Below, one piece after another: positions 1 to 64,000 of a stretch of 64,000 nt of DNA (its first letter is position 1; each line of letters opens with the position of its first letter). This DNA comes from Dictyophora rubrovolvata (Eukaryota > Basidiomycota > Agaricomycetes > Phallales > Phallaceae). Below the pieces are notes generated by a model that had not been told where the DNA came from, made no database searches, and saw only the letters and a list, made by a program, of their open reading frames with translations. The DNA lies in contig CP114122.1 of NCBI GenBank assembly GCA_029959195.1, positions 744,001 through 808,000 of the forward strand, written 5' to 3'. The translations under genes and the position numbers were made by a program.

Positions 1-1172
1 TCGGCTGTGTATTTATCGTAATAACGTGCAATCTTGAATGAAAGTCAGCACCAGCTCCATAAAGAGATGACAATTTGGAAGTTGCAAACCTTCTTGTTGA
101 AGACTCTATTACGTTCGTTGATATATGTGATATCTCCTTCTTCTTGATTGGGCCTCTTCCTCGAGCGTTTATTTCGTTTATCAAGACTGAAAGAAAAAAT
201 AGTCAACAACAAAAAAAGCACCATTCCCAGGAAAAAAATCATACTCCAAGTTCAGCTTAGAAATGACACGATCAATTGCGTCTTCGGTCGGTTTGTGGTC
301 GGCGTACAACAAAGTGTTGGCATCTCGATACAAACTTTCTACAGCCAGCTGTTGTTGAACAGACACGGTCTGTACACTATCGCCCTCTGAGGAAGTACCG
401 ATAGCAGCAGCCTTTTGCGCATTATAAGCTTCTAAGTCAGGCTTGATAAGATCTAAATCCTTCTTATACTTTCTCCGAGCAGCATGAGCATCATCTAATA
501 AAAAGTCACAATCAGAACAAGCCATCGGCGAACATCAAGACAAAAAATCATATACCATGAAACTCAAAATCTGCCCTTGTTTTCTTTCTCTTCAGCCGTT
601 TCTCCCACGCATCATTCTCCTCAATCGTATACTGCCAATTTTTCGCTCGTTCCATATCCTCGCCTCGATCCTCAGCCTGAGCTTTCAATTGCAAAAGCTC
701 ATGTAGCTTGCGCTCCTTCTCCTGTCGTGCAAGTTCTCGTGCTACTGACTTTGTCCTCTGAGATTCGAGAATTAGATCAGCACGGTTCGCTTGTGCAGAT
801 TGTCGCTATAATAATCATTTTTTCAAAATCAGGCATCAAACAATTAGAATAAATGGAGGTGCATACCATCCGCTGGCGTAAGAGTTTCAACTTCTCCGTA
901 CGCTCCTCAAGGGTTGCTTGAGAAGGTGCCTCGTTACTTTCTTGTGCTTCTTGCTCTTGCTCTTGTTCTCCTACCACTTCTTCTCGTTTCTCTTCCTCAA
1001 CTACACCCTCAGGAACGCGTGTGGCGGGTTCTTCGGCCGTACTTGTGCTAACTTCAACTTCCATTTCCTTTTGTTCCGGCGCAGCCTCAACGATGCTGGT
1101 ATCAGATGGAGGTTGTTTGCGAGAACGAGGTGCAGATGCAGATGTTTTGGCGTTTCTTCTTCGTGGAGGCAT
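1..1172 (-). CDS. SYF2: Pre-mRNA-splicing factor SYF2 (3' end cut by window edge)
   Basis: SYF2 is a spliceosome (NineTeen/Prp19-associated) component. Exons on the minus strand: 867-1172, 556-805, 245-494, 90-186, and 1-32 continuing off the window; all junctions are GT-AG and keep frame. The N-terminal ~100 residues are acidic and low complexity (E/Q/S-rich, typical of the family). The conserved SYF2 core follows: a basic helix with RKKTRADFEFHDDAHAARR, then KKDLDLIKPDLEAYN, the ALAVESLYRDANTLLYADHK region, and the C-terminal signature GDITYINERNRVFNKKIARY, after which the gene leaves the window. The start at 1172 (MPPRRRNAK) is the first ATG of the open frame. The next gene leftwards is outside the window; the 348 bp to the right holds its promoter. 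Confident family call; only the last ~12 residues are missing. Confidence 0.95.
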
Positions 1173-1520
1173 GATTACAGTTTAGATCAAAACAGCCGCC
1201 GAAATGCCGCGTCTGAGTCTCAAAAATATATATTTAAGCTCAGCCAAAGTTGTACAGTCCTTTTTTTTCTTCGTTCGTTCCTACATATTCGCGCAGTCTG
1301 TTGGGTAAGTACTCCCCATCCCATTTTTTTTCTTATGATGAAACCTATATCACATTAAAAGTTCAAGCTCAACAGTCTTATGGATTCATCCAAATGCTGT
1401 TTTTTCTGCAATCCTGATTCTACATTCTTGCCTTCTCAAATTGTTATCGCGACAAGCTAACATTTTCATTATAGATAGTTTTTATCAAACATCTAACAAG
1501 TACTTGTCCATGGTATCATT
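1173..1520. other. Intergenic, SYF2 promoter side
   Basis: This stretch lies between the start of SYF2 and the stop of the NADH dehydrogenase, both on the minus strand. It contains T-rich tracts near 1261-1270 and 1325-1333 and no open frame resembling a gene. It probably holds the SYF2 promoter and the 3' UTR of the upstream gene. Confidence 0.5.
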
Positions 1521-4129
1521 TTAGAAACGAGATATGTCCCGACCAAATATCCCTAGAAAGTAATTTATGTTAACGATTATTGTTTGATACTCGAATCAAT
1601 AAAAAATAGCTTGCAGTTCGTAAACCTATCGTCCATTAGTCTCTCTTCCCAGTTGAAACACCGAAGTACTCACCAGTATACAGGCACGAGTATTCTATTT
1701 AGAACAAGTTAGATCATCAGTATCCACAAGCAAACCTTCCCCATTGAACTCACTTGTTACGCCAACTCAGTGTCATGGAAAAGTATGCTGACCGCCACAA
1801 CAACCAAGCAACTCGACTGCGAATTCGTTCAAAATGGCATTAAATTCATCTATTTCAAGGTAAGACCTACCCAACTTCTTTGGTTTTGAAGCCACCTTTT
1901 GCTTTGGACCGGTCATATACAGCTCGCCTGTATCTAGCTTTGGGTTCATTTTCTTTCCAGGAAGAATGTAAACTTACCAATCTCCGAGATACGCCATCAC
2001 ACCTAAATTCCTAAACACGAAAGGTTTTTCCGACGGATGGCCATGCTTCGCAATTGTATTGAGCTGTTTAGCCACATACTTCGCTTCCTGATATGCAACT
2101 ACCAATACATCATTATACCTCTATCTCGCAACAGAATAAAATAAAAACCGATTTATTTACCTTGCGCCGTCGCAGGAAGTCGCTCTTTTGTGCAGACAGC
2201 CGCATCACCTATGGCCCAGATGTCGCCCAATGGCTGACTATCGTCCGCGCGAATCACGTTCAATTCCTCATTCACAAGCAGACTATTTTGTTGTAACATT
2301 ATTTCAGCCGCCGTGAAATAATAATAATATCGGTAGAACTGACCCCCCGGTCTTTTCATCCTTGGCTAATTCCTTGATAGATTTAATCAAAGGATTAGAA
2401 GCTAAACCGGTGCTCCAGACGAGTAAACCAAATGGAACTGTGTGTAATCAAAATTAATCGTGATACGCCGAAAACCGATCTTCTAACCTTCCCCTTCCTC
2501 TTTTACAATCATACTCCCCTTGAAAACGATTATCCCCTGAGATGAAAAACAGCGGCTCAAACTAGCTCACCTTGTTAACTCGTTGAACATGATGTTGGGC
2601 TTTTATCGTAATACCATTTCGCTTGAAGCGATCCGTAGCATACCCGTTGGAACGTCAATGCCAAAAGAAATTCATGTCTTTCCCCAGACGACTCACTTTA
2701 TGAGTTCCTCATCGAAGTTTCCCAAAATCTGGGGAGCGACATCGTACAGCGTAATTCTCGCCATAGGAGTTAGGTGAGGAAATGCTCTTTGTAAATCGGT
2801 TGCTAATAAATCGTGCAATTCCGCAGCGAATTCCACTCCCTAATAGACTTGTCATTGCTTTTGAACGAAGATCTAATAAATATGTGGGTACCGTTGGTCC
2901 TCCGCCGACAATACAAAAGTGTAGCAACTTTTTTCTTTCCATGTCAGACATAATGGGGAGATTCGCTTCCCCGAACACTAAACCCTAGTGAGTTCACTTT
3001 TTTCTAATAACATTACTGAAGTATTTATTATATACTCACATTCCAAAATTCGTGTCCGAATAGCCCGAGCATCTCGTACGTCTTTTAAAAATTGTGCATT
3101 CTCTTTTACGCCAGGAATCCCAAAGGCTGTTTGAAGTATACAGGAATTGATCAGCTTTCACCTCATAAGACTTTTTCCCTCTTACTTTGAGCATACGCTC
3201 CAACCGCAATAACAAGTCGGTCATAATTCAAGGCGAACTTGGGCCCTACGATTGCATGCCCTCGATCATCCGCCATACCTGCCGGTTCTGTCCCTCCTTT
3301 TTTGTTTTCATGCAGACTAAGCGATGTAGATGGTGTCTAGCCAAAATGTGCTCAATCCAGATCTGCTTGTTTTCAACATTGTGTAAACAGTGTGCACACG
3401 TACACATATAAGCTCCTTTTTTTGAAAGCCTGCGATAATGATAAATCTCCTTCGCTCAATCAGAAGGAAAAGGAATGCAATGTACTGATTTCATCACACC
3501 ACGCCAAAAAGCTATGCTGTAATATTCAATTAGTTCATAGCTATTGAGCAATATATGAATTAGCGTTACATACAGCTTCCGGAGCAAACGCCCGGACCTA
3601 ATAATTGAGTTAAACGAATATAGAGTACAGAGTGACGTTCACGAAGGCTCACCGGCTCCAGGGCTGTTCGGTATTCTAATGTTCCGACCGCACAACTTGC
3701 TAACAACGGCGTAAAAGCAAAATAGGTATTCGCGGACACCATCGTGACTAGACATCAGAAATCCGGTCAAAAATACAAAGCAAGAATCACCACGTTGGAC
3801 TAACCATCTACCCAAAAGGACGTAAATGTTTAATATCAGCCCGGGCCCTTGATAATACTCTTTTTGATAGAAACATTGAGATATTACCCCATCTCTTTTT
3901 ATCAACTTTCCTTAACACTTCATAACCGCCTGAATTTGGACTCGTTTCGTACAACATGATCAAAACTATCATATTTCATGACTCACTTACCCCACCCACT
4001 ACCCAAAATCACCAAACGAGGTTTTGCTCGGGAAGCTGACGCACTGAACAACCGAACAGAGCGACCGGGTCGACTGCACCGAGTCAAGTTTAGAGATGGA
4101 GTTAGTTTAGGTGAATTGCAAAGAGGCAT
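1521..4129 (-). CDS. NDE1: Mitochondrial type-II NADH:ubiquinone oxidoreductase (NDE/NDI), 20 exons
   Basis: This single-subunit, non-proton-pumping flavoenzyme passes electrons from NADH to ubiquinone at the mitochondrial inner membrane. Assembled exons (minus): 3991-4129, 3888-3929, 3653-3747, 3574-3597, 3486-3516, 3404-3429, 3186-3336, 3040-3126, 2892-2977, 2697-2839, 2571-2643, 2488-2518, 2344-2437, 2161-2282, 1978-2098, 1871-1927, 1754-1816, 1674-1694, 1615-1625 and 1521-1552, giving 482 residues. The first ~35 residues are Arg/Ser-rich without acids (matrix-targeting type). Seen next are the FAD loop LVILGSGWGGYEVLR, LLASCAVGTLEYR, LNYDRLVIAVGAYAQTFGIP, the NADH loop IVGGGPTGVEFAAELHD, LVWSTGL, IWAIGDAA..LPATAQVA, GVMAYLGDW and the C-terminus WIFGRDISRF. 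Two oddities: the acceptor before 2643 reads GG instead of AG, and exon 19 is 11 nt with a GC donor behind it. External versus internal orientation cannot be decided from sequence. Confidence 0.9.
1615..1625 (-). other. 11-nt microexon followed by a GC-AG intron (NADH dehydrogenase exon 19)
   Basis: Eleven bases between a TAG acceptor and a GCAAGC donor. They supply exactly the codons that join ..LVPVYW to NWIFGRDISRF, giving YWFTNWIFGRD, the expected conserved C-terminal segment. The alternative 19-nt exon at 1591-1609 with a GT donor shifts the frame and loses the GRD.SRF ending, so it was rejected. Confidence 0.75.
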
Positions 4130-7100
4130 ATTTATCATAACAAAAAGAGCCAAAAGCCGGATAATTACTTTATAGTCTGATAGTATATGAGGTCATCACC
4201 GTCGTCGGACGGATGATAACGGAAGAAATCAATTACACTTGTTCGGAAGTATTCCGGTCAGCGTCGAATTTGATGCAATTACAATTATGAGCGTCATGAA
4301 AATTCTGAACATGGGCATGAACACTTTACATTCGTATGGTATGAAAGGACGCTGTTTCGAAATTGGTATCAATTTCATTAACACTTTCCCTATAAAATTT
4401 CACGTCACGATGTGCTTTATCGTAGCGTGAACGATGATGACACTGTTTGAGATGCTAGTCTCGGAAATGAGTATCCTAAAGCCAGCTGGCAGCTGCCAGA
4501 TAATCCGGTTCTGAAATAGGCTGCTGCTTTGTAAGTTTTGTTTTCTATTAGATAATGCTTTTATGCCCATTCGATAAAAGAGCCCGGACCAGAATTGATG
4601 CCTCTTAGTATCAAGACTTCTCAGTTCTGATCTCCTTGGCCATAATGAGAGCGCTGATCCCACCCGCAAGAAGTTCATGTCGAAAATTTGCATCTGCGGA
4701 CCCCTGGGCGTTATTACTTGTTAAGGCAGAATTAGATCTTAAGAGTGCATGTCAAAGTGATCTGAATCATATTTATATTTTTAAATGCTTCGCCTGGCTT
4801 TAAGGATATCAGTCATGTCATGTCGGCCGTACCTTGAGCGGACAAGGAAGTAGTGGAATAATAAAACACTCCATTCAAGTGCCCTATGCCTGCGCTGGGT
4901 GTAGGCTACTCTCTTGGATCAGGTTTGTACCTCGGGTTGAAAGGGCCCACATAAGCCGGCATAACATGCGAACGTTTGGTTGCGAAAGACTGAACAATCG
5001 TCGTGGTAGACATAACGAGAGAAGACTAGGCGGAGAAACGGGTGTAATTATAAAGTCAATAGTACCAGAATTCGTTTTAACTTTTTGCGCGTCCGTTAAG
5101 CACCGGTCCTGCCGGAGGTATATCCCATTCGGACTGCTGCTAGAATATTAGAGTACGATCAAACGGAAGGAGTGATCTTTGTATCTTATAGCAGTATTGT
5201 CTTCGCCTTGCAGGCTATATCCTGGACTGGCGTTGGGTATTGAGTGACCCACTTATCAGCTTCTTATTCGAATAGCTAGCCGGATGTGTACATAATCGAT
5301 TTGTACGGAATGGTGGATGGTCCAAAGCACCATGAAAGGAGACAGCGCCGTCCAAGTCTTCTGGATCATCGGTATTCATAGAATAGGGTAACTTCATCAC
5401 CGGTCTTACAAAACCCCGATAAATGGTTGATCCAACGACCAGCACTTCCATGTCCACTTCGTGCAGCGCAAAAAGGTCCTTGTATCCAGCTCGTCCATCC
5501 ATGACGCACCACCTCATTGAACTTTAAGTAATACGGCGAACAGCCTAGCCTGCGATGCGACAAACTTGCATTATCATATAGCAAGAGCACCAAACCGGCG
5601 AAAACACGGTGTGACGGGATGGCCGCAGTGGATGTAAAGACCTATGGCACGTCCGGTTGCGCAGAACGTCTTCAGTCATCTTCAAATAGAGGAAACAGAG
5701 AGAGTCCGTCGTCCGACTATTCAGAGCGCGAAGGCGGTTCATCGGCTCCGTTCAACAAATCGTCGGGGTGGGAGAATTCGTACCTCGTCCCAGTTGATGA
5801 TGACGACCCGGGGGCTGTCATCTTTGATTCATGTGGTGAGAGTGATTCTTTGCCAAAAGGCAAAGTCGGTTTGCTACAAGACCAAGGACTATACACTCGC
5901 GGCGTTTCTGAAGTATGGAGGGGGGGGGGGCGTCGGGAGCTTGTACTCTTCAAGTTAAGCCACTTTTCAAGGGTATAAAACACTTCAATCGCTGGACAAA
6001 AAACACGGATGTCATCTGCGGACTCAATCGGTCTCCACGAACGCTCCTGCAGGCCAGCACAGTAACCCCCACGCCTGCGGCATGCATGGTGCGGGGATTT
6101 CCAAATACAGTCCTACGAACTTGATTGTTGAACAGTCAACTGCGCGCCATCGCGTAGACATTATTGCCAGGGCAGGTAACCCAGTCAAAGGAGGAAAACG
6201 CCTGCGTTAGAGAGATGTCGATGGGATGGGCTGTGAACTAGTAAGCCTGGCAGATTGACCCTTTCTTCTTCTCTGCCTTACGGGGCTTGGATATCTGTTA
6301 AATCGTGGGACATATAGAAATATCACAGAAAGACAATCTGAGTCTTAGTCCTACACAGCACAGCGGCAAACCGCCAAATGAAATGATCTGGCGGAGTTGA
6401 AGCTGTGCTCGTTCAATGACCCGAATACAACTCCGTCATACATACCCATCATGCCATCATGTTATGGTCTATGCGGGGTTCGACTGTACTAAGCAATCTG
6501 AATCTGCATCTACTAGGGTTACCTTTTTATCAAGCCTTGCGCCGTTCACCCTACTATCCATTTCTATCAGATGAGTCGCGTGCTATGTACTCTTTCAGTT
6601 CATTCGTAGAGCTGGCCTGAAGTGCGATAGGTAACGTAGTGCCAATCGGCCTCGGCTTTGGTTTTTGAAATCCGTTCAAAATGAAAAAGTACTGCTTTCG
6701 ACGATCGATATCACACTTGTTGTCTTGCCGCCCTACGTATTACCATAAACCAGACAAGAGAGTTATTTTTTTCTTTCATCAATCGTATCTCACCCTAACG
6801 TACATTTTTATCAACAGCCCACATCTTCTCTTTCCAATCAAAACTTTTGGTTTATCAACTGCTGCAGGCATAGGCCGGCAATAATTCCGGAAAAAGGCTA
6901 GACACAAATGCGGTGTTCATGTCATTCATTAGGAACCTTTCGAGACTAAGTAACCTTCAACCATCCATCCGTCCGATACCGGACTGTTCTAAAGGATGAT
7001 CGGTTAAAGGTGTCGAATAACGCTGGAGTAACTGTTTGTGGGGATGTGGAGATGTCTGTGTGTTTGGAGACCAGCTGGATGGCGAGGGTTGAGTCCCGCG

Positions 7101-8213
7101 AAACCCTTTGTCCTTGCTTAAGGAATAGCCAGCCCCAAGGATGGAACAAGTCGGCTGGACCGTAGAGATGAATCGATAGCTCGAAGAAGAGAACACGTCG
7201 TGGCATTATGTATAACCGGCCTGGTCATGACTCCCTCGTTTTCTTGCGCTGCGCGTTTCGATGCCATGCGAGATCGCTCGACCAACGCTGGGAGATCTTT
7301 ATTGGTGCAGTCCGTCATCATGATTCGATCCGGTTTGATCGATAACCGATAATTAGTAGGAGGTCGGATTGTTGGACACTAAACACATTAATTTGAGTTT
7401 TGTCCCTAATACCTAACTTGTGGAGCGGTACCCTGTGAAAACTGGGAGCAGCGGTCTCACAATCCAATTATTTCGAAGCTTTGCCGTTCTCTAGACGACG
7501 CTATTCGGAAGGTGCCTTTCTGAAAGAAGCAAGATTTACGAACAACCGACTTGCAACCGACCGAGTTCAGGTGACCCCGACTGATCAATGCGATCGTGTT
7601 TATGACATAAATAGTGCAATCGTCAGACTAACCATATGGTCGGAGATTTTGGCGAGTGCACCACTGTTCGCAACATGATGTCGTCGGTAAATACAAACAA
7701 CAATCAGATCAAATTTATGGTAGATAAACGTGGGTCGTTATGGTCACAATCAGAGTGTGTACTATGTCCGTGCCGACGAACTGAGATTTAGTCTGCCATA
7801 TTGGGACTAGCCGGACCTTTGATGCGTGATGCGTGACAGGTGACGGATGACGGGCTGACGGGCTGGAAATCGTGCAGTAAGTTTGCAGTAAGTCATTTCG
7901 ACCCTGCACAACTACAGCTTGCATGGTATAGCATATGGCGCATGGCAAATGATATGGCTAGCGTTGGATATTGATACATATCGAGCGGTGTGCCATTTAC
8001 ACGTTGTATAAGCATAGCCTTAAAGCTCTGGCAATTTATTATTTCTTATGTAATCTGAGTTTCTGCATTCCATGGGTGATGAGCGTCTAAACTTAATTAG
8101 TAACCGAAGATGCCACTTGATTTCTATCCGTACAGCCGTGACTGGAGCTTGTTGATGGAATTGATCAACTACGTTACGCACGTAGTTCTTGCATTCCACC
8201 TTCATGTCCTTCC
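4130..8213. other. Gene-poor 4.1 kb stretch
   Basis: No open frame here shows a recognisable domain or a chain of frame-consistent exons. It holds a run of ten G at about 5919-5928, a short segment at about 5430-5556 that resembles 23424-23582 (see repeat), and several open frames under 120 codons of uneven composition. It could be decayed genes, a non-coding RNA or long regulatory DNA. The first bases upstream of 4129 must include the NADH dehydrogenase promoter, and the last few hundred the promoter of the gene starting at 8214. Confidence 0.4.
5430..5556. repeat. Dispersed degenerate repeat, copy 1
   Basis: By eye it aligns with 23424-23582 in the same orientation. Shared blocks are GCTCGTCC.TCCATG.CGCA, a TTGAA.TT.AAGTAATACGG block and CAGCCTAGCC. 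On the minus strand both copies can be read as related peptides containing MDGRA, so they may be remnants of a decayed duplicated gene or a mobile element. The family is not identified. Confidence 0.5.
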
Positions 8214-10622
8214 ATGTCCTCCATCCCACTCATTGGTCGTTTCATACGAAAGACACCTCATTCCTCTGTCCCTCAGCACCCACCACCACCAGATAGAGCA
8301 AACTCAACCCCGTCCTTTTATGCTCCAGCCGACTCGACCAGGACATCTTCGGCTCAGAGACCGACAGTTAATATACCAACAAATTCCTTTCCATACATCA
8401 CCACGGTTCCATGGCCTCCTCAGAATCCTAATAAACCCCCAAAACCTACCTCTAATACCCAACCAACTCAACTTCAGGCCAGTATTACCCCAGCGGTAGT
8501 ACCTACCGTACCATCCTTTCTCCCAGTTCAAGAACCAGTCACACATTCAAACGCCTTTAGGGCTCCCGTTGTTGACCCACAACATTCCGTTGTACTAACC
8601 CATCCGGAGAGTCTCATTCCTGCACGCCCATCCGTCAACGCGTCTGCGGCTCCAGCAGTAGTTCCTCACTTGATCGACATTCCGATAGATTCTGGTCCCG
8701 CTTTCGACGATGACATGTTTCGCCGCAAAAGTGACCCAGACAGTAGTAAAAATTCCTCTGACCCCAAAACGTCCAACCAACGTGGCATGTTTGACCAACA
8801 ATTTTCTGTTTCCGACAAGGAGGACAAGGCACGTCTACCCTCAACTTTCACTTATACTTTGTCGAGTATATTTATAGAATTTTTGTCTAGTCGTCAGATC
8901 AACAGGTGATTACTATTCCGATTGGTCGACATCCATCCAGGGGTCAACGTCCTTCCTCTCCTTCTATCTATAGCGAATCGTCATCTACCTATAGTTATGT
9001 CTCCGCCCCCGAGTTGGAATACGGATATGACGATCCATACCGTTTATCTAGTCCAAGGAGTCACCGATTAACAAGAAAAGACTCCACAACTTTGCCTCAG
9101 GAGTTGGTTTGGCACCTTCTCCACGGTGGTGGCCCTCGCAATCGAGAAGACGATGATGACAGGAGAAGTCGTCACAGCTCAGTTGGAAAACGCAGTGTAA
9201 AATCACGCAGGAATTCAGATGGAGGAGCGAGTATACATACAGCGCGTCGATCTACCAAATCCAACTCCAAAGCAGATATATATGGTGACAGTGTCCGCTC
9301 TCACTCGAGAAGTCGGTCGACTAAATCGAAACATCCAAGAATGTCCGGTACTTCACTGTCTAGCTCTCTTGTATCTTCCACATCCTCTCCTACTCCTTCC
9401 ACGCTTGTTCATGGACATCGAGCTGGTGCTTTTCCATCCCCCAGAGAACCAATGCCTGTTCATGCTCTTAAGGCTGTTCAAGCCGCCCAAGCCATCCTCG
9501 TCAAGGAAAGCGTAAATCCCACTCCGAATGCTCAATCTCAGTTTTGGGATAAGTCTACTTCTCAACGTGGGGGGAACAAACATCAGAGTTCCTCTCGTAA
9601 CACAGGTATTGATAATCTTCGCAACTCGAGTATACTGCCCGTTATGTCCGCTTCGGAGAAAATGCAAGCTCGCGCTAGCTTCATTGAGTACCTGGATTCA
9701 CCATCGGACGAGGTTACGCTTCCTGCTGTGTTAACGGGGTATAATAACCAGAGAGGAAGTTTAACTCATGCTTATGCTAACATGAGCCAACCTTCTAATC
9801 CTCCACCATTGAGGAAAGATGCCCCTTTACCTCCAATGCCTGATTCTCCGCACTTTCCCACCAAAACAAGATCTCGAGACGATTTTTATGAGTCTAACGC
9901 GACGAGTCAGAACCAGAGGTCTTCTCCACCCGTTCTTCCTTTTCCAATAACGCATGACAAGTCACGATCGGATTCTTTATATCCGGAATTATCAGACAAA
10001 TATCGGATCGAAAGAACAAAGTCGAGTCATAGCCGGCCTTCGACATCGACATCAACGTCGACATCGGTTCGCCCACCCCCGAGTCCTTCGAGACCTTTAC
10101 CTGCTCGTCCGGCCGATGTTCCGGATGTTCTTCCAATGGCTGGACCTTCTAAACCTAATAAAACGTCAAGAACCTCAAGCTCTCGTTCTCCGAGACCTTC
10201 CACTGCCGATCAGAAGTCGCGGAAAACTGTTCAGTCTGACCAAACCATCAAACCAATTAGTATTCAAACATCCAATGGAATGGTGTCGAGTAGAGACGCA
10301 CCTACTTATTTCAAAGATGCCGTTCCGACATCATCATCATCATCACCGCCACCACTACTACCACCACCATTACCGCCGAAACAAGACAGATCATCACCGC
10401 GCTCCGAATCTTTTATTGAACAGAAGCCGGTCGAAGAGAAGACCATACAGGGTGAATTTCATATTCAATTTCCTTTTTTTTTCCCATATCAAATGTTCTT
10501 ACGTTCGAATTTCAATTTTTTACGACATAATATAGGAGATTCAGAGAATGGACGTCCATTCAAGAGCAGCAGTGACGCAACTCTACAAGTTTTAACAACG
10601 ACAACGACAACGACAACAACAA

Positions 10623-10657
<35 letters not shown>

Positions 10658-13600
10658 ACAGCAACGAACTCTCCGTCAACTGTTCAACAACCACAGCAAC
10701 TTACGCCGGATATGGCTTCTGCACCAAGTACCTCTCCGTCTTCGTATTCGTCTCATCCAGGTTCTTCGAGCAATGTAACGAGCGTATGTTCAGTTGAGGT
10801 ATCGGCGACGAGGCAGGACGATATTGTGAAACAGCGCGAGGGTCTGGGTCATACTACTACATCGCAACAGGAAGAAATTCAAGCTGCTGTTCGAAACGTG
10901 TCGTTATCTTCATCCAACGAGACTGAGAAGCAAACCTGCGGGTACGGGTACGGGCGCAGGGATAGTCGAAAATTGGATGGTGGTGTCGACGATTTCTCTT
11001 TTTTGAATGAAGAAAAGGTAGAGGAGGAAGAGTTATCTAGTAAAGACCGTGGTGATATTCGGGTAAAGGAGGAGGAGGTTAAGGGTAGTTCCAAGGAGTC
11101 GCCCGAAGTCACTATTGAAGCTTGCATCGGTATTAATTCTTGTTCAGTCATTCCAGAAGTGGACGTTCTGAAGAGTCGTATGTCGTGTTTTATTTTGCAC
11201 ATTATAATATTTATTTTTTCGTTGCTGATATGTTTTGTCTAGATGTTGATAAGAAGGAAGACGTTCAAAGAGCTGATGAGCCTGTGGATGAATTTCCTGA
11301 AAAGGTTGAGGAAGACAAGCAGCAGCCTGAGAAAGAAAACTGCCTGTTGTTGAGCGAAAATATGCATTGTTCGAGCTCCACTTCGAATTCTAAAGATCAG
11401 GACTTGAACGCCTCTGGCAATGGACTTAGAAAGAGTATCCACGATTCCAGCATTGTCTCGATTCCGTGGAATTCTAGTACGGGATCTGTTGGGAGTCAAC
11501 GTCTCAAGAATGGTCATTATATGAACCCGTCTTTCAGTACGTCTTCTTTTGCCCTCGAAGACGCCAAACCAGCCGGCCGAAAACAAGCTGTGTTTAATGC
11601 TCACCATGCACAACAAGGACTGTACCAAGATGGTCATGTTGAAGGGCAGAATGACATGGTAAGGCCGTTGTAGCACGATGTTCATTCAGAGTTACTTATC
11701 TATGTGAACGTTTAACACAGAGCCTGCGCCCCGAACAGTATCCTTTACCGCGGTCTATGAGCTCCGTGGAATTACCTTTACCGTCTGAAGATCAGAAAGG
11801 TATTAACGATTCAAGTCGCGTCATTGACGGACGAACCTCAAGTCCGAATGCATATCGAACACGGCCTTTCTCACCTCACGAATCTATACGTTCCTTCTCT
11901 TCGCACAATGTTGAACATAAACCGAACCGCAGTATGGGAGACGTAAGCCAGGCGGCTTCGGGGCTCTCAGAAGTGGTTAAGATGTCTTCACCTTCAAATC
12001 AACAGCGTCCGCCTTCGCGTAATAGCTCTACGTTTATGACGAACGGTGTTGTTACGCGTAATAATCGTTCGTCCACGCTTCCGACTGTTGAGGGAGTATC
12101 TCCTACTCCTGTTTCTTCGCACAAAGCATCCAAGGCTACGTTGCCGATTGGAAATAAGTCAGCACCTCTTGTGAACGAACCTGCGCAAGTCACTCGCACG
12201 CGTTCTGGCAGCGAACCGCACCCGAGTGTATTTCATCATCGTTCGGGTCGTCTTAGTACGATCCAACAATCCCCTATCCAACATAATCGTCCTTCTGCAT
12301 TACCTTTACGTCATGAGAGACTTATGGGATCGATGACGTTTCCTGAAACACCCTATGAGTACACTCCCATGACGACTCCTGGGCCAAAAGCCGTTTCTTC
12401 ACCGCATGCACGAGGTCCTAGTTCTACTTCCAACAGGCAAAGGAAGACTTCTCGTTTGGGAAGCGACGTTTCGCTACGTCGTCCAGCCGGACCACGTCCC
12501 CCGCGTAATAATTCCTCGAACATAAACAACAGCAACAGCAATAATAATAATAACAATAACAATAATAACAACAGCAATAACAATGCCAAGAATGCGTCAT
12601 CGAAATTCGCGTCTCCACCGAATACCGCGCGATCGTTTGATCTCGACCCTGCATCTGATGGAGGCGTATTACCTGATTTCAGACCAAGACCAGTGGAATG
12701 GCGTGCAAATACTATGGAAGCTGCGTTATGGACGTTTACGTCGGAGCAGCTGCAGGAAATTGTCGGACGGGCTATACGACAATCGGCAGTGCCGTCTACA
12801 GTCCGCTTATTGACGTTGAACGCGCTCGACGAAATTAAGCCTGAGATTGAGAGGCTTGAGATTCTGCAGCAAGACGTGAGTATACGGTATTGTGCTAATA
12901 TTACGAGACGGCGTGGTATTCTCAAGTCGCTGAAACATCATCTCATGGATGCGGACTGGACTAAACGCTCGCAGCTGGTTCAAGAATTGAATGATACGTC
13001 ATACCTTGCCGATCAGTTGACTAGGGATCTTTTCCACACGATGTATCGATTGCAACAGCTGTACCGACTAATGGACGTGCACAATGGAAGCGCGCTGGCT
13101 ATGGCACTTCGTAAATTGAATTCAAGCTTTGTGAAACAGCTTGACGATATGACGCAGTTAACTGAATGTCTTGCGCAATCGGAGGCGGAAAAAGAGGAAG
13201 CGTGGGCTACAGCTGAACGGTTCGAAAGGGAGGCCGCGGAACTTCGAGATAAACTGGAGACCATGTCGATGGTAATGGTGAATCAGGAAGGAACCAGCAG
13301 CGAAAACTCGAGCCGACGCGACTCCGCTAGAAAACCCAGCGTGCGAGCTTCGAAAGCTAGCTTCCGTTTGTCGAGGGCTCGTTTTTCACATACTTCGTCT
13401 AACAGCAGTAATACTCACTATCCTTTCTCTCCACCACCACCTGTCCCTCCCATTCCTCGTCATGCTCATGGTGCACCGAATTCGAGAATTCTGTCTCTTA
13501 ACACCGACATATCATCTTCTGGGATTCTTTCTATTCAAAGCGCGCAATCATTTGGATTCTCACCCACCCCAGAAGCACTTGCATTGGAGAGGGAGGTGTA

Positions 13601-13796
13601 CGATCTCCTTGGTCTATCTCGTCGACCACGTAAATCCTTGACTTCCAGGCCACGCCCGGTTTCTGAGATTCTTTCTCCTGTAACCACTGATGGTCCTCTT
13701 GTTATGTCGTCTCACAAGCACGCTGATCATCTGCTACGCCGGAATAATTCCATACCAATATCACCTTATATTATTAGCGAGAATTTCCGGCACTAA
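8214..13796 (+). CDS. Long Ser/Pro-rich fungal protein with C-terminal helical domain, function unknown
   Basis: Exons 8214-8828, 8906-10451, 10536-11177, 11243-11658 and 11721-13796 give about 1764 residues. The first intron needs a GC donor (8829-8830) to hold frame; acceptor 8890 is an alternative to 8905 and adds five codons. Residues 1 to about 1370 are low complexity: proline-rich SH3-ligand-like stretches, Ser/Thr runs, a Thr/Ala tract at about 10590-10670 and an Asn-rich tract at 12510-12590. The only folded part is about residues 1390-1570 (12690-13290): a conserved-looking helical block beginning VEWRANTMEAALWTFTSEQL, with an RRR motif and a heptad-rich coiled coil ending ERFEREAAELRDKLETM. 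Such a layout fits a cytoskeletal, polarity or septation scaffold, but that is inference. I recognise the helical block only as something common in basidiomycete hypothetical proteins. Confidence 0.75.
12510..12590 (+). repeat. AAC/AAT-AGC triplet repeat coding an Asn-rich tract
   Basis: An imperfect AAT/AAC/AGC trinucleotide run inside the last exon of the preceding gene. It codes mostly asparagine with a few serines, stays in frame and is probably length-polymorphic. Confidence 0.85.
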
Positions 13797-14137
13797 GATT
13801 GGACTAATTTTTTTTGGTTTTGTTTTTGTCAACATTTTCTCCCCTGTTTCATATGTCGCTCCTGTTGACTCAATAACATCTTACTATTTTCATTCTTGTG
13901 ATATTCATTACCATTCTTTATTCTTTGTTTTACATACATACAACGCTGCTTTTTTTTCTTTCTTTCTTTCTTATTATAACTTATGAATGGCGCACAAATT
14001 TCAAATATGTCATGTAATATTTTAACTGAACATGATAACATGCTTTGAATGCTTCTCAGGAAAATTTAATCGCGGGTATAAATACATAAAATACAAATGT
14101 CTGTACGTAGCAACGGCTGTTTTACAAATAAGAACGT
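13797..14137. other. Convergent 3' UTR spacer
   Basis: This lies between the stops of the Ser/Pro-rich gene (plus) and UPF3 (minus). It is AT-rich with long T tracts (13807-13826, 13951-13971), as expected for 3' ends; no gene is seen. Confidence 0.5.
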
Positions 14138-16022
14138 CTAAGCACCCGGCCCTAACCGTTCCCTCCGACCACCTCGCCCACGAGAACCTCCACCACCATT
14201 ACCACGTCCACTCCCAGACGAACCTAACTCTTGGCCTTGAATCCCCCCACCAGACGTATTAACGGAATGAGGATCCTGACGGGTCAAAATCCGAGGCGGA
14301 GGAACATCGGCTGTAGATCCAGAAAGTCCACTCGAAGATGGTGGTCGAGGTTTCTTTTCTCTCCCGCCACCTCCACCTCCACCTCCGCCTCTACCACCTT
14401 GAACTTGACTTCCCTCTTTTGTTGAACCGTCTTTAGATTCTTGACCGCGTTTTCCGCGTCCTGCGCCTCGACCTCGTGGAGGTGGTAATGGTACACCAGT
14501 AGGATGGGAGTGCTCTGGTCCTCCAGTAGACGTAGAAGTAGATGCAGTGACGGGGGACTGAATAAGTGCTGAGGGTCCTGATGAAGAGGGCACAGTTGCA
14601 GTTGTGGCTGTGGCTGTGGATGCGGATACGGACATAGATATAGCAGACGTTGTCGAGCTCGTAGCTGTAGCTGTAGCGGGGAGTTGTACACCCGCGCCAC
14701 TGAGGGCTGCTTTCAAGTGACGCGAACCCAGACCTACTACGGGACGCGTTCTCTCCCTTTCCTTGTCCTTTTCTTTCCTTGGAGGAGATTCGATAGCGCT
14801 CGGTTGAATTGTTTCTTTTTCTTTATTAGCGGATGTAGCCTGGTTTCCTCTATTACGACCTCTTCCGGCAGTAAGAGCCTGAACGAGACAAATGAGATAA
14901 GAAAGAAAAGAAACAAATGGATGTACGTGTCTTACACTTACAGCAGACAGAGGTGGTGCTCCAGAATCTTTCCCTTTCCCTTTCCTACCCTTCCTACCAC
15001 CAGCGACAACCGCAGACGAATCACCAGCGGAGGCAGCCGCAGCCGCAGCTTTACGAGCAGCTTTAGCTTCGTTAATAAGAATTTTCTTTTCTTGGACAAC
15101 GGCTTTTTGTTCTTTTTGTTCAAGTAGTGCGGCTAATAATGGTGTCATCTTCGTCTCTTCGGGTGGTGCTGTCGATGCCACTAGACATATCATATGAGAA
15201 GGTCAATAAAGATTTTTCGGAAGAGGGAGAGATAAATAGAGAACAAACGTACGGAGGGTGTCCATGTCGACTTCGTGTTTCTCAGGAGGATTTTGAAGGG
15301 AAGCTGCGAAGGAGAGATAGTCTTCATCTAAATTACCAAAAATCAAGATGTATAGCAATAGGTTGGGGGATATATGTTTACCTTGTTGAACGGTAGCGTG
15401 CCTGGGATCGACTTTCTTCTTTTCTGGAGGTACCTTGGGATTTGGAGCGAATTCCACGATTGCGAATGAATCATTCCCTGAAGGAAAGAAATCGCAGTCA
15501 ATGATGCACATTGTTATAAGATTACCTAAATCATACATACCTTGTTTGTCTCGAAAATGATGTCCGTCATACTCTTTGCTAAAAGCTGCCAGGCATTCTT
15601 CGTTCTTAAAGGAAAGATAAGCAACAGAGGGTATATTCTCTTTCCCTACACTATCCCAAAACAAATTGTCAATGAATAAAATAAAACCAGACAAATCATC
15701 CATTTATCTCAACTCACGTTTTGCGAAATTTTCCTGGACGAAATACTTTCCATGAAACGGTTTCGTCAGTGACCCAAGGCTGAACACTTTGCCAAAATAT
15801 GTGTTCGGGAAGATTTGGAGGAAGTCTTCGGATGATAATCTTTAAACGTGCGTGGACATTTGACTTTTTGGGTTCTTTGGGAGGCTTGGTGCTATTTCGA
15901 GTGGGAGCAGTTGTGTTGGCTTTGCTGCTAGACATGCAGTGGGGGGACTTGCTAAATGGGATTACATAAACTGACGTTCCGAAAACGCTCTTTCGGTGGC
16001 GTCGACCGTCCAAATTGTCCAT
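14138..16022 (-). CDS. UPF3: Nonsense-mediated mRNA decay factor UPF3
   Basis: UPF3 binds UPF2 and couples exon-junction marks to mRNA surveillance. Exons (minus) 15718-16022, 15541-15650, 15382-15477, 15253-15327, 14942-15180 and 14138-14878 give 521 residues in one frame. The Smg4/UPF3 RRM-like domain spans about residues 50-190: LKIIIRRLPPNLPEHIFWQS, VSWKVFRPGKF, SVAYLSFKNEECLAAFSKEY, FAIVEFAPNPKVP and the YLSFAASLQNPPE segment. The C-terminal half is basic and low complexity: a K/R/E block, then Ser/Thr runs and RGG/Gly-rich clusters that suggest RNA contact. The start at 16022 (MDNLDGRR) is the longest; an inner ATG (MSSSKANTT) is possible. It is divergent from the FunK1 kinase, with 238 bp between starts. 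Confidence 0.93.
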
Positions 16023-16260
16023 TTTTTCTTCCTAAAGAAACGGGTTAAATTATATGAGTTAACTTGTCCAATTGACTCGATTGTCCTCCGGCAAAGGAAT
16101 CCAAGTTGTCAATCCATCTCTGGCAGGCTGGGGTATCACACGATCTCTTTGTCTTCGTCCTTGCTTCGTCCCCATTTCGGGGCAGTTTGTTCTGTCCTCT
16201 GTCCTACCATTTTCATATAATATACTCGTAAGTTTGTCTCGACTCGCCCCTCATCTTGAA

Positions 16261-18606
16261 ATGACCACGTCACCCATAGTAAACAACTCTCCCGAAACTG
16301 AGAACGAGCAGTCTGCTACGCGGTCAACACCACCGAAAAGCAATAAAGGCAGTCTAGCAATAGAAAGCACGCCTGTATCTGCCAAGTTTTCAAGTCAAGA
16401 CCAGAATTCATTAGACAAAGGAAATAGAAACACCCGATTCGTTCGAATGGTGGAGGAAATAACTGGTAAAATCGTCGGTCCTATGCCAGCATGGCTATTT
16501 TTGGACAAGTATTTATCGAAGACGAGCGTTGAGTTGAACTCTTCGGATCTCGAGCATTTTCGTACTAAGATACAAAAGATGGCATCCTTTACCAGAGAGG
16601 AAAACATGTACCCCCTATTCGTAAGTTCTAGTTCTATCTCTTTTCTTCTTTATGTCGTTATCATTAATTTCACACAGATCGAGAGTGTACAGCCCTTATG
16701 TCCGTCACTACATCTCCGCGACACCCATTTGAAGGACATGACAGTTTTTGATACGATCACCATTCGTCCTGATATCTGTGTTTACACCGACGCCACCGAC
16801 CTGATACTGAGCGATCCCGCCCGACCAGATATAATGATGGAGTTCAAAGCTGACTCGGGTGAAGATCCCTTTGTCGACGAAAAAAATGGACTTGGAAAAA
16901 CATTATTACGCGATACCGGAAAGGCAAACGATACCTTGGGCCAGATCACTTCCTACGCAGCTGCACATCAATCCGCTCAATTCAGAACGCACGTCTTCTC
17001 ATTGCTCGTCTTGCCTACCTATTTCAGGTTACTCCGCTGGGACAGATCCGGGGTGGTTGTCACAGAGAAGATCGAGCTGACCGATTCATTACTTCCTGGA
17101 TTCTTACATCGGTATAATCATGCGACACCAGAACAACGGGGAGTGGATATTTCAGTGACCAAGCCCTCGCCTGCCCATGCCGCCGCTGCTCGTGAGGCTC
17201 TCAATTTATCGCCCAGCGCCACCCTTTTGCAGTTTTCGGTGTCGCCCAACGAAGGAGGATATATTGTCTCTCGCAAAACATACATGGGATCCAGCAAGTC
17301 CCCTCTGGGCCGCTCTACTAGGTCATACAATGCTTATTCCATTGACCGCAAGGCTGTCGTGTTTTTGAAGGATGCTTGGCGCCTTGCCTCCCAGGAACCT
17401 GAGCACGAAATCTACGCCAAACTTTATGAAAAAGAAGTGCCTTACGTAGCGACGGTTATCGATGGAGCAGACATTATGGACCATATAACACAAACTCAGG
17501 ATCTTGTAAAGGAGAACCCTTCATGGGCCGTTGATCTACCTGAACGATTGCGCAAACACGTACACTATCGATTAGTTCTCAAAGAAGTCGCGTCTTCTCT
17601 TACTACATTCTCGTCGACGAAACAACTCGTACAAGTAATCCGTGAAGCTATTATTGGTGCGTTCTACCATCTACAGTCTTTTGTGCAGTTTGCCTAAAAA
17701 GTTCTTTTAGCACACCAAAAGGCTTACGAAGAAACGGGGATATTGCATAGAGATATCAGCGTAAACAATGTCATGATATATAATGGCCAGGCGCTTCTTA
17801 TTGATTGGGATCTATCCAAGAGCAACAATGAGGGCCAAGCGCCAAGAGAAATTGAAAGAACGGTATGAGGAGTGTTTCATATTTTCAATGTCATCTAATA
17901 ACAGGTATGTTAGGGCACTTGGCAGTTCATGGCAGCTCGGCTACTGCTGCAGGTGGCGAAACCTGAGGGACCTCACAACTTAACGGATGATCTAGAATCA
18001 TTCGTTCACCTCTTGACTTGGATGGCATTTGTATATACGTCTCATGAGCTGCCGAAACCGAATTCAGTGAGACTGTCTCGTTTTTTGAGGGACACTTACG
18101 ATGAGTCCTATCGAGACCCGGATGGCAAATCTTTTGGCGGAGAGCGCAAGGTCGATCATTTACTCAATGGCCGATTGTTAAAAGAAGCAGGATTTTCCAA
18201 TCAAAATCTCTTCTATTTACTTAGGACGCTGACTGAACAGTTCGCTATTCGGTATGCAGATGATCCCTCTCAGCCGTCTTATTGGACAATGAAATCTGCT
18301 CGTGATATCGCCCGGAAGAATGAGGTGATCGATGAATACGAAGATAAACGCGAGAGCATCTCGAATTCACAATGGATAATCGAAGTATTCGACAAATTTC
18401 TCGGAACAGAAAACTGGCCTGAGAATGACGCTGCGGTGGATCATGGACTTGTGGAACCATCAGCAACGACAAGAACACATCTTCGGTCGGTCAATAGTCG
18501 ACGAAGATCTCGGGAAAGTGCTGATGAAGGAAGTCGGAAAAAAATGAAACCGTCGACTTCTCATTCTGCTAGCTTGCATACTGTGGCGGAGAGCAAGCTT
18601 CACTGA
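16261..18606 (+). CDS. FunK1-type fungal protein kinase
   Basis: Exons 16261-16620, 16678-17656, 17711-17862 and 17914-18606 give 727 residues. The N-terminal ~170 residues are a Ser-rich tail followed by a helical region. Residues about 190-330 match the usual FunK1 N-lobe extension (RPDICVYTD.., ..MMEFKAD), then ..RKAVVFLKDAWR (likely nucleotide-anchoring Lys), the catalytic loop ILHRDISVNNVMIY (HRD, Asn), LIDWDLSK in place of the DFG motif, and GTWQFMAA of the activation segment. All of these are hallmarks of this mushroom-expanded kinase family. The C-terminal ~60 residues are basic (RSRRRSRESADEGSRKKMK), possibly nuclear targeting. The open frame extends upstream to 16072, but the ATG at 16261 (MTTSPIV) is a more usual start. 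Substrates are unknown. Confidence 0.9.
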
Positions 18607-19180
18607 ATATTATCGAGGTTTTAGCAGTTACCCTATATCATTTTATATAATAATGTACCATTTGTACCGAATATAAAATATCAATTACCATCTTAAAACT
18701 AACGAAAACTAATTACGCTATTGTGTCAAACTTCTATGTCAGTTGCTCTGGCAGTGGTCGAAAAAGTGACAGAGCATATCGTGCATATTGAATGTAAATA
18801 GGTAATGGTTGGTAGAAAAAAAAAGATGCACACTACCAACGATTGTTATGACGGCGACAAACTATTTATTAATTTTAAGTTTCGCATGAGAGGTAAAAAA
18901 GCGTTGTTGCTTTTCTTACGTCGAAAACGACGTGTTTATATACAACTTCCGAAGTCCGTCGTATTCGGACTGTAATTCGTGTTTGAGTAAAGCAAGATAT
19001 AAAAGCAACAAAGAGCCTGCTAAATAGAGATAAGGAAAAGTCGCCGTATGACGGAAATCAAAGTATAAATCACCGCAATCTTGATGATAATAGGGCCGGG
19101 AGAAAACAAGACTAATAAGCCGGTTCGGATCCCAAAAGAGAGAGTCTGTTTCAAGCAACTAGACGGGTATTTTGGCTGCG
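18607..19180. other. Intergenic, no feature seen
   Basis: AT-rich sequence after the FunK1 stop. I see no open frame or RNA that can be supported. Confidence 0.4.
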
Positions 19181-19189
19181 TGGTTGATT

Positions 19190-19700
19190 ACTAGATGTTT
19201 ATTCAAATATTCCTCGTTCGATAAATGCGCATACATTGTGATCTGAGCGCCGCTGAGGCCAAGATGGGGTATGCCCCAGCCCCCCCTAGCTCGTTCTCGC
19301 TTTCAGCAAGCAGTGACACAAAGGGGGTTATATTTTTATATTTGGCTTCTTTATTATTATCTAGAGAAGAGTTGTGAATTAACACGAGATCGCCAGGTTC
19401 AAAGTGATGTGGGTGTGCCCTCTTGTCGAATCTTGTTTTGCGGTACTTTGAGCTGAAGTTCCATCCTTCTCGCCTTCTTCTGCCTGTGTCGAAGGCATAG
19501 TAGGTGTGAGAGCCGCTGCGGTGTTCCAAGCACTCATTTAGTTATGCTCGAGGATCCGTCCAGGTCATGGGATGAAGGAATGACTAGGCTCCTGGTCTTC
19601 ATTAGTACCTTTCGACAGGTCCCAGGCAATAATTGTAAACTATTATTCACGCTAATGTCCCTATACAGTAGCTAAGAGCTTCGCCTCGTTGGCCTTCTGG
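19190..19700 (-). mobile_element. Fossil fragment of a Ty3/Gypsy-type LTR retrotransposon (integrase C-terminal part)
   Basis: On the minus strand, 19203-19529 encodes a stretch with FEPGDLVLIHNSSLDNNKEA, preceded by a basic KYRKTRFDKRAHP segment. This is the typical end of the integrase/pol polyprotein of Ty3/Gypsy (chromovirus-like) elements. The copy is broken and only a small part remains; no terminal repeats, reverse transcriptase or gag were found nearby. It looks old. The family assignment rests on this one motif. Confidence 0.6.
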
Positions 19701-19974
19701 TGGGCTAGCTTACATTGAGAAAAATTGGGTGAATGTGTACATGTCATGATTGTCGCAACTAGCGGTTGTGGTTTAGATAGAACTTGTTATTTAGTGCTCG
19801 AAAATATAGAGCTTTATATACAGAATTATAAATATTGAAAGGTGAAAACTAACTACCGAGATTTATAATATTTTTACTAAGACTTAACTAATGCGTCGTC
19901 GCCGACGACGCAATATTAATTTGAGTGTTAGCCGGCGACTCCAACATAAGATTGATAAGGATTTCAGCCCAAGG

Positions 19975-20956
19975 TCAGATAATGAGATCCCCGTCTTCTA
20001 ACGAATGCGCCATATGGTTAATTCGGAGTGCGTCGCCGGATTCATCCAGGAAGCTCTTGAAGGCAAGATATGCCTGAGAGATGGGCAGTCGATTCCCTGT
20101 TTGAGCCAGTCCGAGATTGAATCTTAGCCTGTTGTTCTCCGGAACGGGCTCGTAGACGAGGACGGCTGTCTCAAAGCTAGGACACTTTCCTCTATCGATG
20201 TCATCGACAAGTTGTTGGGTCATCGGTACGAGATAGAAGGTCGGAGTACTACCATACATGGTTACGATGGGGACCAACTAGATTGTGAGCTGTTAGTTTA
20301 CGGTTCCGTGAAGGCTCGGGTGGGAATCATACCCTTTCCATGTAATCTAGTTGTCCAGGATTATTCTTGCGGTTATGAACGAATATACTAGCAGCTAGAG
20401 GGATGATCTCGGCCACCCTCGAATGTCTAATGGACTTGTTGTCCAACTGGAAGCCCATGAGTATGTTCGTCTTGGAAGCGTTCATGACAACGATGTCGAA
20501 CTCGGCGACACACGAACTGCCAAACATCGTAAACGGGAGCGTGTGGCCAGCCCTGACTACCGTTTGTCCTGGGATGATATAGCCGAACAAGCGGAGGATA
20601 TCGTGGACCAGCTCAAGCCCGAAATCGTCTCTGCGAGGCGGGGTGGGGTCTTTACTAACAGCCTGAGTACTCGAGGGGACAGGATCGTGGAGGGATACCA
20701 GCTTCTCCAAAACCGACCATACCTTCTCGTTTTGAACGACGGCTTGGTCTCCATCATCTGTCGCTGTAAGCCAAACGTTCCAGTCGTCTCCCAGAGCCTT
20801 TGGGTCTTGGTCAAAGAACGTGTGGAAATCAGCAAATTTGAAGAAAATGCCAAAATGGTCCAGCTCCTTCCAGCTCCAGTCTTTCCCGTCATTTACAGCT
20901 ATCGTTCGACGAGTTCGCTGAGCAGGCGGATGGAAAACACGCCTTTGCGCCGCCAT
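19975..20956 (-). CDS. Uncharacterised agaricomycete family, possible PD-(D/E)XK-like fold
   Basis: Two exons, 20333-20956 and 19975-20277, with a GT-AG intron give 308 residues (MAAQRRVFHPPAQ.. start; an in-frame ATG at 21010 would add 18). The middle reads ..FGYIIPGQTVVRAGHTLPF.., then FDIVVMNASKTNILMGFQLD followed by NK, and VTMYGSTPTFYLVPMTQQLV. I recall the order 'acidic residue - strand - D/E-x-K - ..TFY..' from many mushroom hypothetical proteins, and it resembles a restriction-endonuclease-like core, but the catalytic set is not clear (LDNK in place of E-x-K). No signal peptide or membrane segment is visible. The neighbours give no clue to its role. Confidence 0.65.
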
Positions 20957-21890
20957 GTTGCTCTCAGTTGAACACAGCGAGGAATCGAGGACATGTCGCT
21001 GGCGCATCAATATTTAGGTAAATATTTCAACCTTCCTCATACATCGCCTCAGTTCGCTTATCGCCGACATCGATATCGATGTGACGGTGTATAGCATACG
21101 CTCCCGAAGGAGTGAAACGGGAAACGGCAACATATTACTCCATTGTTATGCATTTTTTGGCTATGTGTACGAAATAGCGATCATCACATAATTGACCATA
21201 TCTCGCTCTCAAACTGGGATAACGTCGCACCTGTGTTCGACTTCGACAAGCTATAGTATCGAAAGCTTTGACGAAGATGACTCGAACTTCGAGCGTTCAC
21301 TTGTCAAGCTGCCTACTTACCTCAGTTGGCCCCTGAGCTCCATGCAGTCAGGCACGCAGAGCTCTTTATGGTCAGACACGTAGATACTTTGATCCAGTGT
21401 GGGAAAGTGATTGTGCAGTCCTTGAGAACAGGGTCGCCATGGTGGTTTGGCTCCACAATTCAAAAAAGAAAAGAAAAACACACACAAACATTTTTTTTTT
21501 CGAAACATATGGTACGTAAAAACACGATCCTCTAGCCCGCGTTTCTACTTTGTTTTTATATCCTTGATACACTTGACAGCATCCATCAAAAATCCTGTCA
21601 ATACGAGTTTTCAATTCCATCGCAAACTCTTTTTTTTAAACGGAGCTTCCATCACACACTTCGCGTACTAAATTTAATGCATGGCTAATTGGTGAATAGT
21701 GTCACAATTTGATGTGACCGGTCTTTGGTGACCCTACCCGCTTATAAAAATAAGACCCATTTTTCCGATGCGAAACTTTTCCCTCTTTTCCACCCATCTA
21801 CGCAGGACCTTCTGTACAACTTTTCGTCTTCGGACAAGTCGCTCTTTTGCCCTCACCATCTTTACTCGTTGTCAAAGTATAAAATAAAAC
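20957..21890. other. Intergenic between divergent genes
   Basis: It separates the preceding minus-strand gene from the GPI protein gene. The 150 bp before 21891 are pyrimidine-rich with a TATAAAATAAAAC stretch at 21879-21890 just before the ATG. No coding feature can be supported. Confidence 0.4.
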
Positions 21891-22887
21891 ATGCGTTTCT
21901 CAATTGCTCCAGCTTTCGTCTTGGTCGGTCTTGCCAGCCAATCTTTTGCCAATGTTTTCGTATGTCCACAGTTTTATTTCCGCCAGACGAGTTGACTTAA
22001 AAGTTTCTTGTTTGTCAACAACCAAAGGTTACGAATCCGGTTGCTTCTTCTGTGATTCAGGCTGGAACGCCTTTTAACATTGAGTGGCAGCTCAATTCAG
22101 ACGCTCCCGCGGACTTGGGCGACTGCGCGGTCGGTGTCTTTGTCGGCACTATGAACGTTCAAGTAACTTTTTTTTTTTTTTTGCCTCATCAAAAACTTTG
22201 TAACCCAATTTTCTCAGGCACAGGTCGTCCAGCTCGCCGCATCAGTCGCGACTGCTAACGTAACTTCTCTGGTAGGTTCTGTTTGGTAGTGTAACATTGA
22301 CGTCCTCTAAACTTGTCTGATAGAATGTTACGATCCCACCCGAATCAGGGGACAACTTCAATGGCTAGTGAGTATCAATGCCCTATGGTGCCTTTATTGT
22401 TTTAACAATAGTCCAGTTTCCTCCGGTTTACATCGTCTTCTGTCCAACAGCCGGACAACACCCAATTCCAAGCGGAAGCATTTTCTGCGCGATTCACGTA
22501 CGTTCTCCCAAAGACACTGGTCTAAGTCTAATTCAACTGACTTATCTTCCCTGATTTGCTCTTTTATCAATCAGAGTGACAGGCATGACTGGCAAATTCA
22601 CCCCCGCCCAACTTAGCGCAATCCAAGCCGCCAATATTACCTCGTCGTCTACACCTGGTTCACCGTCGTCATCATCATCATCATCTTCTCCCCCGTCCTT
22701 CGCCGCAGCTACCAACTCGGCTTCGAACAAAGGTTCTTCAGCAGCCTCATCATCTACCGGCTCTGCATCCACTACATCGACAACCCCAAAGCCATCCCAA
22801 ACGGCCGCCAGCAGTGCCCTTTCGACTGGCATTAACATGGCTCTATTCGGTGCCTTTGTCTTCGGCAGTACTGGATTACTGCTATGA
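21891..22887 (+). CDS. Secreted GPI-anchored Kre9/KNH1-like Ser/Thr-rich protein
   Basis: Exons 21891-21959, 22028-22162, 22218-22271, 22324-22367, 22417-22497 and 22575-22887 give 231 residues. Residues 1-20 (MRFSIAPAFVLVGLASQSFA) are a clear signal peptide. Residues 24-125 read as a Kre9/KNH1 beta-sandwich domain: VTNPVASSVIQAGTPFNIEW at its start and YFLRFTSS..FQAEAFSARF near its end. Residues 135-205 are Ser/Thr/Pro-rich, so probably heavily O-mannosylated. The last ~20 residues are a hydrophobic GPI-type tail (..INMALFGAFVFGSTGLLL). The expected location is the cell surface or wall; family members are linked to beta-glucan assembly, but the exact role is inference. Confidence 0.88.
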
Positions 22888-23423
22888 TCGTCACCGATCA
22901 GATCTATCCTTTTTTTATGAGCTTTTAGGACGTTTATTTCTTTGCCTTTTTTCTCCTCCTACGATCGAATACAGCTTTCAAATATGCATACAACTGGTGT
23001 AATGGAGGTGGTAGAACCGTGGACGGGGGCATATCTCGTGTCTTTTTTTTGATTATTCTTTTCTCTGATCCCTGTTCCCTGTTCCGAGTTTTGTTTTTTC
23101 GTTTCTAATACACAAACGTATACCCAAAACATAGTATTCTGAGGCACTAGTGGGGATTAAGAATGAGTTTTCAATCATGGTAATCGACTTCGGTTACAAC
23201 CATATTAAGCTTGACAAAACGAAAAATTATCCTGCGAAATGATGGAGTCCCGGGGACCAAATTTGCCTGCAACTTCAGAATAGCACGTCTGTAGATCTCG
23301 TATTTTTGAGCAATGTATGGTAAAGTGCATAGTATACGATCGCATCTTCAATCATCTAGTCTTCTGAATCAATGGAATGTCTTTTTCAAGCACTCCCACA
23401 TTTATCAGCCGAGACTTTGGGCC
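22888..23423. other. 3' UTR and spacer
   Basis: T-rich sequence directly after the GPI protein gene (22931-22960, 23041-23050). No gene is seen before the repeat at 23424. Confidence 0.4.
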
Positions 23424-23582
23424 CTACGATCGGGCGACCAATGCATGTCTATTCCATACGGTACCAAAATTCTCAACCTCCAGTTTATGTAACCGTGACT
23501 TAGCTCGTCCGTCCATGGCGCACATGAACCTCATGAAACTTGAAGTAATACGGTACATCCACAAACAGCCTAGCCCTGATTC
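23424..23582. repeat. Dispersed degenerate repeat, copy 2
   Basis: Partner of 5430-5556, with the same orientation and the same conserved blocks (CTCGTCCGTCCATGGCGCA, GAAGTAATACGG, CAGCCTAGCC). It lies just downstream of the ORC3 stop codon. Its nature is unknown. Confidence 0.5.
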
Positions 23583-23671
23583 AGGAACTTCCTGGATGAA
23601 TCCGGCGACGTAATACTTCATATTATCCACATCTTAATTGACAGAATCCAAGTAGATATGTATCAATTCGT

Positions 23672-26211
23672 TTAGTCCATAACGTCAAATACAGTTTTGA
23701 CAACGTGCTCCGTTCTTCTACCTGTCCGCTTCAGAAACCCAACAAACTCTAGCTCATGAACGGTACGCATAAACCGCGCATGCAGCTCCCCTTTACCTAC
23801 ACGAGGCTTATCCTTAGCTATCCTATTCCCCTGTGACAAACGAGATGGTCGTTTGCTACGAGATTTAGTAGGGGTATCTTCTATGTCCATCAAATCGGCC
23901 TCGTCCTCATCCTCGTCATGTCCTTCGAAAGCCGTAACAAATGTTTGATACCAGTCATATAAATTGATCATTCTTCCACTGTCGACGTAACGTTGAAAGG
24001 CGAGCGTTATATCAGGTAGGGGATGCGTGTCCATTTGTTTATGCGACGTTCCCCAGTCTAGATAACCCCGTGGTTCAAGGAGAGCTGTCACGATTGACAC
24101 ATGAACGTTGGGATTGAAGGGCTAAAATGACAGGTTCAACAGGAGAGTTGAACTGAAGAGTTTTATTTACGCACGGAGTTAGGGAGCGTGTCTTCGTTAG
24201 TTACCCAAATGTCAAGTAAAGGAATGTCATCAAAGGATATCAATGTACTTCTAAAAACCAGTGAACGAAAAAAAAAAGATTTAGACGTTGAAAAAAGAAA
24301 AGAAAAAAGCTACTCACCTGAAATATCTTACTAAAAAATCACAAAACGTTTCCGACCCATCTGGCCGATCCATTGAAGCTGCAATTTGGCTTCTGATGCC
24401 AGTTGTAAGATTTCGAAGGGCAGCCGGGAGATTATTAATGAAATAAAACAATTCCTCCAAAAGGGCTTCAGTTTGGACTTTGTCTAATGCCCTGCGGGTA
24501 AGAGCAAAAATCACCTGGCGATCAAATTGGTTCCGAGTGAAAATACCAACTTACTTGAATGACGAAACAACCGCATCAGCGATAGTGTCGCCCATTCCGG
24601 TTTGTAGAGCTTTCATTTGAATTTCCAATAACGACGACGACGATGCGTTCTTTGTTTTCAATCCTCGAGCCCGACAAAATTTCTGAATGATGCACCAAAT
24701 GCGGAGAGCGACTTTCATATCACGTATCCGGGCATGAAATGAATTTCTCCCTTTGATAGCTTTTTCTAGCGCTTTTGCAGGTGAGAAATCCAACCAATCT
24801 GAGTTAGACATGTCCTGCGACAACAACTTTAGTCTAATATGTTTCATGAACGGCATCCACTTTGGGGTTTCTTCCGGGTTTTGTAGTGTTGTTGATAGAA
24901 CATTGTCGAAACTGGGAACACATAAAAGCGAGAGGGGATTGTAAAAATGTTGAAGGTGAAGGATCTATATACAAAAATTTGGTCGGTCCGCATCGATAGT
25001 CGTTATTCACTGAACGTTACCTGAATGTTAGATAATAAATTGTCCAGAGTGATATTAATCCGTGAATACTCTGATATGATCATTTCCAAGCTCGACGGTC
25101 CGATCATTAGACGAGGCACAAACTCGGGACTGAAAAACGTCTGGTTCAACAAGTTAGCTATCAAAGCAGAGGAAAAAAAATAATTTCTTTTTTCCACAAG
25201 TAATTTTAAACTCTTACTTCTTCAATAATATGTTCGATCACTTGTCGATCGCATGGGAGGCTGAAATTCTCGAGACGGAGTTTGGTAAGTGTTGACCGGG
25301 GAAGAATACGATTCAGGTAGCTAGTATCGGAAGCCGTCGTGAGTATTGTTAACGGTAATTCGGAGATATGACAACTACAATGTTTGAGTTATTTGATTGA
25401 AATAAGACAGTTCTGTTTTGGACCTACTGGCAAAGATCGAGAAAATCGGTAAGAAGGGATGGTGCAATCAAGCTCATTTCTGGGAGGACCACTATCATTA
25501 GTATCTCTGCACCTTTAAATAAATAAACCTATTAGTCAGTCCACGGAATCATTCCGGTGAGCAGCGTACCAAGTTCAGCTTTGACTTCTTCGATCCAAAA
25601 CTGTAAGACTTGTATATCGGAAGAGGATTTCAAATTTACTGCACAATTCTTCAAAAAGCGAGCAATGAGGATAAAAACCTTTTTTCTCACATTTATTGTG
25701 AAATGGGTCGGATCTAAACCCGGTTATCATCGCTTTCACCATAGAAGATAAGTTTGTACAATCGGTATCGTGGATCTGGGAAATCATTGCGCGAGGTAAT
25801 TTATCTTCAGGCTCGGACATTATCAAAATTGTGCGGATGTAGTGAAGAGAGGTATGAGCGAAGGCTCGATCCGAGCCTGATTATCTAGTCATTGAAAATG
25901 ACGAAGAAGGAGAGAGGAAGGGGAGAACGAACACGAAACGACAACAGTCATGATTTCCTGAACCGGAGCCAAGAAGTCATCGTCGGGTTGTAATACGGAT
26001 TCATAGATACATTGAATTGCTTCTTCCACAATAGGCTTTTGAAGCTTTAACAATATTACCTAGATAAAAAAAGAGCTAAGAAAACACAGTTTTTTTAATC
26101 GATGTTATATTATTTTACCTTTATTCTTTCTAAACAATCTTCCCAGGCTTTCCTATACGCTTGAAAACGAAAGAGGGGCCCTTCCGGTAAATCAATTTCT
26201 GACCGAGCCAT
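23672..26211 (-). CDS. ORC3: Origin recognition complex subunit 3
   Basis: ORC3 is part of the ORC2-ORC3-ORC5 core that marks replication origins and helps load MCM2-7. Exons (minus): 26119-26211, 25933-26059, 25691-25876, 25570-25638, 25428-25512, 25218-25374, 25021-25140, 24555-24964, 24318-24491, 24175-24250 and 23672-24121, giving 648 residues in one frame. Family features seen: LFRFQAYRKAWEDCLERIK at the start, IHDTDCTNLSSMVKAMITGF, the degenerate AAA+ core (HISELPLTILTTASDTSYLN, FFSPEFVPRLM), LQHFYNPLSLLCVPS, and the winged-helix end INLYDWYQTFV..ELHARFMRTVHELEFVGFLKR. Residues DEDEDEADLMDIEDTPTK form an acidic loop before it. The exon 2 donor (GTTCGT) was chosen because it alone keeps frame. 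The gene is divergent from the molybdopterin-binding gene, with an MCB-like site between. Confidence 0.92.
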
Positions 26212-26606
26212 AGGCCCATCCACGCCATTTTCTTCGGAGATATTGTCTTTATTTCTTCGTTAATTGCTGCCTGTCATGCCCGTGCAGAGAAAGGAACACG
26301 AACTTTCGTCATCTTCTTCCTCGAATGGTATCAGTATTACACCCTGCAAAGCTTTAAGCATAATGAACTAGAAGTTATTTATCAACTCTACCTCATCCAA
26401 AAGATCAGCCATAAGGTGAGAAATCGTGGACGTGTTATTGACGCGTTCAATTTTTCAACGTCGATGACATCCGCGCGTACGGGTGGGAATGTCGGTGTGT
26501 GCCGGTGAGGCCGAGTTAAGCTCGTCCAGGGCATATGTCAGCAAGGTGTTATCACCTGTCCCGACGGCATTTGTCTCTTTCCTCATTTCTTTTGACGAAA
26601 CGAAGA
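26212..26606. promoter_or_regulatory. Bidirectional promoter region, ORC3 / molybdopterin-binding gene
   Basis: 395 bp between two divergent starts. It includes a perfect MluI cell-cycle box ACGCGT at 26441-26446 and a second CGCG at 26472-26476. MBF-type factors act through such boxes on replication genes in ascomycete yeasts; use in this organism is inference. Confidence 0.5.
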
Positions 26607-27744
26607 ATGTCGAATACAACAATTCCTTCAGCACTCACATTTCCAAAATCTCCGATACCCTCGAATCTGCTTGGTGAAGGCAGGAAAATCAAGACTGCGG
26701 GGGCTCTTATCATTGGGTCAGTATATTCAATGATATTATCGCAAGACATTAGTTTGATTGTACACTTAGGGATGAAATATTGAACGGAAAAACTCAAGAT
26801 ACCAATAGTAATTTCTTTGCAAAGTATTGTTTCGAGTTTGGGATAGAGCTGTGAGGGCCAATAGACTGATGTTTTGCGTGCCACGCCTAATTCTTCCCGG
26901 CTCAGTAAACGTATAGAAGTTATCGCAGATGATGAAGATGAAATGTAAGTCGACATATCCCTTAACCTGTATGTATGTTTACCAGGTCTGTCCCAGTATA
27001 GAAGCTTCCCGTCGTATGGTCAAGAGCTACGATTTCGTCATAACCTCAGGTGGCATCGGACCCACTCACGACGACATAACATACCAATCCATTGCTAAAG
27101 CATTCGAACAACCCCTGAAATATCACGAAGAAACCTTAAGACGACTAAATGCGCATGCTAGCCGTCGCACAGACTTGCAAAACCAAACTGCAGAACAGAA
27201 GACAGCGCGCGAACGCATGGCACTTTTTCCAGCTGAAGCTGAAGTTCTATTTGTGGGAGAAGATCTTTGGGTGCCCGTGTGTAGAATCGAGGGGAAATTG
27301 TGTATTTTCCCTGGAATACCGAGTTTGTTTCAACGGATGTTGGCTGGGTTAACGCCTTATCTTTCCCTTCCGGACTCAAGGCCTTTTCGGCTTCTTATAC
27401 ATACCAGGTATGCCATGCCTAGAAACTCCTTTTTCAGAAGTCTATTTAACTCTTGGTTTGAATTGATTAGCTTACCTGAATCCTCAATCGCACCATATTT
27501 GACATCCTTACATCAACGGCTAAAGGCAGATCAAATTCGTGTAGGCTCCTATCCTTTGCTACAAAAGGGTGTTACTGTCTCTTTAATCGGCCAAGACGAA
27601 ACTAAGATAAGACAGATTGGTGACGAGGTCTGAATATCTATCTTTTTCATGCTTTTTCGTGCTTGGTTTAATGGCATTTAGGTCGCAAATGAAATCCAAG
27701 GCAATATTGTATCAGAGGGAGCTGACGACCCAGCAAAGAAATGA
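26607..27744 (+). CDS. MoaB/CinA-type molybdopterin-binding domain protein (FAD-synthetase-like N-domain)
   Basis: Exons 26607-26716, 26770-26850, 26906-26944, 26997-27407, 27471-27627 and 27682-27744 give 286 residues. The N-terminal 180 residues are a MoCF-biosynthesis fold: [20 protein letters not shown], ..VIADDEDEI.., and the signature [17 protein letters not shown]. Following blocks ([39 protein letters not shown]) match the layout of eukaryotic single-domain members related to the first domain of human FLAD1. No PAPS-reductase-like FAD synthase domain follows, so a hydrolase or nucleotide-handling role is more likely than FAD synthesis. The cellular function of this subgroup is not settled. 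Confidence 0.85.
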
Positions 27745-29026
27745 TTGCGAATCTCGTTTGTGTATCTATTCGTAACTTAATGGGCAATGATATTTGTAAA
27801 CTTGACTGGTATCTTTTTCACATTTATCGTATATAAAGTCACTATCTGCTAAGCAACAGCGCAGAGGGAGACTAATACCGTCTTCCCCTTAACATCTGCC
27901 CCAAAACGCCAACAGAATCTTATTTGGAGCAGCGGCTTGGTACGAATCTATAAATATGGTATATATGAAGTCATGGTCATTCAACCACTTATCTCATCAC
28001 CATGTCCGTAACTATAATGTGAGTCTGTCGACCTTAGAACCCGTCATCCGCAACCACTCACATGTACTCACATCTCACACAGTGTAGAAGTATGTCGCAC
28101 ACATAACACTCCTTTTACTTCCAACCTTCACATGGTGATTGAGGGCGAGATACCTCTTCCAAAAGAAAAAGCGCATATTCTTGATTTTGTCATTTCTGAT
28201 ACCCTCATACTTGTTCTAAACGCAAGAGAAACTCAGTAACACCTCTTTGGTGGTCTTCCCAGACGAAGTCAGGGGTCGGTTCATGTTTTTCTTCTTTCAG
28301 CCTTCAGACAGCGCTACGGCTTGGTCCGTTCTTTATCGCCTTGTCTTTGCAATATTCCGTTTTCTCGGCAACTCGATCCATTTTGGTCTTCACTTCATCA
28401 ACACAAAGCTCGTTCTAGTCCATGTTCTCAAGCACATACGTTCATATGTTTTTACCTCTTCGCCTTCGCTTCATTCACGGTGTACAATCAAATCTGATAT
28501 TCCCAAAATGACTCGAGGAAAGTTGAAGTAAATATATATATGTTTGCGATAGGGAGTTCGTGTTGACTAGATTGCATGAACTGCTACGTACGACTATGTC
28601 GAAGTCCACTGTCATGTACTAGACCTTGAAATTGAAGACTTTTACTCTATCTAGTCCCACTAGAGGCCTGTATCAAGGCGACGGCATAGGAAGAATAGCC
28701 CCGGAAAAAAAGACGGATATCATTTATATCTTTAATACACCAGCTTACAATATATCTGTTAAGCTTGTCATATACGTCCTGCTACTTTTTTATATGACGG
28801 ACACAACAGCAGTGGAAACCGCCGGAGAAGTGACGTCGGCATTGCCACGATGATATTGAAAATAAAGAATACAGAGCTCAAAACGGCCCAGATTAAGGAA
28901 GTGAAAGTGCAGCTGCGTAGGATATATTGGTGCTGTCCAGAGAGACGAAAGTGAATTATTGCCGGAACGGACGCAGGAGCGAAAACAGGCAGTGCAATTT
29001 TCAAACACTTCTCTGGAATGTTCGAC
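27745..29026. other. 1.3 kb convergent spacer
   Basis: It lies between the stop of the molybdopterin-binding gene and the stop of MCM4. The open frame at 28247-28531 is hydrophobic and of low quality, with no recognised domain, and a putative tiny exon near 28002 could not be extended. I see no supported gene; a non-coding transcript is possible. Confidence 0.4.
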
Positions 29027-32000
29027 CTACATATCCTGCTGCATTAACCTAATAACCCTCCTCTCTCTTTCTCCAACAACCTTAACAACGCCTTCCGCCT
29101 CCAAACCCTTCACCGCATCGTTGAATTCCGCGCTGTCGACCGGCACACTACTCTGACTAGCCAACATCTTAACAACCTCCGTCCACCGAATACCACGACT
29201 CCCAGCACCACCAGTCTCCAATAACTTAACCAATTCCCTCTTCAAATCCGCACGAAGCCTCCTCTGGTGCTGTCCAGCTCCTGTGTTCAACATCTCCATG
29301 TCAATAGCACCAGTACGAGGGTCAGTCGCCGAGGTTCGTATCGCCTCTCGCATGAGACGACAGGCCTCCTGGACGTCCTGCAGCTCAACGAGCTGCGATA
29401 ATCGCATTCGTGCGTGTGCTTCTGAGAGACGGATCATGCTCTCGAGTTGTCTAGTTGTAGCTGTAATTCGACGTTCAGACGAATTGGGGTCTTCTCCTTG
29501 CTTTCGCATGTCCACATAGGCAGAGACGAGCTCTTCAGAGGCTTCTTCTGTAATAATTGGATGTATCTTTGACCGTGCATATGAAATGTAGGCAGAAAGG
29601 GTCTCTATTGGCTTTTAAAATAAAATCCGTCAGCTCTCACAAGAGAGAAAATTTCTGCATTAGCATTAAATAACCTACCAAAATCTCCTCTTCAGGGGGC
29701 CTGGAAGGTGTGTCTTCAATATAAAGTCCAACCAAATGTTGCGCAAGCCTCCTATCGGCGACCTCATCAATCTTATCTAACACAAGATACAACAAATCAA
29801 AACGCGAAATAAGTGTCGGTGGCAAGTCGATATTCTTTGTAACAGGCCAATCAGGGTTGTACCGTGATCCTAAAGGATTAGCAGCCGCGAGAATAGACGT
29901 GCGAGCGTTGAGAGTAGTGATAATTCCGGCTTTGGCGATGGATACTGTTTGTTGTTCCATCACTTCGTGGAGCACGCTTCGTGTTGCGTCGGACATTTTG
30001 TCGAACTCGTCAATGCAACAGATACCACCGTCGCTCAAGACAAGCGCACCACTACATAGACAAGTCAATATTCAGAATGAAACTGTTGTATCGTACAGCT
30101 ACATTGCTCACCTCTCTAAAACCAGTTGTTTCGAATCGGGATCGCGAGTTACATAGGCTGTCAACCCGACAGCAGAGGAACCCTTCCCAGAGGTATAAAC
30201 TCCACGAGGCGCAAGTTTATGCACATACTACCAAACCAAACAAACCAAATTTAAATCAGCGTCATGCAAGGAACGACACAAACCTACCTGCAGCATCTGA
30301 GATTTACTCGTCCCAGGATCTCCAACAAGTAGTACATTGATATCTCCTCTAAACCTCGGCCCCCCACCTCCACCACCTTTAGCAATACTCTTATTCGTTC
30401 CTCCAAACAACTGCAGCAAAATCCCTTTTTTAACATCATCCATCCCCCAAATCGAAGGGGCCAATGACTGAGACAAAACATCGTACAAATCAGGTCGGCG
30501 ACTCAACATCCGTAATTCAGCTTCCAAACGTGCTCGTTTACTAAGAGCCCCTTCCTCTCCTTCACCTTGCCCTTGCCCTTGTCCTCCTTGCGGATCATCC
30601 ACTTGCAGTTCCGTTTCATCTTCATCTTCTCCTCCTTTAATCCCAATCCCGCCAACGCCAGGAATTCGCGCTTCACCAGTACGCGTAGATTTATCAAACC
30701 CAAGCCGATCTCTACTCCCTCGTTTAACATGGACAACATCAACATACGTCTTAAAAAGACTTTTAATCGTCCTTTGACGATTATTAACTCTAACCGGTTC
30801 GCTCCTGAAAATACCGGTAACTGTTAATCTGTCACCAGGTCTCGTAACGTCAACAAGCTCGTCGTAAACGCATAAAGAGACTGTGTGAGGTGTTTGCCCA
30901 TCAGGCACGGAGTCTGGTGTTTCTTGAAGTCGTATTATTTGGCGATCTGCGAATTCACAGCGGTTGTGAATGAGATTCATCGTTCCTTCTGAACGACAGA
31001 GATCGCGTGGACAGCGTTCTGGTTCGGTTATACGACCTCGATCGATATCTACCTGTACCGTATGGGAACAGGACGAGCATCGGAAGAAAGCTAGAAAAAA
31101 AAATAATACAGTCAGATTATCACGTCGAATAGATGGGTCATGCTTGCTGTACCTGTTTTCATATCTGGAATGATAGGAGTAGCACGAATGACAAGACCTT
31201 TTACCGTCACAAGTTTATCGGTATCTAAAAACATACGTTAGCGTTCAATATTTTCGATGGAACCACGCCAACTCTCACCACTAGGATTTAAATCTCTCAT
31301 ATTCCCAGCGTTCTCACCAAATGGCCGTACTTTATAAACACGCCCAACGATCTCCTCCATCTCCTCTTCACCTTGCTGACCAGTCATACCATCAACACCG
31401 GCTTCATGGTCTTCCTCCGCAATAGCCAACATAAGATCTTTCAGAACCTGATCCATAGCGGGAATAACTTCCTGCGGGTACTTGAGCAACTGCGAATGAA
31501 GCTTCTTTGAAGGCGGATATGCCAACAAATTCGTCGCGTCCAAGTTCAAATTCGTCTGACCTGTTTTACGCATTCGGCGTAAGAATGAAATATATAACAG
31601 TTCTTCGCCTTCTTCGGGGGAGGAAAGCATTTGTGTAGTGTGCCCGTGCTCGCGATCATACGCGATTCGGTACTTTATTTTGAAGCCTCGAAGGAAATCG
31701 GTGAATAAGGCCATTGATTCTAGGAGAGATACGTTTGTTCCCCATATTGCGCGGTAGGTGTCTCCGTGCTCTGATGGTTGTTCTGGTGCAGATAAAGGAG
31801 CAGCAGATGATTGTGGGAGAACCAGTCCGTCAGAGTTTGAGTTGGGGATGTTGTTATTTCTCTGCCGCTGCACAAGTGGGCTTGAAGTTAATGCACCGGA
31901 GGAATGGATATCGCCCCGTCTATTGCGCTTTGGAGTAGGCGATTGAGGAAAATCGAGTGGATCTGACAAGTTTGAGGAGAAAATATCTATTATAGAAGTA

Positions 32001-32306
32001 CGATGTAAGAGAAAAGAAGAAAAAAACGCGTAAATTAAGAGGTTTTCACTCACCATGACCAGGTAATTCCTGTCTTACAGGAAGACCTAACGCTCTACGC
32101 GCCACAGAACCTTTAAAAGGTGAACTTGACGCGACACTACTATTGTGCCTTGGCAACCTGAGCGGTGTTCCTGCCATTGAAGGCGTAGATGGTTGGAATA
32201 AGGGTACTCTGCTGGGTGCATTGGGAATTGTTCCGCCCCCAGTCTGAGTATCTTGCATATTGACATCTTCTGCTTCGGAGGACGGGAAGGGCAGTGGTGA
32301 AGACAT
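29027..32306 (-). CDS. MCM4: DNA replication licensing factor MCM4
   Basis: MCM4 is a subunit of the MCM2-7 replicative helicase. Exons (minus): 32054-32306, 31279-31986, 31153-31224, 30288-31090, 30112-30227, 29679-30051 and 29027-29611, giving 969 residues. The first ~190 residues are an unstructured S/T-P-rich tail, the region targeted by CDK and DDK in other fungi. The OB domain has a C4 zinc finger (FFRCSSCSH.. and CPRDLC). The AAA+ core shows Walker [12 protein letters not shown], the hairpin [19 protein letters not shown], Walker [10 protein letters not shown], sensor [14 protein letters not shown] and the arginine finger [10 protein letters not shown] winged helix ends the protein. 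An acidic, Gln/Gly-rich insert near residues 520-560 ([17 protein letters not shown]) is unusual. Divergent from PPX1, with only 74 bp between starts. Confidence 0.96.
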
Positions 32307-32380
32307 GTTATTTGGGCGAGAAATTAGGCGCGAGGTGACCAGATAACGACAAGTCTTCGCGTCACGCGGAGGCGGTACTT
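32307..32380. promoter_or_regulatory. Compact bidirectional promoter MCM4 / PPX1
   Basis: 74 bp between start codons (119 bp if PPX1 starts at 32426). It carries CTTCGCGTCACGCGG at 32355-32369, which on the minus strand has a CGCGAA core like SCB/E2F-type sites plus a second CGCG, and GGCGCGAGG at about 32323-32331. Cell-cycle control is inference. Confidence 0.5.
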
Positions 32381-33781
32381 ATGCGATTCTTCTTTCCACA
32401 ACGTCGACTATTATCAATATCTACAATGAAATCGCAATCTTTATCAGAATTTCTCTTTACGAATCGTCAACGCTACTTCGATGCTTTAAAAGCTGATAAA
32501 CCCCGAGATTGGACGGTTGTAGTAGGCAATGAAGCCGGAGGTGAAGCACCCCCCATAATCCCAAGTTCTCAAAAAATAAATAAATAAACAGCAAGATGAC
32601 ACAATAAACCTCTCACAGATCTTGACACATCAGCCTGCTCACTCGCATATTCCTACCTATCCACGATACTCTTCAATAACCCAACTATCGCGCTTTTGCG
32701 TACAGCACGGTCGGATTTTCATTTGCGAGCTGAAAACGATTATGCATTCGGGCTTGCGGAATTAAGGGACGATCATTCGGATTTACTTTGCATAGACGAT
32801 ATACCACGCGAGTCGTTTTCTCAAGTGTTGCGATCCTCGTTTGCGTTGGTAGATCATAATCGTTTGGACCGCATGTTCACTGGCATCCCAACACCACTGG
32901 ATGCATTTCCACGGGTTGTATCAATAATCGATCATCACACCGACGAAGGCTTTCATACGGATGCACAGGGTAGGACAATAGTCGTTCCCGTAGGGAGCTG
33001 TGCTTCTCTGGTCACGAAGCACTTTTCTCCTCATTGGCCAGTCGACGAAACACCAGTTTCACCGGACGTAGCAACGCTCCTTCTAACAGCAATTCTAATC
33101 GACACAAACGGGCTTAGGAAAAACGGTAAAGCCGTTCAAATAGATTATGAAGCTGTCGAATTTTTATTACCGAGGTCGAACTTAAACTTAAGCTTAAACT
33201 TGACCGGACCGGTGAATTTGGGGGACCAAGTCAAGATCGCAGATATCCCCCGAAAACTCGAAACACTCAAGAGCTCGATTTCTCATCTATCTAGCAGAGA
33301 TCTCCTCAGACGAGACTATAAAGAGTACAACATCATTCAGAACGAGCCATTCAAAACTATAGCGGTTGGAATCGCGTCAGTACCTCTAAACCTCAAAACC
33401 TGGCTCAAACTACACCCGTCCCCCGAATTCTGGGATGCCCTTGACGAATGGCTGGAAGAACGTCATTTAGATGTTCTCGCCGTTTTATTCAGCTATCGCT
33501 CTGAGAAGAAGAACAAGCATAAACGTCAGACATTGTGGCTTGTCAAACAGGGGCTTGATGAGTTGCGACGAGGGCTTTTTGAGGGTTTGGAAGAACGGGA
33601 AGAGTTGGGGCTTGAAATGAAGGGGTTGAAAAAAGTGTTTGTGGAGGGTGTGGAGAGGACTAAGTCTGGGGATGTTGTGACGAAGGCGGGTGGGCGAGCG
33701 AGGGTGTGGAGACAATTGAGAGTGGATGCTACTCGGAAGATCGTCGCACCGTTAGCTAAATCCATTATAGAACGATTGTAA
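32381..33781 (+). CDS. PPX1: DHH-DHHA2 exopolyphosphatase (PPX1/prune type)
   Basis: Exons 32381-32540 and 32619-33781 give 440 residues (425 from the second ATG at 32426). It hydrolyses inorganic polyphosphate or related short phosphates. DHH motifs, in order: VVVGNEAG|DLDTSACSLAYSY (the intron splits motif I; first Asp pair), LCIDDIP, LVDHNRLD, VVSIIDHHTDEG (the DHH motif) and VGSCASLVTK, then ATLLLTAILIDTNGLRK with another metal-binding Asp. The DHHA2 domain spans about residues 260-425. A basic segment RQTLWLVKQG and a charged helical stretch precede the C-terminus. With the upstream ATG, the N-terminus MRFFFPQRRLLSIST is Arg-rich and acid-free and could target mitochondria, whereas the inner start would leave a cytosolic protein. 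Confidence 0.9.
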
Positions 33782-33882
33782 TTTTTGTGTGGGAAGAATG
33801 AAAGCCAAAAATGATGCGGGGTTGGGGATTTTCTGTTGGGATAATGATCTTGGTATTTGAGCGTGTCATGAGGTATTTTGTC

Positions 33883-33893
33883 AAAAAAAAAAA
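33883..33893 (-). terminator. Pol III T-run terminator
   Basis: Eleven A on the plus strand, i.e. T11 on the tRNA strand, starting five bases after the tRNA-Ser discriminator base: a standard RNA polymerase III stop. Confidence 0.8.
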
Positions 33894-33897
33894 CCAC

Positions 33898-33989
33898 CGA
33901 CAACAGCAGGATTTGAACCTGCGCCCTCAAAGAGGATCAGATACGACGGTAATTCGAGTCTGACGCCTTAACCACTCGGCCATGTTGCC
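33898..33989 (-). tRNA. tRNA-Ser(CGA) with a 10-nt intron
   Basis: Read on the minus strand. Acceptor arm GGCAACA pairs with TGTTGTC (one G-T). The D-arm has TGGCCGAGTGGTTAAGGC, typical of serine tRNAs. The anticodon stem TCAGA/TCTGA holds a loop with CGA at the anticodon. A 10-nt intron lies one base 3' of the anticodon (plus-strand 33943-33952). A long variable arm follows, then the T-arm GCAGGTTCAAATCCTGC. The discriminator is G. The mature length is 82 nt without CCA. The anticodon was read by fitting the loop; a Leu assignment was rejected because the loop is CT-CGA-A. Confidence 0.88.
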
Positions 33990-34356
33990 CTGTCGGAACT
34001 CGGCTTCTAAATCTATAACAGGCAAATCAGCGTCAAGACATTTGAATAACCACATATGTATAACCACCGGCAAAACAGTTAAAAAGCCCCAATTACATAA
34101 AACAGGAAGATAAATCAAAAAACTGGTTATATCTTTGAAAATAGATTAAAAAAAGAATGACGAGGATGTCATAGGATGAACATGAAAAAAAAGTCAACAA
34201 TCAATAAGGCAGAGCCAGACGAGAGTTGTGGTATATATATCGTCGGGAAAATAATGAATGGCAGACAGATATGTCACAGATTATAAAACAATACCAGAGG
34301 AAAAAAAGAGAATTGTCTATTATTCGAACAAAAACCACCTCAACGAAATAAGGGAT
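33990..34356. other. Spacer, nothing seen
   Basis: AT-rich stretch between the tRNA gene and the stop of the secreted-protein gene. No coding feature can be supported. Confidence 0.4.
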
Positions 34357-35749
34357 TTAAACATTGGGATCGAAGAAGAAGGTCTGTAATGGTAATAATT
34401 GAGTTTTGAGATTATCCCGTTCCAAATTTCCAATATGACATACCACGGGAATCAGACTCGCGTTACTTGGAGATGAGGGTTGTTCCCCTGTAAGATACAA
34501 CGTGTTGTTGTTTTGATTGTATGCGATAAACGTCTTTGGCGATTGGCCATTGCTATTGATCCAGTGAGCTAAAGATAAAACCATAAAAATCAGAAATTTC
34601 AAAAGTTTGTGAGCTAGCTATTTTTTATACCTGTTAGCTCCCCTGAACCCTGACTTAGTGTCCATATGGCAGACTCGGTTGCTCCCTGAGAGGAGGGGAC
34701 GGGGCGTGAGCCGGGGGCCGCTGCAAAAGTAGAAGGCGGTAAGGTAATTATAATGCCGGGTTCGGTGAGAGAAGATCACGAACTTTGGGGGACGTTACTT
34801 AGTAAGACGGCACTGTTTTCTCATGGTCGTTAGTGCCGGCTTGACGGGATCCACGCGGGAAATGCGGGAAGAAGATGTAAGATGGTTTACGTACTTGTTG
34901 GAGCCAACGGCCAAGTTTGAACTTGAGGCGTTGCGCGCGACTGTAATCCCCCCGAGCTTGTCAGGTCCTGGGAACGCGGGATTCTGGAAGTTCGGTTAGA
35001 AATTACATAAGTTTATTTTTGAATTTTTTTTTGGTTGTGCCGTTTGTCGTATCAGAATTCGAGAATCCTTATCATCGATCAAAGAACTCCGTGTATACTC
35101 ACTTGAGCTGTGATATCAACAGGAGCTAGAGAAGATTTTGATATATCGAGTGTAACCGATAATTTGTTAGTTTGGTTGGTTGTTACGCCATTTCTAAAAT
35201 GCGAAAAAAAAGGGTCATGTGTTATGTTCGATCTGGCGGTTAGTACGGATGGACGGCGAACGTACAATCCCTGGGGGGTGTTCATCAAGTACCCTAGTGC
35301 GATGTTGTTGTCTGCTCGGACTTGGATGCACCCTTGTAACCTGAGAGAGAGAAAATCAGTCGAATCGATGGGGGGACATGTATTTGAGCACACACCTAGT
35401 GCTGGTTGCAGTTGGGGCAGGTGCAGGCGACGCGCTAACACTAGCACTAGCACTAGGTTCAGATCCTATAGACGCGACGAGGAAGGCATGGTCAGAAGAA
35501 CATGTCCGATGCCCGACACTGAGTCAATCAAAACTCACGAGTGTCAAGTAAGACCGAGTTCCTCTCATGGGAATCCATTCCTGGCAGAAAACGACCGAAA
35601 CGATAAAGAACCGACGAGACACCTCTTCGAGTGTTGCGCTGCGTTACCGTACGCGTACCGTAAGCGGACACTGACACCGACCATGTTAATAGGAGGTACA
35701 CGGCAGTAACCACGAATTTTGAGCACGGGGAGCGACCGAATAGCAACAT
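34357..35749 (-). CDS. Predicted secreted protein, function unknown
   Basis: Exons (minus): 35539-35749, 35396-35465, 35103-35340, 34895-34983, 34799-34812 (14 nt), 34631-34720 and 34357-34568, giving 307 residues. The N-terminus MLLFGRSPCSKFVVTAVYLL continues TWSVSVSA and looks like a signal peptide with cleavage before YGTRT. A Ser/Ala/Pro linker (ASASVSASPAPAPTATSTR) precedes a mature domain with few cysteines, several N-glycosylation sequons and ALGYLMNTPQGLYVR, AFPGPDKLGG, IWTLSQGSGELTAHWINSNG and LIPVVCHIGNLE. The W, GS and NG pattern suggests a beta-rich fold, but I do not recognise the family. The 14-nt exon is needed to join NN to TAPGS in frame. Internal in-frame ATGs upstream (to 35941) would lengthen the N-terminus. 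Confidence 0.75.
34799..34812 (-). other. 14-nt microexon in the secreted-protein gene
   Basis: Flanked by a CAG acceptor and a GTAACG donor. It encodes NAVLL/T and is the only way found to carry phase 2 of exon 4 into phase 1 of exon 6 without a stop. Confidence 0.6.
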
Positions 35750-36680
35750 GAGGAGGGGAGAGAAGAGTAAAAGGGAGGGGGGGAAGGAGAAGGAGAAGGT
35801 AAAAGACAGGAGGGAAAAGAGGGATGAACTACTTCTGTCTAAAGTACTTTGACAGAGAAGGATTTGAAATTTTTTATTATTGTATATAAAGGAAGGAAGG
35901 AAATGTTCTATGTACATTTGAATTAGACGACGACCCTGCACGGTTGACGCCTAAAATAACTCTGGGCCGAGATGATTCAGAGATATAATCACCCGTGAGG
36001 CCGCCTAAGGCCTGAAGCGGTGTATGCAAAGAATTCAAAAAGAGAGCAAGGATGGGAAGTCGTGAATGAATAATCAATATATATATTAATTCAATGGTGG
36101 ATCACTAATTCTATTCCTTGATTGAACCAGTCTGCACACCTAGATGTCAGAGGCTTCATTATCCAAAATGAATGGCGGGCGGTATATATTTATGTGGAAG
36201 GGTCATGCACACAAAGAATATCAGAGAATATCCCTAGTGCTAGTGATCATTGATTACATAGCCCGAGAAGGACTGCCTCGGAAGAATCAAGGACATACCT
36301 TGACAATTCTGTTACTATATGTATGGCATGCAGACGCATAGTGATTAGAGGAATGATAACAGTGGAATTTGCCGCACGGTGACTAATGATAACTACTACT
36401 TCAACTTGGCAGTGAAGAGTCTGTTTTCTGTATATCAGCACCCCAACCTCAACCTCTACGCACAATAACTTGCTACTTTCTCCTCCAATTAAAACGCACA
36501 GATAATTTTGGCTTCAAACATCATTTCAGTCGTGGGTCCATCTTGGCTTGATTATTTGGTCGTTTTTTTTTATTCACCACTGCGCTCGCGTATGTTTGTA
36601 CCTGTTTGGCGCCGGTGGGTGTCGGTTAAAACCCGTGCCACTTACATACTCAAGAGTCATCACAGGTGTAAACACATCTC
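35750..36680. other. Divergent promoter region, no gene seen
   Basis: Separates the secreted-protein gene (minus) from the zinc-finger gene (plus). It includes a purine-rich block GGGAGG/GAAGGAGAAGG at 35757-35825. No supported coding feature. Confidence 0.4.
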
Positions 36681-38362
36681 GTGTCCTCCACGAACGCTGC
36701 CACCAACGGACTCAGTTCAATCGTCGACTCCGCGAAACTTGCTTCTCATCGTTGTCTCAAGATACTCAATAATTCCCCTCTTTCCATGGCATACGCTTCC
36801 TTCGCATTATTACCAACTCTTCCGGCCATCTACAACCTGATGCCATCTCAGAAACATAAACGACGAACAGCAACCAGCATCATGGCCGGACACTTCGATC
36901 CTCTTCCGATCATCTCTAATGACATATCCAAGCCTTTGCAAGCCCCAGCTCGCGCTCCATCGCCCTCTTCTCTCAAAGTTTCAGACATGGCGTCTCAGCA
37001 ACAGCGCCCACCGGACGAAACACGCTCTGCACTCAAGAAATCAATCCCACAGATTTCAAAAAGAAACAGAACGACTAGTTCAACATCTATTATTCAAGGG
37101 ACTGTGTCGAAATCTAAAGGAAAACGCGTGAAAGGCGTGCATCCCGACGACAAGGAGAACGCGGGTTCCAACAGGGATGCCCCTAGATCTTCTTCCCCTC
37201 GCCTCACATCCTCCCCACCGGCTTCCCCGCTCCCTTCTGTGGTCGTTCCAAAAGAAAAACCCAAAGCGTCCGGGTTCTGGAGAGCCCGCTCAGCAAATAC
37301 ATCAGCCTCTCCCGCTCCTTCGTCACTGAAACGCAAGTTTTCTATTACATCTCATGGCGGTGATGACGTTTCAGCTTCCCAAATCGCACCATCTAACAGA
37401 AAAAAATCTCGTCTGTCCACATCATTGGACCCCGAAGCGCCGTCGTCGCGCCTATTTGCGTCTTCCGATTCTTTGTCTTCTCGTTCCCCTTCACTGGATT
37501 TTGAGCCTCAAAATCTTGTTTCAGCTAAGCCTAAAAAGAGATTGAAACGGCAAGTGGTCTTTTGAGTCTCTTTCTTTTTTTTAGTCACCCCTAATGACTA
37601 CTTTTGGCCCTTTCAGACGTCACACTAGCCATGTCATACTGTCCAACAAAGGTATATTTTCATCAACTGCGTGTGTAATGTCCAATGTTCGGCCTAATTT
37701 CTTGGCTCCTTGTTCCGTATAGTTCCTCCAGCACCTTCCGAGGGCAATCTCATCAAAAAATCTGTAAGATTGATTTCCCTGACGTTCTAATACTACATTG
37801 CTGAAAATATTGCTCAATTCTCTCGGGGCTTTTTAGATGTCTCACTCTGGTATTACGTACGCTGAGAACGAGCCATCTCCATCCGCTGAGCCTTCTGAGA
37901 CTGCTGAACCGTAAGTAAAATGGTATCCATCATCAAAAATCATTGACACGGAACTCACGGCCCCACCACCATGAAATCAGACTATTAACGAGAGTCGATG
38001 CTCCACAGCTATACGAGGTAATAAAAAAGACAGGCATCCGGTGCAAACTGTGCGAGAAAATATCTATCAATGTAGCATTTATGGAAACCCATTTGCGTAC
38101 TATGCATAATGACAAGATAGACATGGATGTAAGTGCCTTCAAGGAATTGGAGTTGTTTTCTTTCTTCTTTCCGCTTATGACGCGTCGTTAGGCAATGCCA
38201 CAGCCACCTCCTCGAAAGCCTCGCGGTCCCCGGAAGAATGTTGCCGTCAAAAAAGGGTGGAAAGGATGGGTTGAAGATGATCTCGAGCCTCAGAAACTTA
38301 TTTTGTTGGACAAGCCTGAGGTTCTTCCGGAACGTACTACGCGTAGTGGAAGAAAGATTTAA
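36681..38362 (+). CDS. Basic nuclear-looking protein with one C2H2 finger (single gene model, or two tandem genes)
   Basis: Exons 36681-37553, 37585-37651, 37723-37763, 37837-37910, 37981-38128 and 38192-38362 give 457 residues. The N-terminal 290 residues are Ser/Pro-rich with basic clusters (SKSKGKRVKG, KKRLKRQ) and a KEN box (DDKENAG). Then comes one C2H2 finger, CKLC..(12 residues)..HLRTMH, followed by a basic PPPRKPRGPRKN AT-hook-like patch and the tail TTRSGRKI. Phases of exons 2-6 agree. The weak point is intron 1 (37554-37584), only 31 nt. If it is not used, the first ORF ends at 37563-37565 or just beyond, and a second gene starts at the ATG near 37594. In-frame starts at 36786, 36840 or 36882 are also possible. 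Chromatin or cell-cycle role is inference from composition only. Confidence 0.6.
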
Positions 38363-41300
38363 AATGTGGGACGATCCTTTTTTTTTTTTGCCTTGCCTTG
38401 CCTTGCTTGTTCTTCTGTCGTGATGATTGTGAGTCGGCTTTCATTTTGATGTTTAATTTTCTGTTTTGACTCCGCTGCCTCTACACTAGGATATTTGGCT
38501 ACCCATTCTATGAATTACCTTCTTCTCTTTTTATCTCTTTCTTTAGGAGAAAACAAGATTTCTGTGGACGTTGTTGAAGTTGCTTGTTTGTTTGTTTGTT
38601 TGTTAACTCGAAATCGCTGTCTCCCTTTTTTTTTCTGTATCGATATATCACACGCTGTGTTTTTATGTGCCCAGATTTTTTTTCTTTCTGTTTCTTTTTG
38701 CCTCTTCAAGCCAAAGGAACCTAACTGGGTTTGAATTAAGTTTGCAACGGTGATCGTCGGCGGTGTTTAGTGATCTTTTTTAATAAGTTAATGAGTTCTC
38801 ACACCATGACTGGTGGCTGCAATTGCAATTGCAATCACGTTTTTGTTTCGTTTTGGCTAGTGTATGGTATAACATGTGAGAAAGGTGTGTTTTATGTCGG
38901 ATTTATTTAGCTTCGGAAATATTAACACCTGACTTTTCTCGGTAGAATGTTATTTTTGAGTGTATACATATGCACATGCGCAGGAGCCTTACAGTGCTTT
39001 CTTTGAGCCCTTCTTCTGCATTATCAGCGCAGTCATATTTATTGACTCTGAACCTCCCCTCCCGATGGAGCTTTACAGTTCAAGTTGTGGTTGCAGTTTT
39101 GTGTGAAGTCTTCCGAAATCTCAGTTAACTCGGATCTACATGCATATGTATCTGGGCAACACGTGGAGAACATTAAGTAAGGTACGCTTGTGGCTGTATT
39201 GTGCGTGTCGATCTTTTTTTTTTTCATTTGTTTTGTTCCCAATATGTTTCATTTTTGGTTTTTGGTCTAGTCGTCAACCTACTACTAGTAGTGGTATTAG
39301 CACCGAAGGCATGTTGCTAGTTTGATGAATGCGAATTTGAACTCGATTCTTTGAGAGGAGGTGTGCCTTTGTTGGTTCTGCACGAATTAAGGTTTGTATA
39401 TGCGTATTGCTGATATCTGAGACCGCAGCAGCTGAGCGCTGAACCCAGGCCCCCCTTCTATAAGTGTGTGGCAATTGTTCGTTTGTTTTATTGCTTATTA
39501 CTGATGGACTTCATTGGTTCCGATGCAGAAAGAGAACATTACGTTATGGCCAGCGAGCGTCCATTAAGATTGCTTAATAGTCGAACCTCGATTGATCTGG
39601 GAATGGACAACGGGCCGAGGTAGGCTGCTGTCGTTTGTGTCATTGTGATTGTGCGTGCATTTCCATTCTGTGTTGTCATAAGTTTTTCATCATGAAATTT
39701 GACAGTTAGTCGGACGCGCGCACCGGACTTGCTGTAAGGGTCAGCATCTCTCAAACGTTCCGGTTCATATTGGCAAAAAAAAAAAACAAGGTGCATTTAG
39801 ACGGTCTTGTACACGCGACGACGACTGGATGGGATTTACACATCAGGCAAATTGAGCCACGTGCCGGATGAATCATATGGTGACTCGTATTCTCTTCAAC
39901 CTTTCGACCTCAACTGACGCCGCTTGACAATCAGGTGCGGGTTTTTCTTCAAGTTCGATGCCTTGTCTAATTGACTACTTAGGGTGCTTATACCGGTTCA
40001 CACTCAACTGAACGGGATAAGATTTGCATATACTTCGAGTGTTGAATGAAGCCTCTTCAAGTTATTATCTATTCCCGGAGAAGCTTTGAAACAACAATGT
40101 GCACTTGAGCTCGGGCTACTACTTACTACTCATGGAACCTGAATTCAAGAAGTTTTAGCAGGAACCCAAGCTTGCACAATTGTCTTGTAAGACCACTCAC
40201 GTCAGAAGGACTTCAGTCTGACACAACACAACTTGTTTTGTAGGTTGTGTTCTAACTCTTGTTTTGCTTTATGCAAGTAACTAGTACTAGTTACATTTAA
40301 TCAAGACGTAACTGACATTTTCATGTTCACGTTTAGGGTTGTCGTGTGAGAACCGCTCAGAAGGAGAAAACACGTTCAAAAAACAACGCGTTTAGACTAG
40401 CACCTGGCAGAACAGGATAATGTCACGGCTCTCAAATATAACAATGTGGCAGGCACCACTACACCGAAATAACTCGGCATCACAATACTCGACCGCCGTA
40501 TATGCGCAGACCCCGTGCTCCGGCTCCGTTAGCCACTCATGCGATGCAACGCCCCAACTAGCCGCCAACGGTTATAAAGCCTTAGTTTTTTTATGAAACT
40601 TATGTTTGCAATTTTCTTCCCTTGTTGATTTCAAAAATCGTTCCAGCGTGCATTTCAGTATCACGATCGACATTGAATGCAAATCTCTATTGCCTTTATT
40701 TTCCGTCCTATAACGCCAACCCTCATTTTTTATTTTTCTTCCCATATTTCATTACCTCTTTGTAACCTTTCCCACACTTATAGCCCCGTTCTTTATCTGA
40801 CTCATTAAAAAAATGTGTATTTAGAACAAAAATACGAGAGAAAATTATCCCCTCTGAATCGCGACCTTTCTTTTGGAGCACGAGTTTCCAGACGAACAAA
40901 CCTCTTTGCGCATTTGTGTCAACTCCCTCTATTGTTTATTGATTAAAGCTCCTATCTTACCCTTAAACCCTATCATATACCCTCCCATCCTCGACCCACA
41001 CAACACTGGTTCTCTTTCCTTTCCTGAGTCCTGCACAGCGCGTATTAGTCGACTAAGTTGCTTCCATGCGTGAAGATCTGGGACATGCGACTGAGCCTGA
41101 CTGAATTCATCGGCTGGGATATCAATGAAGTTCACTTTGCCAAGACGTGTCACGGTGACGTCGACTCGAATTCATCATTGTCAACTTGCGAATTCTCGTG
41201 GGTTTGGAATAAGATGTGCCAATTGTATAGTGTCATAAATTGGGTTCTCTCTTTGTTGGGCACATGGCCATAATCAATTCACAGCGGTTGATTGCGTGAT

Positions 41301-42507
41301 GGGGTGTGGAGGTGGATGACGGATGACGGTGGTGGGAATGAATTGTCGCTAAATGACGCGGATCTCTTCTTTTTCTCTTTTTCAATACACTTCCGATTCG
41401 GAAAGCGTGCTGGTATACCAGGCATCCAGTCTCGCCCATTAACTGTACCTAGTGCTACCAACGCTGTCGGGTGTTTCGCATAATGATACTCGCTCTGCTA
41501 TGTATCTCGGGCAATCATGGTGCATGGGCAACAGACGGATCACATTCACTCTATGAAAGTGTATTCACATACATACATAGTCGGAGATGTGCCTTGAAGG
41601 TTTTCATTCAGTCATAATTACTGCACGAGACCCAGTCTAAGGGTATTGGAGCCTGGCAAATTCGTAGTTGTCAATCAACAATTGACTCCGTAGCGCGCTG
41701 TCAAACTATTTGGGTCTCAATTGCCAACATCTCTGATCGACGAAAGGGTGATGATGGGCTGGCCAATACCAATGAGACATACGACGATAACTTCGTGATT
41801 CGTTTGATAGATTGTTTCTGTGGCAGCACGGACACCTTATTCTTCGCAGTGCCTTCCGAATTCACTAGGCTCGTTGTCCTCATTACAAAGAAGTGGATCA
41901 GGTCCTGCCCGGGCAGCAAGAATATCATCGCAAACAGCAATGGCCCTCGCGTTGGGCCTTTGGATGTGCACGAGAGAGTGCCAAAGAGTAGTATACTTCG
42001 TTTCATTTGTCTCAGGCTGCGGCGACGGACGAACTTCATTTTGTGGGGGCCCCAGGAACATTGGTTTTGTGATTCCGGCATAGCTTGGCTTGGTGTGTCT
42101 TATCTTCTTCTTGACGGGCCTTATTGAAACTCAACAAGACCCGATTAGTGGTTACTTGGTCTATTAACTCAGACATATTTGGAACCATTAGCAGGCATTC
42201 AACCAACTATCCATAATGATTTGCTGCCGTTCTTTGTAAAATGTTCATTGTATCTGATAGGTATGTTAACGGTTCAGGGTTCAAGGAGCGTGTAACATAA
42301 ATAGCACCGAGCACAAGTTTCTTCTTACCAAGTTACCAGGCCGTTCTCACAAGAGCTGGTACCATGATAGAACATAGATCAAAACTTGACGTGATTGTTC
42401 GGAAATCACGCGAATGAGCTTTTGGCAATTGAGGGGGAAACCTTAAAAACACAATGGTGGTGTATCGCTTTTCTTCGGACCTTCACGCTCGCCCTCATTT
42501 TACTAAC
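38363..42507. other. Gene-poor 4.1 kb stretch before the DUF6533 array
   Basis: There are T-rich low-complexity tracts at 38385-38410, 38560-38700 and 39210-39260, and an A12 run at 39775-39787. Small minus-strand open frames at 40929-41153 and 41701-42081 have plausible amino-acid composition but no family signature and no exon chain; they may be decayed genes. The last part before 42508 should include the promoter of array copy A. Confidence 0.4.
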
Positions 42508-44382
42508 ATGGATGTGGGTATTTTCTCGCAAATTGCTTCAGAAATATTGGAGTTTCAATCATTCACGCAACAATTTCGGGCTGCTCGTTCAATATCTTGT
42601 AAGTTCTCGGTGGTTTCTCGACCCTCTAATGTTGATCGTCGATTCGTGGGGTAGACTCCATTCTTACCCTCATTTTGCTCGAGATAATATTCACGTTCGA
42701 TAAAGAGGTGTGTTTTTCCTATTTCAATTTCATTTATAGTAAGCCCTTTTCTTCGTCAGATAAAATACATTTGGAGGTATAGAATTTTGTACAGTATTTC
42801 CCTCTTCTGGGAGGCTTACTGTACGGTTTTTTTTGTTCAAAGACGTCCATGGTCTCTCTTCAAGGTCTTTTTTATAGCGTGCAGATATCTCTCTATAATA
42901 CCAACTCTGTAAGGTTTTTCATCTATTTTGAAATGAGATGGATACATAATTGATTCACTATGACAATAGCATAGCCATCAGTAAGCCGTCAACACTCCGC
43001 ATCATAAATTCTAACGCCCGTTAGTCCCTCCTCCCCCAAGTAATATCGTGAGTATATGCTTGTTATATTTTCAGCTGGCTTATTCACAAGGATGGTTTAG
43101 TAGTAAGATTTAGATACGGTCGTCATTATCAATGTGATGACTTTTCTTTCTACACAGTTGTCGATTTGAGGCATGGTACATCGGACTGTGAGTACGATTT
43201 CGCAACGAGAAACATAGCTCAAGTCGATTTTTAGCGCTATCATACTCGTCTCCCTTTTGCCTAGTAGCGGCCTCTTAGCTATTAGACTGGACAGATTGTA
43301 TGCCTCCATGTCGAGTATGATTCCACAGATATGGTTGTATACGTCATTTATTTGACTATTGGCTTTGTTTTTAGTGCGCAGGGCGTTAGTTTGTTTGGTG
43401 TTTGGTCAGTTACCTGAAACTTTCGTTCATTCTCCCTTTTTTTCTGAAATTCTCAACAGCCGAAATCATTGTACGTCGATCCATTGCTTCAGCTCAAAAA
43501 TATTTCTAGTTATTAAACTCTGTCGCATATTAAGTCACAGATCGGGGTTTCGATGTCAATTATACCCAAAACTCAATGGGTGTATAACTCCTTTGTTCGT
43601 GAATGCGCTACGACTTTCTCTAAATCAGAATGGCTCTCCAAAAGCTTGACCATGTTAGTGTTTCGAATGATGTTTGATATTAACTAACATTATTTATAAA
43701 GGCTTCCATACTTGATATTAGTTTGTACGTGATAGCGTGCCCGGATCCTGCGACAGGAATAATATGTTAACCTTCGGATAGGCATGTATATAGCCATTGC
43801 TGGATACGCGTTCATTCGACATTGTCGTGAAAAAGCATCGTTGTCTAGCATATGGGCCGTGCGGAGGGACTTTGCACCGTTTTATATTCTTTTCATCCGG
43901 GATGGCGTACTTTGCTACATTATGTGAGTCTTTCGATGTTTGTTTATTGTCAATCTAGGTTTGACGTCTAGGTTTGACAGTAATCTCCGTATATTTGTCT
44001 TATTTTTGCTCTTATTCCCGTATTCTAACGGTCTCTTAGTCGGGATACTTTGTGGTTTTGTCCTGTTGACAGCCATCTCGAGTGAGAATGGTTTGGCTGT
44101 GGCTGGTCCCACGTATGTTTTGTGTTCGCATTTGACATGAGCTCATAATAGTCTTCAGTATCATCGTCGGGATAACATCCATATCTGTTCGTCGCGCTCA
44201 CATATTCTACAAAAAAATTTCTAATACTCTTTGCTCAGTCATGTCGGCTAGCATTGCTTCTGCACGGCGATCCGGGACATGCGATCGGAGTTTATCAGCT
44301 GGATACTATTGAACTCCGTGTCGAGACGTTGAAGGACAGGAATTCAATTACACCAACAATTCGCACTTTCTGTCAGGTTTGA
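42508..44382 (+). CDS. DUF6533-type membrane protein, array copy A (18 exons)
   Basis: Exons: 42508-42598, 42655-42707, 42760-42776, 42843-42908, 42970-42980, 43025-43047, 43101-43102, 43158-43187, 43265-43314, 43375-43404, 43460-43470, 43534-43658, 43702-43724, 43782-43923, 43981-43988, 44040-44112, 44159-44186 and 44239-44382 (927 nt, 308 residues). The N-terminal DUF6533-like signature is seen: LLEIIFTFDKE, then YIWRRPWSLFKVFFIACRYL. Further on are a C..F..WYIGL..LLAIRLDRLYAS segment, the cytosolic-looking basic RDFAPFYILFIRDGVLCYI block, ILCGFVLLTAISS, and the end CRLALLLHGDPGHAIGVYQL. About six or seven hydrophobic segments alternate with basic loops. Every exon phase matches. The function of the family is unknown; a receptor-like role has no evidence here. 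Confidence 0.82.
43101..43102 (+). other. Predicted 2-nt exon (TA), copy A
   Basis: Sequence context is ...GGTTTAG|TA|GTAAGA.... The upstream intron (43048-43100) and downstream intron (43103-43157) each have normal ends and length. Adding TA turns ..SNI + T|TGT.. into ..SNI-Y-C.., whereas direct joining of the neighbours gives an early stop. Confidence 0.6.
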
Positions 44383-45308
44383 AAGAGATGTTTTTTGGTC
44401 TGTCCGCTGTCGCGTAGCATGAACTGGGGGTTTGTAGTCTCGGGTTTGTTGAAAATAGCGACAGATTCTGTAAATTATTCGTCCATAAATTAGTTCTCTT
44501 TCCAGTCAGAAACATACAACAATATGAATAACTTATATTGACCATTTGCTGTGTATGTAGTAGTCAGTACATATATCGCAGCCGGACGCTTCGCCTTTCC
44601 GGGCGTCTCTTTTTAACTGCTTTCGTCCTAGACCTAAGACAACTAGGTTGACCGTTCACCTGCACCTGTTATACCATACGATATCTTCCAATTAAATGTC
44701 ATTCTAGGAGTGACTTTGCGGTATCTCCATTCGGTAGGGACAAAGGACAAGACTGGACGCGCGGAATATCAACACAATTCGTTGGCCATGAAAAATAGCT
44801 GCTTTGTCAAAGCGACACGTCGCTATACAGCTCCCGTCTCGTGTCCTGTGGTTTCGCGATATGTCGGTTAATGACAAGCGGAAGGCAGATTACGATTTTG
44901 CTTATTCATGAAAATATATTTACTTTTTGCGAACGGAGTTGAGCGTTGAACGCAACGAGTGATGATGAAGTCGATCATTTCGGCCATTGACGGCCGCACA
45001 GGCCCAGGCGCGCGCCCTTCGTAAACGAACCACATTCTGCGCGTGTTATAGAGATATCTTCTCGTCAATAGATCTGGGAAGAAGTGCCCCTGACTGCTCT
45101 CAAAAGAGCTGGTTTTTCGGCTCAAAGAACCTCCGACATGATGATCGAGCAACTGAGCCAATCCTTGTCTCGGGCGAGCCTCACTGACAGTTCGCACAAG
45201 TCTTGCAAACAATGCTCCACGCCAAAGTGCCTTAAAACACGGTTTAATCTTCTGCTCATTCTCTCGCTCACTTGTAAGGCGCTAGCTGGCATCGACATCG
45301 ACATCGAC
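44383..45308. other. Spacer between array copies A and B
   Basis: Includes the 3' flank of A and the 5' flank of B. A part at about 44930-45180 resembles 47690-48060 before copy C (for instance GAGATATCTTCTC.TCAA and GAGCTGGTTTT.C.GCTC). A minus-strand open frame 44868-45212 covers it but has no known domain. Confidence 0.45.
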
Positions 45309-47204
45309 ATGAGCAGTATATTAAATGCATCCGAAGATATCTCAGAATCAGCTGAAGCAATGGGGCTCCGGGCATTCGCACAACAACTTCTCACTGCCCG
45401 TTTAATTTCTTGTACGTTTCAGTTCTTTTTATGTGGATCGCTAAAGAAAAATCTGATGGTTTCTTGCCAGGTTGTATTCTCACTCTCATTTTACTTGAAA
45501 TAGCATTTACATTCGACAAAGAGGTGAGTTTCTACACACCATTCTGTTGCCTGTTTATGGTAAGATCCCACGCATGATGTGGTTCGTCTCCGTCAGGTAG
45601 TATACATTTGGAGGTAGTTCATTCAATCGTATTGTTTGCTTCTACGGAGAACTCAACGCAAAACTTCTTTGAAGGCGTCCTTGGTCCCTTTTCAAGATCC
45701 TTTTCATACATTGTAGATATCTTTCCGTCATACCGGCTCTGTAAGGCTTTCATTTTTTATCCTGCAGTTAGACTGATGCATAGTTAACACAATAGTCTCG
45801 TAATAAGTAAACGTTCTTTCCATCGCTGTTACAGCCTGAGCACTGCAATCTTTTTGACGATCATTAGTCCCCCCTGCGCCAAGCAATGCTGTGAGTATAT
45901 CCTCTTCAGTTTTTTCACTTGGCTGATTTATTCATTTTTTAGTAGTAAGTTGTATATTATCGTAGCCAATTTAAGAGTCATGATCCACAGTTGTGAATTT
46001 TTGGACTGGTACATTGGCGTGTGCGTACGCATGTTAATGTTGTTTCTGGACATTCCAGCTTGATAACAACATCCAATCATAACAGTGCTAATATAGTTTT
46101 CACCGTCTGGCCTGGTAGTTGTCTCTTGGCTATTAGGCTGGATAGACTGTATAACTCTAAACTAAGTAGGATTCCGTGAAGATTTTATGTTTTTTTCTAA
46201 CCGATTCTCTCTCCAGTACGCGCAACATTAATAGCTTTAGTCTTTGGTTAGTCTCAGCTCCGTTTGCCTCTCACTCGTTGCTTTGTTAAACTCTTAGTGT
46301 TGACAGTTGAAAGCGCTGTAGGAGCCGTCGTTATTATTATTAATACTGAAATTGACGCATAAATATTGCATAAGTCACAACTAGCAGTTGCATTGTCAGT
46401 TCTACCCAGGTCCTCCCTCAAATATGCTGCGACCCTCGTTGGCAGTGGTACTTGCGCTGGAACCGTCTCAAATTCTACATGGTTTTCTAAAAGTTTTGTT
46501 ATGTTAGTGTTTCAAATACTTTCTTTTAGACGTTGGATAACTGATGTGTGTTATTTTAGGCTTCCGTACCTAGCTCTTATTTGTGCGTATTTCAAATTGT
46601 CATCATATCCTGTCAGATGCGTTAACACTTCAGGTCGATAGGCATATACATCGTCATTGCCTGGCGTGCATTCATTCGACATTGTCACGAGAAAACATCG
46701 TTGTCTAGTATGTGGGCCGCGCGGAAAAACTTCGCACCGCTTTACATTCTTTTCATTCGGGACGGCGTGGTTTGCTACATCATGTGAGTCACGTATTCCT
46801 CTCAATGCCCAAGGTTACATTAAGATATCATAGGAATCTCTGTATATTTTGACTCACTCTTATTAAGCACTAATACTAATGATCTTTTTAGTCGGAATGG
46901 TGTGTGGTTTTCTTCTGTTGACAGTTCCTACCAGTACGAGTGAGTTGGTTCTTGTCGGTCCTGCGTACGTCTTTGTGTATAGCTATATATATTGTCAATT
47001 CACAAATATGCTGATGACTGTTTGATAGCATAATTGCTGGAACGGTATCCATCTCTGTAAGTTATTGCCCTGCATCTCGGAATATTCTAACTTGCTTTGC
47101 TTTGATAGTGTTGTCGATTGGCGCTGCTTCTGCATGGTAATCCGGGACACGCGACCGGGGTTTATCAGCTGGACACGAACGAATTCCATGTTGAGATGAG
47201 ATAG
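45309..47204 (+). CDS. DUF6533-type membrane protein, array copy B
   Basis: The same 18-exon layout as copy A. Landmarks are exon 1 at 45309-45411, an 11-nt exon at 45796-45806, the 2-nt exon at 45943-45944, a second 11-nt exon (TTGAAAGCGCT) just after the CAG near 46308, the 8-nt exon at 46834-46841, and a final exon ending TAG at 47204. The protein shows CILTLILLEIAFTFDKE, VYIWRRPWSLFKILFIHCRY, YCEFLDWYIGVCLLAIRLDR, ARKNFAPLYILFIRDGVVCY, MVCGFLLLTVPTSTSELVLV and CRLALLLHGNPGHATGVYQL. No stop or frame break is seen. The copy is slightly shorter than A at the C-terminus (VEMR*). The acceptor before SQLAVALSV is ATAAG, shared with copies A and C. Confidence 0.8.
45943..45944 (+). other. Predicted 2-nt exon (TA), copy B
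   Basis: Context ...TTTTTTAG|TA|GTAAGT.... It gives ..SNA-Y-C-EF.. in frame with both neighbours; the flanking introns are about 50 nt each. Confidence 0.6.
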
Positions 47205-48159
47205 TGGGGATAAAAGTTCATCAATCTGTATGTTTCTATAAGAGTTAAAAAGATGTTTCGATCCGTTCGGACGTCGCTGCTGGTTTAGTGTCCATTAAAT
47301 TCGAAGTTAGCCATGTTGTTGTTACTTCAGTACGCAAGAACATAAACGAACAGCTCGCAATCGAAGATGATTGTGGTAATTGGAGGTATTGTGTCGCTAG
47401 ACCGAATGAGGCCTAAGACCAGCGTCTTTTCGTCGCCTTCCGCTCCCTTTTTTTGTGTCGAGGCGCTAGTTGGTGTTACTATTATTGACTGGTCTGGGCG
47501 CTTCTCAGGCCGTCGTCATCTTCCTCAGCGACTCCGGAGACGTATCGCTTTCACAAAACAGTTATTCATTGTTGCCTCTGTAGAAAGATTTCACCCCCGT
47601 GATTTGTGATTTGTTGGTGTCATAGCGCAAGCTGGAGGCATATTACAATCTCGCTCTTTCGATCAGTATCTATTTTTTTTTTGCCAATGAAATGGAGTGT
47701 TGAACGCACGAGCGGAAACAAGAAGTTTGATGCAGACCTAAAGGGTCTTTCGTCTTTGGTTCAGTCATTGCATGTCATCCAGGCACCACACAACAGTGAT
47801 ATGTAGTCTCGAGCCTTCTCGCACCCAAATGTGCACAAGAAAAGGCCCCAGGCTCTTCCCTTTCGCCAGTGCTCAATGCCCATGTCTCAGAGGATATGAC
47901 AAAGTAGGGTTGATTATGGACGGCTTTTATAATCGGTATTGAGATATCTTCTCCTCAACGAAGTTGGGCACACGTCGTTGTGTTTTGGATTGCTTTCACC
48001 TGAGCTGGTTTTGCAGCTCGGAGGCAATTGCGCGATCCGGATAAGACAACTGAGTTATTTTGTTCAAGCGCGACACAAATCGTATAAAAAACTTTTCTCG
48101 TACGCTGGGCCTTTTAACACGGTGTAGTATCTTGATCCTCACCTAACGTGCTAGCTGGT
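47205..48159. other. Spacer between array copies B and C
   Basis: Shares blocks with the A-B spacer (see 44930-45180). The open frame 47367-47609 has no recognised domain. No gene is supported. Confidence 0.45.
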
Positions 48160-50070
48160 ATGAACCCGAACGGTAATGTGTCCGGAAATCCTAATTTGGA
48201 AGAAACATTCGTACAGGAGCTTCGCGCCGCCCGTTCCATATCTTGTACGTTTTCAGTTTTCTCATGTCGATCGCCAAAGAGGGTACGATGTGAACTCTTC
48301 GCAGGTTGTATCCTTACTCTCGTTTTACTTGAAATAATATTTACGTTTGATAAAGAGGTGAATTTCCCCGGATCATTTTGTTGCTCATTTATAGTAAAAT
48401 CTCATGTTTGTCTCTATCAGATAATATACATTTGGAGGTACATTACTTGGTCACATTGTTTACTTCTTTGAAGACTCAATGCAAACCTTTGTCTCAAAGG
48501 CGTCCTTGGTCACTTTTCAAAGTCTGTTTCATACATTGTAGATATCTTGCCATTATACCGGCACTGTAAGGCTTCAAATTCCATTTTATCTTCCAATTAG
48601 ACTGATGGATAATTATTTCACAATAGTCTTGTAATAAGTAAGCGTTCTTTCCATCGCTGGACTACAATATTTTAACGGTCATTAGTTCCCCCTGCGCCAA
48701 GCAATGCTGTGAGGATAACCTCATCAATTTTCTTTCTTAACTGATTTATCTTCTAGTAGTACGTTATCAGACATAATCCTAGCTGATTTGATAAAGTTAT
48801 GGTCCACAGTTGTGTATTTCTGAACTGGTACACTGGTGTGTGCGTATCATATGTAACATTGTTCTTAAACATTGCGCCTTGACAACGAGCATCCGATCAT
48901 CCCAGTGTTAATATAACTCTCACCATCTGGCCTGCTAGTTGTCTCTTGGCCATCAGACTGGACAAATTGTATACGTCCAAACTGAGTAAGATTGCATGAG
49001 GGTCTTTTTTCTCTCTCTCTTATCAATTCTGTTTCCAGTGCGCACAACGTTGATAGTTCTAGTCTTTGGTTAGTCTCTTTTTACCTCTCACTCATTATTT
49101 TATTAAACCCTTTGTTTTGACAGTTGAAAGTGTTGTAGGAGCCATCCTTATTTCCATGCTTGTTAACGTTATAATTAACGCATAATATTGCATAAGTCAC
49201 AAATGGCAGTTGCACTGTCAATTTTACCCCGGGTTTCTGTCCGTTATCATGCGAATCGCATCAGTGGTACTTGTTTTGGAAATGTCTCAAACCCTGTATG
49301 GCTTTCCAAAAGTCTTGTTATGTCAGTGTTCCAAATACTTTTTTTCAAACGTTCGACAGTAACTGGTATACATGTATAGGCTTCCGTACCTCGTTCTTGT
49401 TTGTACGTATCTATTGTCATCATATTTTGAAGTGTTAACACCTCAAGTCGATAGGTGTATACATTGTTATTGCCTGGCGTGCATTCATTTGGCATTGTCG
49501 CGAGAAAACATCGTTGTCTAGTATGTGGGCCGTACGGAAAAACTTCGCACCGCTTTACATTCTTTTCATTCGGGATGGCGTGGTCTGCTATATCATGTAA
49601 GTTTCGCAGTTTCTCTTTTGGTTATGCTCAAGCTTACACTCAGAATCTCTTAGCAATCTCCGTACATATATTGCATCTTGTTTGATTTTGCGCTAATACT
49701 AATAAACGTTTAGTCGGTATATTATGTGGTTTTCTTCTATTAACAGTTTCTCCCAGTACGAGTGAGTTGAATTATGTCGGTCCCGTGTACGTCTTAATAC
49801 TATATATGTCATCGGTCTATAAATATGTTGATGACTTTTCATAGCGTAATTGCCGGAATAACATCCATCTCTGTGAGTTATTGCTCTTGCATTTTAAAAA
49901 AAAACTGAAAATATCCTGACCCGTTTCTTTTTCGGCAGTGCTGTCGACTAGCCTTGCTTCTGCATGGTGATCCCGGGCATGCAACTGGGGTATACGAACT
50001 AGATACCAATGAAGTCCATGTTGAGATGACGAAGGTTGAAGATGCTGCTTCAATCTGTACGTCTTTGTAA
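48160..50070 (+). CDS. DUF6533-type membrane protein, array copy C
   Basis: The 18-exon layout is conserved. Exon 1 starts at MNPNGNVSGNPNLEETF. The 11-nt exon is 48627-48637, the 2-nt exon 48757-48758 and the 8-nt exon 49654-49661; the last exon ends at 50070. Core motifs are CILTLVLLEIIFTFDKE, IYIWRRPWSLFKVCFIHCRY, YCVFLNWYTGVCLLAIRLDK, RTTLIVLVFG, CREKTSLSSMWAVRKNFAPL, ILCGFLLLTVSPSTSELNYV and CCRLALLLHGDPGHATGVYE. The frame is open throughout. Within the array it is closest by eye to copy B, so B and C probably arose by a recent tandem duplication that included their 5' flanks. Confidence 0.8.
48757..48758 (+). other. Predicted 2-nt exon (TA), copy C
   Basis: Context ...CTTCTAG|TA|GTACGT.... 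Copy C has no second GT near the exon 6 donor, which removes the main alternative way of keeping frame. Confidence 0.6.
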
Positions 50071-51102
50071 GGGCTCAAAAGGATGTGCCGCTACTAGTAC
50101 TATATTCTCGGCTTGAAGTTGGACGTGTTATTATGACCCCAATAACACTAATATTATTGTTTCGTTTTATGCAGAGAAAAGCCTGGCTTGTAATTTAAAG
50201 TACACAGTATTTACCTTATCAACCACTACTATCTCAGCCCGAGAACGGAAAGTTGGTTTTCTGTTCCGTAATACGCTTTTAGCCTCCCAAAACACCAACT
50301 GTCAGTTGTTGAGTGCCACCGGATTAGATGGTTGGAGTTACGCCACAGAATCTACTTACACAGCTCCAAAAATCAGAACACGCACATGGAAGTTGTGTCT
50401 ATGGGCGTCAAAGGCATCTTCACAACAGGCTTAGTTTACTTACTCCATGCTCTTGCTCAGTGCTGTCGACTAGCACTGCTTCTGCGATGCAAATCAATAG
50501 GAAATCAACGATCCGCGTGAAGATCAAAAGGGTCGTATGGCACTGCCGGCAGTTGAGGCCAAGTTGAGTTCATAGCTGTGTTGATGGTTCTGAACTACTC
50601 CTGTACATATGGTACGAGCACTATTTTTCATATTCGCTGATAAAGTATCTGATCAAACTACCTTAGACAATCCGTACTTTGTCACTCGGTACTACAACGA
50701 GAACTACCGGTTTATTCTGACAATGCTCGGACTATGACGTGTTTTCTTTACTGCCTGCTAGGCTAAGCCATCAAATCAGACTTTGGCGTGCCACGCGATA
50801 GAAACAGAGCATGACAAGCCGCTTGATTTCTTTTGCCAATCAACCAAATGATCCTTCTCGAATCATATCATAGCTTGTTGAACAGGCTGGTGTGAATAAT
50901 TTCTATTCAAAACAAAATCAATGAGTAGCAGGTGTCTAGCCAACCGTTGTGTCGATGTCAGCTCTACCCACCTTCTGAGTTTCCCACTCCAGCCGGCATC
51001 ATGATAGGCGGTAAAGGAAATGCCATGGGTCAAGCTTGGCATAAAAAGGTGTGCTGCCTTCGGCTCAATTTCTCCCCCTATCTTCAAATTACTACTATAG
51101 AC
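50071..51102. other. Spacer between array copies C and D
   Basis: Two parts recur before copy E: about 50510-50720 resembles 53480-53700 (AAGATCAAAAGGGT.GTATGGCA, ATGGTTCTGAA), and 50830-50935 resembles 53980-54080 (CAATCAA.CAAA, TTTCTATTCAAAA.AAAATC). No gene is supported. Confidence 0.5.
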
Positions 51103-53023
51103 ATGAACAGTATGAGTACTTCCGAGGAATTCCAAGCTTCAACACAGTCAGCCCGTTTTATATCTTGTAAGTTCTCAGTTCTCAGGCTGTTGCGTCAACC
51201 GTCGAAGAAGTTTTGACGGGTTCTTGCGCAGATTGCATTCTTACTCTCATTTTACTTGAAATATTATTTACATTTGATAGAGAAGTGAGTTTTCCTAAAT
51301 TATTCTGCTCCTTTTTTAGCGAAACATCTTTTTTACCTCTACCAGGTAATATACATTTGGAGGTGGCTCATTCATGTCGTTTACTCTTTTGCAAACTCAC
51401 CTCAAGACTGCTCTGAAGACGCCCTTGGTCGCTATTCAAGATCTTTTTCATACAATGCCGGTATCTTTCTATTATACCAGTTCTGTAAGGCTCCATTTAT
51501 CAATAACTAGACTATTAACATATATTTAATTCACATTAGGATTATAATAAGTAAGCATTATATTAGCTCCTTGCAACTTTATTTTTAATGGTCATTACTA
51601 GTTCCCTCGCAAAGTGTCACCGTGAGTATATGATATACTCATTTCAGTTTTTCTCACTTGATTGATTCACCATTCTTCTTCATCAGTAGTAAGATCTCAT
51701 GTTTCTTGGGCGATCAAATTGATTTTCAGTCTTTATAGTTGTGCATTTCAAGACTGGTACATTGGTCTGTGCGTACGCGTAACATTGGTTTAACTTGAAA
51801 CATTGCGGCCTGATGCCAGCTGATCTTATTGACAGGGTCAATACAATTCTCACCCTCTTGCCTAGTAGTGGTCTCTTAGCTATCAGGATAGATAGACTGT
51901 ATGCCTCCAAATCAAGTAAGATTTTACTGTGACTTGTATGCCTTTTTTTCTAGATTTCTAACTTATTCTGTCTCCAGTGCGCAGAACATTGATAGCTTTA
52001 GTTCTGGGTCAGTTCCTCTAGTACCTCTTGTTTATTACTTCTCAATAAACTCCAAACTTTCAACAGTCGAAAATGCAGTAAGAACCATTCCTTTCATTAT
52101 AGGCATTCTAATTGACGCACTGTCTTGCCTTAAGTTGCAGCTAGCACCTGCAGTGTCGGTTTTACCCACGTTTTCTCCGAAGTATATTGCGAGCTCACCG
52201 GGTGTTTCTGGTGCTTGTTCCGTAACCGTTTCAAGAAACCTATGGTTCTCTAAAAGTTTAATAATGTTAGTGTTTCGAAAGCCTTTTTTTCTTTAAGACA
52301 CCTAGGAATAACTTGAGTGTAGGGTCCCATACCTGATTTTGGTTTGTACGTGTCTATCATTATTATGCACCATCGTGCTACGCAGCTCAAGTCTCGATAG
52401 GCGCATACACTGCCATCGCCTGGTTTGCATTCATTCGACATTGTCGCGAAAAAGCATTGCTGTCTAGCATGAGGGCTGTACGGAAAAATTTCGCACCGCT
52501 TTACGTCCTCTTCATTCGGGACGGCGTTGTCTGCTACATCATGTGAGTAATTCTGTTCGTCTTGAGCATGTCCAAGCTTACACTCAAATTTCGTAGCAAT
52601 CTTTGTATGTTTCAACTCCCTTTTGATTTCGCACTAATATCAATAAACATTTAGTCGGAATGTTGTGTGGCTTTCTCCTGCTAACTGTCCCTTCTGGTGA
52701 AAACCAACTCACTTTGGTTGGTCCTGCGTATGTTTTCATGTGCTCACTTACGTATGTATGTTGAGTTGATAATTAAATTTCCTGCAGCGTAATTACTGGA
52801 GTAACATCCATATCTGTTTGTGGCGTTTGCGTTTTTCAGAGAATTGAATATATCATTCTAACTTGATTTTCGTTTCGACAGTGCTGTCGACTGGCGTTGC
52901 TTCTGCACGGTGATCCGGGACATGCAACCGGGGTTTATCAGCTGGACACGAACGAAGTTTGTGTTGAGGTGTTGGTGACAGAAGATTCGGCTTCATCGAT
53001 TTACGATCCTTGTCCAGTTTAGA
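51103..53023 (+). CDS. DUF6533-type membrane protein, array copy D
   Basis: The 18-exon layout is conserved: the start is MNSMSTSEEFQASTQ, the 11-nt exon is 51540-51550, the 2-nt exon 51688-51689, the 8-nt exon 52597-52604, and the stop TAG ends at 53023. Motifs are YCILTLILLEILFTFDRE, VIYIWRRPWSLFKIFFIQCR, YCAFQDWYIGLGLLAIRIDR, REKALLSSMRAVRKNFAPLY, MLCGFLLLTVPSGENQLTLV and CCRLALLLHGDPGHATGVYQ. The loop after the 11-nt exon differs (PSQSVT instead of PPAPSNA). It reads intact. The 3' flank (53024-53220) is very similar to the flank of copy E, so D is the likely parent of E. Confidence 0.8.
51688..51689 (+). other. Predicted 2-nt exon (TA), copy D
   Basis: Context ...TTCATCAG|TA|GTAAGA.... 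It joins ..SVT to Y-C-AFQDWYIGL in frame. Confidence 0.6.
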
Positions 53024-54370
53024 AAGATATTTTGGTTTGTCCGCTATGACATGGCATGAACTTGACGATATTACTGTAAGTCCCATCGGGTTTGTTGACA
53101 ATGATGACGGATTGACACAAAAGATAGATATTTATCGTAAATAATAATGGTCCAGTATGATACTATAATTTTTAATCATCAGTCAGCTTTTCCCAGTAAT
53201 AACATGCGAGAATAACACGCGACCGTTCAGGTTGGCTGCGTAGTTGAGTAGTTATCGGCACTGGGCAGATGAAAAATGGGAATAAGCGATGATGCAGACG
53301 TTTCTCAGGACGCGCCTGTTCTTCCTAGATCTACCCTTCGCCCCCAAAAGTGGTCGGCAAAACTGGGTGATGTCTGCGCATCTGGTCTTGTTTGTGCTTT
53401 TATCGTTGAGAAGGTCGCGAACGTAAAAGAAAAGATATGGCTTGTTGTGTGTGTGTCTGCTATTTGTGATATGCCAGACGTCAAGATCAAAAGGGTGGTA
53501 TGGCACCACTGGTATGCGAAGTTGAAGCCAAGTTGAGGCCATAGTTCGTGTCGATGGTTCTGAATAGCTGTACACATGGTACGAACACTGTTTTTCATAT
53601 TCACTGTCCAAGTAACTGATCCAAGTATTTTAGACGATTCGTACTTTGTCACTCAGTAATACAGCGAAAACCACCGATTTATTCTGATAGAACTAGTTGG
53701 ACTACTACACGTCCATTAAACCACAGAGTTTCTTTGGCGTGCCAGCTGAAGAGAGCCAGGAGGAGCTGACAGGGAAAAAGGGAGTCTGTTGAAGAGGAGA
53801 TATAAGATAAAAGTAGGATAGAGAATGTATTTTATGGAAAAATAAAGGTGGGTACAAAGCTGAATTATGGTCTCTCTTCTTGTTATTCTTCCGCGCGCTC
53901 TCATTTCAAATTTGTCACACTGACGAATTCTCTTGTCCGGGAGTTCCCGGACTCAACACAGCATGACAGGTCAACTATTTCTTCTCCCAATCAATCAAAC
54001 TTGATGCTTCTCCACTCCTATCATAGCTTGATCGGGCCGGTACTAGAATGATTTCTATTCAAAATAAAATCAATGAGTATGAAGCCTATCTTCATCTTAG
54101 TGAGTCATCAGACAGCAATGCCGGCACTTTTGGTCTATCAACAAGGAATGATGTTGCCGTTACACCACCAGCCAATCACGGTATTAATGTCCCACGCCTT
54201 CCAAGTTCTCCTTGAGCTGGCAGCACAATTGGTGGTTGAGGAAACGCATAGGTTGTGATTGAGATAAATTAACTGAGCTCCTGCTTACTCATTTATGTAA
54301 AGAGCCTAAAGGGTGTAACACTTCCCACCTAGCTTTCCGCCTGATTGTCACCCCAATTACTGCTGTGGAC
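53024..54370. other. Spacer between array copies D and E
   Basis: Contains the duplicated 3' flank of D, a segment (53262-53460) that recurs inverted at 57960-58170, and 5'-flank blocks shared with copy D's spacer. The open frame 53276-53536 lies in the inverted-repeat segment and has no recognised domain. Confidence 0.5.
53262..53460 (+). repeat. Inverted flank repeat, arm 1
   Basis: About 200 bp that align by eye, on the opposite strand, with 57960-58170. Shared blocks include GGGAATAAG, GCAGACGTTTCTCAGGACGC, AAAAGTGGTCGG and GTGCTTTTATCGTTGAG. It marks the inverted duplication that also explains array copy F. Confidence 0.7.
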
Positions 54371-54875
54371 ATGAGTAGCATGAATGAAACCGAAGTTATT
54401 TCTCAAGCAGCATTGGAACTCGAAGCGTTGACACAACGCCTTCGGTCGGTTATTTTAGTCGGGATACTGTGTGGTTTTCTCCTATTGACAGCTCCTTCCG
54501 GTATAAATTACCTGTCTTTGGTTGGTCCCGTTCGCGTGTACGTTTTCCTGTATAAATCTGCGCTCATTAACATATGCCGAGTTGATAATTTCTCGCAGTG
54601 TTATTGCTGCAGCAACATCCATATCCGTTTGTGACGTTTGCATTTCAGGAAACTGAAGATATTCTTAGCTTGCTTCGTTTTGACAGTGCTGTCGACTGGC
54701 GTTGCTTCTGCTTCTGCACGGTGATTCGGGACATGCGACCGGGGTTTATCAACTGGACACGAACGAAGTTCGTGTTAAAGACATCGGTGACTCTAAGAAA
54801 ACTCGACTTCATCGGTTTACGACCCCTGTCAGGTTTAGAAGGATATTTTGGTTTGTCTGCTGTGACATGACATGA
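54371..54875 (+). pseudogene. DUF6533 array copy E, internally deleted
   Basis: Exon 1 (MSSMNETEVISQAALELEAL..) runs without an intron into the equivalent of exon 16 (VGILCGFLLLTAPSGINYLS), so exons 2-15 (about 1.4 kb in the sister copies) are gone. The two last introns remain, at about 54525-54598 and 54629-54686. The open frame continues through CCRLALLLLLHGDSGHATGV (with one extra LL pair) to a stop at 54875. It would make a protein of about 123 residues with one or two hydrophobic segments. It is probably a dead fragment, although it is open and could be expressed. The join matches a TTATTTTAG acceptor-like sequence, which suggests recombination at an intron end. Confidence 0.75.
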
Positions 54876-55493
54876 ACTGGGGGATATAAAGTCCCTTCGG
54901 GTTTGTTGACAACAACAGTGACAGATTGGCACAAGAGATAGATAATAATTATGGCCCAGCATGATATGTATTATAATTCAAAATCATCAGTCAGCTTTTT
55001 TCCTAGTAACAACATGCGAGAATAATAACACGCGACTGTTGGCTATTACGTAGTTGAATTTAAGAACATACAATTGTAGTAAACGTGATAAGGAACATAA
55101 TTTTCCGGGAGCCTCGAAGATCATAATCTTCGCCGCTTCAGGAATGGTGAACCAAGACTTTGTAGCCTCACGCCATCCCGAGTAAAAATTACGTCAAGGG
55201 CAGTGAGAATCGCGGTGTGCCCCCGTCAGAGCAGAATCGGAAAGGTCTATACCGAAACAGATACATTGACCATAAATCAATGTTTCGGTGGTGTTTTGAA
55301 TTATCTCTACGCTTTCGGTAACACGCTCGTTCTAAATGCATTATGTAATGATCAAGATTGGGACATCGGAATTTAAATCAATGTTACATGAATTGTTGAC
55401 CATGAGGGATACTACTAGTAGCAAAGCTACAGGATTCCAACACGCGATTAAAGCTGCCGCTCGCCGCGCGGACACGATCCTTTTTAATTTTTT
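54876..55493. other. Convergent spacer between copies E and F
   Basis: The first ~160 bp duplicate the 3' flank of copy D (AATCATCAGTCAGCTTTT, AACATGCGAGAATAA). The rest shows no feature. Confidence 0.45.
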
Positions 55494-57420
55494 TTACCAA
55501 GATGTACTGGTTGGTGAGACAGTCAAGTATTCTACGTTCAACATCTCGACGTTCTCGACGCGGATTTCATTGGTGTCTAACTGATAAACCCCAGTTGCAT
55601 GTCCTGGATCGCCATGCAGAAGTAATGCTAACCGACAGCACTGAAAGAACAGGTTAGAACATTGGTTTTTCGAAAAGAAGGCGTACGAACAGATATAGAC
55701 GTTATTCCAACAATTAGACTGTAAAAGGTTATCAACGATTAATTGCATGAGCGAGCGCAAAAACATACACGGGACTAGCCAAAGTTATAATATTAGCACT
55801 CGGAACAACTGTTAATATGACAACACCGCATAATATCCCGACTAAAATGTCATTGTATTCAACATTCGGTGAGATAGTTAGTGAGAGACGAGACAAAGCA
55901 TACATAGATTGCTGTAGATTTGGACATAAATCCGAACACAATCAAAGCGTATAGAAGACTCACATGATATAGCAGGATACACCATTACGAATGAATAGAA
56001 TGTAAAGCGGTGCAAAGTTTTTCCGCACAGCCTGCATACTGGACAAAGACGCTTTTTCACGGCACTGTTGAATCAACGCGTATGTGGCAATAGCGATGTA
56101 TACACCTTAGGTATTCATAATGTAGGTCAATCCAAAAGAATGATGGCGCAGGGTAGTAGACTCACAAAGTAGAATCAAGTACGGAACCCTGCACAACACA
56201 ACATTAGTTAATCTCGAACGATGGAGAAAAAACAATTGAAGCACTAACATAATTAAAGATTTAGAAAACCATTCTGGCTTTGTTACAAAGGCTCCATCAC
56301 ATGCCTTGATGAGGGGATTATACTCTAGAATCAATTTGGGAACAATCACCGCTGCTATTCCTAACTGTAACTTTCATAAGGTAATAAGTCAGCTGGGGTG
56401 TTAAAAATCCAATTGATGAGATGACTCGTACGGCCATTTCAACTGCTGAAGCTCAGGCTACAAGAAAAGCAATGAACAATAAGCACAGAAGAGCTGACCT
56501 AATACCAAGACAATCAATATTATGCGCACTACAAATTTTTAATTCAGAGAGAAATTGCGGACGAAATCTCAGTGAAAGCGTACCACGTTTGGAGGCATAC
56601 AGTCTATCTAGCCTGATAGCTAAGAGCCCACTGCTGGGAAACAAAGAGAGAACTATAATAATACTGAGATAATTTAATGGACATGTTGTGATGCGCCATC
56701 ATGAAGAACATGCTACGCACAAACCGATATACCAGTACATGAATGTACAGCTATAAACCATAGTTTGGTGACATCATATGGCCTTATAAATATTGATAAC
56801 TAAAGCCTTACTACTAGAAACATCAACGAATCAGTTAAGCAACATGAAATTAGGTTTACCAAAATACTCACAGCAACATTTGGTACAGGAGGAACTAAAA
56901 TGCGTTGAGATTATCGCACGAGGATGAACACAGTGACACTTACTTATAACGATACTAATGAAGATTAGCAATGCAACGGAGTCTGACTGAGATATGAACA
57001 AAATCTTACAGAGCTGGTACTACAGATAGGTATCTGCACGCTACGAAAAAGACCTTGAAAAGAGACCAGGAGCCCCTTTTGGTAAACCGCGGATTAGTTT
57101 CCGAGAGCAGGATATCAATAAACTTGTCTTCGGGTTTACCTTCAAATGTAAGTTATCTGGCGAGGGGAGATAAGGAAGGATTTTAAAACGAATGATGACA
57201 ATAAGAGTGGAATACGAGAACGCACTTCCTTGTCGAACGTAAACAATATCTCAAGCAGAGTGAGAGTAAGAATGGAGTCTGCACAAGCGACGTCAAGCTT
57301 TTCTCAACATGGGAGAACTCGAAACCTACAAGATATGGAGTGGGCATACCTCTCTTGCTGTGTGAATGCTTGGATCTGCAATGCCTGGGACATAATTTCA
57401 GGTGTATTCAAACTACTCAT
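55494..57420 (-). pseudogene. DUF6533 array copy F, inverted, one nonsense codon
   Basis: All 18 exons can be found on the minus strand: exon 1 starts at 57420 (MSSLNTPEIMSQALQIQAF), then CILTL-like SILTLTLLEILFTFDKE, GSWSLFKVFFVACRYLSVVP, the 11-nt exon 56944-56954, the 2-nt exon 56812-56813, YCTFMYWYIGF, AIRLDRLYASKR, SMQAVRKNFAPLYILFIRNG, the 8-nt exon 55904-55911, and CCRLALLLHGDPGHATGVYQ. The 17-nt exon 3 (about 57134-57150) reads ITYI-TGA where sisters have YIWR, i.e. one W-to-stop change. The exon 12 donor is GC rather than GT, and RDG has become RNG. It is otherwise open, so the loss is recent, or a sequencing error is possible. Confidence 0.75.
56812..56813 (-). other. Predicted 2-nt exon (TA), copy F
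   Basis: Minus-strand context ...TTTCTAG|TA|GTAAGG.... The join makes TAC-TGT (Y-C) here instead of TAT-TGT, because exon 8 begins with C. The change is synonymous, as expected if the codon is real. Confidence 0.55.
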
Positions 57421-58840
57421 GTTCAGGTGAGGATGAGGGGGGAAAGCAGGAGCCGCGGCGACACCACGCTTTTATGGACTCATTTAATCACGCAGCACCA
57501 TTCCGCAAGAAAGCTCAGTTGCATTATATCCGAACCTCATCTACATTAAAATTCTCTTGACGAGAAAGCAAGATATCCAGAAGGTATTAAAGTTGAGCTC
57601 TCATCGGAGTCTAGTTAATACCATACCCATCTGCTGCATAAACGGAGAAAATCGGTGGAGGCCTCCCTTGCGCCATTAAAGCGTCGTGTTTCTTTACTCG
57701 GATGTTTGTTACGGTCAGAGGGTGTCGTCTGACCTGTTGAATGATCTACGTGGAGAGTGAGGACTCTGCGCAATTGTTCGCGTATGAAATTATTTGTTTT
57801 GCTCACTTTTCCACGCCGTTTTTCTCATCAAATGTATGGCTCCGAAGCAGATAGCAAAGAAAAAACTGATTCTGTGAGAAATTTCGTGTCGTTGGATATA
57901 GCACATTATCGCATCTGAGCCATTTTGTGAGAATTCTTGCCCATTGCCACCTGGACGGCTTGGCCTGACATACCACGAATAGCAGGCACACATATCTTTT
58001 CTTAAACATCGCGGCCTGCTCAACGATAAAAGCACGAACAGGAAAACCAGATGTTCGGTCAACAGCATTTTTCCCCGACCACTTTTGAAAGCGAAAAGTA
58101 GAGAAAGAAGAGGCGCGTCCTGAGAAACGTCTGCGTCATCCGACAAACTTATTCCCACCACTGTCATATACTCAACGAATAGGAGATTGAATTCGTGGGC
58201 AAGGCGGATTTCATACGCGAACAATTGCAAACATTGACGTTCTGTTACATAGACTCCATCGTGCTCAAACTTTTTTAGTGAATAGGTCAATAGGTTGTGC
58301 TGCACCAGGGCAAAGAAAATCGACCCCCTACATCTACAAATTTGTTGAATAAAGACGAACCTGGGGAATCATGAAAAGTTCACTTCATCTGGCCGTAGTG
58401 GAACTCGAAGCTTGAAGCTCTGGGTTGTACGTAGTACGATTCGTGTCAACCAGTCATAACTGATCACAATATCAGATCTAGATTAACATCTCAACCGAGA
58501 TGAGCTGAATAGTGAGTATTCTGCAAAAACAATGCTCGGCGCTCAGCGCTCTGATGCACATGCATCATGTACGAGATATGAATTAAATTGGCATCTTTTC
58601 ATTGTCACTCATTTTTCTTCATGTCATTTTTTCGTGTTAGGTTCTTGTTCTACACTTGCGCCTTGAACTTACTAGCTCTACATGTTCTAGACGTCACCGC
58701 CAGCAAGTCACACAATAATATTTTCTAATTATCAAGTTATTAACCGATTTACATAAACTAGTACCCAGCATGAACGACGATATTGAGCTCAAATGAAGAT
58801 AACATGAGTTCACTGTATCAACGTCAGACGCGAAAACCCT
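57421..58840. other. Spacer with inverted flank repeat
   Basis: Upstream flank of copy F. A 171-codon minus-strand open frame (57790-58305) overlaps the repeat arm and has no recognised domain; I regard it as chance. The remainder up to the GMC gene shows nothing. Confidence 0.45.
57960..58170 (-). repeat. Inverted flank repeat, arm 2
   Basis: Partner of 53262-53460 on the other strand. It shows the same blocks, including GCAGACGTTTCTCAGGACGC and GTGCTTTTATCGTTGAG. Confidence 0.7.
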
Positions 58841-60914
58841 TTAAACTCCCTTTAACATATCAGAGCATTTCTCAGCTATAGCTATCACCGTGGCTTGAAG
58901 ATGTGTCGGGAGGATACCGGGGAATACGCTCGCGTCGACGATTCGCAGACGTTCTATACCATGGACCCGAAGCTCATCATCGACAACACCAGGAAGGCTA
59001 TCATCTTCTGGAGCCATTCGACATGCTGACGTATAATGGTAAATGGAACGCCCCCGTTCCACAATGTGCCGGTCCAATTCATTAGTACTTACATCTCTTG
59101 GGACTTTGTAATCTTGAATTGCATAGCCGCTAGCAACTAATCGTTCTCTGAGTTTCAGACACAGCTTCAGTCCTTTGTGAGCTGCGACGCGATCACGGGG
59201 ATCCCCCAATAAGTTCGGATCGACTATAGGGTTCTCGCGAGGGTCTTGAGACTTAAGTCGCACCGTACCACGAGAAAAAGGTTGTACAGGTATTGCCCAT
59301 ATAGAATACCCGCCGCTGACCTTGTCGCCTTTTTCAGTTTCACCATGAGCGATCTTGCGAATAAGCAACTTGTGTTTCAGCCTTTATAAACTTTATTACT
59401 AATACGCACCGTCATCAACTCAATGTCAGGTAGATGTTTAGGATCCTCTCTGTCAATGCTTGTCGGATCATTAGCGAGATTTTCAGAATTCTCTGAAAGA
59501 AAGTCTCCCTTAGCAAACAACGAGAGTTCGTGTACGGGACATAAAAACATTCCAGTGCCGAATATCAAGTACTTTGCGAGTTCACGCACAGCCACTAACG
59601 AATCTTTTTCCAAAGATGCTAGAGAATCTCGCAGAGGAACAATGAAATATAATGGAATCCCCATATGGTCTTGCTTTTGACGACGTCAGGTATTTCGATG
59701 TCTTTCAGTGGCAAATAACATACTAAATTGCTTCCGACACCGGGAAGATCCTTCCTAACCTCAACCCCGATATCTAATAAATGTTGTCGAGGTCCAATAC
59801 CACTAATTGATTCATCTTAAATTACTCGTAATCAATATGGAAGCTGTGCGTACCTTAACATCAGGATCTGTGGAGTTCCTAATGCACCGGCGCATAGTAT
59901 AACTTCTTTTGTGGCGGTAATTTCCCGCGCTTGACCAGGTTTATTTGCGTGTTCAACAATGACACCCTTTGCGGCGATGCTTTCCCCCGATGTTTCTAAT
60001 CCGAGTTGAGTGACTAATGAGTTCACACATACATGGAGTCTCTCTTTTCGACTTCGTAGTAGACGAGTAGGAAGGAAGGCAGAAGCTGCATCACAACGTC
60101 GTCCATTCTTGTCGATATTGTGATCAAGTTTCGCGATCCCGTAAACTGGTTCATATGGTGAGTTGAGATCTGACATATATGGAAAGTGGAGGTCTTTAGC
60201 GGCGCTGATCGTACTTTATAGTTGTTGAGTGTTCCACGGCGTGGAATGATTGAATAAAAAAAAAAACGTACTTGTGCGATGTGGCAAAGACGCATCGTGA
60301 ACTCGAACGGTTTTTCCATTCGCCTAATTAAGTGAGAAATTCGATATATAAAGGAAATGATTCGAATTTGAAAAGCTATTTTTATCGAACCTTTAAGATT
60401 ATGGTATTTTTCTTCTTCCGTTTTGTTCAATGCTCCTTCAGATTTTAGGAAGTATGGATGAAGATCGTCATAACTCCAGCCTTGACGACCTTGAAGGGAC
60501 CAAGCTTTGAACTGGCTCGGAAGTCCTCTGGAATAAATCATTCCGTTGATTTTGGAAGAACCGCCAAAGGCATTTCCAATAATGATCTCGGTGGGCTTGT
60601 TATCCAGCGCTGGTTGTGGGACCGAGGGAAACCTCCTGCTCCGGGTTCCATCTGAATTATAATCTGCAGACAACAAAGGAACACGAGCCGCCCAGTTTGA
60701 CGCAGGTCCTCCTCTTTCTAATACAAGTACTGAAACATTTGGATCTTCACTTAGTCGGTTTGCCAATACGCAGCCTGCTGAGCCAGCACCTGCAAGAAGG
60801 ATGTTTGGGATGGGCTGCCACTGTATGGGAAATGAACACACCAACAACAATATAGTCGTAGGTTTTGTTTAATTTCTCAAGCTCGATGATATGTTTTGTT
60901 TGGAAAGGTCGCAT
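58841..60914 (-). CDS. GMC-family FAD oxidoreductase (alcohol/aryl-alcohol oxidase or choline-dehydrogenase type)
   Basis: Exons (minus): 60842-60914, 60391-60789, 60272-60323, 59854-60213, 59724-59802, 59410-59673 and 58841-59353, giving 579 residues, the normal family length. The FAD loop [20 protein letters not shown] leads to LVLERGG; then come the GMC signature 1 region IIIGNAFGGSSKINGMIYSR, signature 2 ILCAGALGTPQILMLSGIGP, LPGVGSNLQDHMGIP, and the C-terminal active-site half with YHYTSACRM and ILPTHLQATVIAIAEK (candidate catalytic His pair). There is no signal peptide (start MRPFQTKHIIELEK), so an intracellular enzyme is likely. The 52-nt exon 3 joins in phase but its residues are less typical. 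Substrate class is not predictable here. Confidence 0.88.
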
Positions 60915-61399
60915 ACTAAAGTGTGGTCGGATAGTATAAAGGGAAGAAATTGTCCGTGTGAGTTCCTCGTGGGCTGCATAGGCCGCTGGCCTACTAATCA
61001 GTGATCGGCGACCCCCGCCCTAGGCTGGCCCAAATAGTATGACGCGCCGAAATGTTGGGAATTATCACATTCCATCAGGCGAGCCTTCTTGTGAATGTTT
61101 AGAAGAAGCGTTGTCATTTCCCATGCATTCACTTAGGTATGTTCTGTTGAACTGAGCCAAGGTCGGCTGATAGCGAATCAAACTAGCTGATCGGAAGCTT
61201 TGTTCCATCGTAACAGCGCTCACGACGGTTTCATTACGTCAAGTGAGCATTGGCCGTGTATTACTGACTTGTTCACAATCCGGTTGCAATTATTGCTACT
61301 CGGACGGCGCGATTATCACAGCAGTTTGTGATGTGTCGTGGGTAGACGAAATAATTACTTAAATACACAGGACTCCTTCATATCAAGTTACAAGAAATC
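60915..61399. other. Divergent promoter region, GMC / DUF6534-like gene
   Basis: 485 bp between divergent starts. No coding feature; no motif I can support. Confidence 0.4.
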
Positions 61400-63213
61400 A
61401 TGTCGACTATGTCGGAGTCGCAGGGTATTCCAGTTATCTTCCCCCACATTGCGTTTGACAACACCCTAGGAGCTGAACTTATAGGCGTCTTAATATCGGT
61501 CTTGTAGCCATCTATTCATCGTACCTCGCATCGATGATTTCTCCTAACAAGGTGCATCCTAGGCTATACGGAATCTTCTTAATGCAAGTCTATGCTTATA
61601 ATCAAGCATTCCAAAATGATGCAAAGTATCTTAAATACACGGTATGCCAGCTTCGTTGTGCGCATATATAGTGTCAACCGTAATATGTATAAAGCAATTC
61701 ATACATAATCTTAGGTTTATGCATTGCTCCTGTCTACGACGGTGTCTACAGTTTTCATATGCCATGGCGTATATTTTTACACTGTGACGAATTATACCAA
61801 TCCTCTATCCTTGCGCCATAATGTCTGGTACGTAATACCATTTACCATCTTCTAGCTATGCCGAATAAATGCTCTCCTGTAAGGTCGTTAACTGTATGTT
61901 CTTTATTATTTCAACATTGTCATTGTCTTACTTATACTATATCTTTCAGTATTCACCTATTCTCGATGTGAGCCGGCGCATGACCAAAAAAGAAAGATAG
62001 TACATTGACAATTATTCAGCTTGTCACTGTCGCCCTGGTTGAATTGTAAGACATATCATACTCTTCATATCGACTCAACAACCTTTTTTTATCAAGTTCT
62101 TTTGCGATTAGAGTATACACATGTAAGTGTCCGACACACGGACCTTAATGTCATGCCCAATCTAACATTTCCGTATTTATAGTAAGCGGCCGCCAGAAGA
62201 AATTCCTCATATCAATCGTACGCTTTTCTTCGATGATCCTTTAAATGTTAATTGTATTCAAGATGGCGTTGTCCTTGTTATCTAACGGTGGGTTTTATTA
62301 ATAACCGTTGCGTTAAATCATATTTTTATATAAACACCTGTAGGAGCCAAAATTGGTCAGCTTTATTTTATTAAACTCTCTTACTTTTCTCACTGAAAGG
62401 CTGATCATAATAGTTGCCATAATAGAGGCGTGAGTATCTTCTCGTGTCAATCTTATAGGATCAGAAAATGACGTACTGGGAAATTTCCTAGGGGTCTCCA
62501 TACTAGTCTTGGGGATGATCCTGGAAAAGATGAACAAGTATGTAGCGCGTTCATTATATTCTGAGCCCCGGTACAAAACCACGACTGCACAGATCCCCTC
62601 ATGCATAGCATTGGCACTAAGCGCACTCTGTAACTGTGTCATTTCCACTCTCCAAACGTATTATTTGCGTAAAAAAAGGGCAGTGATAAAATGGTGAGTG
62701 TATTCAGCTGTTATGGCACATTCCGGCTCCAGAGCTGATGCTGCTCCCCATTATTCAGGACTAACGAGATTATCAATGTTCTGATCATATACACTGTCAG
62801 CACGGGCGCATTAACCAGGTAAATGTGCAAATTTTCATTGGCGAGAAGTTTAACAGAGTCTCATGTCAAAACCATTAGTATTACAGCGATATTTGGATTG
62901 GCCTTTGTGAGTGTCCTTACAAGCTTATTCGATGAAGCGTACGTGTCTTATCATTTACACGCTTCTAGTTTGCAGCTATGCCCAAAAATACCATATTTTG
63001 GGCGTTTGGTTCTATCAGTTCAGGAGGTGTGTCCGGGTAAAGTTACTCATTAATGATTTGATGATTTCACTATCACCAGCGTACTCGAACGCCATGTTAG
63101 CTTTGTGAGTTTATTCTCAGCATAAATTACAACGTTGCTTAAGTGTTACTCGTAGTCTCAATGCCGACGGAATCTTCAGTCTGAGACGCCTGCCGGCAAC
63201 ACTGTCAATCTGA
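61400..63213 (+). CDS. DUF6534-like multi-pass membrane protein (middle exons uncertain)
   Basis: Clear exons are 61400-61503, 61563-61641, 61715-61831, 61884-61967 and 62020-62045. Later blocks are about 62600-62695 (IPSCIALALSALCNCVISTL, then QTYYLRKKRA), 62755-62818, 62885-62940, 62978-63036 and the ends 63080-63105 and 63157-63213. Family landmarks: TLGAELIGVLISVLLYGIFL, VYAYNQAFQNDAKYLKYTVY, STVFICHGVYFYTVTNYTNP, the IINVLIIYTVSTGALT helix and the terminal YSNAMLAFLNADGIF (family consensus roughly YxNSxLAxLNAR). The order and seven-helix layout are those of DUF6534 proteins, common in mushrooms and of unknown function. The region 62160-62560 could not be resolved into exons and may contain an insertion or decay, so the gene may or may not be whole. 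Confidence 0.65.
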
Positions 63214-64000
63214 AAGACTTGGACATTGAGACATCTAACCCGTCCGTCTGTGTTAGCGATAAACCTAGGATGTCGGAAACTGTTGATTCTGCAGCCGTAT
63301 GAATTCGCCTTGCTTTTATTGTTAGATTTTTATTTGGTTTGTTTCATAGGGAACTTTTTATTTGTCCGAATCAACCTTAGCAGCTCACGCTGAAGGGCAA
63401 AAAAATGGCCTCTGAAATGTAAATAATAGGGAGAGCTTAACAGAACTGACGTTTTTTTTTGTATAGATATATCCGTCTTGTTTTTTGTTGTGTTGAGTTC
63501 AATCAGTATTAAATGTATGTTACCTATAACCAATGGTGACCAATGTATAAATATTCTGTCAAATTTAACACGCAATGTTAGGCACTAGCTTCTGATATAC
63601 TACACATCACGATGTTCGGAATCTAGTTGATTGTAGAGTAGCACGATGGCACCTAGTTATGTTAAAAACCATGCCTGATGTAAATGCTATTATCAAATGG
63701 AGTGAAAGACAAACCTTAAGGTGACCACAGATCAATATATTGATAGGTCCCATCGGCGCCGGCTTAGGTGATGTTTTTTCGGTCTTCTGCAGTTGGTTCG
63801 GCACGGCACCAACGTCCTGTAGAGCTCGCAGGCGCCCAAGTTCCTCATCGTGCCTTTTGCTCCCCACCGTCGTTACGTCCTTTACCACCAATCCATTTCC
63901 GTTGTTCGAATTTCGTTCCCACCATCCCACTCAGATCCTCACGGCATTATTCATGCCGTAGTTAGGCGTACTACAGTCTTGTATGACTCTGGAGATGGCG
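63214..64000. other. Window end, no supported feature
   Basis: Open frames at 63607-63930 (minus) and 63740-63961 (plus) overlap each other and lack recognised domains. A gene continuing past the window edge cannot be excluded. Confidence 0.35.

Follow-up and report, generated by a model that had tools for sequence, protein, structure and literature searches.

Very small exons have been described from several groups of eukaryotes. Exons of 2–5 bp are stated to be known in Arabidopsis, Drosophila and humans (PMC12940212), and the same report describes a 1 nt exon of CYP621A in Fusarium that is conserved in many orthologs and supported by reads. Exons of 1 nt have also been published from plants, including Arabidopsis, for APC11 (PMC4674806) and for APC11 and VPS55 (PMC8831610). 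The APC11 paper proposes intron definition with stepwise removal, states that simultaneous splicing of both introns is thought unlikely for such exons, and quotes a 9 nt exon of potato invertase for which the reported order is of the downstream-intron-first type favoured below (PMC4674806). The P450 genes of Phanerochaete chrysosporium contain microexons, the shortest being reported as 6 bp (PMC1184071).

The locus described here is an array of DUF6533 genes from the basidiomycete Dictyophora rubrovolvata, found in a 64 000-nucleotide stretch of DNA, hereafter the window, in which exon 7 measures 2 nt. As reported for CYP621A, this is a fungal gene with an ultra-small exon that is forced by phase, lies inside a conserved motif and is widely conserved; the Fusarium exon, however, measures 1 nt and is known from the orthologs of a single gene within one genus of ascomycetes, whereas ours measures 2 nt, occurs in ten paralogs of one genome and shows a TA-to-CA coding change (PMC12940212). 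As stated for the plant exons of APC11 and VPS55, exon 7 is too small for exon definition; those exons measure 1 nt and are RNA-proven (PMC4674806, PMC8831610), whereas the 2 nt exon is known from sequence. Many short introns and small exons are a feature shared with the genes described from P. chrysosporium, itself a basidiomycete (PMC1184071). Fungal stwintrons, as they are described, also involve neighbouring introns and consecutive removal reactions, which are probable here too, but a stwintron has a splice signal of its external intron divided by the internal one, whereas here both introns have intact ends.

Among the titles and abstracts listed by searches of the open-licence literature on microexons in fungi, Basidiomycota and Agaricomycetes, the Fusarium report was present but there was no 1–2 nt exon in a basidiomycete, and the phrase 'two-nucleotide exon', in several spellings, returned only a rare-disease database paper. 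The first-pass annotation had called exons this small almost unreported, which is fair for 2 nt, although exons of 2–5 bp are stated to exist (PMC12940212) and 1 nt exons have been published. Ultra-small exons are thus already known as a kind; what is unusual here is the conservation of one in ten genes of a single genome, together with a coding change inside the exon.

Gene architecture and the two-base exon in the window

The gene model of copy A (42508–44382, plus strand; 316 codons and a stop) was built by hand and then transferred to copies B (45291–47248, plus), C (48160–50077, plus), D (51097–53022, plus) and F (55484–57426, minus). Both outer ends of B were mapped from copy A, its ATG lying within exon 1 and its own stop within the last exon; the last end of C was mapped likewise and extends beyond that copy's own stop, the ATG of D lies within exon 1, and the outer ends of F were again mapped from copy A. 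All five copies contain all 18 exons, with GT-AG introns and identical phases. Exons 3, 5, 7, 11 and 15 measure 17, 11, 2, 11 and 8 nt respectively, exon 6 measures 23 nt (20 nt in copy D), and the introns, other than one proposed long intron considered below, measure 44–73 nt. The protein of copy C, the one window copy scanned, matched DUF6533 (PF20151) with 42.8 bits against a curated cut-off of 24.1. We regard this domain as a putative mark of a mushroom-forming fungus.

Microexons 3, 5, 11 and 15 have constant lengths across the eight array genes (A–D and F in the window, G–I downstream of it), an unusually intron-dense design. The sixth window copy, E (53110–54912, plus), is a 3′ fragment in which exons 16–18 alone remain (54454–54912), with 75% identity to D; the exon 7 site is absent, and similarity to D was looked for 5′ of position 54454 and none was found.

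Exon 7 was located at a homologous position in all five of the other window copies as AG-TA-GT, lying between two GT-AG introns: 43101–43102 in A, 45943–45944 in B, 48757–48758 in C and 51687–51688 in D, all on the plus strand, and 56812–56813 on the minus strand in the inverted copy F. Intron 6 measures 48–65 nt and intron 7 measures 46–61 nt in these copies. The surroundings in copy A, all on the plus strand, are an 11 nt exon 5 (42970–42980), a 23 nt exon 6 that ends in phase 0 (43025–43047), a 53 nt intron 6 (43048–43100, GTGAGT..TTTAG), the TA itself, a 55 nt intron 7 (43103–43157, GTAAGA..CACAG) and a 30 nt exon 8 (43158–43187), which supplies the last base of a Tyr codon followed by Cys-x-Phe. 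Because exon 6 stops in phase 0 whereas exon 8 requires phase 2, two bases (modulo three) are needed between them. When TA was omitted from the models a stop followed 1–29 codons later, and retention of intron 7 produced an immediate stop, each in all eight array genes.

The first-pass annotation had proposed a 2 nt exon in copies A, B, C, D and F, between introns of ordinary length (about 46–65 nt) with good ends, and had stated that the neighbouring exons join out of frame and meet stops without it. The homologous sites, the matching phases, the measured introns and the stops bear this out. Its positions were correct for A, B, C and F, but 51688 in copy D is the second base of the exon. Its statement that exon 8 of copy F begins with C, giving TAC for TAT and still tyrosine, was likewise seen in the gene model.

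The string AGTAGTANG has eight matches in the window, five of which are at the homologous sites in A, B, C, D and F; in shuffled windows (n = 100) the mean was 1.02 and the maximum 4. The string TAGTAGTAAG by itself was rejected as weak evidence because three of the eight window matches lie elsewhere. When the introns of individual genes were shuffled 2000 times, a usable AG-TA-GT arose in 3–69 trials per gene and a usable AG-NN-GT of any kind in 141–297; these chance values may not be multiplied over genes, because the array copies share descent. The interiors of the introns are well diverged among the eight array genes, with 50 of 519 gap-free columns invariant and a mean pairwise identity of 0.50, and the seven columns AGTAGTA are invariant in all eight.

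A rival reading is that the array genes are decaying and the frame downstream is irrelevant, and the first-pass annotation had said that its proposal would fail if transcripts were absent altogether and that frame were not under purifying selection. There are signs of decay at the locus, in that exon 3 of copy F is interrupted by an in-frame TGA and copy E is a fragment, but no internal stop occurs in the proteins modelled for A, B, C, D, G, H and I, and dN/dS was 0.15–0.31 in all 28 pairs of the eight array genes (dS 0.38–1.64). Pairs involving copy F gave 0.17–0.31, including the highest of the 28. General decay is contradicted by this selection on the frame and is extremely improbable. The TGA of copy F lies in exon 3 (57140–57156, minus) at a codon where the other window copies have TGG for Trp, and is the only stop in the modelled frame before its end; we take it to be either a recent nonsense change or a candidate A-to-I editing site. 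Because of this TGA, copy F may not be a working copy.

Further copies and proteins of relatives

The genome of the same organism (28.24 Mb in 11 contigs, the window lying on contig 6) was searched with the protein of copy D. Five additional copies with a 2 nt exon were found outside the window: G, H and I, which follow the window on contig 6, and two remote copies, J64 and K65 (L065), which also lie on that contig. G, H and I have AG-TA-GTAAG at the same place, while J64 has AG-TA-GTCTGT and K65 has AG-CA-GTCTGT, so that exon 7 is TA in nine of the ten genes and CA in one. Complete GT-AG introns flank it in all ten, intron 6 measuring 48–65 nt and intron 7 measuring 46–61 nt. Over the parts compared, J64 is 43–48% and K65 36–42% identical to the array copies, and the two are 65% identical to each other. 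The presence of exon 7 in these divergent genes indicates that it is older than the array and that the change between TA and CA occurred without a change of size. An exact-pattern search of the whole genome gave no matches and is uninformative, the pattern being too narrow in that it required T after the motif and the exon 8 start of copy A. DUF6533, a family of unknown function, has undergone a large expansion in this genome, with at least 147 Pfam matches, many of them on contig 7.

Protein searches with copy C yielded P0001–P0004, a search with the alignment added P0005 and P0006, and searches with K65 and J64 gave P0007–P0012; the alignment and K65/J64 results are matches among the best 8000 candidates. 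P0006 is a distant protein with a source labelled 'jgi' and is uninformative for exon 7. The source of all the others is labelled 'lgn', which we assumed to denote an assembly of public reads, and their contigs measure 1.2–2.3 kb. When the genome was searched with P0012 there were three matches, and with P0006 none.

P0002 begins after the exon 7 site, and ten proteins (P0001, P0003–P0005 and P0007–P0012) span it. All ten contain residues at exons 5–6 and one residue before the conserved Cys, which is Tyr in seven (P0001, P0003, P0004, P0005, P0008, P0009 and P0011), His in P0007, Phe in P0010 and Leu in the distant P0012. K65 has its nearest relative in P0007 (72%), where the His agrees with the codon made by CA and a following T. 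This amounts to a prediction met, because His was in the K65 protein before P0007 was found. The K65 exon itself holds a TA-to-CA (Tyr to His) coding change, matched by this database protein.

Several of these proteins have features of transcripts. P0004 ends in ..RDGVLCYIM, like copy A with intron 14 retained; the end of P0003 is much like copy I with intron 15 retained; and P0005 and P0002, both on contigs of length 1655, part from the family sequence around intron 8 and then return to it. In three cases the contig resembles an RNA that has retained a single intron, and genomic DNA of a gene with 17 introns is not expected to give reading frames of 149–337 residues. It is possible that some of the related proteins come from an intronless or reverse-transcribed copy. 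An exon 7 in the related contigs would follow from their protein sequence, and its presence in mature RNA appears to be supported by these proteins, some of which are on RNA-like contigs.

Alternative splice structures between exons 4 and 8

For each window copy all open-frame chains of GT-AG introns (38–350 nt) leading from exon 4 to exon 8 were listed, which yielded 60 chains for A, 116 for B, 27 for C, 19 for D and 174 for F. With a tolerance of either 3 or 6 alignment columns, two structures were common to the five copies: in one the exons measure 11, 23 and 2 nt, and the other has a single intron of 244–259 nt. At a tolerance of 10 columns there were five common structures, and at 0 columns the long intron was the sole one; small shifts in the alignment, of a few columns, keep the 2 nt structure from being common at zero tolerance. 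When exon lengths alone were compared across the ten genes, the pattern 11-(23 or 20)-2 was open in all ten, as was the long intron (244–263 nt), and other patterns were open in at most eight.

If the long intron were the true structure, exons 5, 6 and 7 would be nonexistent and exon 4 would be joined directly to exon 8 in frame. Its openness in every gene and its place at zero tolerance are what this reading has to offer, but the nine clearly related proteins spanning the site (P0001, P0003, P0004, P0005 and P0007–P0011) all contain residues at exons 5–6, as does the distant P0012. Third codon positions are the most variable in exons 5 and 6, and the other introns measure 44–73 nt. The long intron is contradicted in the relatives and is very improbable as the main structure; it could persist as a minor isoform. 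Hydropathy did not separate the structures, the best window scoring 2.27 with and 2.07 without exons 5–7.

The lengths were less discriminating under relaxed rules. When GC donors and introns as short as 30 nt were allowed, four other length patterns reached nine of the ten genes, and when every pattern was given the 3 nt freedom accorded to exon 6, two more reached all ten on length alone, namely a single 9 nt exon (exact in five genes) and exons of 11 and 10 nt (exact in two). The case for the 2 nt exon therefore rests on where it lies in the window copies and on the database proteins, not on lengths.

Genomic sequences were also aligned to proteins with our own spliced aligner, which permits only GT-AG introns of at least 38 nt and uses uncalibrated penalties. 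The 2 nt exon was in the best alignment in 32 of 32 comparisons of the eight array genes, 24 against P0001, P0003 and P0004 and eight against P0005. Forbidding exons shorter than 3 nt cost the array genes 6.0–43.5 score units, on the same uncalibrated scale. With J64 the exon was used with six of nine queries (gain 2.5–26.0) and unused with three; with K65 it was used with four of nine (gains 1.0, 1.5, 18.5 and 30.0) and unused with five. The gain of 30.0 came from P0007, against which K65 aligned as a complete 18-exon gene including the CA exon. A stop near exons 12–13 in one K65 alignment was absent from this one. The CA exon of K65 was still chosen when the residue before the Cys was masked in the J64 query. 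Three low-scoring alignments contained tiny exons at other places, of 3 nt for J64 against P0004, 1 nt for K65 against P0003 and 3 nt for a distant gene. Alignments of distant DUF6533 genes (three loci, five regions by three queries, 15 alignments in all) had low scores and serve as a control, because no 1–2 nt exon was proposed in them.

These results bear on the suggestion that the missing two bases are not the same TA in every gene but come from an alternative choice of splice sites, whether another donor, another acceptor or a donor with GC. Local solutions of this sort can be found: copy A takes a 5 nt exon when exons shorter than 3 nt are forbidden, copy B allows a TT exon with a 39 nt intron, and there are the length patterns reached under relaxed rules. 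None of these is common to the five window copies within 6 alignment columns, however, and forbidding exons shorter than 3 nt lowered the score in every one of the 32 array alignments, which leaves such a gene-by-gene explanation very little probability.

Exon 7 of this DUF6533 family is almost certainly a genuine 2 nt exon, lying between ordinary short GT-AG introns that would be recognised by intron definition and removed in succession; its two bases and the first base of exon 8 make up the codon before the conserved Cys, which is Tyr in nine genes and His in one. We have high confidence that it is real at the level of sequence and of the related, partly RNA-like contigs; in this species it is presumably used, and used constantly.

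Order of intron removal and implications

Introns 6 and 7 would each be recognised by intron definition, which should suffice because both are short, and are likely to be removed one after the other. The first-pass annotation had suggested splicing in the manner of recursive or twin introns. In a twin intron, a splice signal of the outer intron is broken up by an inner one and the exon is only formal. The two introns are adjacent and probably removed in turn, as such an arrangement would have it, but each has its own intact GT and AG in all ten genes, no splice signal of one is interrupted by the other in any of them, and the two bases are coding, CA predicting the His that is present in P0007. 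In the strict sense the twin-intron description is not supported, and we regard it as most unlikely. Nor is AG joined directly to GT, as in recursive splicing with a zero-nucleotide exon; two coding-like bases intervene.

Successive removal of two complete introns raises the matter of order. The motif AG-NA-GT forms a tandem acceptor (TAGTAG, CAGTAG or CAGCAG) in all ten genes. Were intron 6 to leave first, splicing to the second AG would take away the G of the donor that follows; were intron 7 to leave first, the second AG would vanish. Removal of intron 7 before intron 6 is preferred because the second AG of the tandem acceptor disappears once intron 7 is gone, but the preference is no more than a guess. 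CTNA, a crude branch motif, is present in intron 6 in nine of ten genes and in intron 7 in five of ten, and this does not point to intron 7 leaving first. On average, the intron 7 donor matched AAGT at 3.12 of four positions, joint second among 16 introns.

A broader reading, offered tentatively and rather doubtful as a whole, is that the 2 nt exon is an old and stable element of this gene clade, predating both the array and the split between J64 and K65, that it has evolved as a coding exon (TA, CA and perhaps TT in the gene of P0010) at constant size, and that its introns leave in a fixed order, 7 before 6. The fixed order enters this reading because the tandem acceptor AG-NA-G would otherwise compete and destroy the donor of intron 7.

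Exons of 1–2 nt test the minimum exon size that the spliceosome can keep, and whether neighbouring introns are removed in a fixed order. The family offers a ready set of variants for this question, because its ten natural copies share one two-base exon and the introns of eight are well diverged. Genes of this type are likely to be broken by annotation: of the at least 147 DUF6533 matches listed for the genome, none lies within the window.
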